NCBI RefSeq assembly: GCF_900111835.1 | Contig: NZ_FOJP01000017.1 | Span: 1 to 64,000 of the forward strand | Direction: 5' to 3' | Source of the DNA: Metapseudomonas otitidis | Lineage (GTDB): Bacteria > Pseudomonadota > Gammaproteobacteria > Pseudomonadales > Pseudomonadaceae | Length of the DNA: 64,000 nucleotides | Shown here: positions 1-64,000 of the stretch, in pieces | How the letters are laid out: each line of letters opens with the position of its first letter | Numbering within the stretch: position 1 is the stretch's first letter | Translations under genes and position numbers: made by a program | The notes under the pieces: model-generated | What the model saw: the letters and a program-made list of their open reading frames with translations, nothing else | Told to the model about the DNA's origin: nothing | Databases searched by the model: none

Positions 1-578
1 ATGCCCTACAGAAGCAGGCAGGACAAGCAGAGTTAATTGAGCAAGATTGGGCTGCTCGTGGCGAGCATATCGAGCATCTAGCCCAAACTATCGACACTCT
101 ACGGAATGCCCTACAGAAGCAGACAGGACAAACAGAGTTAATTACGCAAGATTGGGCTGCTCGTGGCGAGCACATCGAGCATCTAGCCCAAACTATCGAC
201 GTTCTACGGGATGCCCTACAGAAGCAGACAGGACAAGCAGAGTTAGTTGCGCAAGATTGGGCTGCTCGTGGCGAGCATATTGACCATCTAAGCCAAACTA
301 TTGAGGCTCTCCGAGAGGCCTCACAGAAGCAGGCGGGACAGGCAGAGATAATTGCGCAAGATTGGGCTGCTCGTGGCGAGCATATCGAGCATCTAACCCA
401 AACTATTGAGGCTCTCCGAGAGGCCTCAAAGAAGCAGGCAGAACAAGCAGAGATAATTGCGCAAGATTGGGCTGCTCGTGGTGAGTGTATTAGTCAGCTT
501 GAGCGAGAGCTGAGTGAACTAAAAGAATCTTGGTGTATAAAATTCAGCCGCATCGCAGGCAAATTAAGTAATCAGTAA
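1..578 (+). CDS. 3' end of a gene for a coiled-coil repeat protein (partial; 5' end outside window)
   Basis: An open frame enters at the window edge (first full codon at base 3), has no start codon in the window and ends with TAA at 576-578. It encodes about 190 residues with five copies of a 35-residue unit containing DWAARGE, followed by a diverged tail ending KLSNQ. Hydrophobic residues in each unit fall in a 3-4-3-4 pattern and 35 is five heptads, so the copies stack in register as one continuous coiled coil. No catalytic domain is visible here; any enzymatic part lies upstream. The sugar-modifying operon starts only 17 bases downstream, so it probably belongs to the same glycan locus. 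In E. coli O9a the methyltransferase/kinase WbdD uses a coiled coil as an O-antigen length ruler; a similar role is an inference only. Confidence 0.8.
   Translation, partial: ALQKQAGQAELIEQDWAARGEHIEHLAQTIDTLRNALQKQTGQTELITQDWAARGEHIEHLAQTIDVLRDALQKQTGQAELVAQDWAARGEHIDHLSQTIEALREASQKQAGQAEIIAQDWAARGEHIEHLTQTIEALREASKKQAEQAEIIAQDWAARGECISQLERELSELKESWCIKFSRIAGKLSNQ
24..500 (+). repeat. 105-bp in-frame tandem repeat, about five copies
   Basis: The block GATTGGGCTGCTCGTGG recurs at 45, 150, 255, 360 and 465, an exact spacing of 105 bases each time. The copies are near identical at DNA level. Unit length is a multiple of three and of seven codons (35 codons, five heptads), so gain or loss of a unit would keep both the reading frame and the heptad register. 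Confidence 0.93.
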
Positions 579-595
579 CTTTAGGTTGTCCGCTA

Positions 596-1681
596 ATGAA
601 TATTACAGTCACAAAACCTTTCATGCCTCCATACTCAGAGTTTGAGCATTACTTATCCGGTATTTGGGAGCGGGAGTGGTTGACCAACAACGGTCCCTTA
701 TTGAATGAACTAGAAATTAAACTTAAGGAACACCTCGACGTCGATCATCTTCTATTCTTAGGCAACGGCACCATCGCCATCCAGATCGCAATCCGCGCTC
801 TGGGCCTTGAAGGCGAAATCATCACCACGCCATTCAGCTATGTTGCGACCACCTCGAGTATCACATGGGAACATTGCCAGCCAATCATGGTTGATATTCG
901 TCCGGATACGCTGAATATTGACGAATCCAAAATCGAGGACGCTATAACTAGAAATACCACCGCCATTCTGGCCACTCATGTTTTTGGGAATCCTTGCAAT
1001 GTAGAGGCCATTGGTGCCATTGCTCGCAAACACAATCTGAAGGTTATCTACGATGCAGCCCATGCTTTTGGTACAAAGTATAAGGGCAAGTCGCTTCTTT
1101 CTTATGGTGATGTTTCAACTTGTAGCTTTCACTCGACCAAGCTTTTTCATACCGTAGAGGGTGGCTCGGTGATTACTCCCGATCCAGAAATCTCCAAGCG
1201 TATGGCGATGATGCGTAACTTTGGGCACACATCTGCCACCGAGTTTGGTGATGTCGGTATCAACGGCAAAAATTCTGAGTTCCATGCAGCGATGGGGCTG
1301 TGTAATTTCAAGTACATTCAAGACATCTTGGCGATGCGCCGTAGGCTGTCCGAGCGCTACATGAGTAATCTGGAGGGCTTACCGGTACAATTCCAGCAGA
1401 TCCTGCCATATACAGAATATAACCACGCCTACTTCCCAGTGATTTTCGATAGCGAAGACACTCTGCTGAGGTTGGTTAAGCAGCTTAACCTAAATAGTAT
1501 TTTTCCTCGCCGCTATTTCTACCCGTCGCTCTCTATGCTGCCTTACGTACGTGAGCAGAGCGCCCCCATCGCCGAAAACATTTCACGGCGTATTCTCTGC
1601 CTACCGCTGTACCATACGTTGTCCGTCGAAGAAATCGATATGATCTGCCGCTTCGTCAAACGAGAGTTGCTCCATGTTTGA
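596..1681 (+). CDS. vioA: DegT/DnrJ/EryC1/StrS-family sugar aminotransferase, VioA-like
   Basis: A PLP-dependent aminotransferase of 361 residues, the usual family size. It probably converts a dTDP-4-keto-6-deoxy sugar to dTDP-4-amino-4,6-dideoxyglucose (viosamine). The opening MNITVTKPFMPP, the LGNGT phosphate-binding turn near residue 55, YDAAHAFG (Asp153 stacks on the cofactor) and SFHSTK with the Schiff-base Lys182 are all present. The start at 596 gives the conserved N-terminus. The stop overlaps the next gene by 8 bases, so translation is coupled. The nearby NeuD/VioB-like acetyltransferase (5541) supports an N-acetylated 4-amino sugar. Its substrate would need RmlA and RmlB, which are not in this window. 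A 3-amino specificity (FdtB-like) cannot be excluded. Confidence 0.85.
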   Translation: MNITVTKPFMPPYSEFEHYLSGIWEREWLTNNGPLLNELEIKLKEHLDVDHLLFLGNGTIAIQIAIRALGLEGEIITTPFSYVATTSSITWEHCQPIMVDIRPDTLNIDESKIEDAITRNTTAILATHVFGNPCNVEAIGAIARKHNLKVIYDAAHAFGTKYKGKSLLSYGDVSTCSFHSTKLFHTVEGGSVITPDPEISKRMAMMRNFGHTSATEFGDVGINGKNSEFHAAMGLCNFKYIQDILAMRRRLSERYMSNLEGLPVQFQQILPYTEYNHAYFPVIFDSEDTLLRLVKQLNLNSIFPRRYFYPSLSMLPYVREQSAPIAENISRRILCLPLYHTLSVEEIDMICRFVKRELLHV

Positions 1682-4319
1682 ACTTATGCTGGAGCGCACA
1701 GATAGAGCTGCCCAGGACCAGCACATCGATTTTTTCAAGGACGATCAGTTCTCCGAAGGTGACAAACTAGCTTTGCTCAACTTCCTCATGCGAGAGTTCG
1801 ACCTTAAACAGCCTGTAGTACTCAGAGAGACTAGTTCGGCAGTTACAACGCAATTTCTTATCGACCATTTCGTACGTCAGCATGAAAAAATTGACTTACT
1901 CTATCTAGATGCTGATGTCTTGCGAAATAGTGCACCCTCCTTGATTGTGCAGCTCCGAGAATTACTATCGCGCAAGGGCGTCATCTGCATTGAATCCAGC
2001 GACGCAAACGAAACTATCGATGCAGAAGTGCTGCCAGCAGAAAGTTTTGAGCCGGTCCTGGCCATTCCGGGCTTCTCCATTTTCGCTCGGACTGATGGTG
2101 AACGACCGCTTCGGAGCATGCGCTATCAGGTGGACTTGTTCCGCCGCAAGTTATGTTTCGGTCGTAAGCGTCAATTGCAGACCGCTATCTGTAGTGGAGT
2201 ACCTGAAGTTGTAGTCGTCGTGCTGACCTACAAGCATGAGGGCTATATTGCTGAGTGTTTGCAATCGGTGCTGAACCAGCGAGGAAATTTCCGACTACGC
2301 ATCATCATTATCGACGACGCCTCACCGGATGACACTGCGCAGGTTGTACGCTCCCTGATAGCGGAAAATCGCGATAGTCATATTGACTTCGACTTTCAGA
2401 CTAACGCTCAAAATGTTGGCGTTGTCGCCAACCTAGCCGCCGCCGTGCATCGGGCCGCAGGGTGCGATTTCCTGACATTCTGCGAAGGAGATGACTACTG
2501 GACCTCGGAAGATCGTATTCAGAAGCATATTGAGTTTTTGAATGAGCACCCGGAATGCGTGATGTCCTTCAACTCGATAGAGCTTTGTGACGCTGATGGA
2601 GGTTCAAGAAAATTATTCGAGATCGGTGAAGAGCTAGCTGGCACTGAGCTTGAGGGAGATGAACTCGCGGATAACAATTTTATCGGAAATTTCACCGCCT
2701 GCTTTTATCGGGGTGAGTTGGTTGAAATTATTTCACCTGGAATTTTTGAAATTTACACGGTAGATTGGTTTTTCAATTTGTACTGCTCTCAGTTTGGGAA
2801 AATTGGTCAACTAAAAGAAGTCCTTTCTGTTTATAGGCAGCATGCAGGTGGCGAATGGAGTTCTAGGAGGGCTTTGGATAAAGCACTTGAGCTACTTAAA
2901 TTGATTGCTCAGTATGATGAGTTTCTTGACTATCAATACGACAAGGCCTTTCAACGATATGTCAATCGTATATACGGCACAATAAATAACACTTACTCTG
3001 GCACCCAGGGCAGACTTGATTTATTGATCGTTGATGATGTTTTTCCTTCTCTGCAGAGTGGATTTCGCTATGCCGAATTCACTGCATATTTGCGCGAATT
3101 TCAGCGTTCATTGGTATTAGCCTCTGGCAAGACCTTGCATGTCGTTGAAAACAACGACATAAACAATGTTGTGCGTGATTATCGGAGAAAACACCCTGAA
3201 ATTGGTGGCAAATTAGTACAACATAGTGGGGGATTTCCACTGCGCTTGGCAAATTTGGTTTATATGAATTTTCTGAGCAATGCACTCTCGCTGCTACCCG
3301 AAATCGAGGCAGCAAATGTACCTTTTGTCTTCACACTCTATCCCGGATCAGGTTTCGTTCTGAATAACCCAGAGTGCGACCGTAAGCTCAAGCGTGTACT
3401 CGACTCACCGTGTTTCCAAAGGGTCATTGTGACGCAGCAGGTGTCTTACGACTATATTGTCCACCGGGGGCTATGTGCGGCAGAGAAGGTTCAGATGATC
3501 TTCGGGGTCGTAATGCCGGAGATTCCCGAAGGGCGGCAATTTCTAGTCAAGAACCGCTGGGGATTTAATAAGCCGCGTCTGGATATCTGCTTCATGGCGC
3601 ACAAGTACACACCTTTTGGCGAAGACAAGGGTTACGATGTATTCGTTAATGTTGCTGGCGCCCTGCGGCAGCAACATGATGACATCTATTTCCATGTAGT
3701 GGGACCTTTTGACAAGCGGGTCATCGACGTCAGCACCATCAGCGACCGCATCAAGTTTCACGGCTCGCTGAATCCAGATGAGTTCGACAATTTCTTCCAG
3801 AATATGGATATCATCCTATCGCCCAATATCAGCGGTAAGATTTCCCCAGGATCCTTTGACGGTTTCCCTACTGCCAGCTGTATCGAAGCAGGTTTGCGCG
3901 GCACCGCGATATTTGCAGTTGATGAGTTCAATTCGGCGGGAGGACGATTTACCGATGGTGAAGATATCGTCTTAATCAATTATGATATTGCACACATTAT
4001 TGATCGACTCGAGCACTATTACGCAAACCCCGAGGCACTAAAAGCGGTTGGTGAGCGCGCCATCCTCCGTATACGTGATTTGTATAGTATAGAGGCTCAA
4101 ATGGGACCACGCATTGAGCTTTTGCGCCATATCATTCGTAATCCAGTCATATCATCAGATGAGTCACGCCCCGAAAAATCTTCTGCTGGGGTAGATACTA
4201 AGGTTCTCGTGAATTGTTCTGATCGGAGATCGTCGGTTGTTTGGAAAATCTTGCGCAGACTTTGTCCAGAGCCGATCAAGAAAATCTATCGAACTTGGAA
4301 AATGAACCATGCTTCATAG
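1674..4319 (+). CDS. Two-domain glycosyltransferase (GT2 + GT4) with an extra N-terminal region
   Basis: An 881-residue protein. Residues 1-170 form an extra domain I do not recognise, with a DLLYLDAD segment. A GT2 domain starts near residue 180 (VVVVLTYKHEGYI), has IDDASPDDT with acidic residues at 214-215 and an EGDDYW metal-binding motif at 271-276. The C-terminal half is a GT-B (GT4) domain, with a GEDKGYDVF segment near 649 and DGFPTASCIEAG at 729-740 where Glu738 matches the nucleotide-binding glutamate. It likely adds two sugars in succession, at the inner membrane or on flagellin. It overlaps vioA by 8 bases and the next gene by 11, so it sits inside one operon. The GT2 domain resembles the enzyme at 6197. 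Exact donors and acceptor are unknown. Confidence 0.85.
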   Translation: MFELMLERTDRAAQDQHIDFFKDDQFSEGDKLALLNFLMREFDLKQPVVLRETSSAVTTQFLIDHFVRQHEKIDLLYLDADVLRNSAPSLIVQLRELLSRKGVICIESSDANETIDAEVLPAESFEPVLAIPGFSIFARTDGERPLRSMRYQVDLFRRKLCFGRKRQLQTAICSGVPEVVVVVLTYKHEGYIAECLQSVLNQRGNFRLRIIIIDDASPDDTAQVVRSLIAENRDSHIDFDFQTNAQNVGVVANLAAAVHRAAGCDFLTFCEGDDYWTSEDRIQKHIEFLNEHPECVMSFNSIELCDADGGSRKLFEIGEELAGTELEGDELADNNFIGNFTACFYRGELVEIISPGIFEIYTVDWFFNLYCSQFGKIGQLKEVLSVYRQHAGGEWSSRRALDKALELLKLIAQYDEFLDYQYDKAFQRYVNRIYGTINNTYSGTQGRLDLLIVDDVFPSLQSGFRYAEFTAYLREFQRSLVLASGKTLHVVENNDINNVVRDYRRKHPEIGGKLVQHSGGFPLRLANLVYMNFLSNALSLLPEIEAANVPFVFTLYPGSGFVLNNPECDRKLKRVLDSPCFQRVIVTQQVSYDYIVHRGLCAAEKVQMIFGVVMPEIPEGRQFLVKNRWGFNKPRLDICFMAHKYTPFGEDKGYDVFVNVAGALRQQHDDIYFHVVGPFDKRVIDVSTISDRIKFHGSLNPDEFDNFFQNMDIILSPNISGKISPGSFDGFPTASCIEAGLRGTAIFAVDEFNSAGGRFTDGEDIVLINYDIAHIIDRLEHYYANPEALKAVGERAILRIRDLYSIEAQMGPRIELLRHIIRNPVISSDESRPEKSSAGVDTKVLVNCSDRRSSVVWKILRRLCPEPIKKIYRTWKMNHAS

Positions 4320-5472
4320 TAATAAATGCAGCTCGGGCATAGTTAGAGATGTGCCACTCATTAGTGTTGTAATGCCTTCTTACAACCACGCCAAATACAT
4401 CAGTAAGGCGGTGGATAGCATTCTGGCGCAGAGTTTTGGTGATTTTGAGTTGCTTATTTCGGATGACGCTTCAACTGATAAAAGCTGGGACATCATTACC
4501 AGCTTCGCTGATCAGCGTATCCGTTCGTTTAGGCAGGAGCAGAATCTCGGGCCTGTAGGCAACTTGGTATTCCTGATCAAAGAAGCTCGCGGCAAGTATA
4601 TCGCTTTGCTTAACTCTGACGATATTTGGTACCGGGAAAAGCTCGGTAAGCAGGTTGCCGTCTTGCAGTCTCAGCCGAGTTTAGGTGCCTGTTTCACTTG
4701 GGCTGATATGGTGGACGAGTACGGTCGCGAAATTTCTGGTCCGGAGGCCATTTGGAATGATGTTTTCCGGCAGCCTAACCGCACCCAGGGTCAATGGCTC
4801 AGGCATTTCTTCTTTAAGGGAAATTGCCTGTGTCATCCGAGTATCTTAGTGAGGAAAGAAATCTACGAAACTTTAGGTTTCTACAATCCTGGTCTCAAGC
4901 AGTTGCCGGATTTTGATATGTGGATCCGACTGATAAAGCGCTACCCTATTCATGTGATCCAGGAGAACTTAGTAGCTCACTTGCGAGACGGTAATAATAC
5001 CAGTGCGATATCCCCTGAAAACTCTGCTCGTAACCTTACAGAACTGGTAGAGATCTTTGGCTCGTTTTTCGATGAAATTCCAGATGAGTTGTTTATCGAC
5101 GGCTTTTCCGGTGACTTCCGCCTTAAAGAGGTGCCTACTACACCTATCCGTCTGAGATGTGAAAAATTATTTCTCCTTCTGGATAGCGCCTTTGCGCAAG
5201 CTTCGGGCAGGGCTGCGGCGCTCTCATTATTTATGAAGTGCTTTCCTGATACTGAGTTTGAGCGAGTTTTAAGGGATGAGTATCAGGTCAGCATTTTTGA
5301 TTTTTACCAGCTGACAGGTAGCTCAGGCTTTGGGCACTTCTATATGCAAGCTACTAAAACTTCGCCCCCCGGGGCTGGGCCAGCCGAAGCCGGCCTATCG
5401 ACTATGGCCAGTCGGTCTATTTTTTATCTGAAACAGCTGGTTCACCGTCTACGCTCAGCTATCGCCCCCTGA
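4309..5472 (+). CDS. GT2-family glycosyltransferase
   Basis: A 387-residue enzyme with an N-terminal GT-A fold: ISVVMPSYNHAKYI at about 18-31, SDDASTD with Asp52/Asp53, and LLNSDD at 101-105 as the nucleotide-sugar and metal site. The C-terminal third has no clear motif and no membrane helix. It shares long stretches with the enzyme at 7159 (GNCxCHP, QLPDFDMWIRL, KRYPIH), so the two are paralogs. The start overlaps the previous gene by 11 bases. A 68-base gap follows before the acetyltransferase. Donor and acceptor are unknown. Confidence 0.85.
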   Translation: MLHSNKCSSGIVRDVPLISVVMPSYNHAKYISKAVDSILAQSFGDFELLISDDASTDKSWDIITSFADQRIRSFRQEQNLGPVGNLVFLIKEARGKYIALLNSDDIWYREKLGKQVAVLQSQPSLGACFTWADMVDEYGREISGPEAIWNDVFRQPNRTQGQWLRHFFFKGNCLCHPSILVRKEIYETLGFYNPGLKQLPDFDMWIRLIKRYPIHVIQENLVAHLRDGNNTSAISPENSARNLTELVEIFGSFFDEIPDELFIDGFSGDFRLKEVPTTPIRLRCEKLFLLLDSAFAQASGRAAALSLFMKCFPDTEFERVLRDEYQVSIFDFYQLTGSSGFGHFYMQATKTSPPGAGPAEAGLSTMASRSIFYLKQLVHRLRSAIAP

Positions 5473-5540
5473 ATGGCGAAGTTCTATTGTGCAGACTGCT
5501 AACTCATCAGTGACCCTTCTCTGGATATTGAGTCTCAATT

Positions 5541-6200
5541 ATGAAAACCTATTACGGCCTGATCGGTGCAGGTGGGCATGGCAGGGAGGTTATGCCAATG
5601 TTGCTATCTACGCTTCAAGACGAACTGAAGAGTGGGGAGGTTGAAATTTTATTCGTGGTGGAAGGACAGGAAGAGGAGACTGAAGTTAACGGCTATCGCC
5701 TGCTAAATCTTGACGCCTTTTTCGCGCTAGATGGTCACAAGCGCTTTAACGTGGCTATCGGAGACTCCAAAGCACGTCATAGAATCGCAGACGCTTGTTT
5801 AGCTCAAAAGTTAGAGCCTTTCTCATTTTTTGCTCCTAGTGTGATCCTGCTCGACAATAATGATATTGGAGAAGGTTGCATGGTTTCGGAACAGACCATA
5901 ATTACTTCCAATGTAAAGATCGGGCGATTCTTCCAAGCTAACTGCCAGTGCAATATTTCTCACGATTGTATAATCGGCGATTATGTAACATTCGGACCCG
6001 GCGTGAAATGTAATGGCAACGTAACCATTGGCAGCCATGCCTATATAGGTGCCGGCGCACTGATTAAACAGGGACGGCACGGTAAGCCATTGGTGATCGG
6101 GGAGGGCGCGGTCGTGGGGATGGGTGCGGTGGTAATCCAAGATGTAGAACCCTACACGATCGTAGTGGGTAATCCAGCTCGGCTAATGGCGAAGAAATGA
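5541..6200 (+). CDS. NeuD/PglD/VioB-like sugar O/N-acetyltransferase
   Basis: A 219-residue enzyme of the PglD/NeuD type. It has an N-terminal Rossmann-like sugar-nucleotide domain with GAGGHGREV at 10-17 and a C-terminal left-handed beta-helix of imperfect hexapeptide repeats ending GNPARL. His141 in NISHDC matches the catalytic base of PglD. With the VioA-like aminotransferase it would make the 4-acylamido-4,6-dideoxy sugar. In P. syringae flagellin glycosylation VioA, VioB and VioT work in this way; I apply that model here by inference. The stop overlaps the following glycosyltransferase start by 4 bases (ATGA). Confidence 0.85.
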   Translation: MKTYYGLIGAGGHGREVMPMLLSTLQDELKSGEVEILFVVEGQEEETEVNGYRLLNLDAFFALDGHKRFNVAIGDSKARHRIADACLAQKLEPFSFFAPSVILLDNNDIGEGCMVSEQTIITSNVKIGRFFQANCQCNISHDCIIGDYVTFGPGVKCNGNVTIGSHAYIGAGALIKQGRHGKPLVIGEGAVVGMGAVVIQDVEPYTIVVGNPARLMAKK

Positions 6201-7162
6201 TGGTGTTAAACGAGTGCTCGAAGTTATCGGTGCTGCTTGTTACTTATAATCATGAGACTTATATTCGTCGCGCGCTCGAATCTCTCTTTAAGCAGGAGTA
6301 TCCGGGCGCTATCGAGTTGGTAATTGCTGATGACGCATCGACGGATGCGACGTTGGAACTGATCCGTACCTACGAACGATTGGATCCACGGTTTATCTTT
6401 TCGTACTTGCCTGCGGACATCAATGTCGGCATAACAAAGAACTATCAGCGTGGTTTCGCTGCTTGCACTGGAGAGTATGTCGCGGTGCTTGAGGGAGATG
6501 ATTACTGGGTCAGTCCCAAGAAGCTGTCGCGGCAGTTGGCGTTTCTTGAGGGGCACTGGGAATGTGATCTTTGCTCTGTCAATTATTTCGTCCGTTACGA
6601 GGCTAATGCGACGTTTTCCGAGCGTACCTCGGTTGGTACCGGCTACCGTCTTCTCAATGCACGCGACTTGATTGCCGATAATGTTGTCGGTAATTTCTCT
6701 ACCTGTATGTATCGTAAGTCAGCGCTGGATAATTTACCGGCTGAGTTATTCGAGGTTCGTGCCTACGATTGGATTGTCAATATCTGCGTGGCCATGCACG
6801 GTCTGATCGGTTTTCTCGAAGAGCCAATGTCAGTCTATCGCGTTCACTCTTCAGGTGCCTGGTCGAATTATGGGCATGTCGAGAAGCTCAAGCTGCAGTT
6901 GAGCCTTATTCCTATATATGACCAGCTCACCCAGCAGCGCTTCCACGCTGAGTTCAATCAGTTGGGTAATGACCTACGCCAGGCGATCAACCTCGCACGT
7001 CTGGAGCATCTAGTAGATGGAGTGGCGCAACCGGCCTCACAAGGTCTGATGCGGATAAATGACTTTATGCCGCCGCTATTAACTTCGATCGTTCGTGCAT
7101 TTACTCCCCCAATCCTGGCAAGGCTCTTGCTGAGAATCGCTCGTCGAGGGAGATTGTTATGA
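6197..7162 (+). CDS. GT2-family glycosyltransferase
   Basis: A 321-residue GT-A enzyme. It has LSVLLVTYNHETYI at 10-23, IADDASTD with Asp45/Asp46 and VLEGDDYW at 97-104. It resembles the GT2 domain of the 881-residue enzyme at 1674: both have the EGDDYW form, a GNF[ST]xC[MF]YR stretch, a Y[DT]x-DW segment and a VYRxH motif. The start ATG overlaps the acetyltransferase stop, and its own stop overlaps the next start by 4 bases, so it is translated as part of one operon. A VioT-like role (transfer of the modified viosamine) is possible for this or a neighbouring GT2, but the sequence does not decide which. Confidence 0.85.
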   Translation: MMVLNECSKLSVLLVTYNHETYIRRALESLFKQEYPGAIELVIADDASTDATLELIRTYERLDPRFIFSYLPADINVGITKNYQRGFAACTGEYVAVLEGDDYWVSPKKLSRQLAFLEGHWECDLCSVNYFVRYEANATFSERTSVGTGYRLLNARDLIADNVVGNFSTCMYRKSALDNLPAELFEVRAYDWIVNICVAMHGLIGFLEEPMSVYRVHSSGAWSNYGHVEKLKLQLSLIPIYDQLTQQRFHAEFNQLGNDLRQAINLARLEHLVDGVAQPASQGLMRINDFMPPLLTSIVRAFTPPILARLLLRIARRGRLL

Positions 7163-8238
7163 CGTCGCCAGTTGTCAGCGTGATAATGGCAACCTACAAC
7201 CACGCCCCTTATGTCGCCAAGGCCATCGCTAGCGTATTAGAGCAGCGAGGTGTTGATTTCGAATTCTTGATTGCTGACGATGGTTCGGTTGATTCCACTG
7301 TGCAGGTGGTGAGTGCCATCCAAGATACCCGGATCCGGTTCTTCCCTCATCGAGACAATCGTGGGGCTGGCATCGTCATCAATGAACTGATCGCAAAGGC
7401 TTCTGGCGAGTTTATCGCGCTCATCAACTCGGACGATTGCTGGAGCGGTTCCGATAAGCTAGCCATCCAGCTCAATATCATGCAGGGCAACCCGGCGCTA
7501 GGTGCTTGCTTCGGCAGAGCCCGTTTCGTTAGCAAGTCGGGAGGAGCGCTCAGCGGGCGCGGACTACCGTTCGGCACCGTGTTTGAGCAGGGTAATCGCT
7601 CGCAAGGCGCCTGGCTGCGTTACTTCTTCGAGTCTGGAAACTGCATCTGCCACCCAACAATGCTTATCCGGAGCCAGTGTTATCGAGAGCTAGGCAGTTA
7701 CAAGAACAACCTTCGTCAGCTGCCCGACTTTGATATGTGGATCCGACTGGTGAAACGCTACCCGATTCATATAACGGAGCGCGTGCTTGTCGATTTCAGG
7801 GTATTGCCCGGCGAAAACGCAAGTAGTCAGACAGTCGCGAATTCTGTGCGGGTCATGAACGAGCATTATCTGATCGCTGAAAGCTTCTTCGACGACGTTA
7901 GCGCGCAACAACTCAAGGAAGGTTTTTCTGACTTGCTTAGGTATCCGGAACTACCTAGCGAGATTCACGTAGACATCGAGAAGGTCTTGCTCATGTTTGT
8001 GCCTCATAAGGGGCTCGGGCGGGCGTACAGCATGATCGGGTTGCTTAAGCTCAATCGATTGCTTGCTAGCACCGCTTACGAACGAGTCTTGGCTAAAGAC
8101 TATGGAATCGATGGGCGCTGGTTTCAGGAGCGCACCGCCGAGATTAACGTACTGCGCCCCAGATTATTAGCTATGCTTAGCCAGCAAAAACATAAAACTA
8201 CAAATTTGTTAAAGCGGATACTTGCCTTTCTGAATTAA
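7159..8238 (+). CDS. GT2-family glycosyltransferase, paralog of the 4309 gene
   Basis: A 359-residue GT-A enzyme, last gene of the island operon. It has VSVIMATYNHAPYV at 6-19, IADDGSVD with Asp40/Asp41 and LINSDD at 89-93. It matches the 4309 gene in LGACF, WLRxFF, GNCxCHP and QLPDFDMWIRL, so the pair arose by duplication. No recognisable U-rich terminator is seen in the 87 bases before the convergent cysNC gene. Confidence 0.85.
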   Translation: MTSPVVSVIMATYNHAPYVAKAIASVLEQRGVDFEFLIADDGSVDSTVQVVSAIQDTRIRFFPHRDNRGAGIVINELIAKASGEFIALINSDDCWSGSDKLAIQLNIMQGNPALGACFGRARFVSKSGGALSGRGLPFGTVFEQGNRSQGAWLRYFFESGNCICHPTMLIRSQCYRELGSYKNNLRQLPDFDMWIRLVKRYPIHITERVLVDFRVLPGENASSQTVANSVRVMNEHYLIAESFFDDVSAQQLKEGFSDLLRYPELPSEIHVDIEKVLLMFVPHKGLGRAYSMIGLLKLNRLLASTAYERVLAKDYGIDGRWFQERTAEINVLRPRLLAMLSQQKHKTTNLLKRILAFLN

Positions 8239-8325
8239 TTACAGAGTCTTTTGCGATAAAGCGATCACTGCTTCACTAGCTATGCGCTGACAGATATTCC
8301 TATCTTCTATTATTTGAGCGCTGCG

Positions 8326-10227
8326 CTAGAGCTTATCTAGCATGGCCTTTAATACTTGTTCCATCTGTAGTCGTTCAAAGTTGATTGTAATATCTGGCTT
8401 TTGCGGCGACTCATAAGCACTGCTAATTCCCGTCATATTTGGCAGCTTCCCAGCGCGTGCCTTCTTATAGAGCCCCTTCGGATCACGCTGCTCGCACACG
8501 GCCAGCGGCGTGTCGACGAACACTTCGATAAAGCTATCTTCTCCGATCAGCTCCCGGGCCATCTGGCGTTCTGCCCGGAAGGGGCTGATAAAGGCGGTCA
8601 TCACGATCAGCCCGGCATCCATCATCAGTTTGGCGACTTCAGCCACGCGTCGAATATTTTCCACCCGGTCGGCATCGGTAAAGCCCAGATCCCTGTTCAG
8701 GCCCTGGCGAACGTTATCGCCATCGAGGATATAGGTGCGTTTGCCCTGGGCATGGAGTTCTTTCTCCAGGGCGTTGGCGATGGTCGATTTTCCCGAGCCG
8801 GAAAGGCCGGTGAACCAGATGACCTTGCCTTTATGGCCATTGAGGCGTTCACGGTCCTCACGGGTAATGCTGAGTGCCTGGCGATGTACGTTCTGTGCGC
8901 GGCGTAGGTTGTGGCGGATCATGCCGGCGGCGACGGTGCTGTGGGTGTATTTGTCGACCAGCACGAATCCGCCCAGGGTATGTGATTGAGCGTAGGTATC
9001 GAAAACCAGCGGCTTGCTCAGTGCAACGTTGGCTACTGCGATGTCGTTAAGCTGCAGCTGGCGGCACGCTTCATGAGCTTGTGTGTTGACGTCTATGCGG
9101 TGTTTCAGTGCGGTAAGACTGGCGCTGGCCCATTGATTCGCCAGCTTGATTTCGTAGGAGCGGCCTATCAGACCAGGCTCGTCGTGCATCCAGACCAGGG
9201 TGGCTTCGAACTGGTCGGTCATTTCCAGCGGTTGCTCGGCGCGCGCCAGTATGTCACCTCTTGAGGCGTCGACTTCTCGATCCAGAACCAACGTGATGGC
9301 ATCGCCTGGGTTGGCACAATCTAGATCACCGTTACCGGTGACGATGCGTGCGATCTTGGCCGTTTGCCCAGAAGCCGTTACGCGCACTTCGTTGCCAACG
9401 GCTAGCTGGCCGGAGGCCAATGTGCCACTGAAGCCTCGGAAGCTGGCATCCGGACGGTTGACACATTGAACGGGAAAGACCGTTTTGAATTCCCTAGAGG
9501 GGCGAGGGTCGATGGTTTCCAGGCAGGCCATGAGGGTTGGGCCTTGGTACCAGGGCGTATGCGCCGAGCGTGAGTTAATGTTGTCGCCTTTGAGAGCCGA
9601 CAAAGGGATGGCGGTGATGCTGTCGAATCCCAATGGCTCGACCGCTGTGTTGAATGCAGCCAGCGTATCGGCGAACAACTGATGGCCATACGCCACCAAG
9701 TCCATCTTGTTGATGGCCAGGATGATGTGCTTTATGCCCACCAGTGCTGCCAGATAGGCGTGCCGGCGAGTTTGCGTCATCACACCTTGGCGCGCATCGA
9801 TCAGCAGTACCGCTACGTCTGCGGTGGAGGCCCCTGTGATCATGTTGCACGTGTATTGTTCGTGGCCAGGGGTGTCGGCCACGATGAACTTGCGACGCGG
9901 TGTTGAGAAGAAGCGGTAGGCCACATCAATGGTGATGCCCTGTTCTCGCTCGGCTGCCAGGCCATCTACGAGCAGGGCAAAGTCTATATCGTTACCTTGC
10001 GTGCCATGGCGCCTGGAGTCGGCCTGCAGCGTACTCAACTGATCGTCGAAGACTTGCTGGGACTCCCAGAGCAGGCGGCCGATTAGCGTGCTTTTGCCAT
10101 CATCGACGCTACCGCAGGTGATAAAGCGCAACAGGTCCTGATGGGCTTGCTGCTCGAGCCATTCGCTCAGTGTGGCGGTCTTGTGTGGGGGCTGTGCGGG
10201 TGAGGTAGTTTTCTTGAGGCGCGCCAT
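8326..10227 (-). CDS. cysNC: Bifunctional sulfate adenylyltransferase GTPase subunit / APS kinase
   Basis: A 633-residue fusion. The N-terminal half is the CysN GTPase that drives ATP sulfurylase: G1 loop GSVDDGKS at 39-46, DTPGHEQ at 118-124 and an NKMD guanine motif, then beta-barrel domains. The C-terminal part (from about 450) is APS kinase with a second P-loop GLSGSGKS near 474-481. With CysD it makes APS and then PAPS, the sulfate donor. It lies directly downstream of cysD, overlapping it by one base, on the strand opposite to the glycosyltransferases. It may serve cysteine synthesis or, given the glycan context, sulfation as NodPQ does in rhizobia. No sulfotransferase is in the window. 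Confidence 0.93.
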
Positions 10228-11693
10228 CAGAAGTAGCCCTCTTGTTTTTTCTTCTCCATGGAGCCTGCGCTATCCGTATCGATTCGACGGCCCTGCCGTT
10301 CGGATTGCCGCGTGTTGATGACTTCCAGAAGGATGTCTTCCGGCGTCTGCGCTTCTGACTCCAGTGCCCCGGTCAGCGGGTAACAGCCTAGTGTGCGAAA
10401 ACGCACTGTACGCATCTGAATGTCCTCGCCGGGCAGCAGTTTGCAGCGCTCGTCGTCGACCAGCATGATCATCTCGGGCCGCACGACAACAGGCCGCAAT
10501 TTGGCAAAGTACAGGGGCACCATGGGGATGTTTTCCAAGTAGATGTAGTGCCAGATATCGATTTCGGTCCAGTTTGACAGCGGGAACACTCGAATGCTGG
10601 CATCTTGGCTTTTGCGAGTGTTGTAGAGGTTCCAAAGTTCCGGGCGCTGGCTTTTAGGATCCCAGCGGTGAGTTGCGCTGCGAAACGAGAAGATGCGCTC
10701 CTTGGCGCGGGACTTTTCCTCATCGCGGCGTGCGCCACCAAACACGAGGTCAAACTTGTACTTGTCCAGCGCCTGTTTGAGCCCTTCGGTTTTGGTGATA
10801 TCGGTATGCAGCGAGGAGCCATGATCAAAGGGGTTGATGTTCTTTTCTATGGCTTCAGGGTTGGTGTGTACCAGCAAGTCCATGCTGCTTTCACGTGCCA
10901 TGAAATCACGGAACAGGTACATCTCCTGAAACTTCCAGCGCGTGTCTACGTGCAGTAACGGAAAGGGCGGCGGTGAGGGGAAGAAGGCCTTGCGGGCAAG
11001 GTGGAGCATTACGCCACTGTCTTTGCCGATGGAGTAGAGCATCGCCGGGTTCTGCGCCTCGGCCACCGCCTCACGGATGATGTGGATGCTCTCTGCTTCC
11101 AGGCGCCTGAGGTGCGGGGATAGTTGGGATGTCGCTTCGGCGTGTATCGAATCGAACCTAGGGAGCTTGAGATTGGCTGGCAGCACCGGCTGGTAGACAT
11201 GCACGCAGGAGTGGATGTCAGGCATCTCAACCGTGTTACGCATCAAGGCTACCAACGAGCCATGCGGAAACACCGCGATAGGCTTCCCGATGTGTTGTTG
11301 CAATGCGGCACAAGCAGTGCGGACTGTCTCCCTCTCGACATTTGCCAATGGCACCCAGAGGCGCGCGCCCCTGGCATCGTTCGCGTGTAGACAGGGCTTT
11401 CCGCTGGGTAATGGACTCAGCTGAGCGAACAGCACTCTATCGCGGCGCTTGCGGGCCTGCTCCATGGCCCAGGCCAGTACGATTCTGTTAGGTGCGCGCC
11501 CATGTTCGTCTTGCAGTGCTTCTTTAGCCAATTCAGCAGGTAATAAGCCATGAGCATTCAGACGGCGCTCAGCCGTGCGTTTGGTATCGGCCTCGCCACA
11601 GGCTTTAAGGTGCTCGTAAGCTAGATTGGTATTCCAGACCTGTTCGACTTCAAGTCCTCTGAGTACGTCGGCAACAGCTGTCGCAATTCGCAC
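10227..11693 (-). CDS. cysD: Sulfate adenylyltransferase small subunit with a long N-terminal extension
   Basis: The C-terminal 295 residues or so are typical CysD (ATP sulfurylase, PP-loop family): [12 protein letters not shown], the PP-loop YSIGKDSG at about 220-227, [23 protein letters not shown] and the closing [12 protein letters not shown]. Standard CysD is about 300 residues; here an unbroken frame gives 488, starting at a GTG at 11693 preceded by an in-frame TGA. I do not recognise the extra 190 residues. An internal ATG at 11225 would give a 332-residue form, so the extension may be a fused domain or an untranslated leader. It pairs with cysNC. The base composition is lower in GC than the core region beyond 11.9 kb. 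Confidence 0.85.
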
Positions 11694-11815
11694 AATATTT
11701 ATCTTCTTAAATGGAAATTGATAAAATCAAATTTTAAGACAGATTGAATCACATAATTTTGCACCATGCGACAGCGCATCTTGATCAACTTGACCGTTCA
11801 CTTGTAACTAAGCGC

Positions 11816-11896
11816 TCCTCCCAGTACGTACACGCCATCGAGCACCGCCAGGGGCTCAAAGTCACCTATCTTGCAGACGCCGAGGTGTTCCCATGA
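11816..11896 (+). pseudogene. Remnant of rmlA fused to the end of rmlC (deletion scar)
   Basis: The frame ending in the TGA at 11894-11896 reads SSQYVHAIEHRQGLKV and then TYLADAEVFP. As I recall the families, the first part matches the C-terminal third of glucose-1-phosphate thymidylyltransferase RmlA (..QFIATLENRQGLKV..), and the last part matches the C-terminus of dTDP-4-dehydrorhamnose epimerase RmlC (..ADADCFP/ADAEVFP). The TGA overlaps the rmlD ATG as ATGA, the normal coupling in an operon. The simplest reading is an ancestral rmlA-rmlC-rmlD order that lost most of rmlA and rmlC, with a junction near 11862. The stretch is short, so the assignment is by eye. Confidence 0.55.
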
Positions 11897-12759
11897 AGAT
11901 CCTCGTCACCGGGCATAGCGGCCAGGTCGCCCGTGAACTGGCGCTGGCCCTTGCCGGCCAGGGCGAACTGCTGGTTTTGGGCCGCGACCGTCTCGATCTT
12001 GCCGACAGCGAGGCCATCCGCCAGCGGGTCCGTGCCGAGCGCCCGGAGCTGATCATCAACGCCGCCGCCCACACCGCCGTGGACCAGGCCGAGAGCGAGC
12101 CCGAGGCCGCCTTCGCCCTCAACGCCACCGCCCCCGGCGTGCTGGCCGAAGAGGCTGCAGCCCTGGGCGCGCCGCTGATCCACTACTCCACCGACTACGT
12201 CTTCGATGGCCGCAAGACTACGCCCTACACCGAGGACGACCGACCCAACCCGCTGGGCGTCTATGGCCGCAGCAAGCTGGCCGGGGAAGAGGCGATCCGC
12301 GCGGTGGGCGGTGCACACCTGATCCTGCGCACCAGCTGGGTCTACTCCCTGCACGGGCGCAACTTCCTGCTCACCATGCAGCGCCTGCTGCAGGAGCGCG
12401 AACAGCTGAACGTGGTGGACGACCAGGTCGGCGCACCCACCTGGTCCGGCGACATCGCCACCGCCACCGTTGCCCTGATCCAGCGCTGGCAACAAGGCCG
12501 CCAGGCCTGGGGCACCTACCACTTCACGGCCGGCGGCGAGACCTCATGGTTCGGTTTCGCCAGCGCCATCGCCGAGACGCTCAAGACCCAAGGCAAGCCC
12601 TGCGCCCGCCTGGAGCCCATCCCCAGCAGCGCCTACCCGACGCCCGCCCAACGGCCGCTAAACTCGCGGCTGGACGGCAGCAAGCTGCGGCGCGACTGGG
12701 ACGTCGCCCTGCCCGACTGGCGCCAGGGGCTGGAGGCGTGCCTGCGCCACCCTCGCTGA
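11893..12759 (+). CDS. rmlD: dTDP-4-dehydrorhamnose reductase
   Basis: A 288-residue short-chain reductase that makes dTDP-L-rhamnose from the 4-keto sugar with NAD(P)H. It has the nucleotide loop VTGHSGQVA at 5-13, YSTDYVFDG at 98-106 and the catalytic Tyr124-x3-Lys128 (YGRSK). Length is normal. It starts at the ATGA overlap with the rml scar; GC content jumps upward here compared with the island. It stands alone, since rmlB, rmlA and rmlC are not present as whole genes in the window, so it depends on copies elsewhere or is a relic of the old operon. Confidence 0.95.
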   Translation: MKILVTGHSGQVARELALALAGQGELLVLGRDRLDLADSEAIRQRVRAERPELIINAAAHTAVDQAESEPEAAFALNATAPGVLAEEAAALGAPLIHYSTDYVFDGRKTTPYTEDDRPNPLGVYGRSKLAGEEAIRAVGGAHLILRTSWVYSLHGRNFLLTMQRLLQEREQLNVVDDQVGAPTWSGDIATATVALIQRWQQGRQAWGTYHFTAGGETSWFGFASAIAETLKTQGKPCARLEPIPSSAYPTPAQRPLNSRLDGSKLRRDWDVALPDWRQGLEACLRHPR

Positions 12760-12766
12760 GCCCGCC

Positions 12767-12806
12767 GGTGTCATAATGCGCCCCACCCCGGGCGCATCCT
12801 GACACC
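12767..12806 (+). promoter_or_regulatory. Long stem-loop ending at the dctB start codon
   Basis: GGTGTCA (12767-12773) pairs with TGACACC (12800-12806), and inside it ATGCGCCC (12776-12783) pairs with GGGCGCAT (12790-12797), giving 15 base pairs with a small symmetric internal loop. The lower stem ends exactly at the dctB ATG (12807). No Shine-Dalgarno sequence is visible for dctB, and there is no T-run, so it may act on dctB translation or as a weak terminator after rmlD. Confidence 0.6.
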
Positions 12807-14621
12807 ATGACCGCGAACACCCTCCCCTACCGACCCCGCTGGCGCAGCCTCGTTCTGCTGGCACTGGTGCTCGCGCCCCTGCTCTGGCCCGCGCACCACC
12901 TGGCCGACCGCTACTACAACCGCACCCTGGCCGAGCAGAACCGGCAGACCCTCGACCTCTATGTCGCCAACCTGCTGGGCACCCTGCGCCGCTTCGAGGT
13001 GCTGCCGCCGATCCTCGCCGACCTCCCGGCCCTGCGCGAACAACTGGCCGCCCCTCAGGACAAGGCCCGCCTGGACGCCGCCAATCGCCTGCTGAGTGAG
13101 GTGCGCGAGGAAACCGGGGCCGACGTCATCTACCTGATGAACCCCGAGGGCCGCACCCTCAGCTCCTCCAACTGGGACAAGGCCGACAGCTTCGTCGGCC
13201 GCGACTTCTCCTTCCGCCCCTACTTCCGCGAAGCCCTGCAGGGTCGCCAGGGGCGCTTCTTCGGCCTCGGCACCACCTCCGGCAAGCGCGGCTACTTCTA
13301 CGCCAGCCCGGTGCTGGAGCAGGGCCGGGTGATCGGCATCCTGGTGGTCAAGGTCGACCTGGACGACGCCGAAACCCTCTGGGGCAACACCCCCGAGCAA
13401 CTGATGGTCACCGACGGCAACGGCGTCGCCATCATCACCTCCCGCCCCCAGTGGCGCTTCCACGCCACCCGCGAGCTGGACGCCGCCGAGCGCGCCGCCA
13501 TCGCCGCCAATCAGCCCTACCCGACCCAGGTGCCCGAGCCCCTGCGCCTGCGCAGCCAGGACTGGATCACCCAGAGCCGCGAACTGCAGGAAACCGGCTG
13601 GACCGTCAGCATCCTCGCCCCGCGCCTGCTCATCGACCGCCAGGTGCGCACCACCGACGCCATCGTCGCCGCCACCCTGCTCGCCCTGCTGCTGCTCATC
13701 GGCCTGATGATGCAGCGCCGCCGGCACTACCTCGACCGCATCGCCCTCGACGCCCGCGCCCGCCAGGAGCTGGAAGCCCGCGTGCAGGAGCGCACCCGCG
13801 ACCTGGAGGCCCTGAACAACCGCCTCAAGGACGAAGTGCTCGAACGCGAGCAGGCCCAGCAGGAACTGGTACGCGCCCAGGACGAACTGGTGCAGTCCGG
13901 CAAGCTCTCCGCCCTCGGCACCATGTCCGCCAGCATCAGCCACGAGCTCAACCAGCCCCTGGCGGCCATCCGCAGCTACGCCGACAACGCCGTGGTGCTG
14001 CTCGACCACCAGCGCCACGACGACGCCCGCGCCAACCTCAACCTGATCAGCGAACTGACCGGACGCATGGCCTCGATCATCGCCCACCTGCGCGCCTTCG
14101 CCCGGCGCGACCGCCACGCCCCCGAGAGCGTCGCCCTGCAGCCGGCGGTGGACGACGCCCTCGCCCTGTTGGCCAAGCGCCGCCGCGCCATGGACGTGGA
14201 GCTGATCCGCGACCTGCCCGAGGCCCAGCTCTGGGTCCAGGCCGGCGAAACCCGCCTGCGCCAGGTGCTGGGCAACCTCCTGGCCAACGCCCTCGACGCC
14301 CTGGGCGAGAAGCCCCAGCCGCGGCGCATCTGGATCAGCACCGCCGCCCCCGAACCCGGCATCGTCGAACTGCACCTGCGGGACAACGGCCCCGGCTTCA
14401 GCGCCGAGGCCCTGCAACGGGCCCGTGAACCCTTCTTCACCACCAAGACCAGCGCCCAGGGCCTGGGGCTCGGCCTGGCCATCTGCGACAGCCTCATGCG
14501 CGCCCTGGGTGGCGAGTTGCTGTTCGACAACCACCCCGAAGGGGGCGCCCTGCTGACCCTGCGCCTGCGCACCGCCGTACCCGGCGCCAACCCCCTGTCG
14601 CCCGAGGACATCGCCTCATGA
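12807..14621 (+). CDS. dctB: C4-dicarboxylate sensor histidine kinase
   Basis: A 604-residue membrane kinase of the DctB type. One N-terminal helix (about 13-30) and a second near 285-305 flank a periplasmic double-PDC sensor domain that binds C4-dicarboxylates (succinate, malate, fumarate). A coiled-coil linker follows (about 310-365), then the H-box SISHELNQPLAAIRSY with phospho-acceptor His379 and an ATPase domain with N (LGNLLANALDAL), G1 (DNGPGF) and G2 (GLGLGLAI) boxes. It overlaps dctD by 4 bases (ATGA). The usual dctPQM transporter genes do not follow the pair here. Confidence 0.92.
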   Translation: MTANTLPYRPRWRSLVLLALVLAPLLWPAHHLADRYYNRTLAEQNRQTLDLYVANLLGTLRRFEVLPPILADLPALREQLAAPQDKARLDAANRLLSEVREETGADVIYLMNPEGRTLSSSNWDKADSFVGRDFSFRPYFREALQGRQGRFFGLGTTSGKRGYFYASPVLEQGRVIGILVVKVDLDDAETLWGNTPEQLMVTDGNGVAIITSRPQWRFHATRELDAAERAAIAANQPYPTQVPEPLRLRSQDWITQSRELQETGWTVSILAPRLLIDRQVRTTDAIVAATLLALLLLIGLMMQRRRHYLDRIALDARARQELEARVQERTRDLEALNNRLKDEVLEREQAQQELVRAQDELVQSGKLSALGTMSASISHELNQPLAAIRSYADNAVVLLDHQRHDDARANLNLISELTGRMASIIAHLRAFARRDRHAPESVALQPAVDDALALLAKRRRAMDVELIRDLPEAQLWVQAGETRLRQVLGNLLANALDALGEKPQPRRIWISTAAPEPGIVELHLRDNGPGFSAEALQRAREPFFTTKTSAQGLGLGLAICDSLMRALGGELLFDNHPEGGALLTLRLRTAVPGANPLSPEDIAS

Positions 14622-15994
14622 CCGTACCCCTCGACCCCACCGTCCAGGTCCTGCTGATCGACGACGACCCGCACCTGCGCCAGGCCCTCAGCCAGACCCT
14701 CGACCTGGCCGGCCTCAAGGTCGCCAGCCTGGGGGATGCCAAGGGCGTCGCCGACGCCCTCGACCCCGACTGGCCCGGCGTGGTGGTCAGCGACATCCGC
14801 ATGCCCGGCATCGACGGCCTCGAGTTGCTGCGCCAGCTGCACGCCCGCGACCCGCAGTTGCCGGTGCTGCTGATCACCGGCCACGGCGACGTGCCCCTGG
14901 CCGTGCAGGCCATGCGCGCCGGCGCCTACGACTTCCTGGAGAAGCCCTTCGCCAGCGACGATCTGCTGGACAGCGTGCGCCGCGCCCTCGACCTGCGCCG
15001 CCTGGTGCTGGAGAACCGCAGCCTGCGTCTGGCCCTCTCCGACCGGCAGCAGCTCAGCGCCCGCATCATCGGCCAGTCCGCCGCCAGCCAGCGCCTGCGC
15101 GACCAGGTCGGCGCCCTCGCCGCCACCCAGGCCGACGTGCTGATCCTCGGCGAGACCGGGGCCGGCAAGGAGGTGGTCGCCCGCGCCCTGCACGACCTGT
15201 CGAGCCGGCGCGACGGCCCCTTCGTCGCCATCAACGCCGGCGCCCTGGCCGAATCGGTGGTGGAAAGCGAGCTGTTCGGCCACGAGCAGGGCGCCTTCAC
15301 CGGCGCCACCAAGCGCCGCATCGGCAAGTTCGAGTACGCCAATGGCGGCACGCTGTTCCTCGACGAGATCGAGAGCATGAGCCCCGATGTCCAGGTCAAG
15401 CTGCTGCGCCTGCTGCAGGAGCGGGTGGTGGAGCGCCTCGGGGCCAACCAGCTGATCCCGCTGGACATCCGCATCATCGCCGCCACCAAGGAAGACCTGC
15501 GCCAGGCCGCCGACCAGGGCCGCTTCCGCGCCGACCTCTACTACCGCCTCAACGTCGCCAGCCTGCGCATCCCGCCGCTGCGCGAGCGGGGCGAGGACAT
15601 CCTCCTGCTGTTCCGCCACTTCGCCGAAGCCGCCTCGGCCCGCCACGGCGGCCAGCCCCGCCCGCTGGACGCCGGCCAGCGCGCCACCCTGCTGGCCCAC
15701 AACTGGCCGGGCAACGTGCGCGAACTGCAGAACGCCGCGGAACGCTTTGCCCTGGGCCTGGACCTGGCGCTGGACAACAGCGCGCCGGAGGTGCCCCTCA
15801 GCGGAGGCGGCCTCAGCGAACAGGTGGAAGCCTTCGAGAAAGCCCTGATCCAGGCCGAGCTGGCCAACCCCCACAGCTCCATGCGCAGCCTGGCGGAAGC
15901 CCTCGGCCTGCCGCGCAAGACCCTCTCGGACAAGCTGCGCAAGCACAACCTGGCCTTCATCGGCGGAAATCCGAACGACGACGGCGAGGGCTAG
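14618..15994 (+). CDS. dctD: Sigma-54-dependent response regulator DctD
   Basis: A 458-residue NtrC-class activator partnered with DctB. The receiver domain has the acidic pocket Asp15-Asp17 and phospho-Asp59 (VVSDIRMPG). The AAA+ domain has Walker A GETGAGKE at 178-185 and an intact GAFTGA loop at 225-230, which contacts sigma-54. The C-terminus carries a Fis-type helix-turn-helix (SLAEALGLPRKTLSDKLRK). It would switch on C4-dicarboxylate uptake genes from sigma-54 promoters. The next plus-strand gene is arcD, so its targets are not adjacent. A short GGCGG-AAAA-CCGCC hairpin overlaps the stop codon. Confidence 0.95.
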   Translation: MTVPLDPTVQVLLIDDDPHLRQALSQTLDLAGLKVASLGDAKGVADALDPDWPGVVVSDIRMPGIDGLELLRQLHARDPQLPVLLITGHGDVPLAVQAMRAGAYDFLEKPFASDDLLDSVRRALDLRRLVLENRSLRLALSDRQQLSARIIGQSAASQRLRDQVGALAATQADVLILGETGAGKEVVARALHDLSSRRDGPFVAINAGALAESVVESELFGHEQGAFTGATKRRIGKFEYANGGTLFLDEIESMSPDVQVKLLRLLQERVVERLGANQLIPLDIRIIAATKEDLRQAADQGRFRADLYYRLNVASLRIPPLRERGEDILLLFRHFAEAASARHGGQPRPLDAGQRATLLAHNWPGNVRELQNAAERFALGLDLALDNSAPEVPLSGGGLSEQVEAFEKALIQAELANPHSSMRSLAEALGLPRKTLSDKLRKHNLAFIGGNPNDDGEG

Positions 15995-16234
15995 GCGGAA
16001 AACCGCCCAGCGCCACACGCGCTCTGCAGCCACAGGGCACGCCGGGCAAGGGTTTCAGCCATGGAATGGGCCTGGCACAGCCCTTGCTCAGTCGCATGTG
16101 CCCGGCACGCGCCGGGCCTGGGCACCCGCCACCGGCCGGCGCCCGCCCGCAACGGCCACAAGCCGCCAGCGGGTCACTCCCTCGATCGGCTGCCCTGCAG
16201 CCAGGCGCCGGGCCACACGCCTGCCGTCACCGGT

Positions 16235-16263
16235 GAAGAGCCCGGCCATCCGCCGGGCTCTTC
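16235..16263 (-). terminator. Strong hairpin after the DUF5064-like gene
   Basis: GAAGAGCCCGGC (16235-16246) pairs with GCCGGGCTCTTC (16252-16263), 12 base pairs with a 5-base loop, starting two bases beyond the stop codon of the minus-strand gene. No U-tract follows on either strand, so it may be a weak terminator or an RNA-stabilising end. The rest of 15995-16264 holds no gene I can support. Confidence 0.5.
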
Positions 16264-16264
16264 G

Positions 16265-16633
16265 TCACTCCTCCCGCTCCCGCAGGAATCGCTCAAGGTC
16301 CACCGGCGTCCCCGGTGCCGCGTGCAGCTGCGCGCGCAGGTCATCGAACACCCGCACGTAGTCCCGGTGATGGGCCAGGGGTTCGAGCGCGCCCGGTGCC
16401 AGGCCGTGCCGTCGCAGGCAGCGGCAGGTGCGGTGGAGGAAGTTGTAGGCAACGTCGCGGTGCAGGCGGAAGCGATCCTGGAAGGGCTGGCCACTGACCT
16501 CACCGACCAGGTTGAAGTGCACATAGGGGCCGTCGTCGTCCTGACGCAGTGCGTAGTCCAGGTCGAAGCGATAGGCCGGAAACGCGCCCAGCGCCTCGCT
16601 ACGGATATCCAGGTGTCCGGGGCGGAACATCAT
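16265..16633 (-). CDS. Conserved Pseudomonas protein, DUF5064-like
   Basis: A 122-residue soluble protein without signal peptide or membrane helix. The opening (FRPGHLDIRSEAL) and the central VHFNLVGEVSGQPFQDRFRLHRD stretch resemble, from memory, the DUF5064 family, small proteins of unknown function found mainly in Pseudomonas. The gene stands alone between dctD and arcD on the opposite strand. An open frame on the plus strand over the same bases has no family features and is taken as a shadow. Confidence 0.6.
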   Translation of the reverse strand: MMFRPGHLDIRSEALGAFPAYRFDLDYALRQDDDGPYVHFNLVGEVSGQPFQDRFRLHRDVAYNFLHRTCRCLRRHGLAPGALEPLAHHRDYVRVFDDLRAQLHAAPGTPVDLERFLREREE

Positions 16634-16931
16634 TCACCTCCACCGATGTCGAGAAGTCGGGGGGACGCCCTGTCCCTGGGCCTGCTTATAGCGGAGCGCA
16701 ATTACCGCCTCGCAGCGCCATTCCCTTCGGCAGCAAGGCGAAACCGCTCACCCGCGCCGTCACCAATCCCCTCAACTTGAATTGAAATGAAAACCGTCTA
16801 GCTTGAATCGGACGCTGCTCCAGGGAAGGCCAAAAGCCCCGCCAATCGCGGCTCGCAGTCCTTCATGGAAAGCTGTCGAGCTGTTCAGGTTTTCTGTCGG
16901 AAATTGTTCCTCGCACATCGTTAGCTGGCTA

Positions 16932-16945
16932 TTGACCCACGTCAT
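16932..16945 (+). promoter_or_regulatory. Putative ANR (FNR-type) site upstream of arcD
   Basis: TTGACCCACGTCAT fits the FNR/ANR consensus TTGAT-N4-ATCAA with two mismatches. Its centre (16938.5) is about 67 bases before the arcD start, and a start point near 16980 would place it at -41.5, the class II activation position, with CAACTA (16969-16974) as the -10. The P. aeruginosa arcDABC operon is known to need ANR under oxygen limitation. The remaining bases 16634-16931 hold no gene that I can support. Confidence 0.6.
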
Positions 16946-17005
16946 CACTCTTCCATGAAAGGAAGAGCCAACTAAGCACAGTTCCTACTCGAATGGAGGT
17001 GCAAG

Positions 17006-18433
17006 ATGTCAGACTCCACGCACAAACTCCGACTTGGCGCGCTCGTCGCCCTGGTGGTCGGTTCCATGATCGGCGGCGGGATCTTCTCCCTGCCCCAGAA
17101 CATGGCAGCCAGTGCAGATGCCGGCGCGATCCTCATCGGCTGGGCGATCACCGCCGTCGGCATGCTGACCCTGGCGTTCGTCTTCCAGACCCTGGCCAAC
17201 CGCAAGCCCGACCTCGACGGCGGCGTCTACGCCTACGCCAAGGCCGGCTTCGGCGACTACATGGGCTTCTCCTCGGCCTGGGGCTACTGGATCAGCGCCT
17301 GGCTGGGCAACGTCGGCTACTTCGTCCTGCTGTTCGGCACCCTCGGCTACTTCTTCCCGATCTTCGGCGAGGGCAACACGCCCGCAGCCATCGTCGGCGC
17401 CTCGGTGGTGCTCTGGGCGGTGCATTTCCTGGTGCTGCGCGGCATCCGGGAAGCGGCCTTCATCAACCTCGTGACCACCATCGCCAAGGTGGTGCCGCTG
17501 TTCCTGTTCATCCTCATCTGCCTGTTCGCCTTCAAGCTGGACATCTTCACCGCTGACATCTGGGGCACCAAGAACCCCGAGCTGGGCAGCGTGATGAACC
17601 AGGTGCGCAACATGATGCTGGTCACCGTCTGGGTGTTCATCGGCATCGAAGGCGCGAGCATCTTCTCCGCCCGTGCCGAGAAGCGCAGCGACGTCGGCAA
17701 GGCCACCATCCTCGGCTTCGTCATCGTGCTGCTGTTGCTGGTGCTGGTGAACGTGCTGTCCCTCGGCATCATGACCCAGCCGGAACTGGCCCAGCTGAAG
17801 AACCCCTCCATGGCGGCCGTGCTGGAGCACGTGGTGGGGCACTGGGGCGCGGTGCTGATCAGCGTCGGCCTGGTGGTCTCGCTGGTGGGGGCGCTGCTGT
17901 CCTGGGTGCTGCTGTGTGCGGAGATCCTCTTCGCCGCCGCGAAGGACCACACCATGCCGGAGTTCCTGCGTCGCGAGAACGCCAACCACGTTCCCGCCAA
18001 CGCGCTCTGGCTGACCAACGCCATGGTGCAGCTGTTCCTCATCGTCACGCTGTTCAACAACAGCACCTACCTGTCGCTGATCTACCTGGCCACCTCGATG
18101 ATCCTGGTGCCGTACTTCTGGTCCGCTGCCTACGCCGTGCTGCTGCCGCTGCGGGGCGAGACCTACGAGCAGGACGCCAGCGAGCGCGGCAAGGACCTGG
18201 CCATCGCCGGTCTCGCCCTGGTCTACGCCACCTGGCTGCTGTACGCCGGCGGCGTGAAGTACCTGCTGCTCTCGGCGCTGCTCTACGCCCCCGGCGCCAT
18301 CCTCTTCGCCAAGGCCAAGCATGAACTCGGCCAACCGATATTCACCCCTGTCGAGAAGCTGATCTTCGCCGCCGTCGTCATCGGCGCGCTGGTAGCGGCC
18401 TATGGCCTCTACGACGGCTTCCTGACCCTCTGA
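17006..18433 (+). CDS. arcD: Arginine/ornithine antiporter
   Basis: A 475-residue inner-membrane APC-superfamily transporter with about 12-13 hydrophobic helices that exchanges external arginine for internal ornithine. The first helix carries GSMIGGGIFSLP, the substrate-contacting segment of this family. A good Shine-Dalgarno (GGAGGT, 16994-16999) precedes the ATG. It is the first gene of arcDABC and lies under the ANR-like site. The arcA start follows the stop by 18 bases. In anaerobic life this operon makes ATP from arginine. Confidence 0.96.
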   Translation: MSDSTHKLRLGALVALVVGSMIGGGIFSLPQNMAASADAGAILIGWAITAVGMLTLAFVFQTLANRKPDLDGGVYAYAKAGFGDYMGFSSAWGYWISAWLGNVGYFVLLFGTLGYFFPIFGEGNTPAAIVGASVVLWAVHFLVLRGIREAAFINLVTTIAKVVPLFLFILICLFAFKLDIFTADIWGTKNPELGSVMNQVRNMMLVTVWVFIGIEGASIFSARAEKRSDVGKATILGFVIVLLLLVLVNVLSLGIMTQPELAQLKNPSMAAVLEHVVGHWGAVLISVGLVVSLVGALLSWVLLCAEILFAAAKDHTMPEFLRRENANHVPANALWLTNAMVQLFLIVTLFNNSTYLSLIYLATSMILVPYFWSAAYAVLLPLRGETYEQDASERGKDLAIAGLALVYATWLLYAGGVKYLLLSALLYAPGAILFAKAKHELGQPIFTPVEKLIFAAVVIGALVAAYGLYDGFLTL

Positions 18434-18451
18434 TCCGCAAGGAGACCTGCC

Positions 18452-19702
18452 ATGTCCAACGCCAAACTCGGCGTCCACTCCGAAGCCGGCAAACTGCACA
18501 AAGTGATGGTTTGCTCCCCGGGCCTCGCCCACATGCGGCTGACCCCGAACAACTGCGACGAACTGCTGTTCGACGATGTCATCTGGGTCAACCAGGCCAA
18601 GCGCGACCACTTCGACTTCGTCACCAAGATGCGCGAGCGCGGCATCGAGGTGCTGGAGATGCACAACCTGCTCACCGACATCGTGCAGAACCCCGAGGCC
18701 CTGAAGTGGATCCTCGACCGCAAGATCACCCCCGACCAGGTCGGCGTCGGCCTGGTCAATGAGGTGCGCGCCTGGCTCGAAGAGCAGGAGCCGCGCAAGC
18801 TCGCCGAATACCTGATCGGCGGCGTCGCCGGCTCCGACCTGCCGGACAGCGAAGGGGTCAGCGCGATCAAGATGTACCGCGACTACCTGGGCCACTCCAG
18901 CTTCATCCTGCCGCCGCTGCCCAACACCCAGTTCACCCGCGACACCACCTGCTGGATCTACGGCGGCGTCACGCTCAACCCCATGTACTGGCCGGCGCGA
19001 CGCCAGGAAACCCTGCTGACCACCGCCATCTACAAGTTCCACCCGCAGTTCACCGGCGCCGACTTCGAAGTCTGGTACGGCGATCCGGACAAGGACCACG
19101 GCATGGCCACCCTGGAAGGCGGCGACGTGATGCCCATCGGCAACGGCGTGGTGCTCATCGGCATGGGCGAGCGCACCTCGCGCCAGGCCATCGGCCAACT
19201 GGCGCAGTCGCTGTTCAGCAAGGGCGCGGCGCAGAAGATCATCGTCGCCGGCCTGCCCAAGTCCCGCGCCGCCATGCACCTGGACACCGTGTTCACCTTC
19301 TGCGACCGCGACCTGGTGACCATCTTCCCGGAAGTGGTGCGCGAGATCGTGCCCTTCATCCTGCGTCCGGACGAGAGCCGCCCCTACGGCATCGACATCC
19401 GCCGCGAAGAGAAGCACTTCGTCGACGTGGTCGCCGAGTCCCTCGGCCTCAAGCAACTGCGCGTGGTGCAGACCGGCGGTGACAGCTTCGAGGCCGAGCG
19501 CGAGCAATGGGACGACGGCAACAACGTGGTCTGCCTGGAGCCCGGCGTGGTCATCGGCTACGACCGCAACACCTACACCAACACCCAGCTGCGCAAGGCG
19601 GGTGTCGAGGTGGTCACCATCAGTGCCAGCGAACTCGGCCGCGGCCGCGGCGGTGGCCACTGCATGACCTGCCCGATCCTGCGCGACCCGATCGACTACT
19701 GA
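18452..19702 (+). CDS. arcA: Arginine deiminase
   Basis: A 416-residue cytosolic enzyme that converts arginine to citrulline and ammonia, the first step of the arginine deiminase route. The family marks are present: FTRDTTCWI near the N-terminal third, [18 protein letters not shown] with the catalytic His/Asp, and [10 protein letters not shown] with the nucleophile Cys404 (Cys406 in the P. aeruginosa enzyme, two residues longer). An AAGGAG site precedes the ATG. Second gene of the arc operon. Confidence 0.97.
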
Positions 19703-19710
19703 GACCAGGC

Positions 19711-19733
19711 GGCGGCCGTCACCCACGGCCGCC
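19711..19733 (+). promoter_or_regulatory. Stem-loop between arcA and arcB
   Basis: GGCGGCCGT (19711-19719) pairs perfectly with ACGGCCGCC (19725-19733) around a 5-base loop. There is no T-run, and arcB continues 71 bases further on, so this is more likely an RNA-processing or stabilising structure inside the operon transcript than a terminator. Confidence 0.6.
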
Positions 19734-19803
19734 ACCGCCCCGCCGACGCCACGAGCAGTACAGGCGGGGCCCTTCTTCCGACCTGCCCACAAGGAGAACG
19801 ACC

Positions 19804-20814
19804 ATGGCCTTCAACATGCACAACCGCAACCTGCTGAGCCTGATGCACCACAGCACCCGCGAGCTGCGCTACTTGCTGGACCTCTCCCGCGACCTCAAGC
19901 GCGCCAAATACACCGGCACCGAGCAGCAGCACCTCAAGCGCAAGAACATCGCGCTGATCTTCGAGAAGACCTCCACCCGCACCCGCTGCGCCTTCGAGGT
20001 CGCCGCCTATGACCAGGGCGCCAACGTCACCTACATCGACCCCAACTCCTCGCAGATCGGCCACAAGGAGAGCATGAAGGACACCGCCCGGGTGCTCGGC
20101 CGCATGTACGACGCCATCGAGTACCGCGGCTTCCACCAGGACATCGTCGAAGAACTGGCCACCTACGCCGGCGTGCCGGTGTTCAACGGCCTCACCGACG
20201 AGTACCACCCGACCCAGATGCTCGCCGACGTGCTGACCATGCGCGAGCACAGCGACAAGCCCCTGCACGACATCAGCTACGCCTACCTGGGCGACGCCCG
20301 CAACAACATGGGCAACTCCCTGCTGCTGATCGGCGCCAAGCTCGGCATGGACGTGCGCATCGCCGCACCGAAGGCCCTCTGGCCCAGCGATGAACACGTC
20401 GCCGCGTGCAAGAAGTTCGCCGAGGAAAGCGGCGCCCGCATCACCCTCACCGAAGACCCGAAGGAAGCGGTGAAGGGCGTGGACTTCGTCCACACCGACG
20501 TGTGGGTCTCCATGGGCGAGCCGGTGGAAGCCTGGGGCGAACGCATCAAGGAGCTGCTGCCCTACCAGGTGAACATGGACATCATGAAGGCCACCGGTAA
20601 CCCCCGGGCCAAGTTCATGCACTGCCTGCCGGCCTTCCACAACAGCGAGACCAAGGTCGGCAAGCAGATCGCCGAGCAGTACCCGAACCTGAAGAACGGC
20701 ATCGAAGTCACCGAGGACGTCTTCGAGTCCCCCTACAACATCGCCTTCGAGCAGGCGGAAAACCGCATGCACACCATCAAGGCGATTCTCGTCTCGACCC
20801 TCGCCGACATCTGA
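19804..20814 (+). CDS. arcB: Catabolic ornithine carbamoyltransferase
   Basis: A 336-residue cytosolic enzyme that splits citrulline with phosphate into ornithine and carbamoyl phosphate. It has the carbamoyl phosphate loop STRTR, HPTQ, DVWVSMG and the ornithine-site HCLPAF. The start at 19804 follows AAGGAG and gives the exact length of the P. aeruginosa catabolic enzyme; an open frame runs further upstream, but that extension is non-coding in character. The position between arcA and arcC shows it is the catabolic, not the anabolic (argF), form. Confidence 0.97.
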
Positions 20815-20822
20815 TTCCAGTT

Positions 20823-20849
20823 CGCCACGGGGCATCCAGCCCCGTGGCG
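20823..20849 (+). promoter_or_regulatory. Stem-loop between arcB and arcC
   Basis: CGCCACGGGGC (20823-20833) pairs perfectly with GCCCCGTGGCG (20839-20849) around ATCCA. No T-run follows. A second, weaker GC-rich hairpin follows near 20873-20899 before the arcC ribosome site. As with the arcA-arcB hairpin, it may mark mRNA processing or set the relative levels of the arc enzymes. Confidence 0.6.
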
Positions 20850-20917
20850 CTCAGGACCCTCAGTGATCCCGAGAGGCGGCGGCCAACCGCCCCTCTCACT
20901 GCACTAGGAGAACCACC

Positions 20918-21844
20918 ATGCGAATCGTCATCGCGTTGGGCGGCAACGCCCTGCTGCGCCGAGGCGAAGCCATGACCGCCGACAACCAGCGGGACAACGT
21001 CCGCGTCGCCTGCGAGCAGATCGCCAAGGTCGCCCCCGGCAACGAGCTGGTGATCGCCCACGGCAACGGCCCGCAAGTGGGCCTGCTGGCCCTCCAGGGC
21101 GCCGCCTACGACGCCGCCAACCCCTACCCGCTGGACGTGCTCGGGGCCGAGACCGAGGGCATGATCGGCTACATGATCGAACAGGAGCTGGGCAACCTGC
21201 TCCCGGTCGAAGTGCCCTTCGCCACCCTGCTCACCCAGGTGGAAGTGGACCCGGCCGACCCCGCCTTCCAGCACCCCAGCAAGCCCATCGGCCCGGTCTA
21301 CCCCCGCGAGGACGCCGAACGCCTGGCCGCCGAGAAAGGCTGGGCCATCGCTCCTGACGGCGACAAGTTCCGCCGCGTGGTCGCCAGCCCCAGGCCCAAG
21401 CAGATCTTCGAGATCCGCCCGATCAAGTGGCTGCTGGAGAAAGGCTCGGTGGTCATCTGCGCCGGCGGCGGCGGCATCCCTACGATGTACGAGAACGGCA
21501 AGCTCAAGGGCGTCGAGGCGGTCATCGACAAGGACCTCTGCTCCGCCCTGCTGGCCCGCCAGCTGGAGAGCGACCTGCTGGTGATCGCCACCGATGTGGA
21601 CGCCGCCTACGTCGACTGGGGCAAGCCCACCCAGAAAGCCATCGCCCAGGCCCACCCCGACGAACTGGAGCGCCTCGGCTTCGCCGCCGGTTCCATGGGG
21701 CCCAAGGTCCAGGCCGCCTGCGAGTTCGCCCGCGAGACCGGCCGTCCTGCGGTGATCGGTGCCCTGAAGGACATCGAAGCCATCGCCCGGGGCCAGGCCG
21801 GCACCCGCGTCAGCACCGCCACCCCCGGCCTCAGCTACCGCTGA
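20918..21844 (+). CDS. arcC: Carbamate kinase
   Basis: A 308-residue cytosolic enzyme of the amino-acid kinase fold that moves phosphate from carbamoyl phosphate to ADP, yielding the ATP of the arginine deiminase route. It has ALGGNALL at the N-terminus, [16 protein letters not shown] and the nucleotide-binding [11 protein letters not shown]. It is preceded by AGGAG, and is the last gene of arcDABC. Confidence 0.97.
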
Positions 21845-21851
21845 AGCCCAG

Positions 21852-21880
21852 GCCCGGCGCGCCCTCGCGGGCCGCCGGGC
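21852..21880 (+). terminator. Likely terminator of arcDABC
   Basis: GCCCGGCG (21852-21859) pairs with CGCCGGGC (21873-21880), with an inner GCCC/GGGC stem over TCGC, 12 base pairs in all, eight bases after the arcC stop. Only a weak pyrimidine stretch follows. The rest of the 253-base gap before fabY has no gene that I can support. Confidence 0.6.
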
Positions 21881-22097
21881 GCCTTCTCGGCCGGCAGCAC
21901 CGGCCGCCCTCCAAGTGACTCGACGGTCATAGGCCGCGTCAGGTATGGCATTCGGTTCGTACGAGCTGCCACCCGGTCCGTGACCGGGCCCCGACCTCGC
22001 ACCCCTGGCCAGCCGCCTCTGCGGTCTCCTTGGCCCGTCTTCACCGCGTCGTCACCGGGCCCTGCCACGCCATGGTCATTTGAGGAGTGTTCCAGTC

Positions 22098-24002
22098 ATG
22101 TCCCGACTTCCGGTCATCGTTGGTTTTGGCGGCTACAACGCGGCAGGACGCAGTTCCTTCCACCACGGATTCCGCCGCACCGTGATCGAGAGCCTCGATG
22201 CCGCCACCCGCCAGGAAACCCTGGCCGGCCTCGCCGTGATGACCAAGCTGGTGACCGTGGTCGACGGCCAGTACCTGGACGCCGACGGCAAGCCCCTGGA
22301 CCTGCCCGCCATCGAAGCCCGCTACGGCGAGCGCGTACTGGCCTCCACCCTGGTGCGCCGCATCGAGAAGAGCTTCCTCGACGTGGACGCCGCGCCCTGG
22401 CAGAAAAGCATCGGCGTGACCCCCGAGGACGGCGCCCGCATCACCTTCATCACCTCGCGCAAGCAGCTACCCGAGCCCCTGCCGGCCAGCTGGAGCGTGG
22501 AAACCCTGGACAGCGGCGAGGTGCGCGTCACCCTCGGCGGCACCAGCGAATTCAAGGTCGAGAGCTTCCGCGCGCTGCCGGTGAAATCCGCCGGCCAGTT
22601 GCCCAGCGGCTTCGAGCCCGGCGAGCTGTACAACTCCCGCTTCCATCCCCGCGGCCTGCAGCTGTCGGTGGTGGCCGCCACCGACGCCATCCGCTCCATC
22701 GGCCTGCCCTGGCAGCAGATCGTCGACCAGGTACAGCCTGACGAGATCGCCGTGTTCTCCGGCAGCATCATGAGCCAGCTCGACGAGAACGGCTTCGGCG
22801 GCCTCATGCAGTCGCGCCTCAAGGGCGGCCGCGTCACCGCCAAGCAGCTGCCCCTGGGCCTGAACACCATGCCCGCCGACTTCATCAACGCCTACGTGCT
22901 GGGCAGCGTCGGCACCACCGGCAGCGTCACCGGCGCCTGCGCCACCTTCCTCTACAACCTGCAGAAGGCCATCGAGCAGATCACCAGCGGCCGCGCCCGC
23001 GTCGCCCTGGTGGGCAACGCCGAAGCACCGATCAACCAGGAATGCATCGACGGCTACGGCGCCATGGGCGCCCTGGCCACCGAAGACGGCCTGCGCCAGG
23101 TCGGCGGCCGCGACGACGTGGACTTCCGCCGCGCCAGCCGCCCGTTCGGCGAGAACTGCGGCTTCACCCTGGCCGAGTCCAGCCAGTACGTGGTGCTGAT
23201 GGATGACGAGCTGGCCCTGCAGCTGGGCGCCGACATCCACGGCGCCGTCACCGACGTGTTCATCAACGCCGACGGCTTCAAGAAATCCATCTCCGCCCCC
23301 GGCCCGGGCAACTACCTGACCCTGGCCAAGGCCGTGGCCAGCGCCACCCAGCTGTTCGGCAACGACGCCGTGCGCCAGCGCAGCTTCGTCCACGCCCATG
23401 GCTCCAGCACCCCGGCCAACCGCGTCACCGAATCCGAGCTGCTGGACCGCGTGGCCGGCGCCTTCGGCATCGACAACTGGCCGCTGACCGCCGTGAAGGC
23501 CTTCGTCGGCCACTCCCTCGCCGCCGCCAGCGGCGACCAGCTGATCTCCGCCCTCGGCACCTTCCGCTACGGCATCCTGCCGGGCATCAAGACCATCGAC
23601 CGGGTCGCCGACGACGTCCACCAGCAGCGCCTGGCCATCCCCCTGGCCGACCAGCGCGACCGGGCTAACCTGGACATCTGCTTCATCAACTCCAAGGGCT
23701 TCGGCGGCAACAACGCCACCGGCGTGGTGATCAGCCCGCGCCTGGCCGAGCGCATGCTGCACAAGCGCCACGGCGCCGACGCCTTCGCCGCCTACCTGGA
23801 CAAGCGCGAGGCCACCCGCGCCGCCGCCCGCGACTACGACGCCCGCGCCCTGATGGGCGAGCTGGACATCATCTACAACTTCGGCAACGACCTGATCGAC
23901 GACCGCGAGCTGGAAGTCTCCACCGAGGGCGTGAAGGTTCCTGGCTTCGCCCGCCCGCTGCTCTACGCCCGCGACGAACGCTTCAGCGACATGCTCGACT
24001 GA
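22098..24002 (+). CDS. fabY: Beta-ketoacyl-ACP synthase FabY
   Basis: A 634-residue condensing enzyme, far longer than FabB/FabF. It has the thiolase-fold catalytic set: nucleophile Cys281 (GACATFLYN), and two histidines in VHAHGSST and AFVGHSLAAASG. In P. aeruginosa a 634-residue FabY next to arcC starts fatty-acid synthesis by condensing acetyl-CoA with malonyl-ACP; length and position agree. The start at 22098 is chosen because GAGGAG sits 10 bases upstream and gives that length; an earlier start at 22080 overlaps the ribosome site. It converges with cysQ. Confidence 0.93.
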   Translation: MSRLPVIVGFGGYNAAGRSSFHHGFRRTVIESLDAATRQETLAGLAVMTKLVTVVDGQYLDADGKPLDLPAIEARYGERVLASTLVRRIEKSFLDVDAAPWQKSIGVTPEDGARITFITSRKQLPEPLPASWSVETLDSGEVRVTLGGTSEFKVESFRALPVKSAGQLPSGFEPGELYNSRFHPRGLQLSVVAATDAIRSIGLPWQQIVDQVQPDEIAVFSGSIMSQLDENGFGGLMQSRLKGGRVTAKQLPLGLNTMPADFINAYVLGSVGTTGSVTGACATFLYNLQKAIEQITSGRARVALVGNAEAPINQECIDGYGAMGALATEDGLRQVGGRDDVDFRRASRPFGENCGFTLAESSQYVVLMDDELALQLGADIHGAVTDVFINADGFKKSISAPGPGNYLTLAKAVASATQLFGNDAVRQRSFVHAHGSSTPANRVTESELLDRVAGAFGIDNWPLTAVKAFVGHSLAAASGDQLISALGTFRYGILPGIKTIDRVADDVHQQRLAIPLADQRDRANLDICFINSKGFGGNNATGVVISPRLAERMLHKRHGADAFAAYLDKREATRAAARDYDARALMGELDIIYNFGNDLIDDRELEVSTEGVKVPGFARPLLYARDERFSDMLD

Positions 24003-24010
24003 TCCTGGCG

Positions 24011-24046
24011 GGGTGGGCGGAGGCGGAAACACCGCCCGGCCCACCC
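24011..24046. terminator. Bidirectional hairpin between fabY and cysQ
   Basis: GGGTGGGC (24011-24018) pairs with GCCCACCC (24039-24046), and an inner GGCGG/CCGCC stem closes a small loop. It sits in the 60-base gap between two convergent genes, where a shared terminator is expected, but has no clear T-run. Confidence 0.55.
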
Positions 24047-24062
24047 GGCTCAGGGAGCTGGC

Positions 24063-24884
24063 TCACGCCAGCTCGCGGGCCAGCGCCAGCAGCTCGCCGC
24101 GCCATGCGGCCTGCGCCGGCAGGGCCAGGAAGGAGGGATTGAGGAAGGATTCCCGCGCCGCGTAGCCCAGCGGCGCACCCCCCAGGTCCAGCACCTCGCC
24201 ACCGGCCCCCTCCAGCACGCCCTGGGCCGCTGCCGTGTCCCACTGGGACGTCGGCGCCAGGCGCGGGTAGCAATCCGCCGCCCCCTCGGCCAGCAGGCAG
24301 AACTTCAGGGAGCTGCCGATGTTGGCCAGCGAGAGCTCACCGAAACGCTCGCCGAGCCCCGCCAGCAGGCGCTCCTGGGCCGGGCTGGAGTGGCGCTTGC
24401 TCGCCACCAGGGTGAAAGCCTCGGCCGGCTGCGGGCGCACGCGGATGGCCTGGGCCGCACCGCCGACATCCTGCTGCCAGGCCCCGAGGCCGGCGCCACC
24501 GTAGTAGCGACGGCCGCTGGCCGGGATGCCGACCACGCCGAACACCACGCGACCCTGTTCGATCAGCGCGACGTTGACGGTGAATTCGTCGGACCCGGCG
24601 ATGAACTCCTTGGTGCCGTCCAGCGGGTCCACCAGCCACCAGCGCTGCCACCCCGCGCGGGTTTCCAGGGGGATGTCGGCTGCTTCCTCCGAGAGCACCG
24701 GGATCTCCGGCGCCAGCGCCGTCAGCCCCTCCACCAGCACGCGGTGGGCGGCCAGGTCGGCGGCGGTGACGGGGGAAGCATCGGCCTTTTCCTCAACGGC
24801 CAGTTCGGCACGCCAGAACGGCAGGATGGCGTGACCGGCGCGGTCCACCAGATCGAGGACAGCGGGCAGAAAAGGGTGGCTCAT
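24063..24884 (-). CDS. cysQ: 3'(2'),5'-bisphosphate nucleotidase
   Basis: A 273-residue phosphatase of the inositol-monophosphatase fold. It removes 3'-phosphate from PAP (and PAPS), the by-product of sulfate assimilation or sulfation. Metal-site motifs are LSEE (64-67), DPLDGT (86-91) and SQWDTAAAQGV near the C-terminus. It overlaps nudE by 4 bases and is translated after it. It would also recycle PAP made by any sulfotransferase fed by the cysD-cysNC pair in this window. Confidence 0.94.
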   Translation of the reverse strand: MSHPFLPAVLDLVDRAGHAILPFWRAELAVEEKADASPVTAADLAAHRVLVEGLTALAPEIPVLSEEAADIPLETRAGWQRWWLVDPLDGTKEFIAGSDEFTVNVALIEQGRVVFGVVGIPASGRRYYGGAGLGAWQQDVGGAAQAIRVRPQPAEAFTLVASKRHSSPAQERLLAGLGERFGELSLANIGSSLKFCLLAEGAADCYPRLAPTSQWDTAAAQGVLEGAGGEVLDLGGAPLGYAARESFLNPSFLALPAQAAWRGELLALARELA

Positions 24885-25447
24885 GCAGGGAATTCTCCAC
24901 GGCGGGTCAACAGGTCTCGGGCAAGGTACAGCGCCGCCAGGGCGCGCCCCTCGCTGAATTGCGGGTGTTCGTTGAGGGTGATGAGGTCGTGCAGGCTGGC
25001 CTGTTCCACCCGCAGCGGCTCGGGCTCGTCGCCCGGCAGGCGCTCCTCGTAGAGGTCGCGGGCCAGCACCACCTGGATCTTCTGGCTCATGTAACCGGGG
25101 GACAGCGACAGCTCGGTGAGCAGCTCCAGGCGGCGGGCGCCGAAGCCCGCCTCTTCCTTCAGCTCGCGGTTGGCGGCTTCCAGCACGTCCTCGCCGGGCT
25201 CCACCAGGCCCTTGGGCAGGGACAGCTGGTAGTCGTCAGTGCCGGCACAGTACTCCTCCACCAGCAGCACGTGTTCCGGATCGGGCAGCGCCACCACCAT
25301 CACCGCGCCATAGCCGGAGCCCTTGCCCACCAGGCGTTCATAGGTGCGTTCCACGCCGTTGGCGAAGCGCAACTGGAGCTCCTCGACGCTGAACAGGCGG
25401 CTGCTGGCAACGATCTCGCGGGCCAGCACGGTGGGCTTCTGACGCAT
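24881..25447 (-). CDS. nudE: ADP compounds hydrolase, Nudix family
   Basis: A 188-residue Nudix enzyme hydrolysing ADP-ribose and related ADP compounds. The Nudix box is complete: Gly80-x5-Glu86-x7-Arg94-Glu95 then LKEEAGF. First gene of a two-gene minus-strand unit with cysQ. It is divergent from yrfG; the gap holds both promoters. Confidence 0.92.
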   Translation of the reverse strand: MRQKPTVLAREIVASSRLFSVEELQLRFANGVERTYERLVGKGSGYGAVMVVALPDPEHVLLVEEYCAGTDDYQLSLPKGLVEPGEDVLEAANRELKEEAGFGARRLELLTELSLSPGYMSQKIQVVLARDLYEERLPGDEPEPLRVEQASLHDLITLNEHPQFSEGRALAALYLARDLLTRRGEFPA

Positions 25448-25577
25448 GACGAACTCCTGGTTGGGACCGGCGGGTTATCATACCCCGGCTTTTCCGATTG
25501 TCCGTGTCGGAGATTGCACCCTGACGACCGTGCAGGGCGCACCCACGGCCACCACCCTCGACCCAGCCCGGACCCCC

Positions 25578-26240
25578 ATGCCCACCCTCAACTGGCCCGC
25601 CATCGACACCGTGCTGCTGGACATGGACGGCACGCTGCTCGACCTGCACTTCGACAACCACTTCTGGCTCGACTACCTGCCCCAGCGCTACGCCGAGCAC
25701 CACGGCATCAGCCGCGCACTGGCGGACGCCGAGCTGGTGCCGCTGTTCCGCCAGCACGCCGGGCAGCTGAACTGGTACTGCACCGACTTCTGGAGCCGCG
25801 AGCTGGGCCTGTCGATCCGCGACCTCAAGCGCGAAGTGGCGCACCTGATCGCCCTGCGCCCGGACGCCGACCTGTTCCTCGCCACCCTGCGCCGCGCCGG
25901 CAAGCGCGTGGTGCTGATCACCAATGCCCACCGCGACTCCCTCTCGCTGAAGATGGAGCGGGTCGAGCTGGCGCCCTGGTTCGACCGCATGATCAGCTCC
26001 CACGACTACGGCTACCCCAAGGAAGACCCACAGTTCTGGCAGGCCCTGCAGGCCGACTGCCCGTTCGACCCGGCCCGCGCGCTGTTCATCGACGACAGCC
26101 TGCCGATCCTGCGCGCCGCCGGTGCCCATGGCGTCGCCCACCTGCTGGCCGTGCGCCGCCCCGACAGCCAGGGCGCCGACAAGGACACCGAGGAATTCGA
26201 CGCGGTGGACGACTACCGCCAGCTCTGCACCGGCCTCTGA
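25578..26240 (+). CDS. yrfG: HAD-family nucleotidase, YrfG-like (GMP/IMP)
   Basis: A 220-residue HAD hydrolase: DMDGTLLDL with the nucleophile Asp15 and Asp17, VLITNAH (motif II), Lys in YPKEDPQFW (motif III) and FIDDSLPIL (motif IV). The E. coli YrfG homologue removes phosphate from GMP and IMP. The ATG at 25578 gives a normal N-terminus; an open frame reaching back to 25446 overlaps the nudE start and is not used. The LysR gene begins 11 bases after the stop. Confidence 0.88.
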   Translation: MPTLNWPAIDTVLLDMDGTLLDLHFDNHFWLDYLPQRYAEHHGISRALADAELVPLFRQHAGQLNWYCTDFWSRELGLSIRDLKREVAHLIALRPDADLFLATLRRAGKRVVLITNAHRDSLSLKMERVELAPWFDRMISSHDYGYPKEDPQFWQALQADCPFDPARALFIDDSLPILRAAGAHGVAHLLAVRRPDSQGADKDTEEFDAVDDYRQLCTGL

Positions 26241-26251
26241 GGACCGCTGGC

Positions 26252-27139
26252 ATGGACATCAAGCAGCTCAAGTTCCTCGTCGCCCTGGATGAGACGCGCC
26301 ACTTCGGCCAGGCCGCCGCGCGTTGCCACATCACCCAGCCGACCCTGTCCATGCGCCTGCGCAAGCTGGAAGAAGAACTGGGCCTGGAGCTGGTCCAGCG
26401 TGGCCAGCGCTTCGAAGGCTTCACCGAGGCCGGCCAGCGCGTGCTCGCCTGGGCCCGCACCCTGCTCGCCGCCCACGACGGCCTGCAGGCCGAGGCCGCC
26501 GCCTGCCGCGGGCAACTGGTCGGCACCCTGCGCCTGGGGCTGGTGCCCCTGGCCGGCTACGACCCCATGGGGCTGATCCGCGCCTTCGCCGAACGCCACC
26601 CCAACCTGCGCTTCCAGCTCTTCGCCCTCAGCTCCGAGCAGATCCTCGAACGCCTGGCGAGCAACCAGCTCGACCTCGGCCTGTGCTACCTGGACCGCCT
26701 CGACCGCGAGCACTTCGAGTACCTGGAGATCGCCGACACCCGCATGGGCCTGCTGCACGACCGTCGCCACTTCCCCTTCAGCGACGCCGCCCTGACCTGG
26801 GAACAGCTGGCCACCCTGCCCCTGGGCCTGCTCTCCGGCAGCATGCATTTCCGCCAGTCCATCGACCACGGCTTCCGTAGCCGGGGCCTGACGCCCCGCC
26901 CGCGCCTGGAGACGGACGCCGTGCACCAGCTGCTGCAGGCCGTCAGCGCCGGCCTGTGCTGCGCCATCATGCCGTTGGCCAGCGGCCTCGACGCCCTCGC
27001 CGAGCACCTGGCGCTGACACCCATCGAGCAGGCCAATACCCTTGCCCCGTTTGGGCTCATCCAGCGCCGTGGTTTGCCCCGCTCCACCCTCGCCGACACC
27101 TGCTTCAGCGAAGCCCGGGACCTTCTGGCAAGCGCCTGA
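26252..27139 (+). CDS. LysR-family transcriptional regulator
   Basis: A 295-residue LysR regulator. The winged helix is at 1-60 (MDIKQLKFLVALDETRHFGQAA, then HITQPTLSMRLRKLEEELG), followed by the periplasmic-binding-like effector domain. The pattern resembles regulators placed before fdhD/fdhF-like genes in Pseudomonas. The open frame extends far upstream without stops because of high GC, but the start at 26252 gives the standard N-terminus. Target and effector are unknown; the adjacent fdhD is the obvious candidate. Confidence 0.88.
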   Translation: MDIKQLKFLVALDETRHFGQAAARCHITQPTLSMRLRKLEEELGLELVQRGQRFEGFTEAGQRVLAWARTLLAAHDGLQAEAAACRGQLVGTLRLGLVPLAGYDPMGLIRAFAERHPNLRFQLFALSSEQILERLASNQLDLGLCYLDRLDREHFEYLEIADTRMGLLHDRRHFPFSDAALTWEQLATLPLGLLSGSMHFRQSIDHGFRSRGLTPRPRLETDAVHQLLQAVSAGLCCAIMPLASGLDALAEHLALTPIEQANTLAPFGLIQRRGLPRSTLADTCFSEARDLLASA

Positions 27140-27268
27140 GCCCGAGCCAGAGGCGCGCAAACCTGACCGATAGACGACATCGATCACAGCATCGGGCAAA
27201 GCGATTAGACGGCGCCCCCCGACCGGCCTAGGCTGCCTGAGTCAATCCGCCGCAGGGGAGACCCCGCC

Positions 27269-28117
27269 ATGCCCCATCGCGCCTCCCGCCGTCCGTTCAG
27301 CGCCGTCGAGCCACCGCCACCGCCCACCGATTACCAGTACGTCGAACTGGGTGGCAGCACGCAGCCCGGCGAGGCCGCCCTGGCCGAGGAAAGCGCCCTG
27401 GCCATCGCCTACAACGGCATCAGCCACGCCGTGATGATGGTCTCGCCGCGCAACATCGAGGACTTCGTCGTCGGCTTCAGCCTCAGCGCCGGCATCATCG
27501 GCAGCCTCGACGACCTCTACGACATCCAGGTCAGCGGCGCCGGCGAAGCCCTGCGCGCCGAGGTGGAGATCGCCAGCCGCGCCTTCTGGGCCCTCAAGGA
27601 CCAGCGCCGCCAACTGGCCGGCAACACCGGCTGCGGCCTGTGCGGCGTCGAGGCCCTGGAGCAGGCGCTGCCCAACCTCGACGTGCTCGCCCGTAGCCCG
27701 CTACCGCCCCTGGAACACCTCGCCGACCTGCGCCAGCGCATCGCCGACCAGCAGGACCTGGCCCGGCGCAGCGGCGCCCTGCACGCCGCCCTGTTCGTCG
27801 ACAGCAACGGCACCCTGGCCCTCTGCCGTGAAGACATCGGCCGCCACAACGCCCTCGACAAGCTGATCGGCGCCCTGCTGCAAAGCGAGCAGGACCCACG
27901 TGCCGGCTTCGCCGTGGTCACCAGCCGCTGCAGCCTGGAACTGATCCACAAGGCCGTGCGCGCCGGACTGTCCACCCTGGTCAGCCTGTCCGCGCCCACC
28001 GCACTGACCGTGCAATGGGCCCGCCGCCACCGCCTCAACCTCATCCACCTGCCCCACCACAGCGCACCCCGGGTCTACAGCCCGGCGCCGCGCCACGAGA
28101 ACGACACCCCGCAATGA
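27269..28117 (+). CDS. fdhD: Formate dehydrogenase accessory sulfurtransferase FdhD
   Basis: A 282-residue protein that passes sulfur from IscS to the molybdenum cofactor of formate dehydrogenases. The essential CxxC is Cys122/Cys125 in NTGCGLCGVE, and the family motif EDIGRHNALDKLIG follows near residue 190. The gene overlaps the FdhF-like gene by 4 bases (ATGA), showing that the sulfuration factor and its client are made together. Confidence 0.94.
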   Translation: MPHRASRRPFSAVEPPPPPTDYQYVELGGSTQPGEAALAEESALAIAYNGISHAVMMVSPRNIEDFVVGFSLSAGIIGSLDDLYDIQVSGAGEALRAEVEIASRAFWALKDQRRQLAGNTGCGLCGVEALEQALPNLDVLARSPLPPLEHLADLRQRIADQQDLARRSGALHAALFVDSNGTLALCREDIGRHNALDKLIGALLQSEQDPRAGFAVVTSRCSLELIHKAVRAGLSTLVSLSAPTALTVQWARRHRLNLIHLPHHSAPRVYSPAPRHENDTPQ

Positions 28118-30435
28118 GCCTGCAACCCGTGCAACCCCGCTACAAACCCTACCGTGGCGCCGCCGCCGGCTGGGGCGCGCTGAAGAGCGTCACGCGCTTC
28201 TGGCTGGACAGCAAACAGCCGTTCAAGAACCTGCGCGCCCTGCTCAAGACCAACCAGAACGGCGGCTTCGACTGCCCCGGCTGCGCCTGGGGCGACTCGC
28301 CCGAAGACGGCCGCGTGAAGTTCTGCGAGAACGGCGCCAAGGCCGTGAACTGGGAAGCCACCAAGCGCCGCGTGGACCGAGCCTTCTTCGCCCGCTACAG
28401 CGTCAGCCAGCTGCGCGAGCAGAGCGACTACTGGCTCGAATACCAGGGCCGCCTCACCGAGCCGATGCGCTACGACCGCGACAGCGACCACTACGTGCCC
28501 ATCGACTGGGACGCCGCCTTCGCCCTCGTCGCCAGCCACCTCAAGCGCCTGCCCGACCCGAACCAGGCCGAGTTCTACACCTCCGGCCGGGCCAGCAACG
28601 AAGCGGCGTTCCTCTACCAGCTGTTCGTCCGCGCCTACGGCACCAACAACTTCCCCGACTGCTCGAACATGTGCCACGAGGCCAGCGGCGTCGCCCTCGG
28701 CCAGAGCGTCGGCATCGGCAAGGGCACCGTGACCTTCGGTGACTTCGAGCATGCCGACGCCATCTTCGTGTTCGGCCAGAACCCCGGCACCAACCACCCG
28801 CGCATGCTCGAACCGCTGCGCGAAGCGGTGAAGCGCGGTGCCCAGGTGGTCTGCTTCAACCCGCTCAAGGAACGCGGCCTGGAACGCTTCCAGCATCCCC
28901 AGCATGCCCTGGAGATGCTCACCAACGGCTCCGCCCCGCTGAACACCGCCTTCTTCCGCCCGGCCCTGGGCGGCGACATGGCCGCCATCCGCGGCATCGC
29001 CAAGTTCCTCCTGCAGTGGGAGCGCGAAGCCCAGGCCAAGGGCGAGCCGGCGGTGTTCGACCACGCCTTCATCGCCGAGCACACCGACGGCCTCGACGCC
29101 TACCTGGCCGAGCTGGACGCCACCGACTGGGCCCACATCGAGGCGCAGTCCGGCCTCGCCAAGGCCGAGATCGAGCAGGCGGCGCTGATGTATCGCCGCG
29201 CCGACCGCGTCATCGTCTGCTGGGCCATGGGCCTCACCCAGCACCACCACTCGGTGCCGACCCTGCAGGAACTGGTCAACCTGCAACTGCTGCGCGGCAA
29301 CATCGGCCGTCCCGGCGCCGGCCTGTGCCCGGTGCGCGGCCACAGCAACGTGCAGGGCGACCGCACCATGGGCATCAACGACCGTCCGCCGGTGGCCCTG
29401 CTGGACGCCATCGAGCAGCGCTTCCGCTTCAAGGTCCCGCGGGAGAACGGCCACAACACCGTGGAAGCCATCAACGCCATGCTCGAAGGCCGTGCCAAGG
29501 TCTTCATCGGCCTCGGCGGCAACTTCGCCCAGGCCACCCCGGACAGCCCGCGTACCCACCAGGCGCTGATGAACTGCGACCTCACCGTGCAGATCAGCAC
29601 CAAGCTCAACCGCAGCCACCTCACCACCGGCCGCGACGCGCTGATCCTGCCGTGCCTGGGCCGCACCGACATCGACGAGCAGGCCCACGGCCCGCAGGCG
29701 GTGACGGTGGAGGACTCCTTCAGCATGATCCACGCCTCCTACGGCCAACTGGCCCCGCTGTCGAAGCAGATGCGCTCGGAGCCGTCCATCGTCGCCGGTA
29801 TCGCCAAGGCCACCCTGGGTGACCACCCGGTGGAGTGGGACGCGCTAGTGGCCAACTACGACCGCATCCGCGACCTGATCGCCGAAACCATCCCCGGCTT
29901 CCACGACTTCAACCAGCGGGTGAAGAACCCGGGCGGCTTCCACCTCGGCAACTCCGCGGCGGACCGCACCTGGAAGACCGCCACCGGCAAGGCCAACTTC
30001 AAGGCCCACGCCTTGCCGGCCACCCTGCTGCACGAGCGCGTGCGCGCCACCGGCCAGCAGCCGGACCTGATCCTGCAGACCCTGCGTTCCCACGACCAGT
30101 ACAACACCACCATCTACGGCCTCGACGACCGCTACCGGGGCGTGCGTGGGCAGCGCCACGTGGTGTTCGCCAACGCAGCCGACATCGACCGCCTGGGTTA
30201 CCAGCCGGGGCAGAAAGTGGACATGGTGTCGCTGTGGGACGACGGCGTGGAGCGCAAGGTGGAAGGCTTCACCCTGCTGGCCTTCGACATCCCCGCCGGG
30301 CAGGCCGCCGCCTACTACCCGGAGACCAACCCGCTGGTGCCGCTGGACAGCCACGGCGTGGGCAGCCACACCCCCACCTCCAAGTTCGTGGCCATCCGCC
30401 TGCAACCGAGCCGGGAAGGCAACCGCATCCTGTGA
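28114..30435 (+). CDS. FdhF/YdeP-family molybdopterin oxidoreductase
   Basis: A 773-residue bis-MGD molybdoenzyme. An N-terminal [4Fe-4S] site is suggested by Cys54-x2-Cys57-x13-Cys71. The segment CSNMCHEASGVALGQSVG aligns with the selenocysteine region of E. coli FdhF so that Cys187 takes the place of selenocysteine as metal ligand. C-terminal MGD-binding domain is present. No membrane or NAD-binding partner gene is nearby, so its redox partner is unknown; YdeP in E. coli is linked to acid resistance. The start at 28114 is set by the ATGA overlap with fdhD. Confidence 0.88.
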   Translation: MSLQPVQPRYKPYRGAAAGWGALKSVTRFWLDSKQPFKNLRALLKTNQNGGFDCPGCAWGDSPEDGRVKFCENGAKAVNWEATKRRVDRAFFARYSVSQLREQSDYWLEYQGRLTEPMRYDRDSDHYVPIDWDAAFALVASHLKRLPDPNQAEFYTSGRASNEAAFLYQLFVRAYGTNNFPDCSNMCHEASGVALGQSVGIGKGTVTFGDFEHADAIFVFGQNPGTNHPRMLEPLREAVKRGAQVVCFNPLKERGLERFQHPQHALEMLTNGSAPLNTAFFRPALGGDMAAIRGIAKFLLQWEREAQAKGEPAVFDHAFIAEHTDGLDAYLAELDATDWAHIEAQSGLAKAEIEQAALMYRRADRVIVCWAMGLTQHHHSVPTLQELVNLQLLRGNIGRPGAGLCPVRGHSNVQGDRTMGINDRPPVALLDAIEQRFRFKVPRENGHNTVEAINAMLEGRAKVFIGLGGNFAQATPDSPRTHQALMNCDLTVQISTKLNRSHLTTGRDALILPCLGRTDIDEQAHGPQAVTVEDSFSMIHASYGQLAPLSKQMRSEPSIVAGIAKATLGDHPVEWDALVANYDRIRDLIAETIPGFHDFNQRVKNPGGFHLGNSAADRTWKTATGKANFKAHALPATLLHERVRATGQQPDLILQTLRSHDQYNTTIYGLDDRYRGVRGQRHVVFANAADIDRLGYQPGQKVDMVSLWDDGVERKVEGFTLLAFDIPAGQAAAYYPETNPLVPLDSHGVGSHTPTSKFVAIRLQPSREGNRIL

Positions 30436-30440
30436 GGCTC

Positions 30441-30475
30441 CGACGGCGTCGCCGGAAACCCCGGCGGCGCTGTCG
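30441..30475 (+). terminator. Hairpin after the FdhF-like gene
   Basis: The 15-base arm at 30441-30455 pairs with 30461-30475 with two non-Watson-Crick positions around a 5-base loop, six bases after the stop codon. There is no T-run. The gap 30436-30669 is otherwise without a gene; its AT-richer middle could carry the promoter of the next gene. Confidence 0.5.
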
Positions 30476-30669
30476 CGGTGCCAGCATGGATGCACCGGAA
30501 ACGGTGTGTCGGAATAAGCCTCAGACAGCGCCAGACACCGCAAGTTCTCCCGCAAAAACAAATACTTAGGGAATGTGAAAAAAGCCGCGCAACTCGTCGG
30601 CAAGGGCTTCCGCATGCCGCTTCGCCGTGGCACATATCGCCCCACGTTCCCTACAGAGGCGTCACCTCC

Positions 30670-31125
30670 ATGAAGCAATCCTCGGTCCTTCTCCTCTCCC
30701 TCTGCCTCGCCAGTGGCGGCGCCTTCGCCGGCGGCACCCTGGAGGCAGGCGTCGGGGGTGCACTGGGCGGGGCACTGGGCTCGGTCGTCGGCCAGTCCAT
30801 CGGCGGCAACACCGGCTCGGCCATTGGCGCCGGCGTCGGCGGCGCGGCCGGCAGCGTGGTGGGGGCTGACCGCCGCAACCGTACCGAAGCCGCCATCGGC
30901 GGCGCCCTGGGCGCTGCCGGCGGCAACGTGCTCGGCCGCCAGGTCGGCGGCGACACCGGCTCGGTGGTGGGGGCCGCAGCAGGCGGTGGTGCCGGCGGCG
31001 CGCTGGGCAACTACATGGGCAATGAAAGCCGCCAGGACGAAGGCTGGCGCGACGGCCGCCATCGCGGCGAGCGCCACCACCCCGGCCGTGGCTGGGGCCC
31101 GCGCAAGCACAGGCACCACCATTGA
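30670..31125 (+). CDS. Secreted glycine-zipper protein
   Basis: A 151-residue envelope protein. An N-terminal signal peptide (MKQSSVLLLSLCLASGGAFAGG) is followed by many GxxxG repeats from residue 25 to 115 (GGALGGALGSVVGQSIGG and similar), the mark of glycine-zipper helices that pack in membranes. The tail is rich in Arg, His and Gly (about 118-151) and could bind metal or nucleic acid. An open frame upstream to 30478 is ignored because the signal peptide fixes the start. The function is unknown. Confidence 0.82.
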   Translation: MKQSSVLLLSLCLASGGAFAGGTLEAGVGGALGGALGSVVGQSIGGNTGSAIGAGVGGAAGSVVGADRRNRTEAAIGGALGAAGGNVLGRQVGGDTGSVVGAAAGGGAGGALGNYMGNESRQDEGWRDGRHRGERHHPGRGWGPRKHRHHH

Positions 31126-31766
31126 CCGCGGATGATCGACCGCAACCGCCGGCCCTGACCCGGGCCGGCACCTACCTGCACCTGCAGCGCTGGATACGGG
31201 CCGACGCCCAGCGCCTGCTGGCCCTGCGCTGCCTGGCCAGCCTCGGCCTGAAGGACGCCTGGCTGGCTGCCGGATTCGTCCGCAACCTTGCCTGGGACCA
31301 GTTGCACGGCTACCGGCATCCCACCCCGCTCAACGACATCGACCTGATCCACTTCGACCCCGACCAGCCCGACGCCGAAGCCGACGCCCGCATCGAGGCG
31401 CACCTGCGCCAACAGGCCGGGCACCTGCGCTGGTCAGTGAAGAACCAGGCACGCATGCACCTGCGCAATGGCGACGCCCCCTACCGCGACAGCTGCGACG
31501 CCATGGCCCGCTGGCCCGAAGTGGAAACCGCCATCGGCGTGCGCCTGCGCCCCGGCGGCGGCATCGAGATCGCCACGCCCTTCGTCCAGACCGGCCTGCT
31601 TGCGTTGCGGTTGACCCCCAACCTGCAGCATCGCCACCCGCACACCTTCGCCGAGCGCGTGCAGGCAAAAGGCTGGCTGCGCCAGTGGCCACGGTTGCAG
31701 GTAGAAGACCTGCCAAGGGCCGGCGCATGGCACGCCGACCCCAGGAGCGGCACCCCGTCGCCCTAG
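31122..31766 (+). CDS. Nucleotidyltransferase-like protein (DUF925 type)
   Basis: A 214-residue protein with a nucleotidyltransferase-like pattern: AGFVRNLAWD near 50 and NDIDLIHFD near 75 carrying the acidic metal residues. Such proteins are annotated from memory as DUF925/nucleotidyltransferase family, with no known substrate. The frame starts at TTG 31122 overlapping the previous stop as TTGA; no ATG lies near, so the exact start is uncertain. Its stop overlaps the convergent DUF2087 gene end by 4 bases. Confidence 0.72.
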   Translation: MTADDRPQPPALTRAGTYLHLQRWIRADAQRLLALRCLASLGLKDAWLAAGFVRNLAWDQLHGYRHPTPLNDIDLIHFDPDQPDAEADARIEAHLRQQAGHLRWSVKNQARMHLRNGDAPYRDSCDAMARWPEVETAIGVRLRPGGGIEIATPFVQTGLLALRLTPNLQHRHPHTFAERVQAKGWLRQWPRLQVEDLPRAGAWHADPRSGTPSP

Positions 31767-32302
31767 CCGGTACGCCGGCCCAGCTGCGCCCGCAGGGCCA
31801 TCGCCACGGCGTCCGGCCGCTGCTCGACACGGCGGTACTCGCGCCCGTCGGGGGTCCGCACCAGCCAGCCCGCATCCACCAGTTCGCGCCTCAGCAGCAC
31901 GTGATCGCCCAGGCTCGCGGCAGTGCGGATATGAGCGTCCACCTCGCGCTCGCTCATCCGCGTGCGCGGCGGCAAGGCCATCCAGACCGCCCACAGGCAG
32001 GGTCGCCGGTGGCTGTGCTTGCCCGGCCAGCTACGCAGGCGGCCCTGCTCGTCGAAATAGCGCAGCAACCGGCGCACCAGCACATAGTCCACCGCCTCGG
32101 CGCGGGCGGGTTCGGCCAGTTGGCGCTCGGCGGCCTGGCTCGCGCGCAGGGCCTGGTAACTGCGAAAACCACGGGCACGGGCCAGCAAGTTGAGCATGTC
32201 CACATGGCTGGGCGGCCCCTCGCGCTCGCCAAGCTGGCGGACCAGCGATCGGGCCAGGGCGGAAAGGTCGGGGGTGGAGAAGGGAATGAGCGTCTTGGAC
32301 AC
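31763..32302 (-). CDS. DUF2087-family protein
   Basis: A 179-residue protein. The C-terminal 80 residues (YFDEQGRLRSWPGKHSHR...LVDAGWLVRTPDGREYRRVE) form a DUF2087 domain, a winged-helix-like unit of unknown function. The N-terminal half contains RSLVRQLGE and LNLLARARGFRSYQALRA, a motif seen in other small Pseudomonas proteins joined to DUF2087. It is probably a DNA-binding protein by fold, but the role is unknown. Confidence 0.7.
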   Translation of the reverse strand: MSKTLIPFSTPDLSALARSLVRQLGEREGPPSHVDMLNLLARARGFRSYQALRASQAAERQLAEPARAEAVDYVLVRRLLRYFDEQGRLRSWPGKHSHRRPCLWAVWMALPPRTRMSEREVDAHIRTAASLGDHVLLRRELVDAGWLVRTPDGREYRRVEQRPDAVAMALRAQLGRRTG

Positions 32303-32584
32303 AATGCGTTCCTCGTGTGTGCCAAGTCCTCGCTGGGAGGATGTCGGGGGTCACCGGCTTCCGACGCGGCACAGGACGAGTGTCGGTCGAGGATGAGCCT
32401 GAGGCTCGTGGCAGGTTTAGCTGCCCGAATGGGCACCGGTGACGCCTGGGTGAACTGCCGACCGCGGGCGAGCATAGCGCTGGGTGACGAGTGGCTCAAC
32501 CCCGTTTGGGTGAAACGCCGGGAAGCCTGTAACCTTGCACCCTTATTGTGCTGGTGCCTGTTCGCCGACTGCCGTGGAACCGTC

Positions 32585-33454
32585 ATGGGTCCTGTCCGCC
32601 ACACCCTGATCCTGCTGTGCTGCCTGTTGCTGCTGCCTGCCCTGCCCGCCCGAGCGGAACGCCTGCTGCGCGTCTGCCAATACCACGGGGCGAACTACGC
32701 CTACCGCATCGAGCTGGCCAACCTGATCCTCGCGCGCACCGCCGACCGCTACGGTGCCGCCCGCATCGCCCCCGGGGATGAGCGCCCCGACCCGTCCCAG
32801 GACCGCTGCCTGGCGCTGCTGCGCGACGGCCAGGTGGACCTCGCCTACGTACCGCCCAATGCCGAGCGCCTGGGCACCCTGAACATGCTGCCGGTGGACA
32901 TGCACGCCGGCATGCTCGGCTACCGGGTGCTGATCATCCGCCGCGACCGCCAGGCCGACTTCGCCCAGGTCCAGGACGTGGAAGGCCTGCGCCGGCGCAT
33001 CGGCGGCTTCGGCAGCCAGTGGAGCGACTTCCCGATCTTCGACCGTAACCACCTGCCGGTGCTGGGCATGGCCAACCCCGGCAACCTGCTGCCGATGCTG
33101 GAACAGCGCCGCTTCGACTACTTCCACCGCGCCCTGAGCGAGGCATGGGTGGAGGTGCAGGGGCACCCGGACCTGATGGTCGAACCGCACCTGGCCCTGC
33201 GCTACGCCATGCCGGTGTACTTCGCCTTCAACCGGGGTGATGCCGAGCTGGCCCGGCGCTTTGCCGAGGGCTTCGAACAGGTGCGTGAGGACGGCAGCTT
33301 CCGCGCGCTGTTCCTGCGCCATTACGGACACCTGGGTGACCTGGCACGGCTCGGCGAGCGGCGGATCATCGAACTGGACAGCGGCCTGCCGGCGACGGAT
33401 GCCAGCCTCTGGCTGGACCCGCCGACGGCGGACGGGAAAGACGGCACGCCCTGA
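32585..33454 (+). CDS. Periplasmic substrate-binding-like protein (SBP family 3)
   Basis: A 289-residue protein with a signal peptide (LILLCCLLLLPALPARA) and a bilobed periplasmic-binding pattern: YRIELANLILARTADRYG, LRDGQVDLAYVPPNAERL, GYRVLIIRRD, and RRFDYFHRALSEAW. This resembles solute-binding-like proteins of the amino-acid type that occur without ABC partners in Pseudomonas. No permease or ATPase gene is adjacent. The open frame extends upstream across non-coding bases, but the signal peptide fixes the start at 32585. The 282-base gap before it holds the divergent promoters and nothing else I can identify. Confidence 0.72.
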   Translation: MGPVRHTLILLCCLLLLPALPARAERLLRVCQYHGANYAYRIELANLILARTADRYGAARIAPGDERPDPSQDRCLALLRDGQVDLAYVPPNAERLGTLNMLPVDMHAGMLGYRVLIIRRDRQADFAQVQDVEGLRRRIGGFGSQWSDFPIFDRNHLPVLGMANPGNLLPMLEQRRFDYFHRALSEAWVEVQGHPDLMVEPHLALRYAMPVYFAFNRGDAELARRFAEGFEQVREDGSFRALFLRHYGHLGDLARLGERRIIELDSGLPATDASLWLDPPTADGKDGTP

Positions 33455-33474
33455 GGCGAGCGTGCCGGAGGGGA

Positions 33475-34722
33475 TCAGCCGGCGTCGCCGACCTGGGCCG
33501 GATCGCGCACGTCACCGTTGGCCATGCAGGCCGCGGCGGTGAACAGCACGTCGGTGGAGGAGTTCAGCGCGGTCTCGGCGGCGTCCTGCAGGATGCCGAT
33601 GATGAAGCCCACGGCCACCACCTGCATCGCCACTTCGCTGGGGATGCCGAACAGGCTGCACGCCAGCGGGATCAGCAGCAGCGAACCACCGGCCACGCCC
33701 GAGGCGCCGCAGGCGCAGACGGAGGCCACCACGCTGAGCAGGATGGCGGTGGGGATGTCCACGGCGATGCCCAGGGTCTTCACCGCCGCCAGGGTCAGCA
33801 CGGTGATGGTGATGGCCGCGCCGGCCATGTTGATGGTCGCGCCCAGCGGGATCGATACCGAGTAGGTGTCCTCATGCAGGCCGAGCTTCTCCGACAGCTG
33901 CAGGTTCACCGGGATGTTGGCCGCCGAGCTGCGGGTGAAGAAGGCGGTGATGCCGCTCTCGCGCAGGCAGGTCAGCACCAGCGGGAAGGGGTTGCGGCGG
34001 ATCTTCCAGTAGACGATCAGCGGGTTCACCACGAAGGCCACGAACAGCATGCAGCCGATCAGCACTGCCAGCAGGTGGGCGTAGTCCGCCAGCACCTTCA
34101 GGCCGTTGGTCGCCAGGGTCGAGGCCACCAGGCCGAAGATGCCCAGCGGAGCGAAGGCGATCACCACGCGGACGATCAGCGACACGCCGTGGGACAGGTC
34201 GCTGAAAACCGCGCGGGTGGTCTCGCTGCCCTGGCGGATGGCGATGCCCAGGCCCACGGCCCAGACCAGGATGCCGATGAAGTTGGCCTCCATCAGCGCC
34301 TTGACCGGGTTGGCCACCGCGCTGGAGAGCAGGCTCAGCAACACCTCGGAGATGTTCCCGGGCGGGGCCAGCTCGTTGGCGGCGGCGCTCAGGTGCAGGG
34401 TCGAGGGGAACAGGCTGGAGGCCAGCACTGCCACCACGGCGGCGGAGAAGGTGCCGATCAGGTAGAGGAACAGGATCGGGCGGATGTGGGTGCGCTCACC
34501 GGGCTTGTGGTTGCCGATGGCGGCGATCACCAGGACGAACACCAGCACCGGCGCAACGGCCTTCAGGGCGGTGACGAACAAGGTGCCGAGCAGGCCGACG
34601 GCCGCAGCCGCCTCGGGCTTGAGCACCGCCAGGAGAACGCCGGCCACCAGCCCGACGAGGATGCGCGTGACCAGGCTGGTGCCCTTCAGGCGCTGGAGGA
34701 TGGAGCGGTTGGCTTGGGACAT
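33475..34722 (-). CDS. sstT: Sodium/serine-threonine symporter
   Basis: A 415-residue inner-membrane transporter of the dicarboxylate/amino-acid:cation symporter family, with eight or so helices and hairpin loops. Landmarks are [16 protein letters not shown] (first re-entrant loop serines), [14 protein letters not shown] (the NMxG sodium site) and [18 protein letters not shown]. These match SstT, which imports serine and threonine with sodium. It stands alone, convergent with the binding-protein gene. Confidence 0.92.
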
Positions 34723-34985
34723 GGCAGGTTCACAGACAGGGGCCGCCGCAGCGACCGTACCAATGGACCCCCCTGCGCTCCCCCGGCCTTCACGGGAAAA
34801 AATCCCACGGGCCGCAGGGTCTTGTCGCCCTGCAGTCTGGAAGCGCAGCGGATTTGGCTGCGCATTCTGCGTGCTTGCGGCGCTTTAGGGTAGAGCGACC
34901 GGTCGGCGCACCCCGCAGGATGTCGCCATTCCGGCTGTTTAGGGTCGATCTGGTGAAAAACCCGCCGGCAAAGGCAAGAGCCGTA

Positions 34986-35004
34986 GCCCGGGCTTCAGCC
35001 CGGG
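34986..35004. repeat. REP-like short palindrome
   Basis: GCCCGGGC-TTCA-GCCCGGG forms a 7-8 bp hairpin just beyond the 3' end of the thioesterase gene. I recall the surrounding GTAGCCCGGGCTTCAGCCCGGG form as a common short intergenic repeat in Pseudomonas. It may also end the minus-strand transcript. The 304-base gap 34723-35026 shows no gene that I can support; it includes the sstT promoter region. Confidence 0.5.
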
Positions 35005-35026
35005 AAGGGTCCTGCCGGCACCACGA

Positions 35027-35464
35027 TCAGCCCGCCACCACCAGCTCCGCCAGGGCCGCGCGCAGGTGCTCGGGGATCGGCACCGGGCGGTTGCTGGCGC
35101 GGTCGACGAAGACGTGGACGAAGCGGCCGGCGGCGCAGGCATCGTCTTCACCGGCCTTGAAGATGGCCAGTTCGTACTGCACCGAGCTGTTGCCCAGCTT
35201 GCCGACCCGCAGGCCCACCTCGATGCGCTCGGGGAAGGCGATGGAGGCGAAGTAGTCGCAGGCAGAGCTGACCACGAAGCCGACGACGTCGCCGTCGTGG
35301 ATGTCCAGCCCGCCCACTTCGATCAGGTAGGTGTTCACCGCCGTGTCGAAGAAGCCGTAGTAGACGACGTTGTTCACGTGGCCATACACGTCGTTGTCGT
35401 GCCAGCGGGTGGTGATCGGCTGGAAGTGGCGGTAGTCGCTGCGCAGGTGCTGGGGCTGGTTCAT
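35027..35464 (-). CDS. 4-hydroxybenzoyl-CoA thioesterase-family acyl-CoA thioesterase
   Basis: A 145-residue hotdog thioesterase: [23 protein letters not shown] is the 4HBT signature with the active-site acidic residue and HVNN. It probably releases free acids from acyl-CoA esters. The ATG at 35464 follows the Fe-ADH stop by 11 bases; a TTG at 35479 overlapping that stop is the alternative. It is last in a run with the Fe-ADH, acyl-CoA dehydrogenase and hydroxyacyl-CoA dehydrogenase, pointing to a fatty-acid or alcohol breakdown unit. Confidence 0.85.
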
Positions 35465-35475
35465 GACGCGTCGTC

Positions 35476-36639
35476 TCAATAGGCGGCTTGGTAGATCGCC
35501 AGCGCATCGCGCTCGCTGACATCGCGCGGATTATTCACCAGCAGGCGCTGTTGCAACATGGCGTCCTTCGCCAGCTGCGCCAGCATCGCCTCGGCCACGC
35601 CGGCATCGCGCAGGCGCGTGGGCAGGCCGCTGCGCTCGCTGCAATCGGCCAGCTCGACGATGAGTTGCTCGGTGAGGTGCAGCGCGTTGCCCGGCTGCAG
35701 CTTGCGGCCCAGCACCAGCGGCGCCAGTTCGGCATAGAGCGGCGCGGCCACCTCGGCGTTGAAGCCCAGCACGTGGGGCAGCACCAGCGCATTCGAGAGC
35801 CCGTGGGGGATGTGGTAGTGCCCGCCCAGGGGATAGGCCAGGGCGTGCACCGCCGCCACCGGGGCATTGGCGAAGGCCTGCCCGGCCAGGCAGGCGCCCA
35901 GCAGCATGGCCTGGCGCGCCTCGCGGTTGCGGCCGTTGTGCACCGCCTCGTCGAGGTGGGCGCAGAGCAGGCGCAGGGCCTCGCGGGCGAGCAGGTCGGA
36001 CAGCGGGTTCTTCTTGTGGCGGCTGGTGTAGGCCTCGATGGCGTGGACCATGGCGTCGATGCCGGTGGCGGCGGTGACGGCAGCGGGCAGGCCGAGGGTG
36101 AGGTCGGCGTCCAGCAGCGCCAGGTCGGGCAGCAGCAGCGGCGACACCACGCCCAGCTTGGTGGTCTCGCCGGTAGTGACGATGGCGATGGGGGTGACTT
36201 CCGAGCCGGTGCCGGCGGTGGTCGGCACCTGGATCAGCGGCAGGCGCCGGCCCCGGGCGTTGCCGACGCCATAGATGTCCTGGAGCCCCTGCCCGCACGC
36301 CGGGTGGGCCAGCAGCGCCACCAGCTTGGCCACGTCCATAGAGCTGCCGCCACCGAAGCCGATCACCAGTTCAGCGCGTAGGGCCTTCGCCTGGTCCACC
36401 GCCTGCAGCACCACCGCCTCCGGCGGGTCCGCCTGCACCTGGTCGAACACCTCCACCGCCAGGCCGGCGGCGGCGAAGCCCGGGAGGATCGGGTCGAGCA
36501 TGCCCAGGCGGGTGATGCCCGGGTCGGTGACGACCAGTACGCGCCGGGCCTCGCGTTCGCGGCACAGCTCGGCGAGGCGGGTGGCGGAGCCGGATTCGCA
36601 GAGGATCTGCGCGGTGGTGGCAAAGCTGAAGGGCTGCAT
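35476..36639 (-). CDS. Iron-containing alcohol dehydrogenase
   Basis: A 387-residue group III (Fe-type) alcohol dehydrogenase. The NAD site is GFGGGSSMD at 94-102, TTAGTGSE follows at 140-147, and metal ligands lie in [14 protein letters not shown] (Asp195, His199) and [16 protein letters not shown]. The start [12 protein letters not shown] at 36639 is a normal N-terminus; the same frame stays open far upstream across the neighbouring gene but that is a GC-driven shadow. Substrate alcohol is unknown; the neighbours suggest a fatty alcohol or hydroxy acid. Confidence 0.9.
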
Positions 36640-36671
36640 GGGGCGTCCTCTTGTTGTTGTGTGGCCCGGGC

Positions 36672-38462
36672 TCAGAAGGCGAAGTGCGCCTCCGGCAACG
36701 CCATCAGGCAGTCGGCGCCGCCGAGCAGCGCCTCGCGGTGGCCGCTGGCCCGTGGCAGCACGCGGCGCAGGTAGAAGCGCGCGCTGTGCAGCTTGGCCTG
36801 GTAGAAGTCGGCCTCGCCGGTGCCGCCGGCCAGGGCCTGGCGGGCACGGCCGGCGGCCTGCAGCCAGAGCGCGGCGAGCAGCACGTAGGCGGCGTACTGA
36901 AGGTAGTCCACCGAGCAGGCACCGATCTCCTGGGGGTCGTGCCGGGCGCGGTCGAGCACCGTGGCGGTGAGGTCGCGCCATTCGTGCAGGCGCGCCAGCA
37001 CGGCGCCCGCCGCCTCGGCCAGCTCGGCATCGCCCAGCAGGGCGTCGGCCTGGGCGGTGAGTTCGTCCACCAGTGCGAACAGTTCGGCGCCGCCGTCGCC
37101 CATCAGCTTGCGGCGGATCAGGTCGAGGGCCTGGATGCCGTTGGTGCCTTCGTAGATCTGGGTGATGCGGCTGTCGCGCATCAGCTGTTCCATGCCCCAT
37201 TCGCGGATGTAGCCGTGGCCGCCGTAGACCTGCACGCCGAGGCTGGCGACCTCCTGGCCCATGTCGGTGAGGAAGGCCTTGACGATGGGAATCAGCAGCG
37301 CGGCCCGACGACTGGCGGTGCGGCGCACGTCGGCGTCCGGGGCGGCGTGTTCCAGGTCCAGCTGGCGCGCGCAGTAGGCGGCCAGCATGCGGCTGCCTTC
37401 GGTGAGGGTCTTCTGGGTCAGCAGCATGCGCCGCACATCGGGGTGCACGATGATCGGGTCGGCCGCCTTGCCCGGCTCGGCCGGGCCGGTCAGCGCGCGG
37501 GACTGCAGGCGCTCGCGGGCATAGGCCAGCGCGCCCTGGAAGGCGCGTTCGGCGATGCCCAGGCCCTGCAGGCCAACCTGGAAACGGGCGTCGTTCATCA
37601 TGGTGAACATGCAGGCCAGGCCCTGGTTGGCCTCGCCCACCAGCCAGCCGGTGGCGCCGTCGAAGTTCATCACGCAGGTGGCGGCGCCCTTGATGCCCAT
37701 CTTGTGCTCGATGGCCCCGCAGGACAGGGCGTTGCGCGCCCCCGGGGTGCCGTCGGGGTTGGCGATGAACTTGGGCACCAGCAGCAGCGAGATGCCCTTC
37801 ACCCCGGCGGGGGCATCGGGCAGGCGCGCCAGCACCAGGTGGACGATGTTCTCGGAGAAGTCCTGCTCGCCACCGCTGATGAAGATCTTGCTGCCGCTGA
37901 CCGCGTAGCTGCCGTCGGCCCGGGGCTCGGCGCGGGTGCGCAGCAGGGCCAGGTCGGTGCCGGCCTGGGGCTCGGTGAGGCACATGGTGCCGGTCCACAC
38001 GCCGCTGACCATCTTGCCCAGGTAGTCGCGCTTGAGGGCCTCGCTGCCGTGTGTGTGCAACGCCAGCACGGCGCCTTCGGTGAGGCCGGAATAGACGCGG
38101 AAGGACAGGCTGGCGGCCATCAGCATCTCGTGGAAGCTGGCGGCCACCAGCTGCGGGAAGCCCTGACCGCCGTGCTCCACCGGGCCGGTCATGCTGGCCC
38201 AGCCGTTGTCGCAGTACTGCTGGTAGGCCTCGCGGAAGCCCGTGGGGGTGGTGACGGCGCCGCCTTCGAGGGTCACGCCCTCTTCGTCGCTGGCGCGGTT
38301 GAGCGGGGCGATGACTTCGCCGGTGTAGCGCGCGCCTTCTTCCAGCACGCCGTCGATCAGCTCGCGGTCCAGGCCATTGCCCAGCCGTTCGCAGTGGCCG
38401 GCGGCGTCGAACAGTTCATGGAGCACGAAGCGCATGTCGCGCAGGGGGGCGGTGTAGCTCAT
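36672..38462 (-). CDS. Acyl-CoA dehydrogenase
   Basis: A 596-residue FAD enzyme of the long acyl-CoA dehydrogenase group with an extra C-terminal domain (about 460-596). It has TGTMCLTEPQAGTDL in the FAD-binding middle domain, GGHGYIREWGMEQLMRDSRI, and the catalytic Glu438 in QIYEGTNGIQ. It catalyses the first oxidation of beta-oxidation. It follows the hydroxyacyl-CoA dehydrogenase gene by one base and belongs to the same unit. Confidence 0.92.
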   Translation of the reverse strand: MSYTAPLRDMRFVLHELFDAAGHCERLGNGLDRELIDGVLEEGARYTGEVIAPLNRASDEEGVTLEGGAVTTPTGFREAYQQYCDNGWASMTGPVEHGGQGFPQLVAASFHEMLMAASLSFRVYSGLTEGAVLALHTHGSEALKRDYLGKMVSGVWTGTMCLTEPQAGTDLALLRTRAEPRADGSYAVSGSKIFISGGEQDFSENIVHLVLARLPDAPAGVKGISLLLVPKFIANPDGTPGARNALSCGAIEHKMGIKGAATCVMNFDGATGWLVGEANQGLACMFTMMNDARFQVGLQGLGIAERAFQGALAYARERLQSRALTGPAEPGKAADPIIVHPDVRRMLLTQKTLTEGSRMLAAYCARQLDLEHAAPDADVRRTASRRAALLIPIVKAFLTDMGQEVASLGVQVYGGHGYIREWGMEQLMRDSRITQIYEGTNGIQALDLIRRKLMGDGGAELFALVDELTAQADALLGDAELAEAAGAVLARLHEWRDLTATVLDRARHDPQEIGACSVDYLQYAAYVLLAALWLQAAGRARQALAGGTGEADFYQAKLHSARFYLRRVLPRASGHREALLGGADCLMALPEAHFAF

Positions 38463-38463
38463 C

Positions 38464-39702
38464 TCAGGCCTCCAGGCGGTAGTCGGCGAAGCCCCGGCCC
38501 TCGGCGGCCAGGCGCTGGATCAGGGCGGCGGGTTGCCAGTGCAGGCCATGGCGGCCGGCGAGGTATTCCAGGCGCTCGCGCAGGGCCTCCAGGCCCTGGC
38601 CGTCGGCCCAGCTCATGGGGCCGCCCTTGTCGGCGGGGAAGCCGTAGCCGTTGAGGTAGACGGTGTCGATGTCGGTGCTGGAGGCGGCGATGCCTTCTTC
38701 GAGGATCTTCGCGCCTTCGTTGACCAGGGCCAGCAGGCAGCGCTCGAGGATTTCCTCCTGGCCGATGGCCCGGCGCTGGAAGCCGAGCTGCTCGGAGACG
38801 GCCAGCACCAGGGCGTCCACTTCCGGGTCATGCTCGGCCTGGCGGCTGCCTTCGGCGTAGCGGTAGTAGCCCATGCGTGACTTCTGGCCGAAGCGGCCAA
38901 GGGCGCAGAGGCGGTTGTCCACCTGCACCGCCGGGTCATCCTGGCCCTTGCCGGACAGCTCGCGGGCGCGCCATTCGAGGTCGATGCCGACCACGTCGTA
39001 CATGCGGAACGGGCCCATGGCGAAGCCGAAGGCCTGCAGGGCGGCGTCCACCTGGTGGGGGAAGGCACCTTCCAGCAGCATCATCCGCGCCTCGCGGACG
39101 TAGGTGTGGAGCATGCGGTTGCCGATGAAGCCGTCGCAGTTGCCGGCGACGACGCTGACCTTGCCCATGCGCTTGCCCAGGTCCAGGGCAGCGTCCAGCA
39201 CCGGCTGGGCGGTCCTGGCGCCGCGCACGATCTCCAGCAGCTTCATGATGTGCGCCGGGCTGAAGAAGTGCAGGCCGAGGACCTGCTCGGGACGGGCGGT
39301 GACGGCGGCGATGGCATCGATGTCCAGCGCCGAGGTGTTGCTGGCGAGGATGGCCGAGGGCTTCAGCCGGGCGTCCAGCTCGCGGAAGATCTGCTGCTTG
39401 AGGTCGAGGTTCTCGTAGACCGCTTCGATCACCAGGTCCACCTCGGCCAGGTCGGCGTAGCCCTGCACCGGCTGGATGCGCGCGCGGCGGGCGGCGGCCT
39501 CGGCTTCGTCGATGCGGCCCTGGCGCACGTTGTGGGCGTAGGTGTCGGCCACCACGCCCAGTCCCTGTTCGAGCATCTGCGGGTTGCTGTCCAGCCAGCG
39601 CACGGGAATGCCGGCGCTGGCCAGGCTCATGACGATGCCGCGGCCCATGGTGCCGGCGCCGATCACGGCGGCGTGCTGGATGTCGTAGGGGGTGCGGGTC
39701 AT
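38464..39702 (-). CDS. 3-hydroxyacyl-CoA dehydrogenase
   Basis: A 412-residue NAD-dependent enzyme with an N-terminal Rossmann domain (AVIGAGTMGRGIV, 12-24) and FSPAHIMKLLEIVRG and GNCDGFIGNRML, followed by a doubled C-terminal helical domain. Compared with FadB it lacks the enoyl-CoA hydratase half. It opens the minus-strand catabolic run and is divergent from the LysR gene, which probably controls it. Substrate chain length is unknown. Confidence 0.92.
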   Translation of the reverse strand: MTRTPYDIQHAAVIGAGTMGRGIVMSLASAGIPVRWLDSNPQMLEQGLGVVADTYAHNVRQGRIDEAEAAARRARIQPVQGYADLAEVDLVIEAVYENLDLKQQIFRELDARLKPSAILASNTSALDIDAIAAVTARPEQVLGLHFFSPAHIMKLLEIVRGARTAQPVLDAALDLGKRMGKVSVVAGNCDGFIGNRMLHTYVREARMMLLEGAFPHQVDAALQAFGFAMGPFRMYDVVGIDLEWRARELSGKGQDDPAVQVDNRLCALGRFGQKSRMGYYRYAEGSRQAEHDPEVDALVLAVSEQLGFQRRAIGQEEILERCLLALVNEGAKILEEGIAASSTDIDTVYLNGYGFPADKGGPMSWADGQGLEALRERLEYLAGRHGLHWQPAALIQRLAAEGRGFADYRLEA

Positions 39703-39770
39703 TGCCTCGTCCTCTTGTTGTTCTGGGGGTGGGGAGCGTGAAAGCCGTGGAACACAGTAAGGAAGCCGGT

Positions 39771-39789
39771 ACTATTTTTGAAATTTAGT
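39771..39789. promoter_or_regulatory. Candidate LysR operator in a divergent gap
   Basis: ACTATTTTTGAAATTTAGT is an imperfect dyad with ACTA/TAGT ends and contains a T-N11-A core. It is an AT-rich island in a GC-rich region, between the hydroxyacyl-CoA dehydrogenase start (39702) and the LysR start (39814), the normal place for LysR autoregulatory binding. Confidence 0.5.
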
Positions 39790-39813
39790 CTTGTGATAGG
39801 CCGCATTCCCGTC

Positions 39814-40713
39814 GTGAATATTTCCAACTTCGACCTGAACCTGCTGCGGGTGCTCGATGCCCTGCTGCGCGAACGCAGCGTGTCACGCGCGGCGGAACGC
39901 CTGGCGCTGAGCCAGCCGGCGGTGAGCAATGCCCTGAACCGCCTGCGGGAACTGCTCGGCGACCCGCTGCTGACCCGCGTGGGCCGTGGCATGCAGCCCA
40001 CGGCACGGGCCCTGGCGCTGGAGATGCCGATCCGCGCGGCGCTGCGCCAGATCGAGCAGAGCCTGGTGACCGGCGAGGGCTTCGACCCGGCGCGCAGCCA
40101 GCAGCGCTTCACCATCGCGGTGACCGACTACGTGGAGCTGATCGCCATGCCCCGGCTGCTGCAGCAACTGGCCCTGGAGGCGCCGGGGCTGCGCATCGCC
40201 ATCCGCCACCTGACCCCGAGCCTGCCGGCCGAGGCGCTGGACCAGGGCGAGCTGGACCTGGTGCTGGGGCGCTTCGAGCGCATTCCGGCGCGCTTCCGGG
40301 CACGGCGCTGGATGAGCGAGAGCCTGCGCCTCGTGGCCCGTCGCGATCACCCACAGCTGCAACAGGCGCCGGACCTGGCGACCTTCCTGAGGCTACGCCA
40401 CCTGTGGGTGCATGGGGGCCAGACCAAAGGCATGGTGGACCAGTGGCTGGGGGAACAGGGCCTGGCGCGGGACATCGTCTACACCACGCCGAACTACCTG
40501 CAGGCGGCCCATATCGTGGCCGGCACCGACCTCACGGTGGTGCTGCCGGCGCGGCTGGCGGCGCACTTCGCGCGGTTGCTGCCGCTCGCCGTGCACCCCC
40601 TGCCCTTCGCCCTGGGGCCGTTCCACCTGGACCTGGTGAGCCTGGCCCAGCGCGACTCCGACGCGGCGCTGGGCTGGCTGGTGGAGCAGTTGATGGGGGT
40701 CGGCCAGGCCTGA
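39814..40713 (+). CDS. LysR-family transcriptional regulator
   Basis: A 299-residue LysR protein: FDLNLLRVLDALLRERSVSRAAERLALSQPAVSNALNRLRELLGDPL is the winged helix of the NodD/LinR-like branch, followed by an effector domain. The GTG at 39814 gives the classical M-N-x-x-N-F-D-L-N-L-L start; upstream TTG and GTG codons (39778, 39793) are alternatives. It is divergent from the beta-oxidation-like run and is its likely regulator. Confidence 0.88.
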   Translation: MNISNFDLNLLRVLDALLRERSVSRAAERLALSQPAVSNALNRLRELLGDPLLTRVGRGMQPTARALALEMPIRAALRQIEQSLVTGEGFDPARSQQRFTIAVTDYVELIAMPRLLQQLALEAPGLRIAIRHLTPSLPAEALDQGELDLVLGRFERIPARFRARRWMSESLRLVARRDHPQLQQAPDLATFLRLRHLWVHGGQTKGMVDQWLGEQGLARDIVYTTPNYLQAAHIVAGTDLTVVLPARLAAHFARLLPLAVHPLPFALGPFHLDLVSLAQRDSDAALGWLVEQLMGVGQA

Positions 40714-40738
40714 GCGGCCGGGCCGGGTGGGGTGCGGG

Positions 40739-41545
40739 TCAGGGCAGGATGGCGAAGACGCGGGCGGGGAAGCCGGTGCCACGGGCTATCTTCGGGAAGC
40801 TGACCACGGCCAGGGCGCCGGCCTCGGGCACCTGGTCGAGGTTGGCGAGCAGCTCGATCTGGTAGTGGTCCTTGCCGAGGATGTAGGACTCCAGGGAGTA
40901 GTCGTCCTTGCTGGTGGCGATGCCCGGGTCGGTGTCGGTGGTCTCGTGGCCGGAGGCGGTGATCTTGCGCGTCTCGTAGAGGTACACCAGGGCCTCCTTG
41001 CTCCAGCCGGGGTAGTGGGCCACGCCCTGGGCGTCGGCGTTCTGGATCTTCTCCTGGCTCGGCCAGCGCTTGGACCAGTCGCTGCGCAGGGCGACGAAGG
41101 CGCCTTCGGGCACCGGGCCGTGCTTGGCCTCCCAGGCCTTCACGTCGGCCAGGGTCAGCACGTAGTCGGGGTTCTTCGCCGCCTGCTGGTGGATGTCCAG
41201 CACCACCAGGGGCAGCAACTGCTCCTTCACGTCGATCTGGTCGATGCTGCGCAGGCCCTTGTGGAAGTGCACGGGCGGGTCGACGTGGGTGCCCCATTGA
41301 CCGACGTGGGTGTAGAGGTCCACCTGGAAGCCGTCCTTGTCGACGGTGTAGAGGGTCTTGCGCTGTGCGTTGTCGAAGCCCTTCCAGTGCGGGACCTGTT
41401 CGTCGTAGGGGTGGGTCAGGTCGACCCAGGTCTTGCTCTTCAGCGTGGCGTAGGTGTCCCAGAGCCCGGGTTGGGCGGCCTGGGCCAGCAACGGCAGCAA
41501 CAGGGGAAGGGTGAGGGCCAGACGGCCCAGACGGTGTTTCGACAT
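40739..41545 (-). CDS. Secreted cyclase-family (arylformamidase-like) metal hydrolase
   Basis: A 268-residue protein with a signal peptide (LALTLPLLLPLLAQAA) and a cyclase/KynB-type domain. The metal site HVGQWGTHVDPPVHFH (His80, His87, Asp89, His93) is complete. Family members hydrolyse formamides, isatin or lactone-like rings. Two ATGs compete: 41551 lies one base from AGGAG (41553-41557), while 41545 lies seven bases away and is chosen. Divergent from the AhpD-like gene with a 78-base shared gap. Substrate is unknown. Confidence 0.85.
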   Translation of the reverse strand: MSKHRLGRLALTLPLLLPLLAQAAQPGLWDTYATLKSKTWVDLTHPYDEQVPHWKGFDNAQRKTLYTVDKDGFQVDLYTHVGQWGTHVDPPVHFHKGLRSIDQIDVKEQLLPLVVLDIHQQAAKNPDYVLTLADVKAWEAKHGPVPEGAFVALRSDWSKRWPSQEKIQNADAQGVAHYPGWSKEALVYLYETRKITASGHETTDTDPGIATSKDDYSLESYILGKDHYQIELLANLDQVPEAGALAVVSFPKIARGTGFPARVFAILP

Positions 41546-41623
41546 GACCATGCTCCTGGGTGGTATGACGGTACGGGCGGCTGCCTATACTGCGTTGCCT
41601 AATAACCTAAAAGGAGAAACACC

Positions 41624-42022
41624 ATGTCGTCTAAGCACTTGATCGAATATGCAAATGCCTCGCCTGAAGTCCGTGCGGTCTACGACGACATCATGGCCAC
41701 CCGCCAGGTGGACCAGGTGAACAACTTCTGGAAGGCCCTCGCCCGTCACCCGCAGACCCTGCGCCGTACCTGGGAAAGCCTGAAGGAGGTGATGGTGGCG
41801 AACGGCGAGCTGGACCCGCTGACCAAGGAGCTGATCTACATCGCGGTGAGCGTGACCAACAACTGCGGCTACTGCGTGGGCTCGCACACGGCGGCGGCGC
41901 GCAAGGCGGGCATGAGCGAGGCGATGTTCGGCGAGCTGCAGGCGGTGGTGGCGATGGCCAACGAGACCAACCGGCTGGCCATCGGCTACCGGGTGCCGCT
42001 GGACGCGGCGTTCGAGGAGTGA
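41624..42022 (+). CDS. Carboxymuconolactone decarboxylase / AhpD-like protein
   Basis: A 132-residue CMD-family protein. The redox motif CGYC-x3-H (Cys81, Cys84, His88) matches AhpD-like peroxidase/disulfide reductases rather than true decarboxylases, which lack the cysteines. AAAGGAG (41610-41616) precedes the ATG at a good distance. Divergently transcribed from the cyclase-family gene; the two may respond to the same electrophile or ring compound. Confidence 0.87.
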   Translation: MSSKHLIEYANASPEVRAVYDDIMATRQVDQVNNFWKALARHPQTLRRTWESLKEVMVANGELDPLTKELIYIAVSVTNNCGYCVGSHTAAARKAGMSEAMFGELQAVVAMANETNRLAIGYRVPLDAAFEE

Positions 42023-42023
42023 C

Positions 42024-42239
42024 TCAGGCGATGCGTGGCGGGCGCTGCAGTTCGTACTGGTCATGGCCGTCGTCCCAGCCGGCCTCCCAGGCCGCTGCGA
42101 GGACGTCCGCCGCGTAGGGTTGCGGGTCGATGGGCTGGCCGGTGAGACCGGCCATGTAGCCCTGCTGGTAGGCCTTGTTCAGGTCTTCCAGGCTCCACAG
42201 CGGCGGAGCGGGCTCTTGATCGTGATCGGGCGGCGCCAT
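42024..42239 (-). CDS. Rmf/CrpP-like small protein
   Basis: A 71-residue protein. AYQQGYMAGLTGQPIDPQPY followed by AAWEAGWDDGHDQ repeats the GYxAGxxGxxxxxxPY...WxxGW pattern of ribosome modulation factor, which drives 100S ribosome dimers in stationary phase, and of CrpP, a plasmid protein reported to modify ciprofloxacin. Unlike Rmf it is acidic, so ribosome binding in the usual way is doubtful. The function is inferred from the motif only. The 124 bases between it and gshA hold nothing I recognise. Confidence 0.68.
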   Translation of the reverse strand: MAPPDHDQEPAPPLWSLEDLNKAYQQGYMAGLTGQPIDPQPYAADVLAAAWEAGWDDGHDQYELQRPPRIA

Positions 42240-42363
42240 GACGCAGGCTCGCAGAAGGGTTCAGGCACCATGCTAGCCGTCGGCTTTCCGGCATGGACGG
42301 CCACTTGTCCCACCTGGAGCCCCAGCTTGTCGGTTTTGTGACGCGGCGCTCGCTCCGTTTGCC

Positions 42364-43950
42364 TCAGTTGCTCAGCAGCCCGAGGATGCTGGCCTGGTAG
42401 GCGGCGACGAAGGTGTCGAAGTCCCCCTCGGGCTCGGCTTCCAGGCGTGCCTGCTCCTCCAGCGACGAGCGGGCCATGGCCTCGAAGCGCTCCACGTCGG
42501 CAGCGTCCAGCGGGCGCTCGCGGAACGCGCGGGCATGGGCCTCGCTCTGGCGCAGGGCGAACTGGCTGAAGCTCTCGCCCCGTTCGCGCAGCTCCGCCAG
42601 CACCTGGGCCGACGGCGTCAGGGACGGGTCCTCGACCTTGCGACGCTGTTCGGCCAGGGCCTGGGCGTGGGCCTCGCCGCCCTGGGCGCGGTCCAGCAGC
42701 GCGGCGGTCTGGGCGATGCGGTCCAGCAGTTCGCCGGCCCACTCCACCAGGCCGATCTCGCCGTCGGGGCGCTGCAGGCGCAGGCCCGGGCGGCGGCCTT
42801 CCTTGACCACCCGCTGGAAGTTGTCGGTGCAGGCGCGGCACTCATCGCCGGCCATCGGAGGGCTGTCGGCCAGGGCGCAGTAGAGCAGGAAGGCGTCGAG
42901 GAAGCGCGACTCGGTGAGGTCGATGCCCAGCGGCAGGAAGGGGTTGATGTCCAGGCAGCGCACTTCGACGTACTGCACGCCACGGGCCATCAGGGCCTGG
43001 ATCGGGCGTTCGCCGGTGTAGGTGACGCGCTTGGGGCGGATCGAGGAGTAGTACTCGTTCTCGATCTGGATGACGTTGGTGTTCAGCTGCACCCACTCGC
43101 CGTTCTGCTTGGTGCCGATCTCGGCATAGGGCGGGTACGGCGTGGAGACCGCCTGGCGCAGGCTCGACAGGTAGCTGTCGAGGCTGTTGTAGCAGGGCGT
43201 CAGACCGGCCTGGGCGTTGTTCTGGTAGCCCAGGTCGCTCATGCGCAGGCTGGTGGCCCAGGGCAGGTAGAGGGTGTCGGCGTCGAGGCGGTCGAGGTCG
43301 TGGGGACGGCCGCGCAGGAAGTTCTCGTCCAGCGCCGGGGCGGCGCCGAACAGGTACATCAGCAACCAGCTGTAGCGGCGGAAGTTGCGGATCATGGCGA
43401 TGTAGCGCGCCGACTGGTAGTCGCGCTCGCTCTGGGTATCGCCCTCGGCCGCCTTGAGCAGCGGCCACAACGCCTCGGGCAGGGAGAAGTTGTAGTGGAT
43501 GCCGGCGATGCACTGCATGGTCTTGCCGTAGCGCACCGCCAGGCCACGCCGGTAGACGTACTTCAGCCGGCCGATGGGCGAGGTGCCGTAGTGGGCGATG
43601 GGAATGGCCTCCTCGCTCGGCAGGCGGCCGGGCATGGAGGCGCTCCACAGGTATTCGCCGTCCAGCTTCTGGTAGGTGAAGCGGTGGATGCGGTCGAGGT
43701 CGTCGAGGGTGGCGGCGGGGTCGTGCTCGGTGGGGGTGATGAATTCGAGCAGCGACTCGGAGTAGTCGGTGGTGATCTGCCCGTGGGTCAGGGCCGAGCC
43801 CAGGGCCACCGGGTGGTCGGTCAGGGCCAGCTGGCCACGCGGGTCGACGCGCAGGCATTCACGCTCGATGCCGTGCAGGCACTGGGTCAGCAGGGACAGG
43901 TTGGCTCGCTCGCCAAGCAGCGCCAGGCGGCGGGAGAGAAGGTCGCTCAA
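42364..43950 (-). CDS. gshA: Glutamate-cysteine ligase
   Basis: A 528-residue enzyme, first and rate-limiting step of glutathione synthesis, joining glutamate and cysteine with ATP. It matches the gammaproteobacterial GshA type: [34 protein letters not shown] segment, [29 protein letters not shown] and [14 protein letters not shown]. The start is a TTG (43950) after GGATTCC; E. coli gshA also begins with TTG, which lowers translation. The downstream 3' end has no strong terminator. Confidence 0.95.
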
Positions 43951-44073
43951 TTTGGAATCCTGTGGGTCCCAGTGGACAGTCGCCCCAATATGAGGGTGGA
44001 CTGATCGGTCTACAAGGGGCGGACATGACTGCGTTGTCGCTTCGTCCAGAATAGAGCGTCGCCGTCCTGGCGC

Positions 44074-44457
44074 TTACAGCTGGGCGAAGGTGCCTTGTCC
44101 CTTGGCGACCAGCTTGTCGCCCTGCAGCACGTCGGCCTCGACCACCAGGGTGCGCGAGCCGGCGTGCAGCACGCGGGCCCGGCAGGTGATCTCGCCGTCG
44201 GCCACGGGGCGGATGTAGTTGATCTTGCATTCGATGGTGGCGCTGCGCCGGTCGAAGCCGTGGACGCTGGTGCAGGCCAGGCCCATGGCGATGTCCAGCA
44301 GGGTGAAGATCGCCCCGCCGTGCATCACCTGGCCCCGGTTGCGCAGGTGCTCGCCCATGGGCAGGCGGGCCTCGGCGACACCGTCGCCGAGGCTCACCGC
44401 TTCGATGCCGAGCAGCCGACTGAAGGCGCTGGCGGTCTGCGGGTCATCGAGTGCCAT
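44074..44457 (-). CDS. PaaI-like hotdog thioesterase
   Basis: A 127-residue hotdog protein. RNRGQVMHGGAIFTLLDIAMGLA carries the HGG loop of the PaaI/YbgC-like acyl-CoA thioesterase group and TIECKINYIRPV is the conserved central strand. The ATG at 44457 lies five bases after the tex stop codon, so it is co-transcribed with tex; the frame upstream inside tex is a shadow. Substrate unknown. Confidence 0.87.
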   Translation of the reverse strand: MALDDPQTASAFSRLLGIEAVSLGDGVAEARLPMGEHLRNRGQVMHGGAIFTLLDIAMGLACTSVHGFDRRSATIECKINYIRPVADGEITCRARVLHAGSRTLVVEADVLQGDKLVAKGQGTFAQL

Positions 44458-44461
44458 GGCC

Positions 44462-46780
44462 TTACTTCTTCTTGATCTGCTTGGCGTTGGCGAACAGCGA
44501 GGCCATGGCGTTGTTCGCCGGGGCCGCCTGCTGCTGGCGCGGGGCACCGCGATCAGGGCGCTGGCCGCCCTGCGGACGACCGCCGCCGCGCGGGCCCTCG
44601 ACCTTCTCGCCAGGGGTGTCGCTCATGCGCATGGACAGGCCGACGCGGTTGCGCGGGATGTCCACCTCCATGACCTTGACCTTGACGATGTCGCCGGCCT
44701 TGACCACCTCGTACGGGTCCTTGACGAACTTCTCCGACAGCGCGGAGATGTGCACCAGGCCGTCCTGGTGGACGCCGATGTCGACGAAGGCGCCGAAGTT
44801 GGTGACGTTGGTCACCACGCCTTCCAGCACCATGCCGGGCTTGAGGTCCTTGAGGCTCTCGACGCCGTCCTGGAACTCGGCGGTCTTGAACTCGGGGCGC
44901 GGGTCGCGGCCGGGCTTGTCCAGTTCCTTGAGGATGTCGGTGACGGTGGGCAGGCCGAAGGTCTCATCGGTGAACTTGGCCGGGTCCAGGCGCTTGAGGA
45001 AGCCCGAGTCGCCGATCAGGGTGCGGATGTCGCGGCCGGTGTCGGCGGCGATGCGCTGCACCAGCGGGTAGGTCTCCGGGTGCACGCCCGAGGCGTCCAG
45101 CGGGTTGTCGCCGCTCATCACGCGGAGGAAGCCGGCGGCCTGCTCGAAGGTCTTCTCGCCGAGGCGGCTGACCTTCTTCAGTTCGTCGCGGGTCTTGAAC
45201 GCGCCGTTGGCGTCACGGTAGGTGACGATGTTCTGCGCCAGGGTGCTGTTGAGGCCGGAGATGCGCGCCAGCAGGGCGGCGGAAGCGGTGTTCACGTCCA
45301 CGCCGACGGCGTTCACGCAGTCCTCGACCACGGCGTCCAGGCTGCGCGCCAGCTGCAGTTGTGACACGTCGTGCTGGTACTGGCCAACGCCGATGGATTT
45401 CGGATCGATCTTCACCAGCTCGGCCAGCGGGTCCTGCAGGCGGCGGGCGATGGAGACGGCGCCACGCAGGGACACGTCCAGCTCGGGGAATTCCTTGGCC
45501 GCCAGTTCCGAGGCGGAGTACACCGAGGCGCCGGCCTCGCTGACCATGATCTTGGTGAGCTTCAGGCCCGGCAGCTTGCGCACCAGCTCGCCGGCCAGCT
45601 TGTCGGTCTCGCGGCTGGCGGTGCCGTTGCCGATGGCGATCAGCTCGACGCCGTGCTTGGCGCAGAGCTTGCCGAGGGTGGCCAGGGTCTCGTCCCACTT
45701 GTTGTGGGGCACGTGGGGGTAGACGGTGGCGGTGTCCAGCAGCTTGCCGGTGGCATCCACCACGGCCACCTTGCAGCCGGTGCGCAGGCCCGGGTCCAGG
45801 CCCAGGGTGCAGCGCGGGCCGGCCGGGGCGGCCAGCAGCAGGTCATGCAGGTTGCGGGCGAAGACGTTGATCGCCTCGGTCTCGGCGGCTTCGCGCAGCT
45901 CGCCCAGCAGGTCGGTCTCCAGGTGGGTGTAGAGCTTGACCTTCCAGGTCCAGCGCACCACCTCGCCCAGCCACTTGTCGGCGGCGCGGCCCTGGTCCTT
46001 CACGCCGAAGCGCTCGCCGATCATCACCTCGCAGGGGTGCATGGTGCCCGGCAGCTCCTCGCCCACCTTCAGGGCGATGCTCAGCACGCCCTCGTTGCGC
46101 CCGCGGAAGATCGCCAGGGCACGGTGGGACGGCACGCCCTTGAGGGCTTCGTCGTGCTCGAAGTAGTCGCTGAACTTGGCGCCTTCCTGCTCCTTGCCGG
46201 CCACCAGGCGGGCGGACAGGGTGGCGTTGTCCTTGAGGTAGCTGCGCAGGCTGGCCAGCAGGGTGGCGTCCTCGGCGAAGCGCTCCATGAGGATGTACTT
46301 GGCGCCTTCCAGCACGGCCTTGGTGTCGGCGAAGCCCTTCTCGGCATCGATGAAGCGCGCGGCCTCGGCCTCCGGGGCCAGGCTCGGGTCGGCGAACAGC
46401 GCATCGGCCAGCTCGCCCAGGCCGGCTTCCAGGGCGATCTGGCCCTTGGTGCGGCGCTTCTGCTTGTAGGGGAGGTAGAGGTCTTCAAGGCGGGTCTTGG
46501 TGTCGGCCAGCTTGATCTCGCGGGCCAGTTCCGGAGTCAGCTTGCCCTGCTCCTCGATGCTGGCGAGGATCGCGCCACGGCGGTCCTCCATCTCGCGCAG
46601 GTAGCGCAGGCGCTCTTCCAGGGTGCGCAGCTGGGTGTCGTCCAGGCTGCCGGTGACTTCCTTCCGGTAACGGGCGATGAAGGGCACGGTGGAGCCCTCG
46701 TCGAGCAGGGCAACGGCGGCGGCGACTTGCTGCGGGCGTACACCCAGCTCTTCAGCGATACGGTTGTTGATGCTGTCCAT
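44462..46780 (-). CDS. tex: RNA-binding transcription accessory protein Tex
   Basis: A 772-residue Tex protein. It has the N-terminal helical region ([24 protein letters not shown] and [18 protein letters not shown]), a YqgF-type RNase H fold ([16 protein letters not shown]), tandem HhH units ([16 protein letters not shown]) and an S1 RNA-binding domain near 640-715 ([31 protein letters not shown]). The tail is rich in Gly, Arg and Gln. It links RNA and the transcription machinery and affects toxin and stress gene expression in other bacteria. The start MDSINNRI is chosen over an upstream frame extension. Divergent from ompR. Confidence 0.96.
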
Positions 46781-46971
46781 TGAGAAAAAACACACCTGTA
46801 AGCAACGGAAGAACCGGCCGGCAAGGGCCCGGCCGGGCAAAAGAGCGGCGCATTATAAACACCGGCCCGCGCCGGCCAGGGAACCGTTGGGGGAAAAATC
46901 TGCTAACAATGGACGGGCCGCCGCACCGGTGGCCTGAGCGATAATGCCGCGCCGAAGAATCTGGAGTGACC

Positions 46972-47703
46972 ATGAGCAGCATCCCCAACGCCGAGGGTGA
47001 AAAGATCCTGATCGTCGACGACGACGCGCGCCTGCGCCGTCTGCTCGAACGCTTCTTCGAGGAACAGGGCTACCGCGTGCGCGCGGTGGAAAACGTCGAG
47101 CAGATGGACCGCCTGCTGGCCCGCGAGCTCTTCCACCTGCTGGTGCTGGACCTGATGCTGCCTGGCGAGGACGGCCTCTCCGCCTGCCGCCGCCTGCGCG
47201 CCTCGAACAACCAGGTGCCGATCATCATGCTCACCGCCAAGGGCGACGAATCCAGCCGCATCCAGGGCCTGGAGCTGGGCGCCGACGACTACCTGGCCAA
47301 GCCCTTCAACCCGCGCGAGCTGCTGGCCCGGGTCAAGGCCGTGCTGCGCCGCCAGGCGCCCCAGGTGCCGGGCGCGCCGTCCAGCGAGGACGAGGTGGTC
47401 AGCTTCGGCGAGTACGAGCTGTCCCTGGCCACCCGCGAGCTCAAGCGCGGCGATGACGTGCACATGCTCACCACCGGCGAGTTCGCCGTGCTCAAGGCCC
47501 TGGTCCAGCACGCCCGCGAACCGCTGACCCGCGACAAGCTGATGAACCTGGCCCGTGGCCGCGAGTGGGACGCCCTGGAGCGCTCCATCGACGTGCAGAT
47601 CTCGCGCCTGCGCCGGCTGATCGAACCCGACCCGTCCAAGCCGCGCTACATCCAGACCGTCTGGGGCGTCGGCTACGTCTTCGTGCCGGACGGCAACAAG
47701 TGA
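46972..47703 (+). CDS. amgR: OmpR/AmgR-type response regulator
   Basis: A 243-residue response regulator. The receiver domain has Asp16-Asp18 and phospho-Asp60 (VLDLMLPGEDG); a winged-helix DNA-binding domain follows (TTGEFAVLKALVQHAREPLTRDKLM...WDALERSIDVQISRLRRLIE...YIQTVWGVGYVF). GGAG (46963-46966) sets the start at 46972 rather than the GTG six bases earlier. It works with the kinase 57 bases downstream. In P. aeruginosa this pair (AmgRS, OmpR/EnvZ) controls membrane stress and aminoglycoside tolerance. Confidence 0.93.
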   Translation: MSSIPNAEGEKILIVDDDARLRRLLERFFEEQGYRVRAVENVEQMDRLLARELFHLLVLDLMLPGEDGLSACRRLRASNNQVPIIMLTAKGDESSRIQGLELGADDYLAKPFNPRELLARVKAVLRRQAPQVPGAPSSEDEVVSFGEYELSLATRELKRGDDVHMLTTGEFAVLKALVQHAREPLTRDKLMNLARGREWDALERSIDVQISRLRRLIEPDPSKPRYIQTVWGVGYVFVPDGNK

Positions 47704-47759
47704 ACCTTCCCGCCGCGCGCCCCCCGCGCGGCACGTCCGCCCCCGGCACCCGCCCGCCC

Positions 47760-49073
47760 ATGAAAGCGCCCTACTGGTTCCCGCAGAGCTTCTTCTCCCG
47801 CACCCTCTGGCTGGTGCTCATCGTCGTGCTGTTCTCCAAGGCGCTGACCCTGGTGTACCTGATGATGAACGAGGACGTGCTGGTGGACCGCCAGTACAGC
47901 CACGGCGCGGCGCTGACCCTGCGTGCCTACTGGGCCGCCAGCGAGGGCGAGCGCGACCAGCTGGCCCGCGCCGCCGGCCTGGCCCGGGTGAGCCAGGAGG
48001 ACGTGCCACAGACAGAACAGCACTGGCCCTACAGCGAGATCTTCGAACGGCAGATGCAGACCGAACTGGGCCCGCAGACCGAAGTCCGCCTGCGCGCCAA
48101 GAGCCCGCCGGCGCTCTGGGTCCATGCTCCCAGCCTCGGCCCGGACTGGGTGCGCATCCCGCTCTACCCGCACCCGCTGCGCGGCCAGCGCATCTGGAGC
48201 GTGCTCGGCTGGTTCCTCGGCATCGGCCTGCTGTCCACCGCCGCCGCCTGGATCTTCGTGCGCCAGCTCAACGCCCCGCTCAAGCGCCTGGTGTTCGCCG
48301 CCCGCCACCTCGGCCAGGGCCGCAGCGTGCGCCTGCCGGTGAGCGACACGCCCAGCGAGATGACCGAGGTGTACCGCGCCTTCAACCAGATGGCCGAGGA
48401 CGTCGAGCAGGCCGCCCGCGAGCGCGAGCTGATGCTGGCCGGCGTCTCCCATGACCTGCGCACGCCGCTGACCCGCCTGCGGCTGTCCCTGGAGCTGATG
48501 AGCGCCGACTCGGAGCTGACCGAGGACATGGTCCGCGACATCGAGGACATGGACGCCATCCTCGACCAGTTCCTCGCCTTCATCCGCGATGGCCGCGACG
48601 AACGCGTGGAGGAAATGGACCTGGGCGAACTGGTGCGCGAGGTGGTGGCGCCCTACAACCAGCAGGAGGAACAGGTGCGCCTGTGCCTGGAGCCGGTGCC
48701 GCCGGTACCGCTGCGCCGGGTGTCGATGAAGCGCCTGCTCGCCAACCTCATCGAGAACGCCCTGCGCTACGGCAACAACGGCGTGGAAGTGGCGGCCTAC
48801 GTGGCCGGCGACCACGCTGCGCCCTACGTGGTGCTGAGCGTGCTGGACCGCGGCCAGGGCATCGACCCGGCCGAGCTGGGCGACATCTTCAACCCCTTCA
48901 TCCGCGGCGACCGCGCCCGGGGCGGCAAGGGCACCGGCCTGGGGCTGGCCATCGTGAAGCGCATCGCCGCCCAGCACGGCGGCAGCGTCGAGCTGCGCAA
49001 CCGCTCCGGCGGCGGCCTGGAAGCCCGCGTCTGCCTGCCCCTGGGGCTGCTGCTGCCGCGCGACGCAGCCTGA
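47760..49073 (+). CDS. amgS: EnvZ/AmgS-type sensor histidine kinase
   Basis: A 437-residue inner-membrane kinase. Two helices (about 14-36 and 147-168) flank a periplasmic domain of about 110 residues. HAMP is next (LNAPLKRLVFAARHLGQG), then the H-box GVSHDLRTPLTRLRL with His231 and an ATPase domain (N box LIENALRYGNN, DRGQGI, GLGLAIV). It starts with ATG at 47760; an open frame extending back into amgR is ignored. Same transcript as amgR. Confidence 0.93.
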   Translation: MKAPYWFPQSFFSRTLWLVLIVVLFSKALTLVYLMMNEDVLVDRQYSHGAALTLRAYWAASEGERDQLARAAGLARVSQEDVPQTEQHWPYSEIFERQMQTELGPQTEVRLRAKSPPALWVHAPSLGPDWVRIPLYPHPLRGQRIWSVLGWFLGIGLLSTAAAWIFVRQLNAPLKRLVFAARHLGQGRSVRLPVSDTPSEMTEVYRAFNQMAEDVEQAARERELMLAGVSHDLRTPLTRLRLSLELMSADSELTEDMVRDIEDMDAILDQFLAFIRDGRDERVEEMDLGELVREVVAPYNQQEEQVRLCLEPVPPVPLRRVSMKRLLANLIENALRYGNNGVEVAAYVAGDHAAPYVVLSVLDRGQGIDPAELGDIFNPFIRGDRARGGKGTGLGLAIVKRIAAQHGGSVELRNRSGGGLEARVCLPLGLLLPRDAA

Positions 49074-49088
49074 GTCCACCCCACCGCA

Positions 49089-49116
49089 GCCCCGGGTCGC
49101 CTGGCCGGCCCGGGGC
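49089..49116 (+). terminator. Hairpin after amgRS
   Basis: GCCCCGGG (49089-49096) pairs with CCCGGGGC (49109-49116) around a 12-base GC-rich loop that can extend the stem. It is 16 bases after the amgS stop and lacks a T-run, so it is a moderate candidate for the end of the transcript. Confidence 0.45.
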
Positions 49117-49235
49117 CCGCCTGCCTTCTGTCGACGCGCCGCAACGGCGCTCATTTCGATAGTGTCACTTTGCCCTGATCCACGTACTCTAGGCGCCCTG
49201 AACCCTGCCCAGCCCTGCGTCGACAAGAGGCCCCC

Positions 49236-52200
49236 ATGCCCGACGCCCACGCCCTTGCGCCCCGATGGACCTGGTGGGTGCCCTTGCCCCTGCTGCACCT
49301 GGCCACCTGGATGTCGCTGGGCACCCAGATTTCGGGCGGTGTCGCGCTCTGGTACCTGCCATTCGCCCTCGGCCTGGTGCTGACCCTCTGGTGGGGCCCC
49401 CGGGTACTGGCCAGCGTCTACCTCAACGCCCTCGCGAGCATCCCGCTGTGGGGGCTGGACTGGCACCTGGCACCGTTTTACGCCCTGCCCGAAACCCTCT
49501 CCATCGGCGTCGCCTGGCTGCTGTTGCGCCGGCACCAGGCCGAGGCCGGCCTGCCGGACTTCGCCAGCCTGCTGCGCTTCATGCTGCTGGGCGTGCTGGT
49601 GCCGGTGACCCTGGTCAGCCTCGGCGTCCAGGCCAGCCTGCTGGCCACCAGCGTCATCACCCGCCAGGCCTGGCTGCTGGCCAGCCTGCAGATGTGGATG
49701 GGCGACAGCCTCACCACCCTGGTGCTGAGCCTGCCGCTGCTGGTCTACGGCACCCCCTGGCTGCGCCGCAACGGCTGGGCGCTCGGCGTCTACGAGCCGC
49801 TGCCGGAGGCCATCCGCCGCCTGCCGCCCTGGCCCGTCCTGCTGCTGCCGGCGGTGGCCTTGCCACTGCTGATGGCGGTGATGCCGCTGCCCATGACCCT
49901 GCCGGTGATCGGCCTGGCGATCCTCGGCCTGGCCCTCGGCTGGGGCTTCAGCGGCGCACTCTGGGGCGCGGTGGTCACCACCATCAGCGTGCTGGCGCTG
50001 CCGGCCCTGCGCGAGCTCGGCGAGGCCAGCCAGTGGCTGGAGACGCGGCGCATCGAGCTGCAGTTCAGCGTGTTGCTGCTGATGGTCTCCGCCCTGCTGG
50101 TGGGCCGCAGCCTCAGCGACCTGCGCCTGAACCTGCGGCGCCGCGCCGAGATGCAGCGCGAGCTGGCCATGACCAGCCTGGCCATGGAGGCGACCCCGCT
50201 GGGCGTCACCATCGCCGATGCCCGTGACCCCGACTTCCCGCTGATCTACTGCAACAGCGCCTTCGAGCGCATCACCGGCTACCGCCGCGAAGATGCCCTC
50301 GGCCGCAACTGCCGCTTCCTCGTCGGGCACGACCGCAACCAGCCCGCCCTGCGGTACCTGCGCGCCGCCATCGAGCAGGGCAAGCCGACCCAGGCGATCC
50401 TGCGCAACTACCGCAAGGACGGCAGCCTGTTCTGGAACGAGGTGACCCTGGCGCCGATGCGCGACGGCGAGGGCATCAGCCACTTCGTCGCCCTGCAGCA
50501 CGACGTCAGCACCCGCGAGCTGCTGGCCGAGGAGCTGGCCATGCGCCGCGAGGAACTGCTGCGCCAGACCCACCTGCTGAGCCAGACCGAAGCCATCGCC
50601 GACCTCGGCGGCTGGGTGCTGCAGCTGCCGGCACGCACGCTGTTCTGGAGCGAGGGCACCTTCCGCATCTTCGACCTCGACCCCGCCGACGGCGCCCCCA
50701 GCTTCGAACGGGTGCTGGAGTTCTTCGACGCCGCCAGCCGCCAGCAGGCCGAAGCCACCCTGCAGCGGGTGCAGGAGACCGGCACCCCCTTCGACCTGGA
50801 GCTGCGCATCACCAGCGCCAAGGGCATTCCGCGCACCCTGCGCTTCAAGGGCCTGGCCGAGAGCGACGGCGACCAGGTGATGCGCATCTACGGTGCGGTG
50901 CAGGATCTCACCGAGCAGAAGCGCACCGAACGCCGCCAGCGCGAGCGCGACGAGCACCTGCACCTGTTCTTCGAAGCCCCGCTGATGGGCATGGCCCTGT
51001 GCTCGCCGGAACAGGGCTGGCAGGAAGTGAACTTCAAGCTGTGCAGCATCCTCGGGCGCTCCCGCGAGCAGTTGCAGGGCCACGACTGGATGAGCATCAC
51101 CCACCCGGACGACCGCCCCCAGGAAAGCGAGCTGCTGGTGGAGCTGCGCCAGGGCCTGCGCGACGGCTACGAACTGGACAAGCGCTTCCTGCGCCCGGAC
51201 GGCAGCGCGGTGGACACCCGCGTCAACGTCCGTGGCGTGCGCGATGCCGAGGGCCGGCTGTACGCCCTGCTGATCCTGGTGGAGGACGTCAGCGCCCGGC
51301 GCGAGGCCGAGGACCGCTACCGCGTGCTGGTGGAACACGCCCCCGAGGCGATCCTGGTGTTCGACCTGGAACGCGGCATCACCGATGCAAACGAGAACGC
51401 CGCGCGGCTCTACGGCCTGCCCCGCGAGCAGCTGCTCGGGCGCATGCCCGACAGCTTCAGCCCGCCCTACCAGGCCGACGGGCGCAGCTCCCAGGAGGTC
51501 GGCCGCGCCCACGCCCGCGCCGCCCTGGCCGGCGAAGCGCCGCTTTTCGAGTGGCTGATGCGCGACTTCGCCGGGCGCGTGCGCCCCTGCGAGGTGCGTC
51601 TGGTGCGCCTGCCGGGCCGCGACCGGCAGTTGATCCGCCTGAGCATCACCGACATCTCCGAGCGCCAGCGCTACCAGCGCGAGATCGAGCGCCTGGCCTA
51701 CAGCGACGAACTCACCGGCCTGCCCAACCGCCGCCTGCTGCTGGACCGCCTGCAGCACGCCATGGCCCGCGAGGTTCGCGACAGCCGCTTCGGTGCGTTG
51801 CTGTTCATCGACCTGGACCACTTCAAGACCGTCAACGACAGCCTCGGCCACCCGGTGGGCGACGCCCTGCTGCGGGAGGTCACCGCTCGCCTGGCCGGAT
51901 GCCTGCGCGCCGAGGACACCTTGGCGCGGCTGGGCGGCGACGAGTTCGTGGTGCTGTTGGAGGCCCTGGCACCGGAGGCCGACGGTGCGGCCGACCACGC
52001 CGCCGAGGTGGGCGCCAAGCTGCTGCAGAGCCTGCGCGGCAGCTACCGCGTGGGCGAGCATGAGCTGGCGGTCAGCGCCAGCATCGGCATCGCCCTGCAT
52101 CCCTTCGACGGCCAGGGCGCCGCCGACGTGCTCAAGCAGGCCGACACCGCCATGTACCGGGCCAAGCAGGGCGGGCGCAATGCGCTGCACTTCTTCGCCC

Positions 52201-53012
52201 CGGCCATGCAGGCCGCCATCGACCAGCGCCTGCAACTACAGAGCGACCTGCGCCAGGCCCTGGCGCGGGGCCAGCTGTTCCTGGAATTCCAGCCGCAGCT
52301 GGAACTGGCCGGCGGCCAGGTGGTGGGCGCCGAGGCGCTGCTGCGCTGGCGCACGCCCAGCCGCGGCGTGGTGTCACCGGCGCAGTTCATCCCCCTGGCG
52401 GAAGAGACCGGTCTGATCCTCGAACTGGGCAACTGGGTGCTGGATCAGGCCTGCGCCAACCTCGCCCAGTGGCTGCCGCACCGGCCCGCCCTGGTGCTGG
52501 CGATCAACATCAGCCCCCGCGACCTGCGACAGCCGGACTTCGTCGAGCGGGTCCGCGACTGCCTGCAACGTCACGGCGTACCGGCCCATGCGCTGGAGCT
52601 GGAGATCACCGAAGGCAGCCTGATGGAGGACGTGGAACGCTGCATCGCCGCCATGCTGGAGCTGAAGCAGCTGGGGGTGCGCTTCGCCATCGACGACTTC
52701 GGCACCGGCTACTCCTCGCTGATCTACCTCAAGCGCCTGCCGCTGGACCGGCTGAAGATCGACCGCAGCTTCGTCGAGGGGCTGGAGCAAGAGGGCAGCG
52801 ACGCGGCACTGGTGGAGACCATTCTCGCCATCGGCCGCAACCTGGGCCTGGAATGCGTGGCCGAAGGCATCGAGGCGGACGCCCAGTACCAGTCCCTGCG
52901 CCGTCTGGGCTGTGCCCTGGGCCAGGGCTTTCACATCAGCGAGCCGCTGGACGGGCCGGCCTTCCTGGCCTGGCTGCAGCGCCGCGAGCGCGCCCTGGCC
53001 GACTCGGCCTGA
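49236..53012 (+). CDS. MASE1-LOV-PAS-GGDEF-EAL c-di-GMP enzyme, likely blue-light sensor
   Basis: A 1258-residue membrane protein. Residues about 10-300 form a MASE1-like multi-helix sensor. A PAS domain near 320-430 has the full LOV signature: GRNCRFL with adduct Cys359, then Asn391 (NYRKDG), Asn401 (FWN) and Gln421 (ALQHD). Their spacing matches plant phototropin LOV2. Three more PAS domains (about 450-815) precede a GGDEF domain (motif 900-904, with an RAED inhibitory site exactly five residues before it) and an EAL domain (EALLRW at 1033, DDFGTGYSS present). Both catalytic halves look intact. It stands alone, convergent with rimK. Net output (making or breaking c-di-GMP) cannot be read from the sequence. 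Confidence 0.9.
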   Translation: MPDAHALAPRWTWWVPLPLLHLATWMSLGTQISGGVALWYLPFALGLVLTLWWGPRVLASVYLNALASIPLWGLDWHLAPFYALPETLSIGVAWLLLRRHQAEAGLPDFASLLRFMLLGVLVPVTLVSLGVQASLLATSVITRQAWLLASLQMWMGDSLTTLVLSLPLLVYGTPWLRRNGWALGVYEPLPEAIRRLPPWPVLLLPAVALPLLMAVMPLPMTLPVIGLAILGLALGWGFSGALWGAVVTTISVLALPALRELGEASQWLETRRIELQFSVLLLMVSALLVGRSLSDLRLNLRRRAEMQRELAMTSLAMEATPLGVTIADARDPDFPLIYCNSAFERITGYRREDALGRNCRFLVGHDRNQPALRYLRAAIEQGKPTQAILRNYRKDGSLFWNEVTLAPMRDGEGISHFVALQHDVSTRELLAEELAMRREELLRQTHLLSQTEAIADLGGWVLQLPARTLFWSEGTFRIFDLDPADGAPSFERVLEFFDAASRQQAEATLQRVQETGTPFDLELRITSAKGIPRTLRFKGLAESDGDQVMRIYGAVQDLTEQKRTERRQRERDEHLHLFFEAPLMGMALCSPEQGWQEVNFKLCSILGRSREQLQGHDWMSITHPDDRPQESELLVELRQGLRDGYELDKRFLRPDGSAVDTRVNVRGVRDAEGRLYALLILVEDVSARREAEDRYRVLVEHAPEAILVFDLERGITDANENAARLYGLPREQLLGRMPDSFSPPYQADGRSSQEVGRAHARAALAGEAPLFEWLMRDFAGRVRPCEVRLVRLPGRDRQLIRLSITDISERQRYQREIERLAYSDELTGLPNRRLLLDRLQHAMAREVRDSRFGALLFIDLDHFKTVNDSLGHPVGDALLREVTARLAGCLRAEDTLARLGGDEFVVLLEALAPEADGAADHAAEVGAKLLQSLRGSYRVGEHELAVSASIGIALHPFDGQGAADVLKQADTAMYRAKQGGRNALHFFAPAMQAAIDQRLQLQSDLRQALARGQLFLEFQPQLELAGGQVVGAEALLRWRTPSRGVVSPAQFIPLAEETGLILELGNWVLDQACANLAQWLPHRPALVLAINISPRDLRQPDFVERVRDCLQRHGVPAHALELEITEGSLMEDVERCIAAMLELKQLGVRFAIDDFGTGYSSLIYLKRLPLDRLKIDRSFVEGLEQEGSDAALVETILAIGRNLGLECVAEGIEADAQYQSLRRLGCALGQGFHISEPLDGPAFLAWLQRRERALADSA

Positions 53013-53030
53013 GGAACGGCTGGACGGGCC

Positions 53031-53936
53031 TCAGCCCTTGCCCTTGGTGCGGGTGAGGTTGGGGCCGGCGTGCTTTTCCAGGTGCTCGATGATGATGCCG
53101 GCGACGTCCTTGCCGGTGGTGGTCTCGATGCCCTCCAGCCCCGGCGAGGAGTTCACCTCCATCACCAGCGGGCCGTGGTTGGAGCGCAGGATGTCCACCC
53201 CGGCCACCGACAGGCCCATGACCTTGGCCGCGCGGATCGCGGTCATGCGCTCCTCGGGGGTGATCTTGATCAGGCTGGCGGTGCCGCCCCGGTGCAGGTT
53301 GGAGCGGAACTCGCCGGGCTTGGCCTGGCGCATCATCGCGGCGATCACCTTGTCGCCCACCACGAAGCAGCGGATGTCGGCGCCACCGGCTTCGCGGATG
53401 TACTCCTGCACCATGATGTTCTGCTTCAACCCCATGAAGGCCTCGATCACCGATTCGGCAGCCTTCTCCGTCTCGCACAGCACCACGCCGATGCCCTGGG
53501 TGCCTTCCAGCACCTTGATCACCAGCGGGGCGCCGTTGACCATGCGGATCAGGTCGGGGATATCGTCCGGCGAGTGGGCGAAGCCGGTCACCGGCAGGCC
53601 GATGCCCTTGCGCGAAAGCAGTTGCAGGGAGCGCAGCTTGTCCCGCGAACGGGAGATGGCGACGGACTCGTTGAGCGGGTAGACCCCCATCATCTCGAAC
53701 TGCCGCAACACGGCGCAGCCGTAGAAGGTGACCGAGGCGCCGATGCGCGGGATCACCGCGTCGAAGCCCTCCAGGGCACGGCCACGGTAGTGGATCTGCG
53801 GCTTGTGGCTGGCGATGTTCATGTAGGCCCGCAGGGTGTCGATGACCACCATCTCGTGACCGCGCTGCTGGCCGGCCTCCACCAGACGACGGGTCGAATA
53901 CAGACGCGGGTTGCGCGACAGCACGGCAATCTTCAT
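53031..53936 (-). CDS. rimK: Ribosomal protein S6-glutamate ligase
   Basis: A 301-residue ATP-grasp ligase that adds glutamates to the C-terminus of ribosomal protein S6. It has [29 protein letters not shown], the ATP-grasp [10 protein letters not shown]...[13 protein letters not shown], and [13 protein letters not shown] with metal ligands. It overlaps rimB by 4 bases (ATGA). In P. fluorescens RimK activity is reported to respond to c-di-GMP and to partner proteins RimA and RimB; a rimA gene is not adjacent here. Confidence 0.95.
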
Positions 53937-54409
53937 TGGGCACCTGGTAGGGAATCGAACGCCGGCAGGGTCGGCTTGTCCTGTACGTAGCTGAGGGCGG
54001 GGTTGACCACCAGTTGCCCGTCCACCAGGGCCTTGGAGCCGATGAGCACGCGGTAGCGCATGGCCTTGCGGCAGGCGAGGGTGAACTCGATGGGCCAGGC
54101 GCGATCGCCCAGCACCACGGTGGTGCTGATGACGTAGCGGCTCTGGGCCTGGCCGTTGGAACTCTTGATCGTGCGCACCGAGACCAGCCGCGCCTCGCAG
54201 CGGTGGCGCCGCTGCACCAGGGTGCCCAGGTGCGCGGTGAAGCGCACCCAGCGCTCGCCATCGCGCTCGAAGGGCACGATGTCGCTGGCGTGCAGGCTGG
54301 AGGTGCTCGCCCCGGTGTCGACCTTCGCTCGCAGACCGACCATGCCGAGCTCCGGCAGGGCGATCCATTCACGCAGGCCGACCACGGAGAGGTGATCGAA
54401 GGTCTTCAC
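53933..54409 (-). CDS. rimB: RimB-type retropepsin-like protease
   Basis: A 158-residue protein with the aspartic protease motif [14 protein letters not shown] (Asp31-Thr-Gly) and a second beta hairpin typical of the retropepsin-like 'ATP-dependent zinc protease' family. The name RimB comes from the P. fluorescens rimABK operon, where it works with RimK on modified ribosomal protein S6. First gene of the rimB-rimK pair; its start lies opposite the hslR leader. Confidence 0.88.
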
Positions 54410-54522
54410 GGCGGGGATTCCGGTAGAGTTGCCGGCATTCTAGATGGGCCGTGTGACAACTGCATCCGCCACCGGCCGACGATGTGCGGGCGCCCGCAGG
54501 GTGCCCCGGAGGGAAAGCAACG

Positions 54523-54918
54523 ATGCGCGAGAAAGACGACGACAAGGTGCGCCTGGACAAGTGGCTCTGGGCCGCGCGCTTCTACAAGACCCGCGCCCTG
54601 GCCAAGGAGGCCATCGAGGGCGGCAAGGTCCATCACCGGGGCGAGCGCTGCAAGCCGGGCAAGGAGCCACGGATCGGCGACGAGTACGTGATCCGCACCG
54701 GCTTCGACGAACGCACCGTGGTGGTTCGTGCCCTGTCGATGGTGCGCCGGGGCGCGCCCGAGGCCCAGGCGCTGTACGAAGAGACGGCGGACAGCATCGC
54801 CCGTCGTGAAGAAGCGGCCGCCCTGCGCAAGGCCGGGGCCTTGGGGGTGCAGACCGACGGACGGCCCACCAAGAAGCAGCGCCGGCAGATCCATTCCCTG
54901 CGCGGCGCCGCCGAGTAG
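54523..54918 (+). CDS. hslR: Heat-shock protein Hsp15 (ribosome-associated)
   Basis: A 131-residue S4-domain protein ([32 protein letters not shown]). Hsp15 binds free 50S subunits that carry a stuck nascent chain and helps tRNA transfer in quality control. The C-terminus is basic ([13 protein letters not shown]). GGAGGGA precedes the ATG. It ends one base before the convergent PAP2 gene. Together with hslO nearby, it forms a heat-shock neighbourhood conserved in Pseudomonas. Confidence 0.94.
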
Positions 54919-54919
54919 G

Positions 54920-55723
54920 TCAGCGCAGGCGCTTGGTGTCCAGCAGCGCCAGGCGGTTCACCAGCGGGATGTAGCCGCCCAGGCGCAGCGCCGGGCTGGC
55001 CAGCCACTGCAGCAGGTGCGCCAGGTGGCTGCCGGCCGGGGTGCAGAAGCCCCAGGCGATGACCACCAGGGTGATCACCAGGCCACCGACCACATCGTCC
55101 GTCAGCCAGTGGGCACCGGCCACCAGGCGCGGCAGCATCAGCACCGTGGCGATGGCCAGCACGGTCACGCGCTTCCAGCCACGGGCGAAGATCGCCATGA
55201 ACAGGCCCCAGAGCATCAGCACCGAAGCGTGGTCCCCCGGGAAGCTGCGGCTGGAACGGTCCTTCACCTCGAACACGCTTTCCAGCAGCGGGAACTGGTC
55301 GCTCAGCTGGATACCACCGAGCACCACCGAAGGGCTCGCGTGCTGCCAGCCGAAGTGCACGCCGATCTTGGTGAACAGCGAGCGCACCACCAGCAGCATG
55401 GCCAGCAGGGCGATGAAGGTGAACAGTGCCGGGCGCAGCTCGTGGCGACGGAAGGTCCAGTCCTGGCGGATCAGCAGCGCCAGCATCAGGCCGCCGGCGA
55501 GGACGTCGAACAGGCGGGTGCTGGCGAAGGCCCAGAGCGCCATCCATACCGGACGGCCTTCGAGAGAGCCGTTCAGCGCCCGGTAGGCGGCATCGTCGGC
55601 CAGGTCCCAGAGTTCACGGGTGGTCGGCCACAGCCAGCTGGCCAGTACCAGGGCCGCCAGCAGGTGCAGCCCGAGCAGGGCCGGCCATCGCCAGGAGGCT
55701 TGGACGCGCATTGGTTTCTCCAT
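54920..55723 (-). CDS. PAP2-family membrane phosphatase
   Basis: A 267-residue inner-membrane phosphatase with about six helices. The three PAP2 motifs appear as a basic first segment, SFPGDHASV (in place of PSGH), and Arg-x5-His-x3-Asp in [17 protein letters not shown]. Such enzymes remove phosphate from lipid phosphates, including undecaprenyl pyrophosphate or lipid A. Two in-frame ATGs (55723 and 55711) are possible; GGAG lies six bases before the second. Divergent from hslO. Confidence 0.88.
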
Positions 55724-55813
55724 AAAATTCCCATCCTCATCTATCGCGGGCAGCGGAATGGCGCGCTTTATAGTGCGCTGTCACCGATCTGTCACCCTCT
55801 TGTGGTTGCCCCC

Positions 55814-56707
55814 ATGCCTATTTCCGACAATTCCCAGCGTTTTATCTTCGACGACACCGACGTACGCGGTGAAATGGTCTCCCTGGGAGAGAGCTACACC
55901 CACGTCCTGGCCAAGCACCCCTACCCGGAACCGGTGGCCCAGCTGCTGGGCGAGATGCTCGCCGCCGCCGCGCTGCTGGTGGGCACCCTGAAGTTCGACG
56001 GCCTGCTGGTGCTGCAGGCGCGCTCCAGCGGGGCCGTGCCGCTGCTGATGGTGGAGTGCTCCAGCGAGCGCGAGATCCGCGGCATCGCCCGCTACCACGC
56101 CGAGCAGATCGGCGCCGACGCCGACCTGCGGCAGCTGATGCCCGAAGGCGTGCTGACCCTCACCGTCGACCCCCGTCAGGGCCAGCGCTACCAGGGCATC
56201 GTCACCCTCGAAGGCGCCAACCTGGCCGAGTGCCTGTCCACCTACTTCGCCAACTCCGAACAGCTGCCGACCCGCTTCTGGCTCAACGCCGACGGCCGCA
56301 ACGCCCGTGGCCTGCTGCTGCAGGCCCTGCCCGCCGACCGCCTGAAGGACCCGGAAGCCCGTGCCGCCAGCTGGCAGCACCTGACCACCCTGGCCGACAC
56401 CCTCACCGCCGAGGAACTGCTGGGCCTGGACAACGAAACCGTGCTGCACCGCCTGTTCCACGAAGAGACCGTGCGCCTGTTCGACCCCCGCCCGCTGCGC
56501 TTCCACTGCAGCTGCTCGCGGGAGCGCTCGGCCAATGCCCTGGTCAGCCTCGGCCAGGCCGACGCCGAGGCCCTGGTGGAGGAACAGGGCGGCGCCGTGG
56601 TGATCGACTGCCAGTTCTGCAACCAGCGCTACCGCTTCGACGCCGCCGACGTAGCCCAGCTGTTCGCCGGTGGCGGCAGCCGCGCGCCGTCGGAAACCCG
56701 CCACTGA
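55814..56707 (+). CDS. hslO: Redox-regulated chaperone Hsp33
   Basis: A 297-residue chaperone switched on by oxidation and heat. The C-terminal zinc site is HCSC (Cys232, Cys234) and CQFC (Cys266, Cys269), the CxC...CxxC family mark. N-terminal domain [22 protein letters not shown] is typical. The ATG at 55814 is chosen; the same frame is open for over a kilobase upstream, but that is a GC shadow. Confidence 0.96.
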
Positions 56708-56970
56708 GTACCGTTCGGCGGAATTCGTAAGGCTGCTACCCATTTGTAGCGAGGGCGCCCCTGTGGATATGTCGCCGGGGCCCCCGCTGCATCGTCACTT
56801 CAGCGGCTGCGGTCCGGAACGTGACCGGCGGGTGCGATTCAAGTCTTGTAGCGGCCTTTCGGCCCCCGATGAGTGGTCACGGAGAACCCCTCCAGCACCC
56901 CCTGATTTCGCCTGGAACCCAGGCAGGACGTGCCTTACATCCAGTCATCTCGCAATCGCCCGGTTTCCTC

Positions 56971-56979
56971 TGGCATAAT
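56971..56979 (+). promoter_or_regulatory. Possible pckA promoter (extended -10)
   Basis: TGGCATAAT (56971-56979) fits an extended -10 (TGn-TATAAT) with one mismatch, about 90 bases before the pckA start; no good -35 is visible. The 358-base gap 56708-57065 also contains a short GC-rich hairpin and no gene that I can support. Confidence 0.4.
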
Positions 56980-57065
56980 CCGGCGCACTTTTTTCGCTGT
57001 AGCGGGTCGCAAGGCTCACTACATTTCGCATTGGAGGACTCGGCCTCTGGCCGACGGGGAACCAC

Positions 57066-58610
57066 ATGACGCAAGCCACTAAAGCCGTGTACACCGACAT
57101 CAGCGCCGCGCAACTGGTCGAAGAAGCCATCCGCCGTGGCGAAGGTGAACTGGCCGCCAACGGTTCGCTGGTCGTGCAGACCGGCCATCGCACCGGCCGT
57201 TCTCCGGCTGACCGCTTCATCGTCCAGGAGCCGAGCACCGACGCCAAGATCGCCTGGGGCGCCATCAACCGTCCCTTCCCGGCGGACAAGTTCGATGCAC
57301 TGTGGGCCCGTGTCGAAGCCTATGTGACCGAACGCGAGCGTTTCGTCTCCCACGTGCACGTCGGTGCCGACCCCGCGCACTACCTGGCCGTCAAGATGAC
57401 CACCGAGACCGCCTGGCACAACCTGTTCGGCCGCTGCCTGTTCATCAACCCCGAGCAGTACAACCCGCAGGGCCGCCAGGAATGGCAGATCATCAACGCC
57501 CCGAACTTCGTCTGCGAGCCCGAGCGTGACGGCACCAACTCCGACGGTTGCGTGATCCTCAACTTCGCCCAGCAGAAAGTCCTGATCGCCGGCATGCGCT
57601 ACGCCGGTGAGATGAAGAAAGCCATGTTCTCCGTGCAGAACTTCCTGCTGCCGGAAAAAGACGTGCTGCCGATGCACTGCGCCGCCAACGTCGGCGAAGA
57701 CGGCGACACCACCCTGTTCTTCGGCCTGTCCGGCACCGGCAAGACCACCCTCTCCGCCGACCCGAGCCGTTACCTGATCGGTGACGACGAGCACGGCTGG
57801 GGCGTGGGCACCGTGTTCAACGTCGAAGGCGGCTGCTACGCCAAGTGCATCGACCTGTCCGAGAAGAACGAGCCGGTAATCTGGAAAGCCATCCAGTTCG
57901 GCGCCGTGCTGGAAAACGTCGTGCTCAACCCGGAAACCCGCCTGCCCGACTACAGCGACGACAGCCTGACCCAGAACACCCGTGCCGCCTACCCGCTGCA
58001 CCTGGTGGAAAAGCGCGTCGAAGCCAACCGTGCCGGCGAGCCGAACGCGGTCATCTTCCTGACCTGCGACCTGACCGGCGTACTGCCGCCCGTCTCCATC
58101 CTCAACAACGAACAGGCGGCCTACCATTTCCTGTCCGGCTACACCGCCCTGGTCGGCTCCACCGAAATGGGTTCCGGCGGCGGCATCAAGTCCACCTTCT
58201 CCACCTGCTTCGGCGCCCCCTTCTTCCCGCGCCCGGCCGGTGAGTACGCCGAACTGCTGATCAAGCGCATCCAGGGCTTCGGCTCCAAGGTGTACCTGGT
58301 CAACACCGGCTGGACCGGCGGTGGCTACGGCGTCGGCAAGCGCTTCAGCATCCCCACCACCCGTGGCGTGATCGCAGCCATCCAGAGCGGCGCGCTGGTG
58401 GGTGCCGAGACCGAGCACCTGGACATCATCAACCTGGACGTGCCGAAGGCCGTTCCGGGCGTCGAGACCGAGCTGCTCAACCCGCGCAACACCTGGGCTG
58501 ACAAAGCCGCCTACGACGCGGCCGCCAAGGCCCTGGCCGAGAAATTCGTCGAGAACTTCAAGAAGTTCGACGTCTCCGACGCCATCCGCAACGCCGGTCC
58601 CAAGCTGTAA
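57066..58610 (+). CDS. pckA: Phosphoenolpyruvate carboxykinase (ATP)
   Basis: A 514-residue cytosolic enzyme that turns oxaloacetate and ATP into phosphoenolpyruvate, the entry to gluconeogenesis. It has [12 protein letters not shown], the kinase-1a loop GLSGTGKTT at 220-228, DDEHGWG and [12 protein letters not shown] (metal ligands). Length is typical of the ATP-dependent form. It is followed by a clear Rho-independent terminator and stands alone. Codon use here looks slightly less extreme in GC than its neighbours, common for highly expressed genes. Confidence 0.97.
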
Positions 58611-58626
58611 GGGACCCGTTGTACGA

Positions 58627-58660
58627 AGAAGCCGCCTACGGGCGGCTTTTTCATTTTTTG
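58627..58660 (+). terminator. Rho-independent terminator of pckA
   Basis: AAGCCGCC-TACG-GGCGGCTT forms an 8-bp stem with a stable tetraloop (58629-58648), followed by a T-rich tract (TTTTTCATTTTTTG) to 58660. It is 18 bases after the stop codon and is the best terminator in the window. Confidence 0.93.
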
Positions 58661-58739
58661 TGTCCCTATAGACTTGCCCGATCTACACAGCATAGAAGCG
58701 CGCTCCGGAGCCAAACCTGACCAGGATGGTGGGGCGGGG

Positions 58740-58980
58740 AAACTGCCCCTTCAGGAGGCCGAGCGCAGTCGTTACGCAGGGGGACGAGCGGCATGGATGC
58801 CGCGAGAGGCGCGCCAGGCCATGGATGGCCCATCGCGCCGGCCCCCGTAGCGGCGACGGAGCGAGGGAAGTCCCGCGAAGCGGGACCCGGATGCAGGGGC
58901 GAGCCCTTTTGGTTACTTTTCTGTGGGCGGCATTCCGACGATTGAGAAAAGTGACTCGCCCGGCGGGGCGAAACAGAAGA
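58740..58980. repeat. Intergenic repeat element with internal stem-loops
   Basis: The stretch carries several dyads: GTCCCGC-GAA-GCGGGAC (58870-58886), and GTTACTTTTCT (58912-58922) against AGAAAAGTGAC (58945-58955) around a 22-base loop. The word set (CCTTTTGGTTACTTTT, AAAAGTGACTCGCC, GGCATGGATGCC) is one that I recall as recurring between genes in several Pseudomonas and related genomes, often mis-called as a small ORF. It fills most of the 492-base gap between pckA and recQ. Its role and exact ends are unknown. Confidence 0.6.
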
Positions 58981-59102
58981 CATCCGCAAACGCGATAACC
59001 AGCCTGGCCATGGCCACAGGGCGGGTACCGGCGGGTTGCCCCCTCGGCCCAACGCCCCCCACAAATAGTCCATCATCCCCAGCCCTCTCACGGAGTGACG
59101 CC

Positions 59103-61040
<1,938 letters not shown>

Positions 61041-61142
61041 TGAATTCGATGTGTTTTATCGCCATTCCTCACTGGTCGGCGTTCGCCGGCCTGCTTAGGA
61101 TGGCGCACCCTTTCCACCGTTGCGCCTGACCAGGAGCCGACC

Positions 61143-61745
61143 ATGCACATCGACGAAGCCATCCGTACCCGCCGCGCCATCAAGGGCTACGACACCCAGC
61201 ACAGCCTGAGCCGCGAAGAGAAGGACGAACTGCTGAAGCTGGCCCTGCTCGCCCCCACCGCCTTCAACCTGCAGCACGTGCGCCTGGTGGAAGTCAGCGA
61301 CCCCGCCCTGCGCCAGCAGATCCGCGAAGTAGCGTGGAACCAGGCCCAGGTGACCGAAGCCTCGATGCTGGTGGTGGTCTGCGCCCGCCTCGACGCCTGG
61401 GAACAGGACGCCGCCCGCGTCTGGGCCGACGCGCCGCAACCTGTGCAGGAATTCATGGCCGGCGCCATCGACAACTACTACCGCGGCAAGCCCCAGGTGC
61501 AACGTGACGAAACCATGCGCAGCTGCGGCCTGGTGGCCCAGACCCTGATGCTGGCTGCACGCGGCCGTGGCCTGGACAGCTGCCCCATGGACGGTTTCGA
61601 CTTCGACGCCGTGGCCAAGCTGATCAACCTGCCGGAGAACCACGTCATCGGCCTGATGGTCGCCGTCGGCAAGCAAGCCATCGAGGCCAAGCCGCGCATC
61701 GGCAAGCTGGCCTTCGACGAAGCCGTGATCCGCGACCGCTTCTGA
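61143..61745 (+). CDS. Nitroreductase-family oxidoreductase
   Basis: A 200-residue FMN enzyme: RTRRAIKGYD near the N-terminus and APTAFNLQH bind FMN, and GLDSCPMDGFD lies in the C-terminal part. Family members reduce nitro compounds or quinones with NAD(P)H. Alone between recQ and argA; the product and substrate in the cell are unknown. Confidence 0.88.
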   Translation: MHIDEAIRTRRAIKGYDTQHSLSREEKDELLKLALLAPTAFNLQHVRLVEVSDPALRQQIREVAWNQAQVTEASMLVVVCARLDAWEQDAARVWADAPQPVQEFMAGAIDNYYRGKPQVQRDETMRSCGLVAQTLMLAARGRGLDSCPMDGFDFDAVAKLINLPENHVIGLMVAVGKQAIEAKPRIGKLAFDEAVIRDRF

Positions 61746-61759
61746 TCCCCGCCCCACAC

Positions 61760-61788
61760 CGGGCTGCGCACCCCAGGTGCGCAGCCCG
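61760..61788. terminator. Bidirectional hairpin between the nitroreductase gene and argA
   Basis: CGGGCTGCGCACC (61760-61772) pairs perfectly with GGTGCGCAGCCCG (61776-61788) around a 3-base loop, in the 48 bases between the two convergent genes. No T-run. It is the expected shared terminator. Confidence 0.65.
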
Positions 61789-61793
61789 CGTCG

Positions 61794-63092
61794 TTACAGC
61801 GCCTTCTCGAAGATCTTGGAATTGCGCTGGTAGTTGTACAGCGAGGCCCGCGCCGCCGGCAGGCGCTCAACGCCGCTGGGCTGGAAGCCGCGCTCGCGGA
61901 ACCAGTGGGCGGTACGGGTGGTGAGGACGAACAGGGTCTTCAGGCCCAGGGCCCGGGCCCGTTCCTCGATGCGCTCCAGCAGCTCGTCCCCGCGACCGCC
62001 ATGGCGGTACTCCGGGTTAACCGCCAGGCACGCCAGCTCCCCCGCCTCGGAATCGGCGATCGGGTAGAGCGCCGCGCAGGCGATGATGTGGCCATCACGC
62101 TCGACGATGCTGAACTGGCCGATCTCCCGCTCCAGCACGTCCCGCGAACGGCGCACCAGGATGCCCTGCTCCTCCAGCGGGGTGATCAGCTCGATCAGCC
62201 CGCCCACGTCGTCGATGGTGGCCTCGCGCAGGGACTCGAACTGCTCCTGGTCCACCAGGGTGCCGCCACCGTCACGGGTGAACAGCTCGGTGAGCAGCGA
62301 ACCGTCCTCGGCGTAGCTCACCAGGTGGCTGCGCTTGACCCCGCTGCGGCAGGCCTGGGCGGCCGCGTCCAGCAACTCGGCCTGGTAGCCGTTGCCCAGC
62401 CGCGCCAGGTGCTGCGGCACCTGCTGCGGGCGCAACTCGCGCACCAACCGGCCGTGTTCGTCGATCAGCCCGCGTTCGGCACCGAACAGCACCAGCTTGT
62501 CCGCGCCCAGGTCGATGGCGGCACGGGTCGCCACGTCCTCGCAGGCCAGGTTGAAGATCTCCCCGGTGGGGGAATAGCCCAGCGGCGAGAGCAGCACGAT
62601 GGAGCGCTCGTCCAGCTGGCGGCCGATGCCCTTGCGGTCGACCCGGCGCACCTCGCCGGTGTGGTGGTAGTCGACTCCGTCGACGACACCGATGGGCCGC
62701 GCGGTGACGAAGTTGCCGCCGGTGACCCGCAGCCGCGAGCCCTGCATCGGCGAGGCGGCGATGTCCATGGACAGCCGCGCCTCGATGGCGATGCGCAGCT
62801 GGCCCACGGCATCGATCACGCACTCCAGGGTGGGGCCGTCGGTGATGCGCAGGTCGCGGTGGAAGTGCGGGGTCAGCCCGCGCGCGGCCAGGCGTGCCTC
62901 GATCTGCGGGCGCGAACCGTGCACCAGCACCAGGCGCACGCCCAGGCTGTGCAGCAGCACCAGGTCGTGGATGATGTTGCCGAAATTCGGATGGGCAACC
63001 CCCTCGCCGGGCAGCATCACCACGAAGGTGCAGTCCCGGTGGGCGTTGATGTAGGGCGAAGCATGGCGCAGCCAGTTGACGTAGTCGTGCAT
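61794..63092 (-). CDS. argA: N-acetylglutamate synthase
   Basis: A 432-residue enzyme for the first step of arginine synthesis. The N-terminal amino-acid-kinase domain (about 20-280, with VRLVLVHGSRPQIEARLAARG) binds the arginine inhibitor in this class; the C-terminal GNAT domain (about 290-432, NPEYRHGGRGDELLERIEERA and FVLTTRTAHWFRERGF) acetylates glutamate. Size matches the P. aeruginosa enzyme. Neighbouring argE, next in the same direction, completes the acetyl-ornithine route. Confidence 0.95.
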   Translation of the reverse strand: MHDYVNWLRHASPYINAHRDCTFVVMLPGEGVAHPNFGNIIHDLVLLHSLGVRLVLVHGSRPQIEARLAARGLTPHFHRDLRITDGPTLECVIDAVGQLRIAIEARLSMDIAASPMQGSRLRVTGGNFVTARPIGVVDGVDYHHTGEVRRVDRKGIGRQLDERSIVLLSPLGYSPTGEIFNLACEDVATRAAIDLGADKLVLFGAERGLIDEHGRLVRELRPQQVPQHLARLGNGYQAELLDAAAQACRSGVKRSHLVSYAEDGSLLTELFTRDGGGTLVDQEQFESLREATIDDVGGLIELITPLEEQGILVRRSRDVLEREIGQFSIVERDGHIIACAALYPIADSEAGELACLAVNPEYRHGGRGDELLERIEERARALGLKTLFVLTTRTAHWFRERGFQPSGVERLPAARASLYNYQRNSKIFEKAL

Positions 63093-63216
63093 GGGATTCC
63101 GAATGCCTGTGACGGGGGCGAAATGAACGGTGCTACTCCGGAAACGGAGCAGGTGGCGTTGCGTTTATCGTCGTCGCAGCAACATCAGCGGAAGCCCTCC
63201 TGGGGAGTCATCTGGC

Positions 63217-63356
63217 GGGCACCTCTGAAAACTACCTGCGTTGTCATCGCGGCGTTAAAAACCGGCTCAAAATGCTCATTTACCGTACGTAAACTGCGCT
63301 TTTTCGCCTGTTTTTGCCTTGCGCTGACGGCCTCGCCTACGTTTTCAGAGGTGCCC
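63217..63356. mobile_element. 140-bp MITE-like element between argE and argA
   Basis: Perfect 16-bp terminal inverted repeats, GGGCACCTCTGAAAAC at 63217-63232 and GTTTTCAGAGGTGCCC at 63341-63356, flank an AT-richer core with no open frame. The core has a short palindrome TTTACCGTACGTAAA. I recall GCACCTCTGAAAA-ended short elements scattered in Pseudomonas genomes. It encodes no transposase, so any movement would need one in trans. Its right end overlaps the argE 3' end. Target-site duplication is not clear by eye. Confidence 0.72.
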
Positions 63357-64000
63357 TGGTTGGGTTGGGGTGATGCAGTAATGGCGGATCAACTGACGCA
63401 ACAGCGCCACCGTAGGTGCGATCCGTGACAGTTCGAGGTGCTCGTCGGGCTGGTGTGCGCAGGCGATGTCGCCAGGGCCCAGCACCAGGGTCTGGCAGCC
63501 GAGGTGCTGAAGATACGGTGCTTCGGTGCCAAAGGCCACCGCTTCTGCGGCATGCCCGGTTAGACGTTCGGCGAGTTGCACCAGCTCGCTGTCGGCCGGC
63601 TCCTCGAACGGCGGCACCGCCGGGTAGAGCGGCCGGTAGTCCAGGGACACGCCGTGGCGCTCGGCCACCGGGCGCAGGCGCTGGCCGATGGCCTCGCGCA
63701 GCACCTCGGGCTCCATGCCCGGCAGGGGCCGCAGGTCGAACTCCAGGCTGCACTGGCCGCAGATGCGGTTGGGGTTGTCGCCCCCGTGGATGCAGCCCAG
63801 GTTGAGGGTCGGCCCCGCCACGTTGAACAGCGGGTTGTGGAAGCGCGCCTGCCATTCGCGGCGCAGCGCCAGCAGCTCGCCGATGCCCTCGTGCATGGCC
63901 TCCAGGGCGTTGCGGCCCAAAGCCGGGTCGGAGGAGTGGCCGCTCTGCCCGAGGATGTCGATGCGCTCCATCATCACGCCCTTGTGCAGGCGGACCGGCT
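63345..64000 (-). CDS. argE: Acetylornithine deacetylase (partial; 5' end outside window)
   Basis: The 3' part (about 217 residues) of the M20 metallopeptidase-family enzyme that releases ornithine from N-acetylornithine. ERIDILGQSGHSSDP (dimerisation-domain start), NLGCIHGGDNPNRICGQCSLEFDLRP, FGTEAPYL and HQPDEHLEL are visible. The frame runs on past base 64000. The stop TGA (63345-63347) lies inside the terminal repeat of the 140-bp element, so the last residues (GHL) are supplied by it. The core motifs are intact, so the enzyme is probably active. Confidence 0.9.
   Translation of the reverse strand, partial: PVRLHKGVMMERIDILGQSGHSSDPALGRNALEAMHEGIGELLALRREWQARFHNPLFNVAGPTLNLGCIHGGDNPNRICGQCSLEFDLRPLPGMEPEVLREAIGQRLRPVAERHGVSLDYRPLYPAVPPFEEPADSELVQLAERLTGHAAEAVAFGTEAPYLQHLGCQTLVLGPGDIACAHQPDEHLELSRIAPTVALLRQLIRHYCITPTQPGHL

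Follow-up and report, generated by a model that had tools for sequence, protein, structure and literature searches.

The locus examined here raises the question of whether a membrane-bound GGDEF-EAL protein of Metapseudomonas otitidis is controlled by blue light through its LOV domain, given that most of its closest relatives have replaced the cysteine predicted to form the flavin adduct. The gene lies in a stretch of 64,000 nucleotides of contig NZ_FOJP01000017.1, called here the window, and the features discussed are collected in Table 1. Its reading frame is free of internal stops, and a Pfam search of the translation recovered the EAL domain with 256 bits and the GGDEF domain with 163 bits, together with PAS matches. 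Papers given by PMC number are cited from excerpts.

Table 1. Features of the locus, in positions of the window
Feature	Position	Strand	Remarks
Gene for 1258-aa MASE1-like TM / LOV / PAS-PAS-PAS / GGDEF / EAL protein	49236..53012	+	
N-terminal membrane region, MASE1-like, about 8–10 helices	49281..50168	+	residues 16–311; hydropathy, weak Pfam MASE1
LOV domain	50169..50537	+	residues 312–434; sequence match, predicted fold
Cys359, predicted flavin-adduct cysteine	50310..50312	+	Cys in 50/121 aligned rows
Arg360 (C+1), phosphate-arginine position, PpSB1 R54	50313..50315	+	
Val363, replaces usual Gln (PpSB1 Q57)	50322..50324	+	
Arg367 (C+8, PpSB1 R61 position)	50334..50336	+	
Arg376 (C+17, PpSB1 R70 position)	50361..50363	+	
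Asn391	50406..50408	+	
Asn401	50436..50438	+	
Gln421	50496..50498	+	
Three further PAS domains	50574..51671	+	residues about 447–812, limits approximate; without LOV signature
GGDEF domain	51696..52181	+	residues 821–982; RAED I-site 891–894, GGDEF 900–904
EAL domain	52242..52946	+	residues 1003–1237, catalytic motifs present
ompR-like response regulator, conserved neighbour	46966..47703	+	
envZ-like histidine kinase, conserved neighbour	47565..49073	+	ORF as listed; true start probably later
rimK-like gene, downstream neighbour	53031..53936	-	start placed from Pfam match

The initial annotation had described a complete LOV photoreceptor signature, and C359, N391, N401 and Q421 are indeed where it put them, with spacings from the cysteine of +32, +42 and +62; in AsLOV2 the residues C450, N482, N492 and Q513 are spaced by +32, +42 and +63 (PMC9098866). 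It was also right that GRNCRFL is intact with the usual following Gln replaced by Val, since the translation reads GRNCRFLV. In PpSB1-LOV that glutamine, Gln 57, is within hydrogen-bonding distance of the flavin, and four arginines, R70 among them, contact the FMN phosphate (PMC5314338). At the corresponding places the window LOV has R360, R367 and R376, and Leu at C+13 where PpSB1 has R66. When the window protein was shuffled 20000 times, a Cys followed by Asn at +32, Asn at +42 and Gln at +61 to +63 arose in 9 of the shuffled sequences. The sequence of the domain matched 160 distinct PDB sequences at E<=0.001, the best being 9vf7 (E 3.5e-35), followed by Pseudomonas short LOVs such as PpSB2-LOV (7a6p, E 9e-31) and PpSB1-LOV (3sw1, E 2.1e-29). 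The AlphaFold model of residues 300–445 had a pLDDT of 91.1, and its best structure matches, 9vf7 and 7a6p (MrLOV and PpSB2-LOV), gave TM values by query length of 0.76–0.88. The best 50 PDB matches of the model are all LOV proteins. Judged by sequence and predicted fold, this is a LOV-type PAS domain with the adduct-cysteine motif, the Asn/Asn/Gln set predicted to hold the flavin ring and phosphate arginines.

A chance match or an ordinary PAS domain can be rejected. Pairwise alignments found the LOV signature in none of the three other PAS domains of the protein, and a chance origin of the signature is discounted because of the strong homology to solved LOV domains. Nor is C359 likely to be a sequencing artefact, since the same cysteine is present in homologues P0001 (98% identical over the search region) and P0002 and in three other genomes of the genus.

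The motifs of the enzyme part are intact as well. The I-site and the full EAL set that had been ascribed to the same chain were both found, the stretch from I-site to GGDEF reading RAED-TLARL-GGDEF and the EAL motifs being EALLRW, NISP, EITEG, DDFGTGYSSL, KIDRSF, AEGIE and QGFH, which we take to supply the catalytic residues E, N, E, DD, K, E and Q. The GGDEF motif is intact in all 121 aligned rows (the best 120 of 553 homologues plus the window protein). Most of the top NCBIfam hits to the enzyme part were phosphodiesterases, all hits scoring below their own cut-offs, and on this account we lean towards a phosphodiesterase raised by light, with low confidence in the direction; the sequence gives neither the direction nor the size of any light effect.

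The N-terminal part, which had been called MASE1, stands as a membrane region, but its identity as MASE1 is weak, at 17.2–17.4 bits for PF05231 against a Pfam cut-off of 29.8. Four of nine orthologous N-termini matched MASE1 at E<=0.1 (best 1.5e-5), and PF05231 is named for 35 of the best 120 of 553 homologues (precomputed Pfam lists, counted by eye). The AlphaFold model of this part reached a pLDDT of 69, and a fold search with this low-confidence model gave no PDB match at E<=0.001. Residues 1–312 (49236–50171) of the same weak model gave non-significant Foldseek matches to the ECF transporter S-component 4dve (E 1.0 and 1.3, probability 0.85 and 0.90).

The nearest named relatives of the window protein belong to Metapseudomonas and Pseudomonas species, and their genes lie in similar surroundings. 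Matches to ompR and envZ were found upstream at all eight named loci (L039–L046) and a rimK match downstream at six; of the other two, L041 stops about 0.3 kb past the gene and L046 has about 3.5 kb of further sequence with no rimK match. An EnvZ match adjoins the gene at 29 of 30 loci (the window and 17 more of the host genus, plus 12 of other genera), L148 being the exception. These shared envZ/ompR surroundings led us to treat the compared proteins, so far as the data allowed a check, as orthologues from a single locus; the P proteins come without genomic context. At E<=1e-30 the N-terminal half is present in 52 of 298 genomes of the host family, in 3 of its 19 genera, and together with the LOV domain it is present in all 18 genomes of the host genus. 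At G008:C1:1870727-1870897 and in L012, about the first 57 residues of the orthologue are in a different frame from the remainder; the break in G008 may be a frameshift, a different start or an assembly error.

It is at residue 359 that the orthologues diverge. In the alignment of 121 rows (a search that returned 553 proteins, of which the best 120 were aligned with the window protein) this position is Cys in 50, Trp in 33, Ser in 23, Leu in 11, Asp in two and Gly in two. Within the host genus it is Cys in four of the 18 genomes (that of the window, G007, G008 and G017) and Trp in the remaining 14. When the LOV columns were left out of tree building, the resulting tree required no fewer than seven changes between Cys and non-Cys. 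Placing all Trp rows in a single lineage was rejected (p-AU 2.6e-8), as was placing all Cys-less rows in one (p-AU 3e-4), in topology tests that used LG+G4 and a quick search and in which two long rows, P0116 and P0071, are unsure in the tree. On the midpoint-rooted tree the changes would be losses of the cysteine rather than gains, because CRFLQ is common to distant LOV domains and to clades on both sides of the root. Repeated loss among such close orthologues argues that adduct chemistry is not what the whole family is kept for.

Exchange of this cysteine has precedents. Naturally Cys-less LOV-like proteins such as BAT-LOV share the trait seen here in 71 of 121 rows, and about 70 such entries, with Ala, His, Pro and other residues, have been listed (PMC4682037). 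In the family studied here, unlike in that set, the exchange occurs between orthologues and Trp is the commonest replacement. Among 72 other LOV loci (all of L047–L118), pre-selected by peptide patterns and hence no census, 57 have the Cys, so that natural Cys-less LOV-like domains are not rare. The 15 without it, from other bacteria including Planktothrix and Sulfuricella-type genomes, have Ser (6), Gly (6), Phe (2) or Ala (1), and in the Cys-less loci within L059–L113 (e.g., L059, L063, L065, L073, L074, L086 and L088) the remaining pocket is mostly intact.

In the window family the rest of the pocket tends to go with the state of the cysteine. Among the 50 Cys rows, N391 and N401 are present in all, Q421 in 48, R360 in 47 and R376 in 45. 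The three residues N391, N401 and Q421 occur together in 48 of 50 Cys rows vs. 24 of 71 Cys-less rows, and with R360 added the figures are 45 of 50 and 7 of 71. A pocket kept in Cys rows and eroded in Cys-less rows is what would be expected if the former were held as flavin photoreceptors. The erosion takes different forms. The 21 Ser rows that have Asn at 421 keep R360, R376, N391 and N401 without exception, and the two Asp rows keep these and Q421; the two Gly rows and the two remaining Ser rows have mixed pocket residues. An acidic residue (Glu or Asp) occupies 376 in all 11 Leu rows, ten of which have lost N391 as well as N401. In the 29 Trp rows outside the genus, Arg360 never occurs, Gln is found at 376 in 25, and N391 and N401 persist in 18 and 25, respectively. 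The four Trp rows of the genus keep R360, R367, N391, N401 and Q421 with Gln at 376, a combination also found in 14 of 14 Trp species of the genus when the genomes were read. Gln in place of R376 in most rows of both Trp lineages is a hint that FMN was abandoned there or another ligand taken. Residue 376 is Leu in three of the four Cys genomes of the genus, the window having Arg, so that the phosphate cluster appears to be loosening near the window's own clade, and the Gln at 363 is missing in 32 of the 50 Cys rows. An independent-pairs test of Cys against the rest of the pocket gave the expected direction and never the opposite, with four pairs on supported branches; allowing for kinship in this way the link has no significance, four pairs being too few to reach it. 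Within clades, the mean identity of the LOV domain falls inside or close to the span of values of the adjoining PAS domains, with no clearly faster LOV decay in the Trp, Ser or Leu clades. Between the window protein and P0002 the identity is 0.79 for LOV and 0.60, 0.80 and 0.84 for the PAS neighbours.

Several characterized systems resemble the window protein in part. SL2 of Synechococcus elongatus, a LOV-GGDEF-EAL protein and blue-light phosphodiesterase, shares with it the canonical LOV Cys, two FMN-phosphate arginines and GGDEF plus EAL in one chain (PMC8846402); the excerpt names no membrane region or extra PAS for SL2, whereas in the window protein a membrane part precedes the LOV domain and three PAS domains separate it from GGDEF. 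The Mesorhizobium loti protein WP_140774521.1 is a similar LOV-GGDEF-EAL fusion, whose LOV-GGDEF piece is a cyclase repressed by blue light and which has Met for the active-site Gln, where the window has Q421 (PMC9098866). The LadC diguanylate cyclases, one structure of which (8c05) was among the matches of our LOV model, have LOV control of GGDEF in common with the window, but through a short or long helical linker and, in the excerpted text, with neither an EAL nor an interposed PAS mentioned; in the same work two LOV-GGDEF pieces from LOV-GGDEF-EAL proteins gave no light-regulated synthesis, one of them being without conserved GGDEF residues (PMC10396304). RmcA of Pseudomonas aeruginosa, likened to the window protein by its description, combines several PAS domains with GGDEF-EAL, and one of them, the LOV-like flavin domain PASd (the fourth PAS, without the Cys), has been tied to light and biofilm (PMC8846402). 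The short LOVs PpSB1, PpSB2 and PmSB-LOV, the first two among the closest solved structures, stand alone without an enzyme, unlike the window protein. LOV-GGDEF-EAL proteins with light effects, Cys-less LOVs and Gln-less LOVs are thus already known. As far as searches of open-licence PMC papers show, the novelty lies in the repeated replacement of the photoactive Cys within a single orthologous family, at least twice by Trp. Among those papers none dealt with the window gene, and MASE1 and LOV appeared together in a review only, in separate contexts.

On sequence and models, the window protein is best read as a GGDEF-EAL enzyme under blue-light control in which the ancestral photochemistry has been retained. 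We regard it as fairly probable that it sits in the inner membrane and that its LOV domain, on the cytoplasmic side, carries a flavin, probably FMN, with which Cys359 forms an adduct in the light. Blue light would produce the Cys359–flavin adduct, and the resulting change might pass from the C-terminal LOV helix through the PAS-B/C/D relay to GGDEF-EAL and shift the net turnover of c-di-GMP, with breakdown only slightly favoured in what is a guess at direction. The membrane part is probably an anchor or a second input; in the models its last helix (residues 271–311) reaches the start of the LOV domain, where it adjoins the N-terminal LOV helix, so that a membrane signal could use the same relay. 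The clade of the window would then have kept the ancestral photoreceptor while several sister lineages dropped the Cys, and the latter, if they sense through the LOV domain at all, would have to do so by other chemistry (flavin redox or radical) or with another ligand. The light-receptor reading has to contend with Val363 (although most Cys rows share the lack of Gln there), with the loosening phosphate cluster, with the Cys loss tolerated in the family, with the three PAS domains predicted between LOV and enzyme and with the two LOV-GGDEF pieces whose synthesis did not respond to light (PMC10396304). The initial annotation had gone from a complete signature straight to a blue-light switch; the LOV identity and the integrity of the enzyme held, and the switch is plausible, but Val363 and the Cys losses mean that the step outruns the evidence.

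These same observations lend themselves to other explanations. The domain might bind flavin but report mainly the redox state, oxygen or electron flow, and the Cys would be replaceable in sister lineages because the light adduct is a by-product. The at least seven changes of Cys state fit this, as do the 14 Trp species of the genus, where R360, R367, N391, N401 and Q421 suggest a pocket kept without the Cys, the redox and light effects of the Cys-less LOV-like domain of RmcA (PMC8846402) and the ability of Cys-less LOVs to signal via a flavin semiquinone (PMC4682037), a paper that also raises the question of the role of natural Cys-less LOVs and of LOV light sensing arising from flavin redox sensing. 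Yet R376 is Gln in all 14 of those species and in 25 of the 29 other Trp rows, an indole at 359 may leave no room for flavin, and the pocket is nearly invariant in Cys rows; we consider this account unlikely. It seems somewhat less likely again that the LOV domain is photoactive while control of the enzyme rests with the membrane region and the remaining PAS domains, light barely altering c-di-GMP. The long multi-PAS relay, with three domains between LOV and enzyme, and a membrane part that may bring an input of its own would suit such an arrangement, but the listed homologues (the best 120 of 553) have the same kinds of domain and can be aligned over their length, and PAS chains commonly relay signals. 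Least credible to us is that the signature is a relic and that the window LOV, loading little flavin, acts in dimerisation or relay like a common PAS module. There is a precedent in W619_1-LOV, which loads only about 10% flavin despite conserved key residues (PMC5314338), V363 would agree with it, and full pocket decay is seen in relatives, namely the ten Leu rows without N391 and N401. However, C359, R360, R367, R376, N391, N401 and Q421 are all kept in the window protein, and the LOV identities within clades are in or near those of the PAS neighbours.

Beyond the protein of the window, we think it possible, though we would not quite rely on it, that at this envZ-side locus a membrane LOV-GGDEF-EAL receptor switched its input several times with the enzyme intact, Trp (on at least two independent occasions), as well as Ser, Leu, Asp and Gly, having taken the place of Cys, that the Trp lineages left FMN or took another ligand, and that the light role in the genus passed to another LOV-GGDEF-EAL protein. 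The candidate for the last step is a further LOV domain (query from L038, E<=1e-40) found at 22 places in 13 of the 18 genus genomes; all Trp species but G005 have it (13 of 14), and it was found in no Cys species (0 of four). In the 12 of these places that were read (L027–L038, one per genome), CRFLQG, R376, N391 and N401 were present in all and Q421 in 11; eleven source frames are over 1900 aa and that of L033 about 1200 aa. One of these proteins (L167:1115-6886, 1923 aa) has GAF and PAS domains followed by GGDEF, EAL and receiver, the LOV lying directly before GGDEF, and GGDEF and EAL are also present in another (L168:1191-4790, 1199 aa). With species treated as independent, presence of the further LOV protein was associated with the Cys state at p 0.0016 (Fisher test), but in the genus tree the Cys species form one clade and the Trp species another, which makes the association a single contrast that is suggestive only; the light-to-c-di-GMP role may have passed in this way.

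Within one genus, orthologues sharing the same enzyme carry either Cys (four species) or Trp (14 species) at the photoactive position. This makes the family a natural experiment on the loss or replacement of light sensing, and Cys and Trp forms side by side would show what loss of the Cys costs or brings. For annotation the orthologues carry a caution, in that a close relative may have a LOV domain and still not sense light. As a control, the separate short LOV protein of the genus, with the motif DCRFLQ, has lost its Cys in none of the 18 genomes. In the host it lies (L002:1420-1866, minus strand) next to a gene resembling MerR/LitR-type regulators (432-1364, plus strand; a call made by reading the sequence, with no family scan), a pair that resembles PmSB-LOV/PmlR2 of P. 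mendocina, in which PmSB-LOV acts on a LitR regulator (PMC9758184).
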